42,489 nucleotides of DNA from Acidimicrobiaceae bacterium (GTDB lineage: Bacteria > Actinomycetota > Acidimicrobiia > Acidimicrobiales > Acidimicrobiaceae): NCBI GenBank assembly GCA_013044385.1, contig JABEUN010000035.1, positions 1 through 42,489 of the forward strand, written 5' to 3'. Numbering within the stretch: the first letter of the stretch is position 1; each line of letters starts with the position of its first letter. The notes below the pieces were generated by a model. It was given only the letters and a program-made list of their open reading frames with translations, was not told where the DNA came from and ran no database searches. Of this stretch, positions 1 through 42,489 are shown in pieces. A program made the position numbers and the translations under genes.

Positions 1-3000
1 AGTTCATCCTCCGGCATGGCCTTGGCGAATACAAATCCCTGAAGTGTCGGGCACCCAAGCTCCTCAAGCATCTTTACGTGGCCCAAGGTCTCGACTCCCT
101 CAGCTATCACCTCTATTCCCAGCATCCTTCCGAGGTCAATTACTGACCTCACTATCGCAAGACTCGTGGGGTTCTCCAGCATTCGCAGGACGAAGCTCTT
201 ATCAACCTTCAGATGGTTGACTGACATCGAGTTGAGGTGCATGATCGATGTGTATCCGGTGCCGAAGTCGTCAATGCCGATCAAAAATCCGGTACTGGCT
301 AGTTCGTTGAGGCGCAACGCCACCATCTCGGCATTTCTGAAAGCTGCCGTTTCGGTGAGTTCGATCTGAATCAACGAAGGCGGTATCCGCTGTAGTTCGA
401 GTTCTCTCAGTAGCAGTTGCATAAGCGCTGATGAGTTGAGCGACTTCGGGGAGATGTTGATAGCGATTGGGAACGGACTGATCAGGTTCGCTATTCGGGC
501 CGCCGCTGCGGTCGCTTCCTTGATGACGAATTCGGTAATCGGGTGTATCAGTCCAATACGCTCTGCAAGTGGGATAAAGACGTCTGGCCCTATAGGGCCG
601 AGCACACTGTCCTGCCAGCGGAGCAGTGCTTCTGCACCGACGACCTGCCTCGATGACGTGTCTATCTGTGGTTGATAGTGCAGGCGCAAGGTCCCGTTCT
701 CGATCGCCTTTGTCAATGCACGTGCAATAGTTGTTTGGCTGTGTGGCTCAGAACTGCTTCTGGCACCGAGACTTCTCGTGTTGTTGAGTGGCCCGTTCGG
801 CAATTCGGGCACGCCGTCGATGTACTCCCGCAGGGTCTGGCTTCCGAGGTCGAAGGATGAAAGGTTGAATACGCGGACGCCCATGGGGAGATAGACCGCG
901 AGCCCGCCTATTTCAAAAGGCTCTGCAAGCACCGCTTCGACCCGGGAGGCCATCTCGCTTGCTTCTGAGGGTCCAGATGGTTTACCGAGCACCAAAAGGA
1001 GTTCGCCGTCTTTTGGGTAGTACGGTTCGGCTTCGGGTCCCAGTAACGCCCTGACCCTATCTATCACGGACAGATTGAACTTCACCCGTAGGTGTCTAAC
1101 GAGTTCCCGACTGTAGCGTTCGAAGAGTCGGTCGCGACTCAAAGTAATCAATATTGCAGTGATTCCAGCCTCTTCGCCGCTGGATTGAGCGAGCCGTTCG
1201 TCTAGTGCTCTTAGGTTCGGCAGGCCCATCTCCAAGTCGGTTCGACTCAGCCTTTGTAGATTCTCGTTGGCCACGAGTCTTTGCAGCGATGCGTTCAGAA
1301 TCGCTGAGACGGAGTCGAGGAGCATAGATAGGTCTCGGTTGTCGATGGAAGAGGCGAGGTCGCCAAGCACGAGGATGATCGGAGCTTCGTTCGCTGCTGG
1401 TATGGGAATGTAGCATGCGACATAGTCGGGCTGAAAACTCCACGCCAGTGCGTCTGCGAGTTTGGAACTGCGCTGCATCCGTTCAAGATGGGGTAGTGCC
1501 AGAGCGCCTTTGGCCTCAAACGAGAATCCAGCGTCGACAATTGCAGCCGATTTAGCCCTTACAACTTTTGCACCGTCGAATTTTGGCTCGAGGTAGGTAC
1601 CCGGCTTTCCAAAGTCGCCTATGTACACTCTGCGGAGCGTCGGCCTCCACACGGCCAGGCTGGTATCTAGGTGACTTACCAGCTCCGACTTGTGAGTCGC
1701 TGTCATCGCCCATTTCGAGTAGTTCGCAAGTAGCTGGTTGATCGAGACCCTGTTCATAAGGTCGTGTCGGTCTCGTTCCAGCTCGGTAATGTCGATTGCT
1801 ACTCCGCCTGAAACTGGAGAGCCGGATGATTTGGCTTCCAGTGCACTACTCCAGAATTTCAGGACGCGTCCGTTCCGGTTGACGATCAGCTCATTTAGCT
1901 TTCCACCCTGCCTTATGTCCTGCTGGATCCCCTCCGCCTTTGGTAGATCGGAGCTGTATGCCAGTGCGGGCTTATCGCCAACTTTGAGTCGTTCCCTACC
2001 TGGGAAACTTAACCCTCCCTCATTGAAGAGAATCCTGTCCTGTTCGTCTAGGCCGAAGATCATGACGGGGGCGTGCGAAGCGCCCAGCCGGAGCAGCGTC
2101 TGGGTCCGTTCCAACTCCTGCTTGTCGTGGAGCCAAGCCGTAGCGTCCTGAGCGAAGATTATGTACTCACAGTCGGAATTGTCTTCATCGGTTGAACCAA
2201 AAGACACCCTTACCCATTTGGTCTCACCGCCTTTGGTTGTAAAACTGAGAAGCGGACTCTGCCTCTCATCTGTCGGGGAGAATGACGCTTTGACCACGTC
2301 GGCTATCCTCAGCGTCGAGTTGGTGTCAAACAGATCGTCTATCTGACGACCAACAACCTCCTCCCAGCTCCGATGCAGTAGGTCCAGCATCGCCGGGTTG
2401 ACCGAAACAACCCTGGACGACTGCTCTATGACCATCACGCCTAGCGGCGAGGATTCTGCAATCTTCTGATAAAGCCTGTTCCTGAGCCTCAGTGATTTGG
2501 AGCGTTCGGATACCTCCTCCATCTGGAGTACAGAGGACCCGCCGAGTGCGAGAATCTCGGCCACCCCTTTTAGGAGGGCTCTTTTTTCGGTGTCGAAGTA
2601 CCCTTCGGTCTTTGCGTAGGCATTCATGACGGCGAGGTGCGATGGTGCGAGCTTCAGCGGAACGCTCAAGTGCGATGAGATTCCGTACGCGGCGGATCTG
2701 CTCTTCCAAGTCGCCGCGTGCTGTTCATCGGATTGATCCAATTCGTAGTAAGACACTTGGCCTCTTGCTGCGACGGAGGGAGTTTCCGGACTCTCTGTCG
2801 TGCCTTGGTGTGGAATTTTCAGTTCGGAAAGGTAGTCGACTGCCGGCCCGGCTGAGCCGATTATTCGAATACCTCGCTCTTGGTTATCATCCTCACCTAT
2901 CCAGACGAGAGGGAGGTCCAATTCACCCGCTATGAGTTCGCAGACCTCTTTGCCGAGTTGCAAGACCGTCGTGGACCTGATGGCGGTAAGTGCGGCCTGC

Positions 3001-3029
3001 TGCAGTAGCCGTGTACCGTCGTAGGCCAA
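1..3029 (-). CDS. GAF-PAS-PAS-GAF-like, degenerate GGDEF, EAL c-di-GMP protein (3' end cut by window)
   Basis: I translated this reverse-strand frame by hand; it stays open for about 1009 codons to the window edge. The TTG start at 3029 has AGGAGG 5 nt upstream. The N-terminal ~170 residues look like a GAF sensor. Two PAS-like segments follow (about 184-300 and 305-416), then a second GAF-like region (about 430-580), a GGDEF-like domain (about 590-715) and an EAL domain from about 770. The GGDEF site reads KDGEL, so cyclase activity is unlikely. The EAL domain keeps EALLRW, LTET, IDDFGTGY, LKVDKSF, EGVET and LQGF, so all metal- and substrate-binding acids appear present and it should be an active cyclic-di-GMP phosphodiesterase. 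No transmembrane segment was seen, so it is probably a cytosolic sensor. Only the last few EAL residues are missing. Domain assignment is by motif reading; GAF and PAS ligands are unknown. Confidence 0.9.
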   Translation of the reverse strand, partial: MAYDGTRLLQQAALTAIRSTTVLQLGKEVCELIAGELDLPLVWIGEDDNQERGIRIIGSAGPAVDYLSELKIPHQGTTESPETPSVAARGQVSYYELDQSDEQHAATWKSRSAAYGISSHLSVPLKLAPSHLAVMNAYAKTEGYFDTEKRALLKGVAEILALGGSSVLQMEEVSERSKSLRLRNRLYQKIAESSPLGVMVIEQSSRVVSVNPAMLDLLHRSWEEVVGRQIDDLFDTNSTLRIADVVKASFSPTDERQSPLLSFTTKGGETKWVRVSFGSTDEDNSDCEYIIFAQDATAWLHDKQELERTQTLLRLGASHAPVMIFGLDEQDRILFNEGGLSFPGRERLKVGDKPALAYSSDLPKAEGIQQDIRQGGKLNELIVNRNGRVLKFWSSALEAKSSGSPVSGGVAIDITELERDRHDLMNRVSINQLLANYSKWAMTATHKSELVSHLDTSLAVWRPTLRRVYIGDFGKPGTYLEPKFDGAKVVRAKSAAIVDAGFSFEAKGALALPHLERMQRSSKLADALAWSFQPDYVACYIPIPAANEAPIILVLGDLASSIDNRDLSMLLDSVSAILNASLQRLVANENLQRLSRTDLEMGLPNLRALDERLAQSSGEEAGITAILITLSRDRLFERYSRELVRHLRVKFNLSVIDRVRALLGPEAEPYYPKDGELLLVLGKPSGPSEASEMASRVEAVLAEPFEIGGLAVYLPMGVRVFNLSSFDLGSQTLREYIDGVPELPNGPLNNTRSLGARSSSEPHSQTTIARALTKAIENGTLRLHYQPQIDTSSRQVVGAEALLRWQDSVLGPIGPDVFIPLAERIGLIHPITEFVIKEATAAAARIANLISPFPIAINISPKSLNSSALMQLLLRELELQRIPPSLIQIELTETAAFRNAEMVALRLNELASTGFLIGIDDFGTGYTSIMHLNSMSVNHLKVDKSFVLRMLENPTSLAIVRSVIDLGRMLGIEVIAEGVETLGHVKMLEELGCPTLQGFVFAKAMPEDE

Positions 3030-3320
3030 ACCCACCTCCTACAACTTCGACCGCAAGGCGACGCGGAACTTCAACACCCCAATACTAGTTTATGAGAAAA
3101 GAGTCGGCCATGACCTCTGAGGGTAATGCGGACGCCGTGGGTCAAAGAACTGTTTGGCAGTCACCATGTTCGAGCCACTGCTCGACTCTGGGTTTCGGAT
3201 AGTTCAGGTCAGAGACCATTAGGGTAGCTCCGGCTAGGTTCTAGCTGATGAGTCAGGGGTCTTGTGGCGGCTGTGTCGGTCCGCCCCGGCAATTTAGAGT
3301 TGTAAGGGGTGTAGTCGAAG
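3030..3320. other. Intergenic region between divergent genes
   Basis: This 291-bp gap separates the leftward EAL gene from the rightward PAP2 gene, so it must hold both promoters. A leftward TAGTAT at 3087-3082 lies about 52 nt before the EAL start, and a rightward TAGAGT lies about 20 nt before the PAP2 start. Neither has a convincing -35 partner. No RNA gene or repeat was recognised. Confidence 0.5.
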
Positions 3321-4112
3321 TTGGCCCATAACGAAAAAGGTACCGACTGGCGTGCTTGGCTTGCACCCGTGCGCTATGCCGACGGGAAGCCGGTGCGCTT
3401 TTGGAATCAGCTCATTATGGCTGCAATCTTCTACTTCGGTTACGAATTCACGTCGTCCCTTGAATCCGGGTCTACTCCTGTCGCCCGTCGTAATGCACTT
3501 TCCGAGGTAAAACTGGAGCGGACACTTCACATATTCAAAGAACAGGCGATCCAGCACTACTTCCTCGCTTTCCCGTGGTTGATCAAGTTGGCGAACCTGT
3601 TCTACGTGACGGTCCACTTCATCCTTCCGGTGGTCATTCTGGTCCTGCTTTTCAAAAGGGACGCTTCGAGATTCCTGCGATACAGAAATGTATTTGCATG
3701 GATGACAGCGATCTCTTTTGTAGTGTTCATCGTCTTTCCGGTCATGCCACCTCGACTACTACCTCACGTGTTCGGATTCGTGGATACCCAGCTCAAGTAT
3801 GGTGGTGCGGGGCGGCTCGACGCTACATTGATGGCAGAGGCCGGTAACCCTTATGCGGCTATGCCGAGCCTGCACTTCGCCTGGGCGGCGTGGTGCGCTA
3901 TCGCTGGTTATCCGGTAATGCGGAGCCGCATTGCAAAAATGCTGCTTGCGGTAGATCCATTTGTGACCATCTTCGTGGTGGTTATAACAGCAAACCACTT
4001 CTTTGTGGATATCATCGGCGGAGCGTTGGTACTCGGCGTCTCTATGCTGCTTGCAGGCCTGAGACCCCGAAAGAGACACATGACGACCTCATGGGTGGGT
4101 TCAGACCGCTGA
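3321..4112 (+). CDS. PAP2-superfamily membrane protein, AUR1/IPT1-like (PF14378-type)
   Basis: A 263-residue multi-pass membrane protein. It has the hallmarks of the PAP2 branch related to inositol-phosphotransferases: FPVMPPRLLP in a loop near residue 140, then AAMPSLHFAW with His185, then TANHFFVDIIGG with His226 and Asp230. The two His and the Asp form the usual phosphotransfer site. Family members act on lipid phosphates or transfer phosphoinositol head groups at the membrane; the substrate here cannot be told. The TTG start at 3321 is preceded by an AGGGG-like Shine-Dalgarno about 12 nt upstream. The next gene, mscL, lies 48 nt downstream with its own promoter, so the two need not be co-transcribed. 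Confidence 0.85.
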   Translation: MAHNEKGTDWRAWLAPVRYADGKPVRFWNQLIMAAIFYFGYEFTSSLESGSTPVARRNALSEVKLERTLHIFKEQAIQHYFLAFPWLIKLANLFYVTVHFILPVVILVLLFKRDASRFLRYRNVFAWMTAISFVVFIVFPVMPPRLLPHVFGFVDTQLKYGGAGRLDATLMAEAGNPYAAMPSLHFAWAAWCAIAGYPVMRSRIAKMLLAVDPFVTIFVVVITANHFFVDIIGGALVLGVSMLLAGLRPRKRHMTTSWVGSDR

Positions 4113-4124
4113 AATCGGAACTGC

Positions 4125-4153
4125 TTGACCAGCGGCCTGCATTCACTTACTCT
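4125..4153 (+). promoter_or_regulatory. Promoter of mscL, apparently leaderless
   Basis: TTGACC (4125-4130), a 17-bp spacer and TACTCT (4148-4153) form a sigma-70-like promoter. The -10 ends 7 nt before the ATG at 4161, so transcription should start at or next to the A of the start codon. There is no Shine-Dalgarno before that ATG. Both observations fit a leaderless mRNA. Confidence 0.65.
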
Positions 4154-4160
4154 ATGTGAC

Positions 4161-4580
4161 ATGGCTATCGGAAAAGAGTTCAAGGAGTTTGTACTCCGAG
4201 GCAACGTCGTAGATCTAGCAGTTGGAGTAGTCGTCGGCACCGCCTTTAATGCAGTGGTGCAGTCCCTGGTCAAGGATTTGATCACCCCACTTATTGGCCT
4301 GGTGGGTGGCTTCAACTTTGCCGGGATGAGCGCAACTCTGAACAAGAGCGTTTTCCTGTTCGGGACGTTTCTGAACACCATCGTAAGCTTCATAATTATT
4401 GCGGCGGTGGTCTTCTTCTTGGTCGTGAAACCGTTGAACGCGATGGCAAATCGAAAAGCCGCTCGGACTCCAGTGGTAACCGAAGAGCCGACCACCAAGA
4501 CCTGCCCATTCTGTATTTCGGAAATTCCGATTCAGGCCACCCGTTGCCCTAACTGTACATCGGTGCTTTCAGACAACTGA
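4161..4580 (+). CDS. mscL: Large-conductance mechanosensitive channel MscL with C-terminal zinc-ribbon motif
   Basis: 139 residues. The N-terminus MAIGKEFKEFVLRGNVVDLA is the classic MscL amphipathic helix and start of TM1. Then come ITPLIG, a short periplasmic loop and TM2 (about residues 73-94), ending at VVKPLNAMA. MscL forms a homopentameric pore that opens under membrane tension and releases solutes on osmotic downshock. The cytoplasmic tail adds CPFC and CPNC pairs 13 residues apart, a zinc-ribbon-like element beyond the usual tail. An in-frame TTG at 4125 lies upstream, but it coincides with the -35 box, and the family start fits ATG 4161. The lack of a ribosome site and the position of the -10 suggest a leaderless transcript. 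Confidence 0.96.
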   Translation: MAIGKEFKEFVLRGNVVDLAVGVVVGTAFNAVVQSLVKDLITPLIGLVGGFNFAGMSATLNKSVFLFGTFLNTIVSFIIIAAVVFFLVVKPLNAMANRKAARTPVVTEEPTTKTCPFCISEIPIQATRCPNCTSVLSDN

Positions 4581-4691
4581 GGGTTCGAAGGTGAGCCGAT
4601 ACCCTACTTCGGTCATTGTTGATCAGCGGGCGCCCCTCGTTCGGTCATCGTTGCTAATCTTTCTAGGCGCAAGTGATGCTGGAGGAGCTTG

Positions 4692-5747
4692 ATGTCTGTT
4701 GATTTAGCCGCCCTTCTTGGTGCGAAGTTCGAAGATCTAATGGAGCACAAGTGCCAGGGCGTACCTGCGAGTTCGCTCGTGTTGCCTGGACCTGACTATT
4801 TGGACCGGGTCTTTGCTGCTTCGGATCGATCGCCGACAGTGATGAGGAATCTGGCAAGCATCTACAACCACGGACGCCTATCGGGATCTGGGTATATCTC
4901 GATCCTTCCGGTGGATCAAGGCATTGAACATTCGGCGGCAGCGTCATTCTCGAAGAATCCCGCCTACTTCGACCCCAGCGCTATCTGCGAACTGGCAATA
5001 AATGCTGGATGTTCGGCAGTGGCGACGACCTTGGGTGGCCTTGGGATAGTCTCGAGACGGTTCGTGCACAAGATCCCGTTCATAGTCAAGATCAACCACA
5101 ATGAACTCCTCAAGTACCCGAACCGCTTCGATCAGGTGATGTTTGGATCTGTTCGACAGGCAGCAGACCTAGGTGCTGTCGGCGTGGGTGCAACGATCTA
5201 CTTCGGTTCTGAGGAGAGCACTAGGCAGATTGTCGAGGTCTCGGAGGCATTTGCCGAGGCACACCGGCTCGGAATGTTCACAGTTCTTTGGTGCTACCTC
5301 AGGAATTCCGGTTTCAAGACCGAAAATGGAGACTTCCATACAGCTGCTGACTTGACGGCACAAGCGAACCATATCGGTGTGACCATCGAGGCCGATATCA
5401 TCAAACAGAAGCTACCTACGATCAACGGTGGCTTCAATGAACTCTCGTTTTCCAAGACCGATCCGCTCGTCTACAGCGAATTGACTACCGATCACCCAAT
5501 CGATCTGACCCGTTGGCAGGTAACGAACTGCTACGCGGGCCGTATCGGCCTTATAAATTCTGGTGGGGAGTCCAGAGGCGCATCAGACCTTGTAGATGCT
5601 GTGACGACTGCAGTTGTGAACAAGCGTGCAGGAGGGGTCGGCCTGATCGTAGGGCGCAAGGCATTCCAGCGGCCCATGAAAGAAGGCGTCGCGCTTCTTG
5701 AGGCTATCCAAGAGGTTTACTTGGACCCGTCTGTAACAATTGCGTAG
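4692..5747 (+). CDS. fbaB: Class I fructose-bisphosphate aldolase, DhnA/FbaB type
   Basis: 351 residues, nearly collinear with E. coli FbaB as I remember it: [10 protein letters not shown] at the start, [20 protein letters not shown], the ADIIKQKLP segment with Lys238, [17 protein letters not shown], and the same closing YLDPSVTIA-type tail. It cleaves fructose 1,6-bisphosphate into dihydroxyacetone phosphate and glyceraldehyde 3-phosphate through a Schiff-base lysine, probably in the ADIIKQK strand. It works in glycolysis or gluconeogenesis in the cytosol. ATG 4692 is chosen because GGAGGAG ends 4 nt before it; the in-frame TTG at 4689 would be too close. TAATCT at 4655-4660 may be its -10. 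It ends 10 bp from a convergent gene. Confidence 0.95.
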
Positions 5748-5757
5748 CTGCTTGGAG

Positions 5758-6666
5758 CTAGGGCAGTTGCTCTCCGAGTAACAGCCCACTCAGAGGGGCC
5801 GGAGTAGGCCAATTGTCAGAAACTGTTTCGGATCCTGTGCGCAACTTCGCCAACAGCTCATCGGGATCTAGGGCTGCGATGGTGACTGTGAGTTTCTGGT
5901 CGTCTGCAACCTCAGCTTCTATGGCCGACTTAGAAGCAGACTTAGCAGCACGATGGTGGATCTTGAGTCGAGCGTCTGCTGCTTTATTGCCGATCACAAA
6001 CGCACCGTCGTTGCGGCCTGATGATATCTCTGGCTCTGCTTCTTTGTTGGCTAGCGGAATCTGATCGGTCTCGAGCTGGGAGCTTCTAGAAGGGAAACTC
6101 GGTAGTTCGCTGGTGGCTTCGGAGATCAGAAGTGGCGTCCTGATACGGTCGTCGGTAGATAAAAAGACGTTAGCTCCATCGATTACCAGCAGTTCAGAAG
6201 ATGCCACCATCTCCGATATCTCCCTAATCAATCCACCTTGGCGGCAGATCCATACCCTGTGGTGGAACCCAAACCTGTCAGTGATCCGAGACGTCAGGTC
6301 TTTGTTGGCCCCGTCTATCAGATCGCCAATTCCGTTTGCGTCTACGACCGCCCATGGAAGTGGCGGGTGGTGGTCCGTGGTTCCGTAACGAATCAGCTGG
6401 GAGAGTTCGTGGCTGACAGAAGCAAGCGGTGCTCTGATCAGTGGGGGAGTCTGTGGGTCTGCGCGCTCCAGGATGCCAACTACCCCTCTTATCCGATGTG
6501 CGTCCCCCGAATGGGTGATCCAAGACATCTGGTAGATATACAGGCCGGGCTCGTCGTCTATGGTGATCTCGTTGTAAGCGGTGCTTTTTGGAGGAGATTC
6601 GATCCTCTCCAGTGGAGCTTCGAACGGGTCGTATCTGTATGCGGCGAAGGGATGGAATTCATGCAC
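5758..6666 (-). CDS. Divergent DUF1015-like protein
   Basis: 302 residues. The N-terminal PFAAYRYDP and the following LYIYQM and GVVGILE segments resemble DUF1015 proteins, whose function is unknown. Two hallmarks are missing. The APPYD-type turn after the first strand reads ESPPKSTAY, and the IADGHHRY-type motif reads VIDGANVFLS (about residue 164). The protein is also shorter than the usual 400 or so residues, and its last 110 residues are low-complexity Ser/Ala/Glu-rich. It may therefore be a degenerate paralogue. It starts with GTG at 6666, without a clear Shine-Dalgarno, divergent from the HAD gene. The family assignment is tentative. Confidence 0.65.
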   Translation of the reverse strand: MHEFHPFAAYRYDPFEAPLERIESPPKSTAYNEITIDDEPGLYIYQMSWITHSGDAHRIRGVVGILERADPQTPPLIRAPLASVSHELSQLIRYGTTDHHPPLPWAVVDANGIGDLIDGANKDLTSRITDRFGFHHRVWICRQGGLIREISEMVASSELLVIDGANVFLSTDDRIRTPLLISEATSELPSFPSRSSQLETDQIPLANKEAEPEISSGRNDGAFVIGNKAADARLKIHHRAAKSASKSAIEAEVADDQKLTVTIAALDPDELLAKLRTGSETVSDNWPTPAPLSGLLLGEQLP

Positions 6667-6761
6667 CCAACTATGCCTAATGGGCTCCGGCGATTATGCC
6701 TGCATTCAATCGCGGATGTGTTGTCGGCGAAGTGTCAAAGTTGTACAGGTCGGCTTTGGCT

Positions 6762-7517
6762 GTGACCGAGATCTGCTGGTGTCTGGATCTAGATGGCGTG
6801 CTCTGGTTGGCGGATCAACCTATTGCTGGTTCATCAGAAGCGGTGAAGATGCTAAGAGCGGCAGGCTTTGGTGTCCGATTTGTCACGAATAACTCAGTTC
6901 CGACTCTTGAGCAGTACAGGTCGAAGCTTGGATCTTTTGGAATCGAGATCGCCGACGGCGAGGTCATATCCTCCTCGATGGCCGCAGCATCACTTATTGC
7001 ACCTGGCGAGAGGGTGTACGTGGTCGGAGGCGCAGGACTGCGTGAGGCGGTCGCTAGTGCAGGAGCTGAAGTCGTCGACTCCTCCGATGCAGACGTAGTG
7101 GCGGTCGGCTGGGCGAGGGATTTCAACTTCGAGATTATCTCCAAGGCTCTTTCTGCGATCCTCGCCGGGGCCCGATTCGTGGCCACCAATGATGATCCCA
7201 CCTACCCAACACCTAATGGTCTTGTGCCGGGGGCCGGCTCCATGGTCAGATCAATTTCATATTCAACGGGCGTTGAACCAGAGGTATCGGGAAAGCCCAA
7301 TAGAGCCATTTCAGAACTGCTCAAGCAGTCAGTTGGTTCGGGATCTGTGATGGTCGGTGATCGTTTCAGTACCGATGGCCTGTTTGCAAAAAGGGCCGGA
7401 ATGCCTTTCTACTTGGTGCTTTCCGGTGTCACTAAGGATGTAGATCCAAGCTGGGATCCACCGCCTTCCAAGGTCGCTAGCGACCTGCTCACGCTTGTCA
7501 AGGGAGTTTTGAACTAG
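6762..7517 (+). CDS. HAD-superfamily IIA sugar/glycolate phosphatase (NagD-like)
   Basis: 251 residues from the GTG at 6762. Motif I is LDLDGVLW (nucleophile Asp9, acid/base Asp11), motif II is VTNNS, the cap contains AVGWARDFNFE, and motifs III and IV are KPN and MVGDRFSTDG. This order and the C2-type cap between motifs II and III place it with NagD/phosphoglycolate phosphatase-like enzymes, which dephosphorylate small phosphometabolites. The exact substrate is unknown. The frame is open back to an ATG at 6696 and passes other GTG/TTG codons, but family members begin only a few residues before motif I, so 6762 is preferred. No strong ribosome site helps decide. It ends with TAG at 7515-7517. 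Confidence 0.87.
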   Translation: MTEICWCLDLDGVLWLADQPIAGSSEAVKMLRAAGFGVRFVTNNSVPTLEQYRSKLGSFGIEIADGEVISSSMAAASLIAPGERVYVVGGAGLREAVASAGAEVVDSSDADVVAVGWARDFNFEIISKALSAILAGARFVATNDDPTYPTPNGLVPGAGSMVRSISYSTGVEPEVSGKPNRAISELLKQSVGSGSVMVGDRFSTDGLFAKRAGMPFYLVLSGVTKDVDPSWDPPPSKVASDLLTLVKGVLN

Positions 7518-7608
7518 CGGTATTGCTCATGGTGACCTAATCTGAACCTGAAGTTCGTCTAGGTTGTCTCACTGCTGCAGTTCGGTGGGATTTAGGTTTG
7601 GGAGTGAC

Positions 7609-8598
7609 ATGCTGGAGATACAGTTGGCGGCCCGTCCAGTTGGATGGCCCAAGGAGTCGGACTTTTCGAAGGTGGATGCACCTACTCCGGCTGCCGGAGT
7701 TGGCGAGGTGCTCGTCAAGGTGGAATGGCTGTCGGTCGATCCCTACATGCGCGGGCGGATGAACGACGCCAAATCCTACGTTCCTCCATTTGCCCTAGAC
7801 GCTCCGCTTGCTGGCGGTGGGGTCGGACGCGTGATTGCAAGTGATGACCCGACATTTTCGGTCGGTTCCATCGTCACCGGGATGTTGCGTTGGCGGGAGT
7901 TCGACAACCAGCCCGTATCTGCTCTGACGAAACTTGAAGATGACGGTACGCCGCTTGAATGGTACCTGGGTGCATTGGGGATGCCCGGACTGACCGCCTA
8001 CGTCGGACTTCTCGAGATCGGTTCTCTCAAAGCGGGGGAGACTGTCTATGTATCGGCCGCTGCCGGGGCTGTCGGCTCGCTGGTGGGCCAGATTGCCAAA
8101 ATCAAAGGTGCGAGGGCGGTAGGTAGCGCTGGTGGACCCGATAAGGTCCGCCGTCTCGCCGAGCTGGGATTCGATGCCGGTATCGACTACCGCTCGACGG
8201 ATCTCAGGCGTGCGCTAGAGGCAGCTTGCCCGTCAGGGATAGACGTCTACTTTGACAATGTCGGTGGAGACCACCTAGAGGCCGCATTGTGGAATATGGC
8301 CGATCGTGGCCGGGTAGTGATGTGCGGCGCGATATCTCAATACAATGCCACCGCACCGAGTCCCGGACCCTCCAACCTTTTCGTGGCGATTCAACGGAGA
8401 CTCAGGCTGCAAGGTTTCATAGTTTCCGACCATGGATCTGCTTTTCCTTCGTTTGTTAGGGACATGAAGGGCTGGATAGCTTCGGGGGAGATTGAGAACG
8501 ACCAGACGGTGATCGAGGGTCTGTCTCGGACGCCGGATGCACTCGTTGCGCTGATGAGGGGCGAAAACCTCGGGAAGATGCTCGTAAAGGTCTCCTGA
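7609..8598 (+). CDS. Zinc-independent NADP-dependent medium-chain oxidoreductase (CurA/leukotriene-B4 dehydrogenase type)
   Basis: 329 residues. VEWLSVDPYMRGRM near residue 50, the AAAGAVGSLVGQIAK dinucleotide fold in the middle, DVYFDNVGGDHLEAAL and MCGAISQYNAT are typical of the MDR subfamily that reduces the C=C bond of 2-alkenals and 2-enones with NADPH. The zinc-ligand pattern of alcohol dehydrogenases is absent. It probably detoxifies reactive alkenals or quinones in the cytosol. ATG 7609 is preceded by GGGAG; the open frame starts earlier, at 7564, but that extension (MSHCCSSVGF) is unlike the family. TAATCT at 7538-7543 may be a -10 element. It is transcribed alone, with 91 bp upstream and 171 bp downstream. 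Confidence 0.9.
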   Translation: MLEIQLAARPVGWPKESDFSKVDAPTPAAGVGEVLVKVEWLSVDPYMRGRMNDAKSYVPPFALDAPLAGGGVGRVIASDDPTFSVGSIVTGMLRWREFDNQPVSALTKLEDDGTPLEWYLGALGMPGLTAYVGLLEIGSLKAGETVYVSAAAGAVGSLVGQIAKIKGARAVGSAGGPDKVRRLAELGFDAGIDYRSTDLRRALEAACPSGIDVYFDNVGGDHLEAALWNMADRGRVVMCGAISQYNATAPSPGPSNLFVAIQRRLRLQGFIVSDHGSAFPSFVRDMKGWIASGEIENDQTVIEGLSRTPDALVALMRGENLGKMLVKVS

Positions 8599-8769
8599 GA
8601 CACTCTTTAGATGAGAGCTTTCTAATCTGGGGCTAATGAGAATCTAAGAACCAGGGTGCACTATGGGTGAAGGGTAAAGCTGCTTAATCGCCTCGTTGGC
8701 CGTTGGACTTTTTGGGTCCTCGGTACAGGACGTTGGTCTGGTGATTCGGGCAGCAGGAGAGGCAGCGAG

Positions 8770-9297
8770 TTGACAGTGGCAAATTCGAAGGCAGGCATAC
8801 CGCCGTGGTTGATAGGTATCACGGTGCTGACTCTTTCGGTAACGGCCGGCTTCGCGATGAATCTGCTCGGCAGTTCAACTAACGGGTCGATCTCAGTGCC
8901 GATGGCTGCGGTCGTGAACCAGGCTGCTACTACCACGACGGTGGTTCTGCAACCGAAGACAGTGACCTCTGTTCCAGCACCACCCGTGGTGGGCTCTGGT
9001 AGTTCTGTGACCACAAGTTCTCTGGGGGCTTCGGTCTCAGCATCTACTTCGACCAGCGTCACTAGCCCTGATAGGGTGATGGAGCAGCCTAATAGCAGCA
9101 CGAGTCCGACCGAGGTTCAGAAAAAGACTATCAGTTCCGTCCCCGAGCAGACGGTCGAGGTGATCACGCCATCGTTCCCGATCTCCCAGAATTCACAGGT
9201 AGTCGTCGCCGATAGGGACGGTGACGGTGCTCCTTCAAGCTCGACAACAACATTGTCCGCGCCATCCCAAGGCAGCGGAGGGGGCTCAGACTCCTAG
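8770..9297 (+). CDS. Exported or membrane-anchored Ser/Thr-rich protein, first gene of a two-component operon
   Basis: 175 residues, not recognised as any family. Residues about 12-30 are hydrophobic (WLIGITVLTLSVTAGFAM) and follow a short polar start with one lysine, so this is a signal anchor or signal peptide. The remainder is Ser/Thr/Pro/Val-rich low complexity (TTTTVV, SVSASTSTSV, SSSTTT) with no Cys, consistent with a disordered, possibly glycosylated extracytoplasmic stalk. The TTG start at 8770 follows AGGAGAGG by 7 nt. Its TAG is directly followed by the GTG of the histidine kinase at 9298, so translation is probably coupled. A role as ligand, partner or target of that sensor is inference from position. 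Confidence 0.8.
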   Translation: MTVANSKAGIPPWLIGITVLTLSVTAGFAMNLLGSSTNGSISVPMAAVVNQAATTTTVVLQPKTVTSVPAPPVVGSGSSVTTSSLGASVSASTSTSVTSPDRVMEQPNSSTSPTEVQKKTISSVPEQTVEVITPSFPISQNSQVVVADRDGDGAPSSSTTTLSAPSQGSGGGSDS

Positions 9298-10875
9298 GTG
9301 GCCAAGGCATATGGCCGGCTCGGTGCGTTTCTCGACAATCGCAGGGCGAAGATTGCACCGAGGGGTAGCCGGCGGCGCCTTTTGGGAACCGCTGGCAGAC
9401 TGGTGTCGCTATATGCACTTGTCACGTCGGTTGTACTCGGGCTGTCGGTATATCAAGTGATCCACAACTTCTCCAACCACTCGATAAAAGTAGCCATGCT
9501 TGATCTTGGCGAGGAGGTGCCGGAGTTCGCTACAGCTGCTGGTACCAGACCAGCGGGAGAACCGCTGTTCAAGTTCTCCGAGTCATACCTGCGGAGCCAC
9601 GGAACTGTCTCGAGCCATCACCTAGTAATAGCTTTGGAGCAGCACCCGATTCTTGTCTCCTCCGGAAGTTCATGGTTGCTCGACTTCAAGGACGTAAAGG
9701 CCTATCTCAAATCGCCTCCTACTGCGACGCACTTTGTGAATACCTCAGTAGTCGGTCAGGGTCCGATACTTTTGTTGGTATCCCCGATTATTCAGAATCA
9801 CAAGACTGAGGGACTACTCTTCGCGGAGGAGGGCCTTACCAACCTGGACCAGCAGCGCAGGCAGGTCCTCCTACTTTCGAGTTTTGAGGCTTTGGTTGCG
9901 CTGGTGTTCTCGGTGCTGTCGAGCTACTACCTCCTCCGTCGGGTGATGAGGACCGTTGGTGAGATTACCGAAGCGGCCGTCGAGATCTACGAGGGTGATA
10001 TTGACCGGAGAATAATCGACTCGGGAGATGACGACGAGGTCGGAGGGCTGGTCGATGCGTTCAACCGAATGATCGGAAGAATCTCTGATACGTTGTACTC
10101 CCAGAGACGGCTTTTAGCGGATGTTTCGCACCAACTGAGAACTCCACTTACGGTCATGAGGGGCAACGTCGAACTGCTCCAGAGGTCCAGTTCGGGCTCG
10201 GAGGATGTCTCTGAGACTGCAGCTGTGCTCCTTGAGGAGATCGAGTACATGTCCTCCATGGTTGAACGGCTTCTTATGTTGGAGAGGTCAACTGAACAGG
10301 ACTTTCTGATGATCGATCCGATCGATCTCAGGAGCTTTCTGCTCGACCTATTTGCCAGCGCTCAGATGCTTGGGCCAAGAAACTGGAGGATGGGAACGAT
10401 ACCCGATCTGGTCTTCTACGGCGATTCTCAGAAACTGAGGGGAGCGGTTCTCAATCTCCTTGAGAACGCAGTCAAAGCCACAGAAGATGGGGCGCTGGTG
10501 GAGCTGTCGGCTGAGGCCGATGGCGCCCGGTGGGTGACTATTTCGGTCGAAGATGAGGGGAAGGGGATCGACCCTTCGCTCCAGGAGAAGATATTTACCC
10601 GATTCGATCGTGGGGAGTCCAGGGACAGCAGGGGTGCGGGACTCGGGTTGGCTATCGTCAAAGCGATCGTGGAGGCTCACGGCGGGAACGTGATGCTCAG
10701 GAGTAGTCCAGGTGTTGGTGCGAAGTTCAGCCTAATACTGCCGGTGACGCCACTTCTGGAACTAGATGACGACGGCGATGACGACGGTGAAACTATTGCG
10801 GGAAGCGGCGTGAGCTTATCCGCCGATACGAAGGAGGATGGACAAGCAGATGCACATAGCCGTGGTAGAGGATGA
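9298..10875 (+). CDS. Membrane sensor histidine kinase (HAMP, HisKA, HATPase)
   Basis: 525 residues. TM1 is near residues 36-55 and TM2 near 196-214; between them lies an extracytoplasmic sensor region of about 140 residues. HAMP follows, then the phospho-acceptor box DVSHQLRTPLT with His278 (Gln replaces the commoner Glu after His). The ATPase domain has LLENAVKAT (N box), DEGKGID (G1), FDRGES and GAGLGLAIVK (G2). It should autophosphorylate His278 and pass the phosphate to the adjacent regulator. The ~45-residue tail beyond the ATPase domain contains LDDDGDDDGE and looks disordered. The GTG start abuts the preceding stop, and the end overlaps the regulator gene. The signal is unknown. Confidence 0.93.
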   Translation: MAKAYGRLGAFLDNRRAKIAPRGSRRRLLGTAGRLVSLYALVTSVVLGLSVYQVIHNFSNHSIKVAMLDLGEEVPEFATAAGTRPAGEPLFKFSESYLRSHGTVSSHHLVIALEQHPILVSSGSSWLLDFKDVKAYLKSPPTATHFVNTSVVGQGPILLLVSPIIQNHKTEGLLFAEEGLTNLDQQRRQVLLLSSFEALVALVFSVLSSYYLLRRVMRTVGEITEAAVEIYEGDIDRRIIDSGDDDEVGGLVDAFNRMIGRISDTLYSQRRLLADVSHQLRTPLTVMRGNVELLQRSSSGSEDVSETAAVLLEEIEYMSSMVERLLMLERSTEQDFLMIDPIDLRSFLLDLFASAQMLGPRNWRMGTIPDLVFYGDSQKLRGAVLNLLENAVKATEDGALVELSAEADGARWVTISVEDEGKGIDPSLQEKIFTRFDRGESRDSRGAGLGLAIVKAIVEAHGGNVMLRSSPGVGAKFSLILPVTPLLELDDDGDDDGETIAGSGVSLSADTKEDGQADAHSRGRG

Positions 10876-11530
10876 CGAAAAGATCGCTTCATTTCTGAGC
10901 AAAGGTCTGAAGGCAGAGGGGTATGTGACCACCGTGGTCTCCGACGGTGCCCACGCAAGGGATTTCCTTCCGTTGATAGCAGAGGAGCTTGACCTGATCC
11001 TTTTGGATCTGTCGTTGCCTTCAGTCGGCGGTCTTGAACTTCTGACTCAGTGGCGCTCTAAGGGGATGAGTACCCCAGTGATAATTCTGACAGCGAGAGA
11101 CGATGTCGGAGAGAAGGTGAAAGGACTGGACGCCGGGGCGACGGACTATGTCACCAAACCGTTTCACTTCGCCGAGCTCCTCGCCCGGATAAGGGCAGCA
11201 CTTCGAACTACAGAGCAGACCGCTAGTACGACGCTGACGGCTGACGATCTGAGCCTGGATCTGATCACCAAGGTCGCCTGGAGGGCCGGGAGGCGAATCG
11301 ACCTCTCGCCGAGGGAGTGGGCTTTGTTGGAGCTATTTCTTAGGAATCCGCACCAAGTCCTGTCCAGGACTCAGATATTAAGTCACGTCTGGGAGTACAG
11401 TTTCGACCCTGGCTCGAATGTCGTCGATGTATACGTCGGCTACTTGAGACGGAAGGTGAACTTTCCTGGACTCCGGCCGCTTCTCCAGACGATCAGGGGC
11501 GCTGGCTATAGGTTGCTTCCTCCCGGCTGA
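10850..11530 (+). CDS. OmpR/PhoB-family response regulator
   Basis: 226 residues from ATG 10850. The receiver has the acidic pair in VVEDDE, the phospho-acceptor Asp53 (LLDLSLP), Thr81 (LTARDD) and Lys103 (VTKPFHF). The C-terminal winged helix has LSPREWALLELFLRNP, VLSRTQILSHVWE, NVVDVYVGYLRRKV and TIRGAGYRL, which is standard for DNA-binding OmpR regulators. AAGGAGG at 10831-10837 touches the ATG at 10838 and is 12 nt before ATG 10850; the later ATG gives a usable spacing and the family-like start MHIAVVEDD. The gene overlaps the kinase by 26 nt. It probably controls transcription in response to that kinase; the targets are unknown. Confidence 0.94.
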   Translation: MHIAVVEDDEKIASFLSKGLKAEGYVTTVVSDGAHARDFLPLIAEELDLILLDLSLPSVGGLELLTQWRSKGMSTPVIILTARDDVGEKVKGLDAGATDYVTKPFHFAELLARIRAALRTTEQTASTTLTADDLSLDLITKVAWRAGRRIDLSPREWALLELFLRNPHQVLSRTQILSHVWEYSFDPGSNVVDVYVGYLRRKVNFPGLRPLLQTIRGAGYRLLPPG

Positions 11531-11535
11531 GCACA

Positions 11536-11558
11536 ACTGAGAGTGCGTGGCACTCAGT
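11536..11558. terminator. Probable bidirectional terminator hairpin
   Basis: ACTGAG..TGC and GCACTCAGT pair as a 9-bp stem with a 2-nt bulge around a GTG loop. It sits exactly between the converging regulator gene (ends 11530) and TMEM175 gene (ends 11554). No strong T-tract is present. Confidence 0.45.
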
Positions 11559-12144
11559 CAGACGACGCGATTGACCCGGTCTTCGACTCGAGTCGTCGGT
11601 CAGGAACTAGCCATAACAGAGCCACGGCCACATAGAGTCCCAATCCGATCCAGCGCGAGACGAAGGAGAGCGGAATTGCGACCGCGTATATCAGAGGCGA
11701 AACCTTGCCCTTTAGGTCTCGTCCCAAAGCCGCCGCAAGCTTTGAATCTGGACCTTGTTCGGCGATGATTGCTCGCTGAAGGAGAAAGTAAGCGACCGCT
11801 GCGAGCAGCAGTGCGACTCCATAGGCGGCGGTCGGTAGCTCGGCGAAGTGGTTCTCGCCCGTCCAACCGGTTAGAAACGGGAACAGTGATAGCCAAAACA
11901 GAAGGTGCAGATTTGCCCAGAGGATCGTTCCATTTACCCTCTCGGTGCTCTGCAGGAGGTGATGGTGGTTGTTCCAGTAGATGCCGATATATACGAAGCT
12001 GAGTATGTAGGTAAGAAAGACCGGATAGACCTGCTTAAGAGCCTGGAGTTTGGCAGAGTGGGGGACATGCAGGTCGAGCACCATGATGGTGATCAGGATT
12101 GCTATGACTCCATCGCTGAAAGCCTCGAGGCGATCCTTGTTCAT
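11554..12144 (-). CDS. TMEM175-family (DUF1211) potassium channel-like membrane protein
   Basis: 196 residues with about six hydrophobic segments. The start MNKDRLEAFSDGVIAILIT carries the R-x3-FSD signature of TM1 that defines bacterial TMEM175 channels, followed by TM segments around 38-57, 71-90, 103-121, 150-165 and 167-182. Bacterial homologues form tetrameric K+-leak channels in the cytoplasmic membrane. Histidines after TM2 (NNHHH) are common in the family. The gene converges with the regulator gene across a hairpin. The ATG has no Shine-Dalgarno, but TACGTT lies 6 nt upstream, so the mRNA may be leaderless. Confidence 0.88.
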   Translation of the reverse strand: MNKDRLEAFSDGVIAILITIMVLDLHVPHSAKLQALKQVYPVFLTYILSFVYIGIYWNNHHHLLQSTERVNGTILWANLHLLFWLSLFPFLTGWTGENHFAELPTAAYGVALLLAAVAYFLLQRAIIAEQGPDSKLAAALGRDLKGKVSPLIYAVAIPLSFVSRWIGLGLYVAVALLWLVPDRRLESKTGSIASSD

Positions 12145-12150
12145 CAGTCA

Positions 12151-12156
12151 AACGTA
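12151..12156 (-). promoter_or_regulatory. Putative -10 box placed for a leaderless TMEM175 transcript
   Basis: TACGTT reads leftward and ends 6 nt before the ATG at 12144. It fits TANNNT. No good -35 was seen 16-18 bp upstream, so support is moderate. Confidence 0.4.
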
Positions 12157-12318
12157 CCGGCCGGCCGATTGTGCCACATAGAGTTTCGTGGCTTTCTGAT
12201 CTGCTGCGCGCCAGAGTCACCACAAAGTGTCTTTGCCGATTTAACTCTCGAACTCGGGAGTTTCATGTCCCAGCTCGAGATGGTGCACCCTAGCTCGTAT
12301 GTGGGCAGCTAGGTTCGA

Positions 12319-13398
12319 TCACGCCTCCGAGCCGGCTGCGATTGTGTCTTCCACCTGCATCTTGCGCTGACGGTCGATCTCCTCTGCTACTGACTCATCT
12401 TCTTGCATCATCGCATCGACGTCAGCGTTCGCGAATCCGATCACGCCCATCTTTTCGAATGCGTCTTGCATGGTCTGTCCCCATAGTCCGATGTCACGGA
12501 GTATCGGAACGATCCTCATGAATAGGAAACTTCGGAACTGGATCTGGCCCTCGGCGTTTTTGACCCAATCCTTGCACGACTCGACGTCTAGGTCGAGTGT
12601 CTCCCATACCTCCTCAGAAAGGAAGCGGTTTTGCATCTGGAAGCAGGCTTCGGCAGCGAACTGTTCCCGCTCTTGCCTCTCTTTAGAGGTGAGCTGCGGG
12701 TAGTAATCCTTGAGTGAGTTGCGACCGAAAGCGACGTGACGGGCCTCGTCTTGCATTACATAGGCGGTGACGGTCTTTCCGAGCTGGTTGGTGGTGAAGT
12801 TCCTAATCAGGCCGAACGCTGCCAAGGCTAAGCCCTCGATCAGCACCTGCATGCCTAGGTATGTCATGTCCCATCTTGAGTCATGCAGAACGTCTTCAAG
12901 GATCGACTTGAGGTTGTAGTTGATTGGATAGGCGACACCTAACTTGTCTAGAAATGTTGAATAGACCTCAACGTGTCTAGCTTCGTCAAATACCTGCGTG
13001 GCAGCGTAGTATTTGGCGTCGATGTCTGGTACGGATTGCACGATCTTCGATGCACAGATCAATGCACCCTGCTCGCCGTGGAGGAATTGAGAGAACTGCC
13101 AGCCAACGAGATGGCGCCTCACCTCGGCCTTTTTGGCGTCCGATAACTTGTTCCATATCGGCGAACCGTAGAGCGGTCCGAACTCGTCTGGCCCACCCAG
13201 TGGGTCGTCTGGGTCGATTCCCTGGTCCCAGTCGATTCTTATCTTTGCATCCCACTGGCGCCGCTTGCCCTTTTCGTAAAGGTTTAGCAACTTCTCACGG
13301 CCGTTGTCATAGTCCCAGGTGAACCTGACCATACCGCTTCCATCGGCGACTTTCCAACCAGTCTTGTCGACCGGGATAACGAACTCCTTGACGCTCAC
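12319..13398 (-). CDS. Ferritin-like di-iron protein (R2/monooxygenase-like)
   Basis: 359 residues. A full set of di-iron ligands is visible: Glu109 (FLHGEQGA), Glu139 and His142 (FDEARHVE), Glu188 (VLIEGLAL), Glu218 and His221 (QDEARHVAFG). The doubled DEARH motif and four-helix spacing match the ferritin-like superfamily that includes ribonucleotide reductase R2 and bacterial multicomponent monooxygenases; some are N-oxygenases or acyl desaturases. The substrate cannot be inferred, since no reductase or partner subunit lies next to it. The GTG start at 13398 is set by GGAGG 6 nt upstream; the frame runs further to 13440 without a ribosome site. It stands alone, with 174 bp to the downstream gene. 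Confidence 0.86.
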   Translation of the reverse strand: MSVKEFVIPVDKTGWKVADGSGMVRFTWDYDNGREKLLNLYEKGKRRQWDAKIRIDWDQGIDPDDPLGGPDEFGPLYGSPIWNKLSDAKKAEVRRHLVGWQFSQFLHGEQGALICASKIVQSVPDIDAKYYAATQVFDEARHVEVYSTFLDKLGVAYPINYNLKSILEDVLHDSRWDMTYLGMQVLIEGLALAAFGLIRNFTTNQLGKTVTAYVMQDEARHVAFGRNSLKDYYPQLTSKERQEREQFAAEACFQMQNRFLSEEVWETLDLDVESCKDWVKNAEGQIQFRSFLFMRIVPILRDIGLWGQTMQDAFEKMGVIGFANADVDAMMQEDESVAEEIDRQRKMQVEDTIAAGSEA

Positions 13399-13499
13399 TG
13401 CGGACCTCCAATGCTTCGCCACCGCAATCAGTGTGTACAATTCTCAAGTTATCAGTGGTTGCGATCCATGTCCGGTCAGTACGAACTTGACTTTGTGAC

Positions 13500-13520
13500 A
13501 GCTGTCAGCTGTCAGCTGTC
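13500..13520. repeat. Three tandem copies of AGCTGTC
   Basis: A 7-bp unit occurs three times and covers the stop codon of the zinc-ribbon gene (13505-13507). The unit boundaries create palindromic ACAGCTGT, so the stretch can also fold on itself and may help end transcription. Confidence 0.7.
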
Positions 13521-14119
13521 TCGGCATCGGGCCGGTTCACCTCGACGGACTCAGCTGGAGTTGGAATTGCCAATAAGAGGCCGACCAAGATTCCGAAGAT
13601 TCCATATGGCATTAGCGGCCTAACGCTCTTGGTAAGGAGAATGTCGAGCCCGGATCCGATTGGACCTGGCTTTGCAGAGCCGAGGAGGACTACGTCGCCC
13701 GTCGAGTCGATTAGGTGCAGTCCGGTAGGCCCATCAAACTTGATTGCGAGACGGGCTCTGCCATCTGCGGATTCGACCTTGGCAACGAAAGCCGAATGTC
13801 CGTTGGCCGGTGGCTCAAAAACCATGGTCGTCGTCGGTTGGAGAGACCGGTTCAGTAGGGCCGCTGATGTGTGGCCATCCTGACGGTGCGTGATCAGATA
13901 GAACTCTGAACTCTGTGACGCCGAGTTCTTGATCTGCCAGACCTCTTCGAGCTTCGTAGCGACCGCGACGTCGGCACACCCGGCCCGCCAGATGAAACCA
14001 TCCAAATTGCCGATCAGCTCATATGAGCCGGTCCCATCGGGAGATAGTCCGCAGTACGGGCATTTCGCCGAGCTTTTCGGAAGGGGGAGGCCACAGGCCA
14101 AGCATGATTCCACCACCAT
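13505..14119 (-). CDS. Zinc-ribbon protein with C-terminal membrane segment, unknown function
   Basis: 204 residues from the ATG at 14119. CLACG and CPYCG, 12 residues apart, form an N-terminal zinc ribbon. A beta-rich middle domain follows (LIGNLDGFIWRAG, FYLITHRQDGH, LAIKFDGPTGLHLIDSTGDV), and a hydrophobic segment near the C-terminus (YGIFGILVGLLLAIP) suggests a tail anchor. The middle part resembles phospholipid-scramblase-like beta repeats in feel, but I cannot assign a family. A TTG at 14140 is an alternative start, 9 nt after the preceding gene's stop; neither start has a clear ribosome site. The close gap suggests it is the last gene of the fbiC-LOG operon. Confidence 0.75.
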   Translation of the reverse strand: MVVESCLACGLPLPKSSAKCPYCGLSPDGTGSYELIGNLDGFIWRAGCADVAVATKLEEVWQIKNSASQSSEFYLITHRQDGHTSAALLNRSLQPTTTMVFEPPANGHSAFVAKVESADGRARLAIKFDGPTGLHLIDSTGDVVLLGSAKPGPIGSGLDILLTKSVRPLMPYGIFGILVGLLLAIPTPAESVEVNRPDAETADS

Positions 14120-14149
14120 TAGATCGGTATTGTGGTCCAAGTGCTTTAG

Positions 14150-15190
14150 TCAGCGGGCCGATATCCTATCGATTAGCAGCCTGAGCCGGCCGTATGACCT
14201 CCTGTTGAACAGGAGTGAAATCCTTGGTAGTTCGACTCTGTCCTGGTCGGCAATCTCCTGCGGTGATGGTGGTACCGCCCGAATCCTACCACTGGTGATA
14301 ATGTCGGAGAATTCAGAGTTGAGTTCGTCCAGCTTGGATTCATCCAGAGGTTCCTTCAGCCTGAGAATCAGCCGCGATCCGATCCAGCGGAGCGAGTCGT
14401 AGTTGGAGTAAAAGCCGGTAACTTCGTCCACGGTCTCTTCAATTGAGTGGAGAATCCGATATAAACCTAGGTCCTCTTCGGATACCAATCCCCTCGCCAA
14501 GGTCTGACTCTTCAGAAAGTGATCCAGCGCATCCCAGTACCCAAAGCCGGCGGGATCGACCAGAACCAGCGGTGCCAACTGGGCCTTTCCCGTCTGCATG
14601 AGGGTCAGTAACTCGAAAGTCTCATCGAGGGTACCGAGGCCACCCGGAAAGGAGATGAACGCATCGGACTCTTTCATGAGCATCAATTTCCTCGTGAAGA
14701 AGTACTTCATCTCGATCAACTTCGTCTCCCCATCAGGCTCCACGAAGGGAGCTTCAAAGGGTAGGCGAATATTGATTCCGAATGCATTGCGAGATCCCGC
14801 ACCGCTCATTCCGGCCGCCATGATCCCCGGACCGCCACCGGTGACCACCATCCAGCCTTGGTCGGCGAATTTGCCGGCCACGTTCTTAGCCATCAGGTAG
14901 CTGGGTTCATCGGACAAGGTACGGGCCGAGCCGAAGATAGTCACCTTCCTCGTGTCCCGGTAGGGGGAGAATAGCGCAAAGGCGTGATTTAGTTCTGCAA
15001 GTGTTGCGTTCACGATCTTCAGGTCGAGCTTGGCCAGCCCCGAACCCGCAATTAGCAGGGCCTCTTCAACCAACTTGAGCGCAAGATCGCGATTTGGCAG
15101 GTCCCGATCGATTCTCGATTCCAGTCCATCGATACCGTGTTTGGGTAGTTCAGCCCTTGACACGTCTGATCTGCACCTCGACCCCTTCAT
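14150..15190 (-). CDS. LOG-family Rossmann-fold protein (TIGR00730-like)
   Basis: 346 residues from the ATG at 15190. GSARTLSDEP, VTGGGPGIMAAGMSGA, RKLMLMKESDAFISFPGGLG and GTLDETFELLTLMQ are the nucleotide-binding and PGGxGTxxE motifs of LOG proteins. These cleave nucleoside 5'-monophosphates (AMP or cytokinin ribotides) or bind nucleotides; many bacterial copies are misannotated as lysine decarboxylases. The protein is longer than a minimal LOG (~200 residues), with extra helices at both ends. It overlaps fbiC by about 41 nt if ATG 15190 is used; GTG 15163 is an alternative. The frame runs on to 15319, but that part is antisense-free overlap with fbiC and implausible as LOG. Confidence 0.85.
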   Translation of the reverse strand: MKGSRCRSDVSRAELPKHGIDGLESRIDRDLPNRDLALKLVEEALLIAGSGLAKLDLKIVNATLAELNHAFALFSPYRDTRKVTIFGSARTLSDEPSYLMAKNVAGKFADQGWMVVTGGGPGIMAAGMSGAGSRNAFGINIRLPFEAPFVEPDGETKLIEMKYFFTRKLMLMKESDAFISFPGGLGTLDETFELLTLMQTGKAQLAPLVLVDPAGFGYWDALDHFLKSQTLARGLVSEEDLGLYRILHSIEETVDEVTGFYSNYDSLRWIGSRLILRLKEPLDESKLDELNSEFSDIITSGRIRAVPPSPQEIADQDRVELPRISLLFNRRSYGRLRLLIDRISAR

Positions 15191-17489
15191 CTGAATACTG
15201 TGGCAACTGCATCGCTGGGTTTTCGTCGACGATCTTGTAGAGGGTGTTTCGCTGGTAAAGCGGCCTTGAGACTGAGTTTGCAATCTCGAGGAGGTCGGCC
15301 ACTCCGGCGGATCGGCCATGTTCTGAACCAGCGGCGTGAGATATATTCTCGTCCATCAGAGTTCCACCCAGATCGTTGCATCCAGCCCGTAGCAGCTGTG
15401 TTGCACCTTTCGGTCCGGCCTTCACCCAAGATGCCTGGATGTTGTCTATGAGGCCCCGGTAGGCAATTCGGCCAACCGCATGCATCAGGAGAGTCTCTCT
15501 CCAAGTCGGACCCCTCCTGGCTTTCCCGGTCAAATAGATCGGCGACGCCATATGTACAAATGGAAGCGGTACGAACTCAGTGAATCCCTTTGTTCGCCTC
15601 TGCAACTCTCTGGTCCTGACGATGTGATCGACCCAGTGCCTGGGCTCTTCAACTGAGCCGAACATGATCGTGACATTTGAATTCAGGCCTACTTCGTGGG
15701 CTGTCTCGTGGACTTCGAGCCACGTCTCAGAATCGATCTTGTCTGGGCAGAGTATTGCCCTAATCTCGTCGTCAAGGATCTCGGCAGCAGTGCCGGGCAG
15801 GGTGCGCAGACCGGCCGCCTTCAACATTCCGAGATACTCCCGCAAGCCGGTTCCGAGTCTCCTTGCCCCTTCGTTCACCTCTAGGGCCGAGAATCCATGT
15901 ATGTGTATGCTTTGAGAGACCTCTCTGATTGCTCTAATTACGCTCAGATAGTACTCACCATCAAAGCTCGGATGGATGCCGCCTTGCAGGCAAACCTCGG
16001 TCGCTCCTACGGCCTCAGCCTCTAGGACCCGACCCTGTATCTCCTCCATGCCGAGCAGGTACGGTTCACCCCTCAGGTTGAGCGACAGTGGTCCTTTGGA
16101 GAAGGCACAGAATCTGCACTTGAAGGTGCAGATGTTGGTGTAATTGATGTTCCTGTTGTTTATGAATGTGACCGGCTGGCCTGATTTCTCCTGTCGGATG
16201 GAGTCGGCGAGTTCGCACACCTGATCGACCTCGGCCCCTCTTGCGCCGAAAAGGGCGAGAATCTCCTCCGGACCAGCCTCTTGGCCAGAATCGATCTCGG
16301 CAAGGAGTGTAGCAATCCTTCGGGTGGTTGCCGGCCCAGGTATTCCAATTTTGACTCCCGCTGAATGTCGCATAGGAGGTTCGGCCGATCCCCCTGAGAC
16401 CCAGCCGTTCTCCCTGGCGTGTCCGGAGGAGTCCGAGTGGTCCAGTACTTTTCGTACCAGCGTTGCATCCACCCACTCTGTTGGGTTTTTTGCATATCGT
16501 GGCTGCAGTGCGAGCCGGGGTGTGAGCTGAAATCCGTCGACCTCCAGCTCCTTTGCCAGTATCTCGGTGTTTGGCCAGGGTCGCTCTGGATTCACGTGGT
16601 CCAGCGTGACGGGTGAGATTCCGCCGAAATCTGATATGCCGGCGGAGATCAGTGCCATCGGATCACCAGTGAGGTTTGGCGGTGCCTGGAGGACTATCTC
16701 ATCGGGCAGTACCAGTCGAGCCAGTGCAATCGAGCGCAGGTAGTCCTCCTGTGCTGGTGGCTCGGCTCTCGACATTCTCGTACCCGCCTTGGGGAGGAAG
16801 TTCTGTACGATGACCTCCTGAATGTGTCCGAAGCGGCGGTGCGAGGCTGCGATAGCCAGAATCGAATCCATTCTGTCTCTCTCTACCTCTCCAATTCCGA
16901 CGAGAATTCCTGTCGTAAATGGGATCTTTGCATCTCCGGCCGCATCGAGGGTCTCGAGCCTGCGGCTTACATCTTTGTCCGGAGAGCCCTTATGGCAATC
17001 GAGACCGGGCGCAGTGCTCTCGAGCATCATCCCCTGGGACACGCTCACGCTTCTTAGGGTCTTCATTTCTGCGCCGCTGAGGGCTCCCGCATTTGTGTGT
17101 GGTAACAGATGAGTTTCAGAGATCACCAGTGATGCGGCGTATCGAAGGTAGTCCACTGTGGATTCGAATCCCTTGGATTCCAGCCACCTCCTTGCTACGG
17201 GGTATCGTTGCTCCGGGCCCTCGCCGAGGGTAAATAGCGCCTCGGTGCAGCCGGCCCTCTCCGCCTGCTCGGCCAAGTTCAGTATCTCCTCCTCGGCCAT
17301 GTACGGAGAGGAGATCCTTGCTGGAGCCTTAGCAAAGGTGCAGTATCCGCAACGATCCCTACAGAGCATCGTCAGCGGAAAGAATGCCTTCGGTGAATAG
17401 GTAATTGTCGACCCCGAGATGGAGTCTCTTCTCTCTGATGCAAGGCGGAGAAGTTCGCGTGTAGGTAGCTCAAGAAGTTCGTAGCTCAT
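15150..17489 (-). CDS. fbiC: FbiC, fused CofG/CofH FO synthase for coenzyme F420
   Basis: 779 residues carrying two radical-SAM halves. The CofG half has CRDRCGYC (Cys43, Cys47, Cys50) after PKAFFPLTML. The CofH half has NYTNICTFKCRFCAFS (Cys454, Cys458, Cys461). Together they build 7,8-didemethyl-8-hydroxy-5-deazariboflavin from tyrosine and 5-amino-6-ribitylamino-uracil, the deazaflavin core of F420. The fused form is typical of Actinobacteria; other lineages keep separate CofG and CofH. ATG 17489 is preferred over the TTG at 17498, which would sit inside the GGAG site. It is preceded by the Pgi-like gene with a 67-bp gap and overlaps the LOG gene. Other F420 genes (fbiA, fbiB, cofC) are not in the window. 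Confidence 0.96.
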   Translation of the reverse strand: MSYELLELPTRELLRLASERRDSISGSTITYSPKAFFPLTMLCRDRCGYCTFAKAPARISSPYMAEEEILNLAEQAERAGCTEALFTLGEGPEQRYPVARRWLESKGFESTVDYLRYAASLVISETHLLPHTNAGALSGAEMKTLRSVSVSQGMMLESTAPGLDCHKGSPDKDVSRRLETLDAAGDAKIPFTTGILVGIGEVERDRMDSILAIAASHRRFGHIQEVIVQNFLPKAGTRMSRAEPPAQEDYLRSIALARLVLPDEIVLQAPPNLTGDPMALISAGISDFGGISPVTLDHVNPERPWPNTEILAKELEVDGFQLTPRLALQPRYAKNPTEWVDATLVRKVLDHSDSSGHARENGWVSGGSAEPPMRHSAGVKIGIPGPATTRRIATLLAEIDSGQEAGPEEILALFGARGAEVDQVCELADSIRQEKSGQPVTFINNRNINYTNICTFKCRFCAFSKGPLSLNLRGEPYLLGMEEIQGRVLEAEAVGATEVCLQGGIHPSFDGEYYLSVIRAIREVSQSIHIHGFSALEVNEGARRLGTGLREYLGMLKAAGLRTLPGTAAEILDDEIRAILCPDKIDSETWLEVHETAHEVGLNSNVTIMFGSVEEPRHWVDHIVRTRELQRRTKGFTEFVPLPFVHMASPIYLTGKARRGPTWRETLLMHAVGRIAYRGLIDNIQASWVKAGPKGATQLLRAGCNDLGGTLMDENISHAAGSEHGRSAGVADLLEIANSVSRPLYQRNTLYKIVDENPAMQLPQYSDEGVEVQIRRVKG

Positions 17490-17556
17490 TATCTCCAAAC
17501 CTATCGCAGTTAGCGCAACACTCGTAGCTCGCCCATCGGATCCCGGGTTATTTTGG

Positions 17557-18924
17557 TCAACCGTTCAGCAGTTCGCTGTCGTCGAGTGTCAATAGACGGA
17601 CTGAGCTTCGGCCTACCCTTTTCATACCCGCCACCTCGATATCTGCGAGCGCCATGTTGACCTCTCCGAATCCGAACGACTCTCCCGGTATCGGCAACCT
17701 ATTGGGTTTTCGGTTCGGCATCACCTGAAGGACTAATGGCCGAGCTGGACCCGACCGGAACATGGGGCTGAGGTTCGTCAGGTGGCCGGGACCGTTGCAT
17801 ACGAAGGTCGGGATCCGATCGAACCTATCGCTCCAGGCTCGCATGACCGAATTCTTCATCTTGTTGTCGAGTGGCGGACCCCAGTTGACCACGGCAAGAT
17901 AGGAGTCCGACCTCCGTTGCCTAGATATCCATTCATTCGCTGCCTGGAGACTGATTCCTGACGGAGCCTCAGGCGGATTTGCGAGGATCTCCCTTAGCTG
18001 TTCGTCCTCGATATCTGTCCTTTTAGCTTCCATAAATGGATCGATGCCCAGCTCGCTTGCGAAAAGGACCGCAAAAATCTGCCACGCAAGGACGAACCTT
18101 GCAATCGAGGCGGGATCGCTACCGCCTTGGCAGAGACTGGTCACGCCTAAGGCGGCATCCAGGGTCACAGATTTTGTAGCAACTAGGCCCCGAGCTGTCC
18201 TTCCGAGCGTGGATGCCAGGAACTCCTCTAGCCAGTCAGATGCCGCCTCGAGCGCTGAGGCACCCGATACCCCGAAGACATTGACTCCCTCGCGTGCTAG
18301 CAGTGCGTGATTGAATGCAGCCGCTGCGATCTGATCGAGATCGATATCGGAGGTGATTATTACGGATTGAGCTGCGGTCCCTCCCAGGAAAGAGATCACA
18401 GCTGTATTGGCGGGATCGAGGGTAGAAAAGGCCGTTCCCAGTTCTGGGTCAAGGTGCAGGGATCTCCAAAACCCCTCCTCGGTTGCGAGACGGTCGAGGG
18501 AGGATCCGGAGTGCGAGATCGCTGCAAACCTCCTTGGAGTGCGGATCCGCTCTCGCAGATAGCGTAGCAGCCACTGACTCTCCTTCTCCAGGCCTGGAGG
18601 TGCGGTAAAGACTACGAAGCTGTCCGAAAGTTCGAGCTCGTCGAGGAGGTCCGTATTTGTGGAGTCCACGAAGGTGATCTCGCGTCCGTTGCCGGTTCCA
18701 GTGCTAAGTACGGACTCGGCAAGCATCTTTGTGGACGAGCCCATGCCAAGTCCCACCCAGAGAATTTTTGACTGGTCGACTGTATCAGTCCACCGTTCTA
18801 ATTCAGATATCTTTTCTGACCTAGATGCCTGTGGGCCGATCCAACCGAGTCGCAAAGCACTGCTGTTGGTGTTCGGCCAGAGCTGTCCGTCAAGGGCTAG
18901 AAGGCGCTCTACCTGGTCGTTCAC
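17557..18924 (-). CDS. Glucose-6-phosphate isomerase-like (SIS) protein with eroded active-site motifs
   Basis: 455 residues. It aligns by eye with the Pgi half of bifunctional transaldolase/Pgi proteins: WVGLGMGSSTKML (57-69, cf. GMGGSS), AISHSGSS (cf. SKSGTT), then EEGFWRSLHLDPELGTAFSTLD where active relatives have GGRYSALS, and WLEEFLASTLGR where they have WxEQLxAESTGK. The C-terminal lysine motif is not seen. It is therefore either a weak or altered isomerase or a non-catalytic SIS protein. Its GTG overlaps the tal stop by 4 nt (GTGA), with GGAAGGGG just upstream, so translation is coupled to transaldolase. The two genes look like a split form of the Tal-Pgi fusion. The function is uncertain. 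Confidence 0.82.
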   Translation of the reverse strand: MNDQVERLLALDGQLWPNTNSSALRLGWIGPQASRSEKISELERWTDTVDQSKILWVGLGMGSSTKMLAESVLSTGTGNGREITFVDSTNTDLLDELELSDSFVVFTAPPGLEKESQWLLRYLRERIRTPRRFAAISHSGSSLDRLATEEGFWRSLHLDPELGTAFSTLDPANTAVISFLGGTAAQSVIITSDIDLDQIAAAAFNHALLAREGVNVFGVSGASALEAASDWLEEFLASTLGRTARGLVATKSVTLDAALGVTSLCQGGSDPASIARFVLAWQIFAVLFASELGIDPFMEAKRTDIEDEQLREILANPPEAPSGISLQAANEWISRQRRSDSYLAVVNWGPPLDNKMKNSVMRAWSDRFDRIPTFVCNGPGHLTNLSPMFRSGPARPLVLQVMPNRKPNRLPIPGESFGFGEVNMALADIEVAGMKRVGRSSVRLLTLDDSELLNG

Positions 18925-20012
18925 AGTCCCCTTCCGACTTCAACTGCTAACTGGTCGAGAAGGTTGAGATGGGCGCTTTCAAAACTTCGCAGCCCCTCCT
19001 CTTCGAGCTGCTTGAACACGGCGTCAAAGTCGACACCCGCCGCTTCAACACTTTTGATCGTGGCGGCCGCCAGATCTGAGCCTTCCAAGATCGTCTGGGC
19101 CAACGTCCCGTGATCAAGGTATGACTGCAAAGTCGCGTCTGGCATCGTGTTTACGGTTCTGGGTCCGATGAGTTCATTCACGTAAAGTAGGTCGGAGTAG
19201 GCTGGGTTCTTCGTCGAAGTCGATGCCCACAGTGGACGCTGTATCGTCCCCCCGACGGCCTCGATCTCCCTCCAGCTGTCATCGCTAAATACGTCGAGGA
19301 ACTTTGCATAGGAAAGCCTCGCTAGGGCTACGGCCGACCTTCCCCGCAGTTCGCTTGGCGCTCCCAACTGGTCGAGCAAACTATCGACGAGGGTGTCTAT
19401 CCTGCTGACAAAGATGCTGGCTACCGAATGGGTGGTCCGTAGCTTCTCGGGAGAGTCAACTTGAAGCCGTCTCATGCCTAGCTGATATGCCTCCATAACT
19501 TCCACGTACCGATTTAGGCCGAACACGAGGGTGACATTGACGGAGATTCCGCTGGCAATTGCTTCTGTGATGGCCGGCAGGCATGCTGCAGTTGCGGGGA
19601 TCTTGATCATTACATTTGGCAGCGATAGCCGCTCTGCGAGCTCCTTAGCGGATCGGAGCGTGCCATCTGGGTCCTGGGAAAGCCGAGGATCTACCTCCAC
19701 AGATACGAATCCGTCTGTTCCGTTTGACCTTTGGTGAAGTGGTAGTAGGTGCTTTGCCGCCCTAGCAATGTCTGAAAGCACCAACTCCCAATACGCGCTT
19801 TCTGCGGTCTGTCCCCTGAGCTGTTCGATCTGCTCTCGGTACTCGGGGTCTTGGCCTATCGCTGTGGCTAGGATCGACGGATTCGAGGTGAGTCCCCTAA
19901 CTCCAAGTTCGATCAATTCGTCCAGCGTTCCGTCAGAAAGCCAAGAGCGACGCAGGTTGTCTATCCATGGGCTCTGTCCACAGTCGGAATAGAGTCTGGT
20001 AAGTCTGCTCAC
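18921..20012 (-). CDS. tal: Transaldolase
   Basis: 363 residues. It has GLTSNPSIL near residue 43, FVSVEVDPRLS, the Schiff-base segment NVMIKIPAT with Lys137, SGISVNVTLVFGLNRY, SVASIFVSRID and RPLWASTSTKNPAYSD. This is the longer transaldolase common in Actinobacteria. It moves a dihydroxyacetone unit from sedoheptulose 7-phosphate to glyceraldehyde 3-phosphate in the non-oxidative pentose phosphate pathway. The GTG at 20012 has GGAAGGG 6 nt upstream. It lies 30 bp after the FIST gene and overlaps the Pgi-like gene by 4 nt, so these form one operon. All expected catalytic elements appear intact, unlike its Pgi-like neighbour. Confidence 0.95.
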   Translation of the reverse strand: MSRLTRLYSDCGQSPWIDNLRRSWLSDGTLDELIELGVRGLTSNPSILATAIGQDPEYREQIEQLRGQTAESAYWELVLSDIARAAKHLLPLHQRSNGTDGFVSVEVDPRLSQDPDGTLRSAKELAERLSLPNVMIKIPATAACLPAITEAIASGISVNVTLVFGLNRYVEVMEAYQLGMRRLQVDSPEKLRTTHSVASIFVSRIDTLVDSLLDQLGAPSELRGRSAVALARLSYAKFLDVFSDDSWREIEAVGGTIQRPLWASTSTKNPAYSDLLYVNELIGPRTVNTMPDATLQSYLDHGTLAQTILEGSDLAAATIKSVEAAGVDFDAVFKQLEEEGLRSFESAHLNLLDQLAVEVGRGL

Positions 20013-20042
20013 TAGTTACCCTTCCGGAAGAATAAGGGCAGT

Positions 20043-21200
20043 CTAGCTACCCGAACCCATCCGAATCAGCGCCGAGGTCAACGATGAACTTTCGGAGCTT
20101 CCAGCGGGGAAGTGCTTGATGCGGTCGGCGACAAGTCGAACAGCGGCCGTCTCTGCTTCACTAGATGTAGCTCGCGTCTCAAATGCGTTTCGTGCGTCAC
20201 TACGTTGCCATCGTCGGGTTACCAGAAGTCCGTCGTGGACCTCAGAGTCAGGTCTCAGGATCGACAGTGGACTGTAACGCATGAACTGGATCACGTCGCC
20301 GACATCGAAACTGTCGGCACTGCATATCGACTCGTCAGAAATGACCAAGTCAGTGATTGGGTGGATGCTGAATGGTCCATCCCGGTAGTCCGCAGAGTAT
20401 GGATCCGTTGGAACCCCGATCATCAGGTCGGACAACTCTAGCGCGTCATCTGGAATGCCGTTGTCGATCACAGTGCGCATGAGCGCAACGGCGGCTGGGA
20501 CGCCGCCTAGTTCAAAGATGGAAACCCCATCGGCCCTCGTCACAGTCATCGGATCTCCGACCGGGATAAGGCCCTGCTGGGCTGGTGTCGCAGTGGCAAA
20601 ACTGATCGACTTTTCAGACCAGAAGATGATCAGGATGGCGCCTTCACGAACGGTCTCTCCGAGCACCGAAGCTACCCGGGGTCGGTCTCCGGGTTCGAAG
20701 CTCAAGCTAAGGAGATCCCCACTGGAGTAGATGGTTCCCCACACGGAGGCGAATTCATCCTCGAAGACCTGGTTGGATAGCGAAAGGAGTATGGCCGTAG
20801 GATTTCTGACTTCTGGGTAGTTCTCGCCTGACTCCCTGAGTAGCTTCTCCCATGCCTGGCGGTCAGTAGGCGAGTTGGTTGGGGGAGGTAACCACAGACT
20901 GCTGACACCGGTAGAAGCCGCACACAGCATTGCTGAAGTGGGGAAAGAACCCCCTCCTACTGCGATGCCCGGAATGGTCTCTGCTGTCATGACCACAAGA
21001 TTCGAAGGTTGCAAAAGCACCTGGGCGGCTTTAGTGCAGTGGTCAATCGAATCGGCAAACGCTGTTGGCAGAATTAGCAGACTCAGATCGGGAGCGGATC
21101 CGATTGGCCCCGCAGTCTCGCCGATGAGTTCGCCAAGGGCCGCCGCCGGATTCGATGCGCGCGAAAGGAAGATTGCCATATGTGATGCGTGGTCTTCCAA
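20043..21200 (-). CDS. FIST-domain sensory protein (FIST_N plus FIST_C)
   Basis: 385 residues. The central QQGLIPVGDPMTVTRADG followed by IFELGGVPA matches the FIST junction (usually QGCRPIGxPxxVTxAxGNxIxELxGxPA), and the C-terminal DVGDVIQFMRYSP matches the end of FIST_C. The N-terminal half has GIAVGGGSFP, similar to the GCS/T-type turn of FIST_N. FIST modules are proposed to bind small ligands such as amino acids in signalling proteins; here the domain is free-standing, without kinase or receiver. The usual Cys of QGC is replaced by Leu. The TTG at 21200 has GAGGAG 11 nt upstream; ATG 21179 is an alternative. It is first in the run towards tal, so it may tune central carbon metabolism, which is inference. 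Confidence 0.8.
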   Translation of the reverse strand: MEDHASHMAIFLSRASNPAAALGELIGETAGPIGSAPDLSLLILPTAFADSIDHCTKAAQVLLQPSNLVVMTAETIPGIAVGGGSFPTSAMLCAASTGVSSLWLPPPTNSPTDRQAWEKLLRESGENYPEVRNPTAILLSLSNQVFEDEFASVWGTIYSSGDLLSLSFEPGDRPRVASVLGETVREGAILIIFWSEKSISFATATPAQQGLIPVGDPMTVTRADGVSIFELGGVPAAVALMRTVIDNGIPDDALELSDLMIGVPTDPYSADYRDGPFSIHPITDLVISDESICSADSFDVGDVIQFMRYSPLSILRPDSEVHDGLLVTRRWQRSDARNAFETRATSSEAETAAVRLVADRIKHFPAGSSESSSLTSALIRMGSGS

Positions 21201-21331
21201 CTTCGCAGTGACTCCTCAATTATCTAGACCAAAAGTCCAGAAGTCTGTTTCGTACTCTTGGGAGGACATATTTAGCAGATTAGGCCAGATGCCAAAGAGC
21301 AAGGAGAACTACTTGGATACGCTTTGCGCGA

Positions 21332-22072
21332 TCAGGTCAGTGTCTGGCTCTTGAACTTTGGCTCCTTGAGCCTCACATTTGCGAGGCCAACTTTGGCAAG
21401 CGCAGCAATTAACAACCATGCGGGGTCGAACTCGCCAGCATGAAAGGACAGTTTTGCAGCAGTTGGGGCCGCGTGGTGGTTGTTGTGGAGACCCTCACCA
21501 AATGTGATCATCGCCAACCAGCCGTTGTTCGTCGCTAGGTTCGGGTAAGGACGCTTTCCAAATGTGTGACCTATTGCATTTACCGCAGCAGACAGTCCGA
21601 GATAGGAGATCACGTGGACGACCGAGCCGATCAAAGCGACTTCCCATCCGCCGATTGCGAAAAGGATTGCGATACCGACTGCGAGTCCCAGCAGCGCCCT
21701 GTCGAACAGCACCTTGTCCCATCTGTCCGGTGGTAGGTCCTTGGCGTACTTTGCAATAGTTTCCGGCTTTGTCGCCTCTTTGCGGTAGAAGTAGACGTTA
21801 CCGAACTGGATCTCCTTGAATCCCTCGATAATTGGCGAGTGGGGATCACCTTCAATATCGGTGTATGCGTGGTGCTTTCGATGAACGGCGACCCATTGCC
21901 TTGGACGGATTCCGGTTGTGATCCACAGGATTGCCCTCATTATGAATGCAACTTTTGCGTTTAAGGTCAATGCCTTGTGGGAGAGCCCACGGTGGAGATA
22001 GACGGTCGTTATTAAGATTGCGACCTGGCTTGTCAGTAGACCGATGATCAGGCCCAAAGTGGCATTGTGCAT
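21332..22072 (-). CDS. Membrane fatty acid (acyl-CoA/acyl-lipid) desaturase
   Basis: 246 residues with the three histidine boxes of integral-membrane desaturases: HRGLSH (27-32), HRKHH (64-68) and HNNHH (196-200), plus NAIGH (165-169), which supplies another ligand. Hydrophobic segments lie around 5-24, 43-56, 124-139 and 146-163. These di-iron enzymes insert a double bond (often delta-9) into saturated acyl chains and adjust membrane fluidity. The protein is shorter than many relatives because it begins close to the first TM. No electron donor is adjacent; the small ferredoxin at 25303 is about 3 kb away. The ATG lacks a Shine-Dalgarno but has a strong promoter ending 6 nt before it. Confidence 0.93.
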   Translation of the reverse strand: MHNATLGLIIGLLTSQVAILITTVYLHRGLSHKALTLNAKVAFIMRAILWITTGIRPRQWVAVHRKHHAYTDIEGDPHSPIIEGFKEIQFGNVYFYRKEATKPETIAKYAKDLPPDRWDKVLFDRALLGLAVGIAILFAIGGWEVALIGSVVHVISYLGLSAAVNAIGHTFGKRPYPNLATNNGWLAMITFGEGLHNNHHAAPTAAKLSFHAGEFDPAWLLIAALAKVGLANVRLKEPKFKSQTLT

Positions 22073-22078
22073 TAGGGC

Positions 22079-22108
22079 AGCCTAATGGCCCCGCGTGGAT
22101 TATGGCAA
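22079..22108 (-). promoter_or_regulatory. Promoter of the desaturase gene, apparently leaderless
   Basis: Reading leftward, TTGCCA (22108-22103), an 18-bp spacer and TAGGCT (22084-22079) form a good sigma-70-like promoter. Only 6 nt separate the -10 from the ATG at 22072, so transcription should begin at or beside the start codon. Confidence 0.6.
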
Positions 22109-22165
22109 TATATAGGCTTATGCAAATCACACCTCAACCTTCAATTTGCTATCTGGGCGGCCAAG

Positions 22166-22627
22166 ATGTCCCAAGATGAGCCACCTTCGCTAAGGCGAAT
22201 ACAGGTTCCACCGCCATGCGATCTGACCCTTGGACTGGTATGTACCGCAAAAGATCAATCCGTTACAACCTGGACTATGAAGGCTGACGAGCGTTTCTCC
22301 AATCCGGCCGGCGTGGTCCAAGGTGGTTTCATCGCGGCAATGGCTGACTCGGCGATGGGAGCGGCTTCGGTTCTGTGGGTGAAGGGGCGGAAGGTTTTTG
22401 CCGCAAACACAGACCTACAGATGTCATTCCTAAAGCCGGCAAGAGTTGGCTCGACGCTCACCTGTACGGCGCGCGTAGTTGGAGGTGGTGATCGAGTCCT
22501 CTTTGTAGAGGCCGAGGTTTGGGACGATTCGGGTCGAAATGTGGCAAGAGGGAGATCGACCTACCTGTTGACCGGGAGAACCGATACAGACGCAAAGGCG
22601 CCAGTGCACTCTGGAGAGGATCTCTGA
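22166..22627 (+). CDS. PaaI-family hotdog thioesterase
   Basis: 153 residues. NPAGVVQGGFIAAMADSAMG is the hotdog catalytic helix segment (Gly-Gly with Gln in place of the common His), followed by TDLQMSFLKPARVG, LTCTARVVGGGDRVLFVEAEVWDDSG and ARGRSTYL, which are typical of PaaI/acyl-CoA thioesterase folds. It probably hydrolyses an acyl-CoA in the cytosol; the acyl group is unknown. The ATG at 22166 is chosen because the 27 extra residues of the open frame (from 22085) overlap the desaturase promoter and look non-coding. It is divergent from the desaturase gene, an association that may reflect fatty acid metabolism. Confidence 0.87.
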   Translation: MSQDEPPSLRRIQVPPPCDLTLGLVCTAKDQSVTTWTMKADERFSNPAGVVQGGFIAAMADSAMGAASVLWVKGRKVFAANTDLQMSFLKPARVGSTLTCTARVVGGGDRVLFVEAEVWDDSGRNVARGRSTYLLTGRTDTDAKAPVHSGEDL

Positions 22628-22684
22628 TGCGGAGCTCGGCTAATCTTTCTCTTTGAGTGCGAGGCTGTACCTGGAGGGTCGACT

Positions 22685-23314
22685 TTGGACAACGTTGCTC
22701 ATCCGTTACCCATGTTCCCGCTCTCGTGTGTCACTTTTCCGGGCGGAGAGCTGGCACTTCAAGTCTTTGAGCCCCGCTATCGGGTCCTTGCACGTGACCT
22801 ATATCGTGGCGGAGGGAGGTTCGGGACCGTGCTCATCTCCAGGGGGTCAGAGGTCGGCGGAGGCGAGAGAAGGGTGCGTGTTGGTTCTTTGATGCGCAGC
22901 GTCGAGATAGCGCCACTTCGTACCGGAGAGTTCTTCCTACATGCAGTTGCCGAGGAACGCCTCGACGTAGTTAGCTGGCTCCCAGACGATCCATACCCGA
23001 TAGCACTGGTGCAGAGGTCTGAGCTGGCTCCGACCGTGGAGCCGCCCGACATCGACGCGCTTTTGGGTTCCATCTCCAACTATCGAGAACGAATAACCAG
23101 CAGAGGCGGCGACGGTCAGATCTCTAACCTCGTCGACCTCCCGATGCAGGCCGAGGAACGGCAGATTTGGAGGTTGCTGGATGCACTTCCTATCGGCGTT
23201 TTCGAGAGGCAGGGACTGCTTGAGTCGCTCGATCTTAGGGAGTTGGTAAAGCGTGGATGTATCGCCATCGATCATCTAGTCGCCCTGATGGACTCTTATG
23301 ACTTCGATGCATGA
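22685..23314 (+). CDS. Lon N-terminal (substrate-binding) domain protein
   Basis: 209 residues. The start HPLPMFPLSCVTFPGGELAL, then VFEPRYRVLARDL and GTVLISRGSEVGGGE, is the LON_substr_bdg fold (PF02190). The rest is a helical region ending in LVKRGCIAIDHLVALMDSY. No AAA or protease domain follows, so this is the stand-alone kind of Lon N-domain protein, whose role is poorly known (possibly an adaptor or chaperone-like factor). The TTG at 22685 is supported by GGAGGG 6 nt upstream. TAATCT at 22641-22646 may be its -10. Confidence 0.88.
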   Translation: MDNVAHPLPMFPLSCVTFPGGELALQVFEPRYRVLARDLYRGGGRFGTVLISRGSEVGGGERRVRVGSLMRSVEIAPLRTGEFFLHAVAEERLDVVSWLPDDPYPIALVQRSELAPTVEPPDIDALLGSISNYRERITSRGGDGQISNLVDLPMQAEERQIWRLLDALPIGVFERQGLLESLDLRELVKRGCIAIDHLVALMDSYDFDA

Positions 23315-23504
23315 GAAAAAAATCCCGGCAATGGACCCGACATGTGGCTGATTGCCTCCAAACACTATCAATGGCAGGTGAATCCAGAAAGTGAATCTCC
23401 GTGTCAAGGTGCCTATGCTTTAGCCGGAGAATTGTCTCAGACTGTTGGTGTGCTTTGATGGTCGACTTTTTGGTTTCTCGTGGAGTTCGACGGTGGGGGA
23501 ATCC

Positions 23505-23825
23505 GTGTGGCGTAAGTCGGTAAGCGAGCCAAAGGCGCTCGTAGGTGAGATCAGGGGACTTGTCGTCGCCTATCTTAAACAAGAGACTGTTGGACCCCTA
23601 AAGGGCCTGGCAAGGTATCTTGCTTTCGGTGTCGCGGGTTCTATTTTCGTAGCGTCGGGATCCATACTGATTCTTCTCGGGGTGTTGCGCACTTTGCAGT
23701 CGGAGACTGGAAGCACATTCACCGGTAATCTAAGTTGGGCGCCTTACCTTCTGACGGCGGCTGTCGCTATCGTGAGTCTTGCCGTGGTCGGGGTCGCCAT
23801 CAAACGCAAACCAAAGAAGTACTAG
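23505..23825 (+). CDS. Small membrane protein, actinobacterial holin-X/DUF1469-like
   Basis: 106 residues. The N-terminus LVGEIRGLVVAYLKQETVGPL is amphipathic. Two TM helices follow (about 45-65 GVAGSIFVASGSILILLGVL and 79-99), and the tail is basic, KRKPKKY. This layout fits the phage-holin-3_6/DUF1469 group of cytoplasmic membrane proteins found in Actinobacteria; the holin name reflects similarity rather than shown lysis. The GTG at 23505 is preferred because GGGGGA ends 4 nt before it. It is followed after 16 bp by another small membrane protein, so the two are probably an operon. Confidence 0.75.
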   Translation: MWRKSVSEPKALVGEIRGLVVAYLKQETVGPLKGLARYLAFGVAGSIFVASGSILILLGVLRTLQSETGSTFTGNLSWAPYLLTAAVAIVSLAVVGVAIKRKPKKY

Positions 23826-23841
23826 ACGGGAGTACTGACAG

Positions 23842-24054
23842 ATGGAAAGTGACTCCAAGCGGATTACGCCTGCGGATATAGAGGCGAAGCTTCGTCAACT
23901 TCAGGGTGGACTCGACAGGGCGAAGGATTCCGCGAAGCCGGCGATTACCTCAACTACGGCAGTTGCAGGAGCGGCGTTCGTCGTCATCGTCTTCCTCCTG
24001 GGTTATAGGTTTGGAAAGAGCAAAAGCGCCGTCATAGAAGTCCGCCGGATCTGA
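23842..24054 (+). CDS. Small single-pass membrane protein, unknown
   Basis: 70 residues. A charged helical start (ITPADIEAKLRQLQGGLDRA) is followed by one TM helix (about 38-56, VAGAAFVVIVFLLGYRFG) and a short basic tail. I do not recognise a family. It sits between the holin-like gene and a small basic protein on the same strand, with short gaps, and may assemble with its membrane neighbour. The start ATG has only a weak GACAG-type site. Confidence 0.7.
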   Translation: MESDSKRITPADIEAKLRQLQGGLDRAKDSAKPAITSTTAVAGAAFVVIVFLLGYRFGKSKSAVIEVRRI

Positions 24055-24060
24055 TAGTCG

Positions 24061-24339
24061 ATGAAGGATAGATCCAAGTCAGTGCGACCCTCGACCGGAA
24101 TCTTCAAAGCCAAGAGTCCGCTGAGTCTGGAATCCCTGCTCAGGCGTGGAGCGCGTGCCCCCTGGCCCCCTGTAGCGTCGGCGAGCATGGCGCTGTTGGC
24201 GATCCGTTGGCTGCGAAAGCGCCTTGCACCCAAGCCGCTCTCGTTCAAGGTAGTTACCGGCCAGGAGTATCAGATCTCGGTGCGACCTAAGCCAGATAGT
24301 GGTCGAAGCAGAAGGCGGGCAGGTCGGAGTGGACGCTGA
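24061..24339 (+). CDS. Small basic protein, unknown
   Basis: 92 residues rich in Arg/Lys, with a weakly hydrophobic stretch (APWPPVASASMALLAIRWL) and an Arg-rich end (SGRSRRRAGRSGR). No family recognised. It begins 6 nt after the previous stop and overlaps the probable trmI start by 11 nt, which supports a real gene in an operon. The last part could be over-read if trmI starts earlier. No convincing ribosome site. Confidence 0.55.
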   Translation: MKDRSKSVRPSTGIFKAKSPLSLESLLRRGARAPWPPVASASMALLAIRWLRKRLAPKPLSFKVVTGQEYQISVRPKPDSGRSRRRAGRSGR

Positions 24340-25228
24340 GTCACATTCCGATTATCTCCACGAAGCCACAGAGCAAAATGATCGAGCTGGTGCGTCTGGT
24401 AGTTTCGTAGTCGAAGAGGGTCAACTGGTCGTTCTGGTGGATGCCAGGCAGCGCAAGACACTTGCACGGATCCACTCCGGTGACTCCACCCACACTCACC
24501 TCGGTTCGCTTAGGCATTCGGATCTTATTGGCATTGCTTACGGTAAGACGGTTCTGTCGATGAAGGGCAGACCATATCGTGTCTTTCCCGCAACAGTCTC
24601 GGATTTCGTCCACGGAATGCCGAGGAGCGCCCAGGTCATCTATCCGAAGGACCTAGCGCAGATGTTGTTCAATCTGGATCTGTTTCCCGGCGCAAAGGTA
24701 CTCGAATCTGGTGTCGGATCGGGTGCGCTTTCGATCTCGTTGCTTAGGTCGGGGGCGGTGGTCAAAGCGGTCGAACTTCGTGATGACTTTGCCAGAGTTG
24801 CACTAAAAAACGTACAATCCATAACTCCGCCAGAGCTACTCGGGAACTACGAGATCGTCAGAGGAGACGCCTACAGCGATGATCTTGGTTCCGGCTTCGA
24901 CCGGGCAGCACTGGACCTACCTGAACCTTGGAGGGCGCTGGATGGGGTCCGGGCAGCCATGGTCGACACCGGTATCATCTGCTGCTTTACCACGAATGTG
25001 TCTCAATTGATGGACCTGCACGAGGCACTTCCAAGAAGCGGCTTCACCTTGGTAACCACTACCGAGACGTTGGAACGAGAGTGGTATATCAATGGACGAA
25101 TTGTTAGGCCGCAGCATCGCATGGCTGGACATACGGGCTTTATCACCACAGCTAGGGTGGCGCCGCGAAGAATCGGTAGTGAAATCCTGGCTGAGACCGA
25201 GGCAGTTCCGAGTATCGAATCGATATAA
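24329..25228 (+). CDS. trmI: tRNA (adenine-58-N1)-methyltransferase TrmI
   Basis: 299 residues from the GTG at 24329. VEEGQLVVLVDARQRKTLARI is the N-terminal barrel start of TrmI. HSDLIGIAYG, PATVSDFVHGMPRSAQVIYPKD, KVLESGVGSGALSISLLRS (SAM site) and DLPEPWRALDGV (the DLPxPW motif) are characteristic. It uses S-adenosylmethionine to make m1A58 in the T-loop of tRNA and acts as a tetramer. In mycobacteria a homologue lies upstream of the proteasomal ATPase gene, and here ARC follows 500 bp downstream, with one ferredoxin gene in between on the other strand. GTG 24299 is an alternative start with no ribosome site. Confidence 0.92.
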   Translation: MDAESHSDYLHEATEQNDRAGASGSFVVEEGQLVVLVDARQRKTLARIHSGDSTHTHLGSLRHSDLIGIAYGKTVLSMKGRPYRVFPATVSDFVHGMPRSAQVIYPKDLAQMLFNLDLFPGAKVLESGVGSGALSISLLRSGAVVKAVELRDDFARVALKNVQSITPPELLGNYEIVRGDAYSDDLGSGFDRAALDLPEPWRALDGVRAAMVDTGIICCFTTNVSQLMDLHEALPRSGFTLVTTTETLEREWYINGRIVRPQHRMAGHTGFITTARVAPRRIGSEILAETEAVPSIESI

Positions 25229-25263
25229 GGAATCCTTCGGTAGGGGAGTTTGGGGGGAACTTC

Positions 25264-25289
25264 GTGAGCCCCGCCTACGCAGGGCTCAC
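25264..25289. terminator. Bidirectional terminator hairpin
   Basis: GTGAGCCC (25264-25271) and GGGCTCAC (25282-25289) form a perfect 8-bp stem with a 10-nt loop. It lies between the ends of the convergent trmI and ferredoxin genes. There is no clear T-tract on either side. Confidence 0.6.
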
Positions 25290-25302
25290 ACTGTTCCTTA
25301 GG

Positions 25303-25539
25303 TCAGTCGTTTTCTACGAAAATACACTCGCCGGGGCACTCTTCAGAGGCTTCGACCACTGCATCTTCTAGTGCTTGGGGTACTGAAGCCATCTGTGAGG
25401 CCCCGCCGGGTGAGTCCATTACTGTGTCACCCTCTTTGACGTACGCCAGACCATCGTCCAACAGCGTGAAGACTGCTGGAGCAATCTCCTCGCATAGACC
25501 GTCTCCGGTGCAGAGATCTTGGTCAATCCAGACCTTCAT
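25303..25539 (-). CDS. Small [3Fe-4S]-type ferredoxin
   Basis: 78 residues, MKVWIDQDLC at the start. The cluster ligands are Cys10, Cys16 (CTGDGLC, with Asp13 where a 4Fe ferredoxin has Cys) and Cys68 (ECPGECIF). This is the P450-partner-like single-cluster ferredoxin of Actinobacteria. Cys72 is an extra Cys where relatives usually have Ala. A central Gly/Ser/Asp insertion (around 37-50) is longer than usual. It donates electrons to a P450, oxygenase or desaturase; none is adjacent. ATG 25539 has AAAGGAA about 8 nt upstream; the longer frame from 25566 has no site. Confidence 0.93.
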   Translation of the reverse strand: MKVWIDQDLCTGDGLCEEIAPAVFTLLDDGLAYVKEGDTVMDSPGGASQMASVPQALEDAVVEASEECPGECIFVEND

Positions 25540-25734
25540 ACTGGCGTTCCTTTCAGACTGTTCCAAAACCGCTCGGCAGAGCTGAATTCGAGTGCTACTT
25601 GCATAAACCTTTGCTGAAAATCTAGTGGACCTGTATGAAGATGGGACTCCCCGGAAAGTGCAGCCTGAAGGTGTTACTTTTCTAGGTTGGAGTAAGGCGT
25701 TGGATTCGGTGTAGCGTGAGTCTAGGAGGTGGTC

Positions 25735-27495
25735 ATGCCCGAGGGAATTGATGACTATGACCGTCTGGATAATCTTGGAAACCTGACTGCAGACGAGAGG
25801 GTGCGCCTTCTTGAGACTGAGGTCGGGGAGCTCAGAAGGAAACTTCAGGATGCTCCAGTGAGGGTCAGGGCCCTAGAAGAGCGACTGCTGGAGGTGTCTG
25901 GCCAGCTTGCCCAGACCGTCTCTAAGAACGAGAAGCTCACATTCACTCTGCAGCAGGCCCGCGAGCACATCTCGACACTGCGAGAGGAGGTTGAAAAGCT
26001 TACCCAACCCCCGTCGGCCTATGGAGTCTTTGTGGGCGTCAACGACGACGATACAGTTGACATCTACTCATCTGGAAGAAAGATGAGAGTTGCAGTGCAT
26101 CCCGATCTCGAGGTCGACAAGCTCGAAGCTGGCCAGGAAGTTGTGCTGAACGAGTCCTTCTCGGTGATACTGGCGAGGCGTCCTGACCTGTCCGGAGAGG
26201 TGGTTACGGTCAGGAATGTCATGGAGGATGGACACAGGGTCCTAGTTGTTGGCCGAGCCGACGAAGAGCGGGTGGCTGAGATGGCTGGGGCGCTCGTTGG
26301 GCAGAAGCTGAGATCTGGCGATAGTGTTCTTTTTGATCCTCGGACCAACCTGTTGCTTGAGAAGCTTCCTAGGCCAGAAGTCGATGAACTCGTTCTCGAA
26401 GAGGTCCCCGACGTCACATACGACGACGTTGGCGGACTCGATCGACAGATCGAGGAGATCACCGATGCCGTGGAACTTCCATTCCTGCACAGGCATCTCT
26501 TCAGCAACTACAAACTACCGGCACCAAAGGGGATCCTCCTTTACGGCCCCCCAGGTTGTGGCAAGACTCTGATTGCCAAAGCCGTTGCCAACTCGCTGGC
26601 TAAAAAGGTCGCCGCATCGACCAATAATCAGGCCGTGCGCTCATACTTTTTGAACGTGAAGGGTCCGGAGCTGCTGAATAAATATGTCGGCGAGACGGAG
26701 CGACAGATACGGCTCATATTCCAAAGGGCTCGAGAGAAGGCCGAGGAGGGTGTACCTGTAATTGTCTTCTTTGACGAAATGGACTCGCTCTTTAGGACCC
26801 GAGGCACCGGAATCAGCTCGGATATGGAGTCGACCATAGTGCCGCAGCTGCTCGCTGAAATAGATGGGGTGGAGGCACTAAGGAACGTCATCGTTATCGG
26901 AGCTTCGAACAGGGAGGATCTGATAGATCCTGCGATACTGAGGCCGGGTCGACTCGACGTAAAGATCAAGATTGAAAGGCCGGACGAGAACTCGGCCCCA
27001 GCAATATTCTCGAGATATCTGACCGCCGAGCTGCCCTACTCGGAAGCCGAGGTTCGAAGTCTCGGAGGTGGCGACCTCGACAAGGCTATCAGGGTGATGA
27101 TTGAGCGGACCGTGTCAGAGATGTACCGGACCGACGAGGACAATCGATTCCTTGAAGTCACCTACCAAGGTGGTGACAAGGAGATTCTTTACTACAAGGA
27201 CTTCTCTTCTGGTGCCATGATCGAAAACATCGTCCGAAGGGCTAAGAAGCTTGCGATCAAACGTGAGATTGCTGGTCAGGCCGGTGGCATTACGACGGAC
27301 GACCTAATTCAGTCGATTGCAAAAGAGTACAAAGAGCACGAGGATCTGCCCAATACGACCAATCCCGATGACTGGGCGAAGATATCGGGCAAAAAGGGTG
27401 AGAGGATCATCTATGTCAGGACCCTGGTCACCCAGGGCAAAGAGGCAAAAGGTGGCAGATCTATTGAGAGGGTGGGGACTGGTCAGTATCTGTAA
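25735..27495 (+). CDS. arc: Proteasomal AAA ATPase ARC/Mpa
   Basis: 586 residues. The N-terminal part (about 15-95) is coiled coil and serves as the Pup-binding arm. OB domains follow (about 95-230), then the AAA module with GPPGCGKT (Walker A, about 271-278), FFDEMDSLF (Walker B, about 346) and [17 protein letters not shown]. It ends in GTGQYL, with a penultimate Tyr that docks on the 20S core. The hexamer recognises Pup on tagged proteins, unfolds them and feeds the proteasome. ATG 25735 has AGGAGG 5 nt upstream. It heads the cluster arc-dop-pup-prcB-prcA-pafA, all on this strand. Confidence 0.96.
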
Positions 27496-27553
27496 TTCCG
27501 TGTTGAACTGCTGTCGGTAGCGTCAACCCCGAGTCCGGTTGAGGAGAGTTGAA

Positions 27554-29047
27554 ATGGCGATTCCGAAGGTTTGCGGAGTCGAGACTGAATATGGGATCTC
27601 CATGGTCGGGGTCCCAGATGCGAATCCGATAAACACATCATCGATGCTGATAAACGCGTTCGTGAACGAACTTTCCGGAAAGGTAGGCTGGGACTTCATC
27701 GACGAGGCACCTGGAAGAGATGCGCGTGGCTTTGCGGTGGATGGTTCACTTCCACCAGAAGTTGAGACCAATCTCGTCAACACCGTTTTGACCAACGGGG
27801 CCCGGTACTACGTGGACCATGCCCATCCTGAATACTCCTCACCGGAGTGCCTTACACCAAGTGAGGCCGTCCTTTACGATAAGGCCGGAGAAGTTGTCCT
27901 AAGGCGCTCCATGGCCGCAGCTAGGCGGCTGCTTCCTGCGGGCCAAGAGATCGTGGTGTACAAGAACAACTCCGACCGAAAAGGCAACTCCTACGGCTGC
28001 CACGAGAACTATCTGATGGATCGTCAGGTACCTTTCCAGAAAATTGTCAAGCAGGTGACGCCGTTCTTCGTCACTCGACAGTTGTTCGCCGGCTCGGGAA
28101 AGATTGGAAGCGAGTTTCCCAACCAGAAAGTGGGCGAAGTCCACTACCAGCTCTCCCAAAGGGCAGACTTCTTCGAGGAGGAGGTGGGACTTGAGACTAC
28201 GCTCAAACGCCCGATCGTCAACACCAGAGACGAGCCCCACGCAGATGCGACAAGATTTCGACGGTTGCACGTGATCCTCGGGGATGCGAACATGTCCCAG
28301 TACTCGACCTTTTTGAAGGTCGGTACGACGGCCATGGTGCTTGCGATGATTGAGGACGGCTTCTTAGACGATGCCGACCTAGCCGTAGTCTCACCAGTGG
28401 AAGCACTTCGCCGAGTCTCATGGGACGTGAGCATGTCCTTGCCGCTGACTCGCGTATCTGGAGGAACCATCACCCCGCTCGACCTACAGTGGGAGTTTGC
28501 ATCTAGAGCCAAGAAGTACCTAGTTTCGCGGGGCGGCGACGCGGTGGGAGGTCAGGAAGAGGCCGAATCCATCGTTTCCAACTGGGAGTCGACCCTTGAG
28601 GCTCTTGAGACCGACCCGATGTCTTTAGCGGATCGACTCGATTGGGTTGCAAAGCTGCAGCTGCTCATTGGGTATCGGGATAGACATCAAATAGCCTGGG
28701 ACGACCCAAGACTCGCAGCTATTGACCTTCAGTACCACGATATCCGCCCAGAGCGTTCAGTGTTCGAACGACTCGCGATCCGCACTATCTTCAACGATGA
28801 ACAGGTCCAAGAGGCGGTTACCGAACCGCCGCATGGGACCAGAGCATATTTCAGAGGTAAATGTTTGGAAAAATTTCCACAGAATATTGCCGCAGCGAAC
28901 TGGGATTCACTCATATTCGACCTTGGTAGGGATCCGCTTAGGAGGGTACCGATGATGGACCCACTTAGAGGTACCGCTCAACATGTCGATAAGTTGTTGA
29001 GTAGCTCGAAGAGTGCTCAGGAACTTTTGGATGCTCTAGGAACTTAG
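27554..29047 (+). CDS. dop: Depupylase/deamidase of Pup, Dop
   Basis: 497 residues. The start KVCGVETEYGIS and later [52 protein letters not shown] (here [10 protein letters not shown]) and IDLQYHDI are shared with glutamine-synthetase-like PafA/Dop. The loop region around residues 40-80 (FIDEAPGRDARGFAVDGSLP) between the first strand and the HPEY motif marks it as Dop rather than PafA. Dop removes Pup from substrates by cleaving the isopeptide bond, and in species with Gln-ending Pup it also deamidates Pup. Here Pup already ends in Glu, so deamidation should not be needed. ATG 27554 follows GAGGAGAG by 5 nt. It lies between arc (58 bp) and pup (11 bp). Confidence 0.95.
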   Translation: MAIPKVCGVETEYGISMVGVPDANPINTSSMLINAFVNELSGKVGWDFIDEAPGRDARGFAVDGSLPPEVETNLVNTVLTNGARYYVDHAHPEYSSPECLTPSEAVLYDKAGEVVLRRSMAAARRLLPAGQEIVVYKNNSDRKGNSYGCHENYLMDRQVPFQKIVKQVTPFFVTRQLFAGSGKIGSEFPNQKVGEVHYQLSQRADFFEEEVGLETTLKRPIVNTRDEPHADATRFRRLHVILGDANMSQYSTFLKVGTTAMVLAMIEDGFLDDADLAVVSPVEALRRVSWDVSMSLPLTRVSGGTITPLDLQWEFASRAKKYLVSRGGDAVGGQEEAESIVSNWESTLEALETDPMSLADRLDWVAKLQLLIGYRDRHQIAWDDPRLAAIDLQYHDIRPERSVFERLAIRTIFNDEQVQEAVTEPPHGTRAYFRGKCLEKFPQNIAAANWDSLIFDLGRDPLRRVPMMDPLRGTAQHVDKLLSSSKSAQELLDALGT

Positions 29048-29058
29048 GAGAGGTAACT

Positions 29059-29262
29059 ATGGCTGAACGAGAATTGAAAAAGCGCTCAGCTCCTGCCGAG
29101 AGGGAGTCCGAAACTAATGAAGATCAGGACTCCGGGGCCAAGGCCAAAGAGGGCGAGGAGTTGAAGGCGAAGCTCGATGCTGTGCTGGATGAGATCGACG
29201 AGGTGTTGGAGGACAACGCCGAGGAGTTCGTGAGAAATTACGTCCAAAAGGGCGGCGAATAG
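29059..29262 (+). CDS. pup: Prokaryotic ubiquitin-like protein Pup, Glu-ending
   Basis: 67 residues, acidic and disordered-looking. The C-terminal half (ELKAKLDAVLDEIDEVLE) is the helix that binds the ARC coiled coil, followed by FVRNYVQKGGE. The last codon before TAG is GAA, so the protein ends Gly-Gly-Glu, the mature form; Gly-Gly-Gln would need Dop. PafA joins the side-chain carboxylate of this Glu to substrate lysines. The ATG follows AGGAGAGG by about 6 nt. It lies 11 bp after dop and 55 bp before prcB. Confidence 0.97.
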   Translation: MAERELKKRSAPAERESETNEDQDSGAKAKEGEELKAKLDAVLDEIDEVLEDNAEEFVRNYVQKGGE

Positions 29263-29317
29263 GGTCGAATAGTTCGACCGGTAGTAGCTTGGGAAGACAC
29301 TTAGGAAGTAGCCGGAA

Positions 29318-30145
29318 TTGAATCTGCCGATTTTCAAACCACTGGACGATCCAGGTCCCAGCTTCGTGAAGCTGTTGGGTCGCATAGACCTAGACGAGAC
29401 CAAGTCCGCTGGATCGATAGACCCGATGAAGTACGCCTATCAAAGCGAGACCCATCTGAGCGTGCCCCATGGCACCACTATCGCCGCTGTTCGCTTCGCC
29501 GACGGCGTGGTGATGGCGGGGGATCGTCGTGCGACGGAGGGAAACTTCATCGCACACAGACGGATCGAGAAGGTCTTCGCCGCCGATAGGCATTCCGGAG
29601 TTGCAATAGCTGGAGCAGCGGGGCCCGCTGTGGAGATGGTTCGACTCTTCCAGGTGCAGCTCGAACATTATGAGAAGGTCGAGGGATCAGCGCTATCTCT
29701 TGAGGGTAAGGCGAATCAATTATCCCAGATGATCAGGGCAAATCTACCTATGGCAATGCAGGGGTTAGCCGTTGTGCCACTCTTTGCAGGCTGGGATACG
29801 CTCCGAAGACGTGGAAAGATCTTCACCTATGACATCACTGGCGGGCGCTACGAAGAGGTCGACTATCACGCTACCGGTTCTGGGGGCCGCGACGCCAAGG
29901 CGACGATCAAGTTGGGATTCCGTGAGGATATGGATGACTCATCTGCAATCAAGCTTCTCGTTCAGGCCCTACTAGAAGCGTCGGAAGAGGATTCAGCGAC
30001 TGGCGGACCCGATCCCATCCGGGGGATATACCCCGTGATAGCAACGATCACCGAGTCCGGCTTCAAAAGGATTAAAGACGACGATATCGCCTCGATATCT
30101 GAGGCAGTAATAGCTGAGCGTCGGCAAAGGGGTGGAAGTCAATGA
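29318..30145 (+). CDS. prcB: 20S proteasome beta subunit PrcB
   Basis: 275 residues. The propeptide of about 52 residues ends at VPHG, and the mature protein starts at Thr53 (TTIAAVRFADGVVMAGDRR). In mature numbering Thr1, Asp17 and Lys33 are all present, so the catalytic N-terminal nucleophile is intact. Two rings of beta subunits form the proteolytic chamber. The TTG at 29318 is preceded by AGGAAG. The end overlaps prcA by 4 nt (ATGA), so the two subunits are translated in step. A C-terminal RRQRGGSQ tail is low complexity. Confidence 0.95.
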   Translation: MNLPIFKPLDDPGPSFVKLLGRIDLDETKSAGSIDPMKYAYQSETHLSVPHGTTIAAVRFADGVVMAGDRRATEGNFIAHRRIEKVFAADRHSGVAIAGAAGPAVEMVRLFQVQLEHYEKVEGSALSLEGKANQLSQMIRANLPMAMQGLAVVPLFAGWDTLRRRGKIFTYDITGGRYEEVDYHATGSGGRDAKATIKLGFREDMDDSSAIKLLVQALLEASEEDSATGGPDPIRGIYPVIATITESGFKRIKDDDIASISEAVIAERRQRGGSQ

Positions 30146-30822
30146 CGATGCCATTCTATGTGGCACCCGAGCAGGTGATGAAGGACCGTGCTGATTATGC
30201 TCGCAAGGGTATAGCCAGAGGACGTGCTCTGATCGGAACTGTGTACTCCGAAGGTGTGCTCCTTTGTGCGGAGAACCCGTCGAGGTCGCTCCACAAGATT
30301 TCAGAGATTTACGACAGAATCGCTTTCGCCGGAGTAGGGAAGTACAACGAATTCGATCAGCTCCGGGTAGCTGGAATCAGGCACGCTGACACAAAAGGTT
30401 ACGCGTACTCCCGTGATGATGTTGATGCGCGTGGACTAGCAAATATCTACGCACAGTATCTGGGGCAGGTTTTCACTCACGAGATGAAGCCGCTCGAGGT
30501 TGAAATACTGGTTGCGGAGCTGAAGGCTGAAACCAACGTGGGCCAGCTATACCACATCCTTTACGACGGGACGGTCATGGACGAAGACAGCTTCACTGTC
30601 ATCGGCGGCGACTCGGAGACCATATCTGACAGATTCTCAGCTGGCTTTAACCGGACCTGGGACCTCAAAGCCGCACTGAGGGCATCAGTTGCGGCCCTGG
30701 CCGGACCAGACCGGATCATCCCACCAGAGGAGCTCGAGGCCGCCGTATTGGCCGTCGGCCCTGATAGGAGAGCTTTCTCACGGCTAACTCACGCGCAGCT
30801 ATCCGAGTTTCTCGGAGAGTAA
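30142..30822 (+). CDS. prcA: 20S proteasome alpha subunit PrcA
   Basis: 226 residues. MPFYVAPEQVMKDRADYARKGI is the alpha N-terminal helix that forms the gate, followed by RGRALIGTVYSEGVLLCAENPS, KISEIYDRIAFAGVGKYNEF and HADTKGYAYSR. The Thr nucleophile is absent, as expected for the outer, gating rings that contact ARC. ATG 30142 overlaps the prcB stop, with GGGGTGGAAG upstream. It is followed by pafA after 9 bp. Confidence 0.95.
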   Translation: MTMPFYVAPEQVMKDRADYARKGIARGRALIGTVYSEGVLLCAENPSRSLHKISEIYDRIAFAGVGKYNEFDQLRVAGIRHADTKGYAYSRDDVDARGLANIYAQYLGQVFTHEMKPLEVEILVAELKAETNVGQLYHILYDGTVMDEDSFTVIGGDSETISDRFSAGFNRTWDLKAALRASVAALAGPDRIIPPEELEAAVLAVGPDRRAFSRLTHAQLSEFLGE

Positions 30823-30831
30823 CGAAGAGAA

Positions 30832-32217
30832 TTGACTGAAACCGTAAATTACGGTCCGCCTGAGAAGCGGATATTCGGTTTGGAGAACGAATATGGGGTC
30901 ACTTGCACGCTCCGCGGTCAAAGACGTCTCTCTCCTGACGAAGTGGCCCGCTATCTCTTTCGCAAGGTCGTCTCTTGGGGGAGATCGTCCAACGTTTTTC
31001 TCGAGAATGGTGCGAGACTCTACCTAGACGTCGGAAGTCATCCTGAGTATGCGACACCCGAATGCGACAACTTGACGGACCTAGTCTCCCACGACAAGGC
31101 GGGAGAGCGGATCTTGGAGTCGTTGGTTGAGTCTGCTGAAGCGCGAATGCGAGAAGAGGGCATCAGGGGGACCGTCTACCTTTTCAAAAACAACACTGAT
31201 TCAGCTGGGAACTCCTATGGTTGTCACGAAAACTATCTGACCACACGTGGCGACGAGTTCTCCCACTTCGTTGAGGTTCTCATACCGTTTTTTGTCTCAC
31301 GACAGATATTTGCCGGGGCCGGAAAGGTTCTGGTGACGGCCCGGGGTCCTCTCTACTGCATATCCCAACGTGCGGAGCACATCTGGGAAGGCGTTTCGTC
31401 GGCGACGACTAGGTCTCGGCCCATCATAAATACCAGAGATGAACCCCACGCAGATGCAGAGCGCTACAGGCGACTGCACGTGATCGTTGGTGATTCGAAC
31501 ATGAGTGAATATACGACATTCCTCAAGGTTGGTACCGCTGCAATCATGCTTCGGATGCTCGAGGATAGTTCTGTGGTTCTGCGCGATCTGACTCTAGAGA
31601 ACCCAATCCGCGCAATCAGAGAGATCTCCCACGACATTACCTGCACCCGAAGGGTGCGCTTGGCCAACGGAAGGGAGCTAAGTGCAATCGAGATCCAAAC
31701 CGAGTATCTCGAGCGGGCCATCAGGTATCGCGATCTGAAGGGCCTTCCTGACGAGGAGTCCCTGGCCCTAGATATGTGGGCCGAATGTCTCGATGCCCTC
31801 AAGAGTGACTTCACCAAGTTGGCCGGCAAGGTCGACTGGATCATAAAGCACAATCTGATCGAGGCGTACAGGGCAAAGCATGAGATTCCCCTTGCTCATC
31901 CACAGGTGGCGCTAATCGACCTCCAATATCATGACGTATCTAAGACTAGGGGCCTCTTCTATCGCCTTCAGAGTGCGGGTGTGGCCGAGAGGGTTACTAC
32001 GGATGCGAAGATCGAACACGCTGTCGAATTTGCTCCGAGCACGACGAGAGCGAAGTTGCGGGGCGAGTTCATCAGAAGAGCGAAGGAGAAGCGGCGGGAC
32101 TTCACCGTCGACTGGGTGCATCTGAAGCTGAACGATCAAGCCCAAAGAACCGTTATGTTGAAAGATCCGTTCAAGGCGGAAGACGAGAGGGTAGACAAGC
32201 TCATAGAGAGCCTGTAG
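30832..32217 (+). CDS. pafA: Pup ligase PafA
   Basis: 461 residues. [10 protein letters not shown] at residue 14, [53 protein letters not shown] and IDLQYHDV are the glutamine-synthetase-like ATP and metal sites of PafA. There is no Dop loop. The protein phosphorylates the C-terminal Glu of Pup and transfers it to a lysine of the target. The C-terminal ~70 residues form the small domain. The TTG at 30832 follows an AAGAGA site. lepB starts 9 bp after its stop, so the operon continues into protein export. Confidence 0.95.
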
Positions 32218-32226
32218 GAGAGATTT

Positions 32227-32910
32227 TTGACTATCAACCCAGAGGAATCCGCGCAGCAACCTTTGGCCGCCTCGGCCGTTGACCAGGGGCTTGCCACCAG
32301 TGACCAAACCTTGGGAGGTGTCGAGGACTTAGTTGGGCCAGCTGGGCGGAGCGAACGGCGTAAGTCCCACGCGAAACCGCGAAGCGGACGTCGGCTAGCC
32401 CTTGAATGGGCGATACTGGTCGTAATAGCTGCTGCGTTGGCGATCACGGTCAGGCTATTCGTATTCCAGTCGTTCTTCATTCCGTCGGGCTCCATGCTCC
32501 CGACCCTTCAAATAGGTGATCGGATCCTCGTCGACAAGCTGAGTTACGAGATGCACCCGATTCACATTGGTGACATGGTGGTTTTTGCCACCCCGCCGAA
32601 AGATACTGGTGATCCGAACATCAAGGACTTGGTGAAGCGCGTAATCGCTGTAGCAGGAGACAAGATTGCTTCGATCAACGGGCAGGTTTATATCAACGGC
32701 CGACCACTCGCAGAGCCTTGGCTCCCAAAGGGTGTCCTCACCTACTCAATATCCCCACAGACGATCCCAGCGGGCGATATCTTTGTGATGGGGGACAACA
32801 GGGGCGATTCCAAAGATTCCAGGGTCTTTGGCCCCATATCGGACAGCCTGGTGGTGGGAAGGGTCGTGATGATCTTTTACCCGCTTTCCCAGTTCCATAT
32901 CTACTGGTAG
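32227..32910 (+). CDS. lepB: Signal peptidase I
   Basis: 227 residues. A disordered cytosolic start of about 55 residues precedes one TM helix (about 59-77, WAILVVIAAALAITVRLFV). The box B motif FIPSGSMLPTL carries the nucleophile Ser89, and LVKRVIAV carries the general base Lys137. GDNRGDSKDSR and a final IFYPLSQFHIYW complete the fold. It cleaves signal peptides of exported proteins at the outer face of the membrane. The TTG at 32227 follows AGGAGAGA. It lies 9 bp after pafA, with tatB/tatC about 700 bp downstream. Confidence 0.95.
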   Translation: MTINPEESAQQPLAASAVDQGLATSDQTLGGVEDLVGPAGRSERRKSHAKPRSGRRLALEWAILVVIAAALAITVRLFVFQSFFIPSGSMLPTLQIGDRILVDKLSYEMHPIHIGDMVVFATPPKDTGDPNIKDLVKRVIAVAGDKIASINGQVYINGRPLAEPWLPKGVLTYSISPQTIPAGDIFVMGDNRGDSKDSRVFGPISDSLVVGRVVMIFYPLSQFHIYW

Positions 32911-32929
32911 CACCGAGAGCGGAGTTGTA

Positions 32930-32947
32930 GAGGCTTTTTGGGGCCTC
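32930..32947 (+). terminator. Weak terminator candidate after lepB
   Basis: GAGGC (32930-32934) and GCCTC (32943-32947) pair over an 8-nt loop containing TTTTT. The stem is only 5 bp and the T-run is in the loop rather than after the stem, so support is weak. Confidence 0.25.
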
Positions 32948-33095
32948 GGCATGCAAGTTGGCCGCGTCGTAGTTCCACTTGGATTGGCTGGATTGCTCCG
33001 TATGCAAAGACGTTTCGGAGAACGAACTGATTCGGATTACCTAGTTACATCTTCGCAATGTGCAGTCACTGCTCCCGCTGCTAAAGCATTAGTTT

Positions 33096-33132
33096 CAAGC
33101 TCAAATTATTTCCGCTAAGTAGTTTGAGTTTG
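33096..33132. repeat. Inverted repeat upstream of the zinc-ribbon gene
   Basis: CAAGCTCAAA (33096-33105) and TTTGAGTTTG (33123-33132) form a 10-bp stem with one G-T pair and a 17-nt AT-rich loop. It lies 51 bp before the ATG at 33184 and may be an operator or an mRNA leader hairpin. Confidence 0.6.
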
Positions 33133-33183
33133 CTGCCGATAAACACATATCAGTATGGATGCAGTATGGCGAAGGGAGTCGCA

Positions 33184-33534
33184 ATGCCCATCATTAGGGC
33201 GACATGCCCAACGTGTGGAGACGTTGAGCTTACGCCAAGAGATTTAAAGGTGATGGTCTGTTCGACTAACGGCGAGGCCACATATGGGTTCAGATGCCCC
33301 GGATGCAAGTTTCTTGTCTCCAAGAAGACGGATAAGCAGGTCGTTGAGGTATTGGTCAGTTCCGGTGTGAGCATGTCGTTCTGGAGACTTCCAGCGGAGT
33401 TGAATGAGTCTCATGACGGTGAGCCAATCAACTACGACGACCTAATCGACTTCCACTACCTGATCAACTCAGACGATTGGATTATCCGACTTCGCGACGA
33501 ACTCAACGAGGTGGGTAAGGATATAGAGTCCTAA
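33184..33534 (+). CDS. Small zinc-ribbon protein, unknown
   Basis: 116 residues. CPTC (8-11), Cys26 and CPGC (38-41) form a zinc ribbon in the first 45 residues, followed by an acidic helical region (NYDDLIDFHYLINSDDWIIRLRDELNE). Such proteins occur in Actinobacteria near the pup/tat region, but their function is unknown; binding to nucleic acid or another protein is possible. ATG 33184 is selected by AAGGGAG 5 nt upstream; earlier ATGs (33166, and TTG 33124) lack a site. It is followed by tatB after 63 bp, which has its own -10. Confidence 0.8.
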   Translation: MPIIRATCPTCGDVELTPRDLKVMVCSTNGEATYGFRCPGCKFLVSKKTDKQVVEVLVSSGVSMSFWRLPAELNESHDGEPINYDDLIDFHYLINSDDWIIRLRDELNEVGKDIES

Positions 33535-33584
33535 CCGAAAATTATCCCCGACTTGTGCCACAGTTTGTAAGCTTGGAATTCGGA

Positions 33585-33590
33585 TAGAAT
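33585..33590 (+). promoter_or_regulatory. Putative -10 box placed for a leaderless tatB transcript
   Basis: TAGAAT in the context GGATAGAAT ends 7 nt before the GTG at 33598. AGTTTG 17 bp upstream is a poor -35. The GTG has no good Shine-Dalgarno, so a leaderless mRNA is plausible. Confidence 0.45.
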
Positions 33591-33597
33591 CCGTGAG

Positions 33598-34071
33598 GTG
33601 AGTTTCGATCCGGCAAAGCTTCTGATAGTTCTTGTAGTGGCGCTCATAGTCCTTGGACCAGAGAAACTCCCAGGGTTCATGCGTCAGGCTGGAAAGTATC
33701 TGAATGAGATCAGAGCGGTTCGAGACCGTCTCAAGGCTGAGATGGATGCTGCCTTTGGTGGCGTGACTGACGTAGCTACCTCCTTGAGGACCCAAGTCAA
33801 TCAGTTCAGCCAACTCAGTCCTCTGAGGGATACACTCGGCCAAGTGCGAGACCAAGTTGTTGGGTTGGGGACGCTTTCAAGCCAGGTCACTGGACAGGTT
33901 GGCACAGGTGCAGCGGCGGGGAGTGGAAGTGCTTTCACACCCGCTGAACCATCTGATAGCCAGAACCGATCCTTTTGGCACTCCAAAGACGACTCTTTGC
34001 CGTCTCAGCCGACCTGGTGGGAGGTAAGAGGTGGTGAGGACTTCTGGGAAGGCAATCCGGTCCTGAATTGA
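33598..34071 (+). CDS. tatB: Sec-independent translocase subunit TatB (TatA/B family)
   Basis: 157 residues. The short N-terminal TM helix LLIVLVVALIVLGPEKLPGF with Gly-Pro after it, then an amphipathic helix (FMRQAGKYLNEIRAVRDRLKAEMD), is the TatA/B fold. The Glu after Pro (LGPEKLP) and the longer tail favour TatB over TatA. The C-terminal ~80 residues are low complexity (Gly/Ser/Gln/Trp). It works with TatC to receive folded proteins with twin-arginine signals. Next gene is tatC 13 bp away. A separate tatA is not in the window. Confidence 0.9.
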   Translation: MSFDPAKLLIVLVVALIVLGPEKLPGFMRQAGKYLNEIRAVRDRLKAEMDAAFGGVTDVATSLRTQVNQFSQLSPLRDTLGQVRDQVVGLGTLSSQVTGQVGTGAAAGSGSAFTPAEPSDSQNRSFWHSKDDSLPSQPTWWEVRGGEDFWEGNPVLN

Positions 34072-34084
34072 GAGACCTCCGCCG

Positions 34085-34861
34085 TTGATATTTAAAAAGC
34101 AACAGAAGGCCCTGGGAGACGGGTCAGACAGCTCGATGAGCCTTCTGCAACATCTGGCCGAGTTGCGTAAACGCCTCGTGATCTCTGCTGTGGCTGTGAC
34201 GATTGCGGCCATATTGGGCTACGTCGTCTACCCGCATATTCTCAATTTTCTCTTGCACCCACTTTGTGCGGCCGAACCTGCAAACCACTGCGCCCTTTTT
34301 GTTACATCCCCTCTGGATGGCTTTGCACTTAGGATCAAAGTTTCGACCTATTCGGGCCTCTTCTTTGCATCTCCGATAGTCCTCTTTCAAATCTGGCGTT
34401 TTATTGCACCGGGTCTCAAAAAGAGTGAGAAGCGATACTCTGTCGCATTCGTGACGGCATCGATGGTTCTGTTTAGTCTCGGCGGAGCGGTGGCCTACAT
34501 ATCATTCCCCCATGCCCTGCGGTTCCTCCAGGGTGCTGCTGGGACGCTCGTGCATCCGATCTACACGCCGCAGAGCTATCTGAGCCTACTTATGGCGTTG
34601 ATGGCGGCGTTCGGTGCGGCGTTCGAATTCCCTGTTGTGCTGGTATCTTTGGAGCTTCTCGGAGTGGTCACCCCTCAGCGGTTGTCTAAGTCCCGCCGCT
34701 GGGCCATAGTTTCGATCTTCGCTGCGGCGGCAATATTTATCCCGAGTTCAGACCCGTTCTCGCTTTTCGCACTGGCGCTTCCGCTGGTTTTGTTCTATGA
34801 AGTTGCGATTCTGATCGGGAGAATACTGCAGAAGCGTACCGCTCGGCCGTTGGCAAACTAG
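34085..34861 (+). CDS. tatC: Sec-independent translocase subunit TatC
   Basis: 258 residues with six TM helices. MSLLQHLAELRKRLVIS is the TatC N-terminus; SPLDGFALRIKVSTYSGLFFASPIVLFQIWRFIAPGL and AFGAAFEFPVV are the conserved loop 1/TM2-3 and TM4 signatures (given here in parts: FALRIKVS, LFQIWRFIAPGL, FEFPVVLV). It forms the core of the Tat receptor. Start: TTG 34085 lies 13 bp after tatB; ATG 34136 gives the minimal family start, and neither has a convincing Shine-Dalgarno. helY follows 11 bp later, as in Mycobacterium. Confidence 0.95.
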   Translation: MIFKKQQKALGDGSDSSMSLLQHLAELRKRLVISAVAVTIAAILGYVVYPHILNFLLHPLCAAEPANHCALFVTSPLDGFALRIKVSTYSGLFFASPIVLFQIWRFIAPGLKKSEKRYSVAFVTASMVLFSLGGAVAYISFPHALRFLQGAAGTLVHPIYTPQSYLSLLMALMAAFGAAFEFPVVLVSLELLGVVTPQRLSKSRRWAIVSIFAAAAIFIPSSDPFSLFALALPLVLFYEVAILIGRILQKRTARPLAN

Positions 34862-34872
34862 GTTTGGAGTAA

Positions 34873-37581
34873 GTGGAGCCGACATTTCGTGAGTCATTCA
34901 TGGTTCAGATCGGTTTCGAGTTGGATGAGTTTCAGCTCTGCGCAATGGACTTAATTGACAAAGGTGAGTCTGTTCTGGTGGCCGCGCCCACTGGATCGGG
35001 CAAAACCATCGTCGGCCAGTATGCAATTCAGCGTGTGCTTGCAGCTGGATCGAGGGCCTTCTATACAACCCCGTTGAAGGCGCTCTCGAATCAAAAGTAC
35101 GTCGAGTTCTGTTCAGCTTTCGGTACGGGTTCGGTAGGCCTGCTCACTGGAGACAATTCCATCCGTCCCGATGCACCGGTGGTTGTGATGACCACCGAGG
35201 TCCTTAGAAATATGCTCTATGCCGGATCTCGAGATCTGGATAGGCTCGACGTAGTTGTACTAGACGAGGTCCACTATCTCCAGAATCCCTACAGAGGTGC
35301 TGTCTGGGAAGAGGTAATCATCCATCTTCCGCAGACTGTCGGTCTTGTGTGCCTATCGGCGACTGTTTCAAATGCGGAGGAGTTTGCCACCTGGATGAAG
35401 ACCGTTCGGGGGTCGATGGAGGCAGTAATCGAGGAACGCCGGCCCGTGGTTTTGAACCACTTGTACGCTTTCGGAGACAAAAGGTCGGGCCTGGCGGAGA
35501 TCATCCCCACTTTTATCGATCACCGTCCTAATCCAGATGGTGCAGCGTACGACGCTCCTTGGCTCTCCGACCAGATCTTTCGGCGTAGGTCGAGACCGAG
35601 GGCATTTACGCCTTCGAGGGCAGATGTGATCAGGCTCATGATGGCGGAGAGCATGATACCGGTCATCTACTTCATCTTTTCGCGAAATGGATGTGACGAG
35701 GCGGTCAGAGAGCTGTTGCAGACAGGCCTAAAGCTCACGAGTCAGACCGAGAGGAGGGCGATCAGGGAGATTGTCGCTGAGCGCACCAAAAACTTGGACG
35801 AGGAGGATCTAGACGTACTCGGTTTCGACCACTGGCTAGCTGCGTTGGAAGCGGGGGTGGCTTCTCACCATGCTGGAATGGTGCCGCCGTTCCGGGAGGC
35901 GGTGGAGGCATGTTTTGAGAGATCCTTGGTCAAAGTGGTGTTCGCAACAGAGACACTCTCACTTGGGATCAACATGCCAGCTCGCTCGGTAGTGATTGAA
36001 AAACTAACAAAGTTCAATGGCGAGAAGCATGACATTCTTTCTGCGGGGGAGTACACACAGCTCGCCGGAAGGGCAGGTCGAAGAGGGATCGACGACGTAG
36101 GTTACTGCGTCGTGCTCTGGTCCGCCGCTACCACCTTTGAGCAGGCTGCCTCTTTGGCATCCACCCGCTCGTATCCGATCACGTCATCGTTCAGGCCGAA
36201 CTACAACATGGCCTCGAACCTGATCAAGGGTTTTGAACCCGACACGGTTCGGCATCTTCTCAACCTCTCCTTTGCGCAGTTCCGGTCAGACTCCGAGGTA
36301 GTAGAGACTGAGGCGGAGTTGGCCAGATTGCGTCGAAGACTCGACGAGACTAAGAGGGAGGCGGAGTGCGGTTTCGGCGACATCTTCCGCTACCTAGTGC
36401 TCAAGTCAGCTAAGGCCGAAGTTGTTATAACCGAGCCAAGGTCGAAACCGGGACTCAAACTGGAGTCGTTGCGACCGGGTGACGTGCTTGCGGTCGACGG
36501 CGGAGGCGGTAGGAGAATGGCGCTCGGCGTCGTGCTTTCCACCGGGGTCAGGTCGAATGGGAACATAAAGGTTTCCATGGTCTCTGGTAGTTCAAAGATC
36601 CACAGGCTCACAGTCGCTCACGCAGAACGGTGCGAGCTGATCGGATCGATCGCCCTTCCTCGACCGTATGTTCCCTCGGATCCAAATTTCCAGAGGAAGC
36701 TGTCACAACTTTTGACTCCGTTTGCGTCGCCGCAGTACTCCTTAGAGGAGCCGAGGCTCCCCAAGGGTAAGCAGTCAAGGCCAGTACGGAACAGAGAGTT
36801 GGCTGAATTAGAGCAAAACTTGAGTGAGTGCGCTGACTTCAAAAGTCACCTGTCGTCTGCCCGGCGTGCCGAGAGGCTGGAGTATCGGATTTTGGAGCTC
36901 TCCTCAAGGGTGAGATCCAAGTTAGAGAGTCTTGCTATCCAGTTCGATCGGGTTACAGAGGTGCTCGACAATCTTGGCTATGTCCAGAATTGGGAGTTGA
37001 CGCCAAAGGGAGAGCGACTCTCTCGGCTGTACACCGAGAGCGACCTACTCTGCTCGCTGGCACTAGAAGAGGGACTTTGTGACGAGTTGGGGCCTGAGAG
37101 CCTAGCTGCGCTTCTGTCAGTGTTCACTTACGAGGCGCGACCACAGTTCCGTGGTCAGCCGGACCTGCCGACCAAATCCGTCGCTTCTCGATTCAATCGT
37201 GTGAAAGAGATCCGTCGAGGGCTGGTTGAGATGGAGGCGAAGGCGAGACTTCCCCTTAGTCGTGAACCGGATCCGGGATTCGCCCGAATGGCATTCAGAT
37301 GGTGTCAAGGTGGGAGTTTGAATGATGTAATAGCCGGTGAGAGGCTGCCGGCGGGTGACTTCGTCAGGAATATGAAACAGCTACTGGATCTGCTCAGGCA
37401 GGTTTCTGAGGTTGCACCAAGTGACAAAGTTCGAAGGTCAGCACGCCAAGCCTCACAAAAGATGTTCCGTGGCGTCGTTGCCGCATCTTCGCAGGTTTAC
37501 TTCGATCTCGAACCGCCAGATGATGACGATCCCGGTGTCGTAGAGGATATAGGGCTGGATCCGACCGGATCTTATGACTGA
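34873..37581 (+). CDS. helY: Ski2-like DEVH-box RNA helicase (HelY/DSHCT family)
   Basis: 902 residues. Motif I APTGSGKT (38-45), motif Ia TTPLKALSNQ, motif II DEVH (131-134), motif III SAT, motif IV region VIYFIFSRNGCD, motif V ATETLSLGINMPA and motif VI QLAGRAGRRG are all intact. The C-terminal third is a DSHCT-like helical domain (GLCDELGPESLAALLSVFTYEAR). These enzymes unwind RNA, probably in RNA decay or ribosome-associated processes. The GTG at 34873 follows GGAG 3 nt upstream. tatC-helY order matches mycobacteria. It ends 53 bp before the ThyX-like gene. Confidence 0.94.
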   Translation: MEPTFRESFMVQIGFELDEFQLCAMDLIDKGESVLVAAPTGSGKTIVGQYAIQRVLAAGSRAFYTTPLKALSNQKYVEFCSAFGTGSVGLLTGDNSIRPDAPVVVMTTEVLRNMLYAGSRDLDRLDVVVLDEVHYLQNPYRGAVWEEVIIHLPQTVGLVCLSATVSNAEEFATWMKTVRGSMEAVIEERRPVVLNHLYAFGDKRSGLAEIIPTFIDHRPNPDGAAYDAPWLSDQIFRRRSRPRAFTPSRADVIRLMMAESMIPVIYFIFSRNGCDEAVRELLQTGLKLTSQTERRAIREIVAERTKNLDEEDLDVLGFDHWLAALEAGVASHHAGMVPPFREAVEACFERSLVKVVFATETLSLGINMPARSVVIEKLTKFNGEKHDILSAGEYTQLAGRAGRRGIDDVGYCVVLWSAATTFEQAASLASTRSYPITSSFRPNYNMASNLIKGFEPDTVRHLLNLSFAQFRSDSEVVETEAELARLRRRLDETKREAECGFGDIFRYLVLKSAKAEVVITEPRSKPGLKLESLRPGDVLAVDGGGGRRMALGVVLSTGVRSNGNIKVSMVSGSSKIHRLTVAHAERCELIGSIALPRPYVPSDPNFQRKLSQLLTPFASPQYSLEEPRLPKGKQSRPVRNRELAELEQNLSECADFKSHLSSARRAERLEYRILELSSRVRSKLESLAIQFDRVTEVLDNLGYVQNWELTPKGERLSRLYTESDLLCSLALEEGLCDELGPESLAALLSVFTYEARPQFRGQPDLPTKSVASRFNRVKEIRRGLVEMEAKARLPLSREPDPGFARMAFRWCQGGSLNDVIAGERLPAGDFVRNMKQLLDLLRQVSEVAPSDKVRRSARQASQKMFRGVVAASSQVYFDLEPPDDDDPGVVEDIGLDPTGSYD

Positions 37582-37619
37582 TTATCTACTGGCTGGGCAT
37601 TGATTGGCCAAGTTGCTCC

Positions 37620-37625
37620 TAGTAT
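37620..37625 (+). promoter_or_regulatory. Possible -10 box before the ThyX-like gene
   Basis: TAGTAT lies 9 nt before the ATG at 37635, which has no Shine-Dalgarno. TTGATT upstream is spaced only 14 bp away. Weak support for a near-leaderless start. Confidence 0.3.
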
Positions 37626-37634
37626 GGCGCGACT

Positions 37635-39254
37635 ATGTCCCAGGGTGATTTCAAATCTAGTCAGGCGATCTCCTCGAAGGATGAAGCGAAGATCCTGGAG
37701 CGCTTCTTCACGCAGATAGATGGACCCGTATTCTGCTTGGTGAATCTATCGGACTCAGTAAAGGCCGCCCTCTTCTCTCGATATTCGAGGTCGGCTAAGT
37801 CAATGAGGAGGATCTTCCTCGACGAGTTCTACGAGTCCGACGCTGAGGCCCACGCAGATGGTGGGGCCGTTGGCTCTAGTCGGGCAGATCGCCTCTTCGC
37901 TAAAGTGATCTCAGACTACGGTGACGACTCTGTAGCCCAGCTCGCTGGAGTTCACATAGCTTTCGAGGGCGTCTCCAATCTAGCGACCAAGGTCATCGAG
38001 CGACCTCGTCTCATGTCTTACCTAGAGCAATCCACCAGATATCTCGATTTTGGAAGGCGCGCCGATGGTAGCTATCCATATATGGTGCCAAAGGAGCTGG
38101 ACTCACCTATCGAGGCGAAGTACCGGAGCTCGATGGATCAGATCTTCGGGATGTATGAGTATGTCACTAGTCACGTCGGCGAGTATCTGACTTCTCAAGC
38201 GCCTGGTGCTCCGTCTAGGGAAGAGGTTCGAGCCATAAAGGCGGCTGCTTTTGACGCTGCCCGAGGAATTCTGCCCGCATCGACGGTGTCAAATGTTGGT
38301 GTTTTTGGTTCGCCTCAAGGTCTTGAGTCATTGATTATGCACCTGCGTGCTTCCGAGCTCGTGGAGATAAGGCAGTTAGCCGAACTCGCTCGAGTCGAAC
38401 TGGAGAAGGTGATTCCGACATTTTTGACTCGTCTCGACCAGCCGGATCGAGGTGGTGTCTGGGTTGACTATATTGCCAAAAAACGCAGCGCTACTGGGGC
38501 TCTGGTCGGGCCGATGAAGCACCCACCTCGAGTCGCGAGTTCAATGCCAAGCGTCTCACTTTATAGTTTCGATCCCGACGGTGAAATCAGGGTCGCCGAA
38601 TCCATCATTTTCGATGCTTCCAACCTATCTGCCATAGATGTCAAGGCGATTGTTGCAGAGATGACTTCGGACGAGATTGACGAACTTTTCGTGACTTATG
38701 TTGGTAATCGGAGCAACCGAAGACACAAGCCCGGACGGGCATTCGAGTCGACTGAGTACTCCTTTGAGGTGGTCTCAGATTATGGGTCATTCCGTGACCT
38801 GCAAAGACACCGCCTGCTGACGGTCGAATGGCAGATGTTGGGAACGGATCTCGGATATGTAGTCCCTGAATCGGTGATTGCGGCGGGAGCCGAAGAAAAC
38901 TACAGAAGCGCCATGGCGATCTCGGCGGAGCTGTATCAGGATCTGAAACAGGTCGCAGGTGAGCAGGTTGCGAGCTACGCGGTTTCGATGGCCCACGGGA
39001 TAAGATACCGCTTTCGCATGAACGCCCGCGAGGCGATGCACATTAATGAGTTGAGATCCCAACCTTCTGGCCATCCGAACTATAGGACGGTCGTGCAGAT
39101 GATGCACGATCAGATCCAGAAAGTTGCCCGACACAACCGGATAGCGACGTCTATGCGATATGTTGACCACGAAACCGAGGTGCTGGGACGGCTGGATGAG
39201 GAGCGGAGAATGGCTTCAAAGAGAGAGAATTTTGGCCGCAGTCGGTTGGAATGA
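37635..39254 (+). CDS. Tandem ThyX-like protein (two divergent flavin-dependent thymidylate synthase halves)
   Basis: 539 residues, about twice a normal ThyX (~230-250). The first half has YGDDSVAQLAGVHIAFEGVS, then ERPRLMSYLEQSTRYLDFG, which follows the ThyX pattern RHRxxSxNExSxRY with Pro for His and Leu for Asn. The second half has SDYGSFRDLQRHRLLTVEWQ with RHR intact but the SxNExS part changed, and FRMNAREAMHINELRSQPSGH plus YRTVVQMMHDQI, which resembles the nucleotide and C-terminal ThyX region. Active ThyX makes dTMP from dUMP using FAD, NADPH and methylene-tetrahydrofolate. Each half alone looks incomplete, so this may be a fused dimer-like enzyme or a protein with a new role. Such long ThyX-like proteins are known in Actinobacteria and others, usually annotated only by similarity. 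Confidence 0.85.
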   Translation: MSQGDFKSSQAISSKDEAKILERFFTQIDGPVFCLVNLSDSVKAALFSRYSRSAKSMRRIFLDEFYESDAEAHADGGAVGSSRADRLFAKVISDYGDDSVAQLAGVHIAFEGVSNLATKVIERPRLMSYLEQSTRYLDFGRRADGSYPYMVPKELDSPIEAKYRSSMDQIFGMYEYVTSHVGEYLTSQAPGAPSREEVRAIKAAAFDAARGILPASTVSNVGVFGSPQGLESLIMHLRASELVEIRQLAELARVELEKVIPTFLTRLDQPDRGGVWVDYIAKKRSATGALVGPMKHPPRVASSMPSVSLYSFDPDGEIRVAESIIFDASNLSAIDVKAIVAEMTSDEIDELFVTYVGNRSNRRHKPGRAFESTEYSFEVVSDYGSFRDLQRHRLLTVEWQMLGTDLGYVVPESVIAAGAEENYRSAMAISAELYQDLKQVAGEQVASYAVSMAHGIRYRFRMNAREAMHINELRSQPSGHPNYRTVVQMMHDQIQKVARHNRIATSMRYVDHETEVLGRLDEERRMASKRENFGRSRLE

Positions 39255-39323
39255 ATTAGATAGCTGAACGGGTTTCGGTGCAAGCATATAGTATGCCCGC
39301 GAACAGGTTGCATAGAGGTTGAA

Positions 39324-39938
39324 ATGGCGCGTAAGAAGAAGTCCGAAGAGTCGATAGATGAGATAGACGCTGAATTGGCGGTGGACGGTTCCGTAGATGG
39401 ATCGCTCGTCGATCCCGACGTGGAAGAGTTTATCGAGGAACCTGAGTTCGAAGATGAACTCGAGTTCTCAGACGATGAGTTCTCAGACGATGAGTTCTCA
39501 GACGATGAGTTCGCAGATGACGAGTTTGCCGACGATTTAGAGGACAGTCTGGAAGTAGATCTTGATGTCGAGCTTGTAGATGATGAACTAGAGCACGATG
39601 TATTGGCGATAGTCCCGATTGTCGATGATGACGACGAAGCCGACGAGGAGGAGCTCGCCAGCAAGGGCGACGATTCCTCGGAATCCGAAGATGAAGAGGA
39701 CGACTACGACGACATCGACGAGGATGAGGTAGAGGCCAGCCTTGACGATATTCTCAGAGAACGTCTGGTCGTGGTGGACGATGATGACGACGAATCGGAG
39801 CTTGACGACAGGGGAGACATCGTTACACGGGTGCTCCCTCGTCAACCGGATGAATTTGTCTGTCAGTCCTGCTTCTTGGTGAAAAAGAGGAGCCAGATGG
39901 CAGACCCAGCTAGAAGCTTCTGTAGGGACTGTGTCTGA
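39324..39938 (+). CDS. Acidic DUF4193 protein with C-terminal zinc finger
   Basis: 204 residues. A basic start (MARKKKSEES) is followed by a very acidic, disordered stretch (about 20-175), with five tandem EF(S/A)DD repeats at 47-71. The end, DDILRERLVVVDDDDDES...RVLPRQPDEFVCQSCFLV and a second Cys pair CRDC, is the DUF4193 signature: CQSC and CRDC probably bind zinc. DUF4193 is restricted to Actinobacteria and its function is not known; the acidic body could mimic nucleic acid or bind a basic protein. The ATG has AGAGG about 5 nt upstream. A Ser-rich reading frame on the opposite strand is a shadow of its acidic codons. Confidence 0.9.
   Translation: MARKKKSEESIDEIDAELAVDGSVDGSLVDPDVEEFIEEPEFEDELEFSDDEFSDDEFSDDEFADDEFADDLEDSLEVDLDVELVDDELEHDVLAIVPIVDDDDEADEEELASKGDDSSESEDEEDDYDDIDEDEVEASLDDILRERLVVVDDDDDESELDDRGDIVTRVLPRQPDEFVCQSCFLVKKRSQMADPARSFCRDCV
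39462..39536 (+). repeat. Five tandem 15-bp repeats inside the DUF4193 gene
   Basis: GAGTTCTCAGACGAT occurs three times without change (39462-39506), then twice as diverged copies (39507-39536). It encodes EFSDD x3 and EFADD x2. Identical copies suggest recent slippage. Confidence 0.9.
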
Positions 39939-40031
39939 CAATAAAATTCCGGTTGCGGTTACAGTTAGAGGTGTGCCCTCGCCAGAAGTGGCGTGATTTG
40001 CGACGCTGAGACATAGTTTTCCCCTAGTGAA

Positions 40032-40592
40032 ATGGATGGGTTGCCTGTGATGACCAACCAAGTGGGAGATCCCGGGCCAGAAGAGCGGCACGAAGGCGGT
40101 GAGGAGATACTCAAGAATCTGATCCGGTTGACGGTCGGATTGGGATCGGCCGTCCTGAGTGCTCTTCCTACAGCCATTGAGGAAGGCGAGAGAATCATAT
40201 CTCAACAGTCCCAGACTGCAGAGATGGTGGGGAAGATGGCTGTTACGTACCTCAAACACAGCTACGGGACCAAGGTTGAATCAGGCGTTCAGAATTTGAT
40301 GTCCAACTTGGGCCTATTCAAACGGCCTCAGGGAGAGGGATCTTCATCAGAGGGAGCGGAAGCTGTAGCTCGACCATCCCGGGTACAAGAAGCTCGAGCA
40401 GATGGTGATGGCTCAGTGGGAACTATTGCAGATTATGATCTGCTGACTGCAGCGCAGATCATCTCAAAGCTTCCGCATGGCGATGCTGAGTTGGCTGAGA
40501 TTGAAAAGTACGAACTGGCGAATCGGCGACGTAGGACGATACTTAATCGGCTCTCTGAAATTCGTGAGAGCCGCATCAGTCCGCAAGGATGA
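40032..40592 (+). CDS. Helical protein of unknown function, actinobacterial type
   Basis: 186 residues. An N-terminal helix (ILKNLIRLTVGLGSAVLSAL) may be amphipathic or membrane-bound, a helical middle follows (IISQQSQTAEMVGKMAVTYL), then a Gly/Ser/Glu/Ala linker, and the end has YDLLTAAQIISKLPHGDAEL with EKYELANRRRRTILNRLSEI. The terminal region is a motif I associate with Actinobacteria, but no function is known. ATG 40032 and ATG 40050 are both possible; neither has a strong ribosome site. The GNAT gene starts 1 nt after its stop. Confidence 0.75.
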   Translation: MDGLPVMTNQVGDPGPEERHEGGEEILKNLIRLTVGLGSAVLSALPTAIEEGERIISQQSQTAEMVGKMAVTYLKHSYGTKVESGVQNLMSNLGLFKRPQGEGSSSEGAEAVARPSRVQEARADGDGSVGTIADYDLLTAAQIISKLPHGDAELAEIEKYELANRRRRTILNRLSEIRESRISPQG

Positions 40593-40593
40593 A

Positions 40594-41040
40594 GTGGAAT
40601 CATTCCCTTTGATTACAGCGCGCCTAGCGTCAGATCATGACGAGGTCGAAGTTGACGGAATGAAGAGGCAGTTCCTATCTGAAATTAGGGACCTGCGGGG
40701 TGCATCAGCGTACCTCGAGATGCTCGAGTTTTCAGGGCGTGCGATTGGGTCGTCAGCCGAGTTTCGCCTTGTGGCGGAGATCGATATGGCCGTAGTTGGG
40801 TACGCAGATGTGAAAGTTGCTACTTCGAAAGTTGCAACACTCCTCGAGTTTTTCGTCGACCGGAGAGCCAGGAAGATCGGTGTCGGTCAGGAACTGTTCG
40901 AGCTGATCCTCGTTGAACTGAAGCGCAGGTCCGTCTCTAGGCTCGATGTGCTCTGTTTGCCTGGTATGCGAGACTACAAGAACCTTCTGGAACGGAACGG
41001 TTATAGGACCCGCCTGCTAATCGCGAGTTCAGAACTCTAA
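40594..41040 (+). CDS. GNAT-family N-acetyltransferase
   Basis: 148 residues from the GTG at 40594, which has AAGGA 4 nt upstream and starts 1 nt after the previous stop. AVVGYADVKVATSKVATLLEFFVD, then RRARKIGVGQELFELILVEL (the R/QxxGxG/A acetyl-CoA loop), then LDVLCLPGMRDYKNLLERNGYR is the GNAT order. It transfers acetyl groups from acetyl-CoA to an amine of unknown identity. The frame runs back to 40477, inside the previous gene, but no start there has a site. It is co-transcribed with the helical protein, and a Nudix gene follows 45 bp later. Confidence 0.87.
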   Translation: MESFPLITARLASDHDEVEVDGMKRQFLSEIRDLRGASAYLEMLEFSGRAIGSSAEFRLVAEIDMAVVGYADVKVATSKVATLLEFFVDRRARKIGVGQELFELILVELKRRSVSRLDVLCLPGMRDYKNLLERNGYRTRLLIASSEL

Positions 41041-41085
41041 TGCTTAGGGAGCGACCTTGCCTTCTGATTCCAACGGGAGGCATCT

Positions 41086-41508
41086 ATGGTCGCTAAGCCC
41101 CTCATAATCGCAGTAGGAGCAGTCGTGGCTCAAGACTCTAAGCTCCTTCTGGTCCAACGGGGCAAGGAACCCGGGGCTGGCACATGGGCACCGCCCGGAG
41201 GAAAAGTTGAGCCAGGCGAGACACTTGAGCAGGCCGTGGCTCGAGAACTGTTCGAAGAGACTGGACTTGTGGGACTACCGACCAGTCCGGCTGGCTGGGT
41301 CGAGGTTGAGTCGAGCAGTGCGCGATACCTCATCATTGACTACTTCGTTAATTTGGATGCAGCTTCGTCACCATTTACGAGCGTGATTGCCGGAGATGAC
41401 GCATCTGACGCACATTGGTTCGAGTTGAGTAGTGTCTCCGCTCTACCTCTTGCCGACGGAGTAGCAGAGTTTTTCGAGAGGATAGGACTTATCTCCCCGA
41501 CCAAATAG
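41086..41508 (+). CDS. Nudix hydrolase
   Basis: 140 residues. The Nudix box starts at Gly39 (GKVEPGETLEQAVARELFEE then TGL), with Glu45, Arg53, Glu54, Glu57 and Glu58 in place, so the metal site is complete. LLLVQRGKEPGAGTWAPPGG before it suggests a MutT/ADP-ribose-pyrophosphatase-like fold; the diphosphate substrate is unknown. ATG 41086 has GGGAGG 5 nt upstream. Its last 20 nt overlap the crotonase gene running the other way. Confidence 0.93.
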   Translation: MVAKPLIIAVGAVVAQDSKLLLVQRGKEPGAGTWAPPGGKVEPGETLEQAVARELFEETGLVGLPTSPAGWVEVESSSARYLIIDYFVNLDAASSPFTSVIAGDDASDAHWFELSSVSALPLADGVAEFFERIGLISPTK

Positions 41509-42259
41509 GGGCGCGCTTTTCAATGAAGGCTCGGGGGCCCTCCTTGAAGTCCTCCGTTTGCATGACAGACATCATCGCAGCTCCGCTAGCTTTGAAAAGC
41601 TGTTCATCCCGGTAACGGTCTACGGCGTGAATCACTCCTAATGATTCCCAAACTGCTACCGGCGCGTTGGAAGCGATTCGACTGGCGAGTTCGTGGGCAG
41701 AGTCAAGGGCCTTATTGGGCTCACAGAGTCGGTTTACGAGTCCGTAGCGGTGTGCATCCTCGGCAGAGATCGGATCTCCCGTAAGTATTAGCTCTGTTGC
41801 AACATTCATTGGCAGACGGGAAGCCAGTCTGAAAAGCCCCCCGGCTCCAGCCACCAGAGACCTTTTCACCTCTGGTACCCCAAATACGGCTGAGCGTGAG
41901 GCAACGATAAGATCGCAGGAAAGTGCTATCTCGCAACCCCCGGCCAGTGCAGGGCCGTCTACTGCAGCAATCAGGGGCTTGGTGCGATTCCGGTAAACGA
42001 GACCGGCGAAGCCACCCCGCTTTGTCGATAGCTTCGACGCGTTACCAGCAGCGATTTCTTTTAGATCCGCACCAGCAGAGAATGCCGGAGGGGTGCCCGT
42101 CACTATGCCGACCCACAGATCATGATTTGACTCTAGGTGATCGATGGCTTCTTCTATTCCAGCTGCTACATCGCCGTTTACAGCGTTTCTTGCCTCTGGG
42201 CGATTGATAGTTATTACCAAAACATGCTCAGACCGCTCGTAGTTTACGACACCTGTCAC
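41489..42259 (-). CDS. Enoyl-CoA hydratase/isomerase (crotonase) family protein
   Basis: 256 residues. FSAGADLKEIA is the CoA-binding and oxyanion segment. GGCEIALSCDL gives Glu110 and FGVPEVKRSLVAGAGG gives Glu130, spaced 20 residues apart exactly as the two catalytic Glu of enoyl-CoA hydratase, so hydratase activity is likely. It probably works in fatty acid or amino acid degradation. The GTG at 42259 has GGAGG 6 nt upstream. A TAGATT (42296-42291, leftward) may be its -10. The 3' ends of this and the Nudix gene overlap by 20 nt. Confidence 0.93.
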   Translation of the reverse strand: MTGVVNYERSEHVLVITINRPEARNAVNGDVAAGIEEAIDHLESNHDLWVGIVTGTPPAFSAGADLKEIAAGNASKLSTKRGGFAGLVYRNRTKPLIAAVDGPALAGGCEIALSCDLIVASRSAVFGVPEVKRSLVAGAGGLFRLASRLPMNVATELILTGDPISAEDAHRYGLVNRLCEPNKALDSAHELASRIASNAPVAVWESLGVIHAVDRYRDEQLFKASGAAMMSVMQTEDFKEGPRAFIEKRAPIWSGR

Positions 42260-42376
42260 AGCTGACCTCCGCGAGAACGAATCGGAGCCCTAATCTAACA
42301 GTATGAGCGAGGGTTTTGTGGTCAGACCCTAGCCGTTTACCCATTTACCCGCCGATGCGGCTTCGTTTGAGTGCAA

Positions 42377-42489
42377 TCAGTTCGTCGGCGCAGCCGGAGC
42401 CTCTGTGACAACGTCTGTGACGGCAGCCTCAGCCGGAGCCTCTGTGACAACGTCTGTGACGGCAGCCTCAGCCGGAGCCTCTGTGACAA
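42377..42489 (-). CDS. C-terminus of an unknown protein made of 13-residue repeats (5' end beyond window)
   Basis: Only the end is visible, reading leftward: VTEAPAEAAVTDV repeated, then VTEAPAAPTN and TGA at 42379-42377. The reverse frame is chosen because it ends in a proper stop, whereas the forward frame has no start before the repeat. The tail is Ala/Glu/Pro/Val-rich and likely disordered. The main protein cannot be identified. It is codirectional with the crotonase gene, 117 bp upstream of it. Confidence 0.6.
   Translation of the reverse strand, partial: VTEAPAEAAVTDVVTEAPAEAAVTDVVTEAPAAPTN
42392..42489. repeat. 39-bp tandem repeat, 2.5 copies, running off the window
   Basis: A 39-bp unit starts at 42392, 42431 and 42470 with no differences between visible copies. 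The period is a multiple of three, consistent with the coding repeat described above. There are no unique spacers, so it is not a CRISPR array. Confidence 0.9.

Follow-up and report, generated by a model that had tools for sequence, protein, structure and literature searches.

The question raised by this locus is whether a PGI-like protein encoded directly beside a transaldolase gene (tal) is still an isomerase and, if it is not, why its gene is still there. PGI (glucose-6-phosphate isomerase), a glycolytic enzyme, ranks with the best conserved proteins of metabolism, and we know of no described bacterial pseudoenzyme derived from it. The locus lies in a stretch of 42,489 nt (the window), one contig of a draft genome (G000) that comprises 95 contigs and is 95% complete.

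The tal/pgi-like locus

The locus and its immediate neighbours contain the following features.

17557..18924, minus strand: Pgi-like ORF, the candidate pseudo-PGI; 455 aa, GTG start, no internal stops (ORF list, NCBIfam PRK09533 match, alignment, fold)
18921..20012, minus strand: tal, intact transaldolase (PF00923, tal_mycobact type); 363 aa, Schiff-base Lys137 (Pfam, TIGR00876)
18921..18924, minus strand: 4-nt overlap GTGA, formed by the tal stop TGA and the pgi-like start GTG (sequence)
18928..18935, minus strand: GGAAGGGG, Shine-Dalgarno-like, presumably serving the pgi-like GTG (read directly from the sequence)
15150..17498, minus strand: FbiC-type CofGH, conserved downstream neighbour and anchor for the deletion in congeners (homologs in relatives)
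20043..21200, minus strand: FIST-domain protein, conserved neighbour upstream of tal in the genus (PF08495, E 1.6e-5)

The ORF coordinates and the 4-nt overlap given in an earlier note on this DNA are both exact. According to profile searches, Tal is a regular transaldolase, with matches to PF00923 (TAL_FSA; E 5.5e-73, 246 bits vs a cut-off of 27), TIGR00876 (E 6.7e-92, 308.5 bits vs 233.75), and NCBIfam PRK09533 (E 1.4e-113). It thus has both a TAL_FSA domain above the cut-off and the Schiff-base lysine, and it retains 73 of the 75 residues that are invariant in 31 relatives, including Lys137, which the note had also reported. No other tal was found in G000. The overlap and this conservation bear out the description of a Pgi-like protein coupled to a transaldolase that is itself intact.

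Loss of the active site

To judge the Pgi-like protein, 66 alignment columns were used that are invariant in 31 intact relatives (our own alignment; 67 in the alignment made by the tool). At eleven of these columns the aligned PGI structures have known active-site residues, given here in rabbit numbering, and the family alignment to 1b0z, 3ff1, and 2q8n places the Glu, Arg, Lys, and His. Beyond the Glu, the His, the Arg, and the phosphate anchors, the labels of the active-site residues are those in general use. The window protein keeps 0 of the 11 active-site invariants vs 30 of the 55 others (Fisher p = 0.0006). The main losses, all identified by alignment, are listed below.

18586..18603, minus strand: degenerate phosphate loop, residues 108-113, APPGLE vs SKSGTT in relatives
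18430..18435, minus strand: Gly-Arg of GGR (rabbit G271, R272) replaced by Thr164-Ala165
18211..18213, minus strand: catalytic base Glu (rabbit E357) replaced by Ser238
18007..18009, minus strand: active-site Lys (rabbit K518) replaced by Glu306
17776..17778, minus strand: catalytic His (rabbit H388) replaced by Thr383

On the phosphate side the substitutions are S>G62, S>A108, K>P109, S>P110, and T>E113, so that rabbit S159, S209, K210, T211, and T214 correspond to Gly62, Ala108, Pro109, Pro110, and Glu113, respectively. The other substitutions are G>T164, R>A165, Q>E234, E>S238, K>E306, and H>T383. The roles of the Glu as base, the His as acid, and the Arg and phosphate anchors in PGI have been described (PMC9436075). 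Judged on the catalytic residues (E357, R272, K518, and H388 in rabbit) as well as on the phosphate-binding ones, the window protein does not qualify as a PGI.

The earlier note had called the active site eroded on the basis of two motifs, and both readings hold: GTAFSTLD stands where relatives carry GGRYSVLS or GGRFSALT, and WLEEFLASTLGR occupies the position of their WxEQLxAESTGK. These motifs are, however, part of a whole loss, since the SKSGT phosphate loop, the Lys of DEPNVxxxK, and the His of LHSTGQ have gone too.

A PGI that is still active, with its residues conserved at shifted positions or simply misaligned, would agree with the result that neither PF00342 nor cupin searches find another PGI in the genome, which is 95% complete. 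The window protein, however, aligns without gaps through each motif, the alignment to 1b0z and 2q8n places the Glu, Arg, Lys, and His, and an intact-looking PGI/PMI-type SIS protein (L089) is encoded elsewhere. Nor do the catalytic Glu, His, and Lys reappear at shifted positions in the alignment. Misalignment as the cause of the apparent loss is ruled out by the gap-free motifs, the alignment to solved PGIs, and 117 intact relatives, and continued activity is accordingly very improbable; the protein almost certainly lacks isomerase activity.

Because the genome is a draft and the window one of its contigs, a chimeric contig, a binning error, or sequencing errors might be suspected as well. However, the gene order rnr-like/LOG/cofGH/pgi/tal/FIST/desaturase agrees with that of congeners and family members apart from pgi, and errors would break the frame rather than swap 11 residues in frame, which makes an artefact hardly credible.

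Family assignment and fold

The window protein has no PF00342 match up to E 1, in contrast to its intact relatives, but it does match the Pgi part of NCBIfam PRK09533 (E 2.4e-22). Its AlphaFold2 model, built from an alignment of 36 sequences, has pLDDT 85.5 and pTM 0.88, and the top Foldseek and VIA matches of the model are all PGIs. The best of them is 1zzg, the T. thermophilus PGI (Z 24.7, 2.5 A, 298 residues, model residues 1-313). For comparison, the intact protein of G082 reaches pLDDT 91.5 and Z 32.8 to the same chain. The window protein is therefore predicted to have the PGI fold and, with the catalytic motif lost from an enzyme fold, resembles a pseudoenzyme in these two respects.

Compared with canonical PGIs (PF00342; 1zzg, 1b0z, 3ff1), it shares the fold but lacks the Pfam match and the Glu, Arg, Lys, and His, and the order of its C-terminal elements differs. 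In the short PGIs (the window protein, L014, L052, L009), the Lys helix IDPFDEPNVxxxK precedes the His module LHSTGQLHKGGPN, whereas in canonical PGIs such as 2q8n the His module comes first; a profile of the short class aligns to 2q8n with the two elements exchanged, and structural alignment, which proceeds sequentially, breaks off near residue 313-332 in short-class PGIs. The pattern suggests that segments of the C-terminal half have traded places. The short tal-linked PGIs of the order (G082 L014, G117 L052) resemble the window protein in length, fold, tal adjacency, and cofGH neighbour, but they differ in their active site, of which the window protein keeps no residue.

As for bifunctional Tal/Pgi (PRK09533 / NF007080), both window genes match it and Tal precedes Pgi in both cases. 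The window, however, has two ORFs with a 4-nt overlap rather than a single polypeptide, its Pgi part scores 78.6 bits vs a curated cut-off of 712, and its active site is absent, whereas the fused Tal-Pgi members in the family keep GGRYS and ESTGK (the pattern LHSxGQ has no match in the fused proteins). The likeness to a split Tal-Pgi fusion suggested in the earlier note holds in part: genomes of the order ordinarily have tal as a gene of its own with pgi behind it, and the fused proteins are a different set, present in some of the same genomes. By these tests, the window protein is neither a functional PGI nor a fused Tal-Pgi.

With the pseudoenzymes described in reviews (PMC5106787, PMC10211241) it shares a kept fold, a lost catalytic motif, and being encoded with an active enzyme. 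A literature search restricted to open-licence papers returned no PGI-derived pseudoenzyme.

Recurrence of the loss among relatives

A profile scan of genome contigs with the single window protein gave no relatives, while a scan with the alignment gave relatives from many phyla (by record titles only). Relatives of the Pgi-like protein occur in 74 of the 198 sampled genomes of the order and are mostly ~450 aa long; tal lies on the same short stretch in 27 of the 29 relative loci fetched (30 with the window's own). Genomes with the short Pgi mostly have no full-length PF00342 PGI, and vice versa, hence the short protein is normally the organism's PGI. According to our own reading of the lists, G142 is the only genome with an intact short PGI that also has a full-length canonical one.

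Pgi-like ORFs were read at 124 loci representing 122 genomes (two loci are repeats). Both the GGR and the Glu motif are present in 117 of these genomes, the exceptions being the window genome, G222, G199, G200, and G081. The frames of the other four eroded proteins are open as well. The loss is most pronounced in G081 (L106), which keeps 0 of 11 active-site vs 24 of 55 other invariants (p = 0.004), followed by G199 (L110/L055) with 2 of 11 vs 33 of 55 (p = 0.013). G222 (L083/L056) also keeps 2 of 11, but here the active site is not significantly more affected than the rest (p = 0.28). G200 (L111/L054), with 7 of 11, is half eroded; these two cases count against the pseudo-PGI reading.

In the tree, G222 groups with the window protein at 95% support, although the great length of both branches makes attraction possible. 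G199 pairs with G200 (support 75), and G081 stands beside L013 (support 71) in another family. On this topology the erosion has at least three origins: the window and G222 clade, the G199 and G200 clade, and G081. G222, G199, and G081 encode a full-length canonical PGI elsewhere, therefore the erosion goes with redundancy there. The five eroded proteins have no new conserved residues in common at the lost positions.

Since similar losses occurred at least twice more in relatives, the window protein was probably kept for a non-catalytic purpose. We regard it as a pseudoenzyme derived from a tal-linked PGI and retained for a non-catalytic role, with a probability of roughly 0.6.

Divergent tal-linked proteins of genus g73 were also considered as eroded candidates but rejected, as the five tested keep 10-11 of the 11 residues. 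Two divergent g73 proteins linked to tal belong to genomes that have no Pfam PGI match.

Relic or retained protein

The main rival is that the gene is a relic in decay: the genus came to do without PGI, selection was relaxed, and the frame has not yet been lost as it has in congeners. Three congeners whose locus is assembled (G218, G219, and G220) indeed have tal directly followed by cofGH, with pgi deleted and gaps of 210-468 nt (L080 6168-6635, L081 7172-7414, L082 3438-3647), in which no pgi remnant rises above noise. The branch leading to the Pgi-like protein has the great length of 2.31 substitutions per site, and G6PDH, present in every other genome of the family, is not found in G000 and 3 of the 4 congeners; the congener genomes are 76-85% complete, so single absences are weak and the shared absence carries the argument.

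The frame itself, however, argues for a maintained protein. Although the protein shares just 23% identity with its nearest intact relatives, its 455 codons contain no stops and no frameshifts, whereas simulated unconstrained drift gives 8-12 stops. The simulation was started from the window sequence, assumes a wholly unconstrained erosion phase, and ignores indels, which would add to the damage and so make neutrality still less likely. The mean number of stops is 7.8 at 50% amino acid identity and 9.7-11.5 at 25-40%, and none of the 60 runs at each identity level of 60% or below is free of stops. Codon bias is also intact: the synonymous codon choice of the Pgi-like gene is 0.071, within the 0.045-0.099 of neighbouring genes and above every no-bias control (−0.076, s.d. 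0.021). In addition, the losses cluster in the active site and spare fold residues, and other lineages repeat the combination of an eroded protein and an open frame. The evidence for selection comes from the open frame, the kept codon bias, and the drift simulation; against it stand the three congeners without the gene, and no second genome has a close copy. Retention by selection is quite likely on these grounds, and a relic is unlikely.

Sugar metabolism of the genus

The earlier note had proposed a check for a second, canonical pgi; none was found by PF00342 in the 95%-complete window genome, and neither was a cupin PGI (PF06560). No PF00342 match occurs in any of five genomes of the genus. 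Upper sugar metabolism of the window genus seems unusual, as G6PDH, PFK, OpcA, and canonical PGI were not found in G000. PFK and OpcA are, however, absent from the whole family and hence uninformative as markers of pathway loss in the genus.

G000 does have a gene for a PGI/PMI-type SIS isomerase (PF10432; C17:25420-25872, L089), located beside a phosphomannomutase-like frame and present in 38 of the 42 family genomes. Its translation (WKTQINENVK...CHNEITG) was read by eye as carrying the Glu and His motif of PGI/PMI. Distinct from the tal-linked pseudo-PGI and encoded separately, this protein could supply the missing G6P/F6P step.

Possible role of the pseudo-PGI

Under the preferred reading of a retained pseudo-PGI, the ancestor would have been an ordinary short PGI of the order, encoded beside tal. 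The G6P/F6P step may then have lost importance or been taken over, removing selection on catalysis; the failure to find G6PDH and PFK in G000 and the presence of the PGI/PMI-type SIS isomerase are consistent with this step. The whole sugar-phosphate pocket would have been lost subsequently, with the fold, length, frame, translational coupling, and position kept, while selection on the folded protein presumably continued in the window species. The product would be a protein that folds but does not catalyse, is synthesised together with Tal, and probably binds Tal and stabilises or modulates it.

Tal is the likeliest partner because the gene is so tightly coupled to tal and because Tal-Pgi fusions exist elsewhere, and the regulatory subunit proposed in the earlier note appears to be the best positive idea for the role. 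The partnership itself is tentative, and we would put it at somewhat below even odds. Tal does not need this partner, as G218, G219, and G220 deleted pgi and yet keep tal, and the separation of the eroded pgi from tal in G199 suggests that the linkage can loosen, which speaks against a strict partnership. In G199 the two genes are 1078 nt apart, and a GNAT-like frame lies between them on the other strand (L110 1846-2418).

The note's alternative of a changed isomerase fares worse. A SIS fold acting on another substrate, with catalytic residues migrated or new, would suit a protein whose fold remains and whose residues were replaced instead of deleted, and pseudoenzymes with migrated catalytic residues are known (PMC10211241). 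However, the phosphate anchors (S, K, T/S, T) are lost, so a sugar phosphate is not an obvious ligand, and, as noted, no new conserved residue is common to the five eroded proteins where the original ones were lost. A changed enzyme is thus quite unlikely, less probable than even a relic.

More broadly, tal-linked pseudo-PGIs might form a class that arose at least three times in the order, the active site being shed when a different PGI takes care of catalysis or the step falls away, and the copy staying on as a subunit of transaldolase with a structural or regulatory part; we consider this generalisation rather doubtful. If active sites were indeed lost repeatedly while the frame stayed open, this would point to a second function for the Pgi half of the Tal-Pgi pair and would offer a direct test, namely whether a catalytically dead Pgi binds and changes Tal. 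As for annotation, a similarity-based call of bifunctional Tal/Pgi or pgi would wrongly credit the organism with the reaction.

Conserved gene order

The order tal/(pgi)/cofGH(FbiC)/LOG-like is kept family-wide, and CofGH homologs adjoining tal or pgi in relatives are 57-67% identical. The order tal/pgi/cofGH is also found in genus g73, which belongs to another family (loci compared: window 12319-21200, L080-L086, and L093-L105). The conserved order ties the pentose-phosphate pair to F420 synthesis. On the other side of tal, the FIST-domain protein is fast-evolving, with 29-31% identity to its homologs in congeners vs 56-57% for tal.
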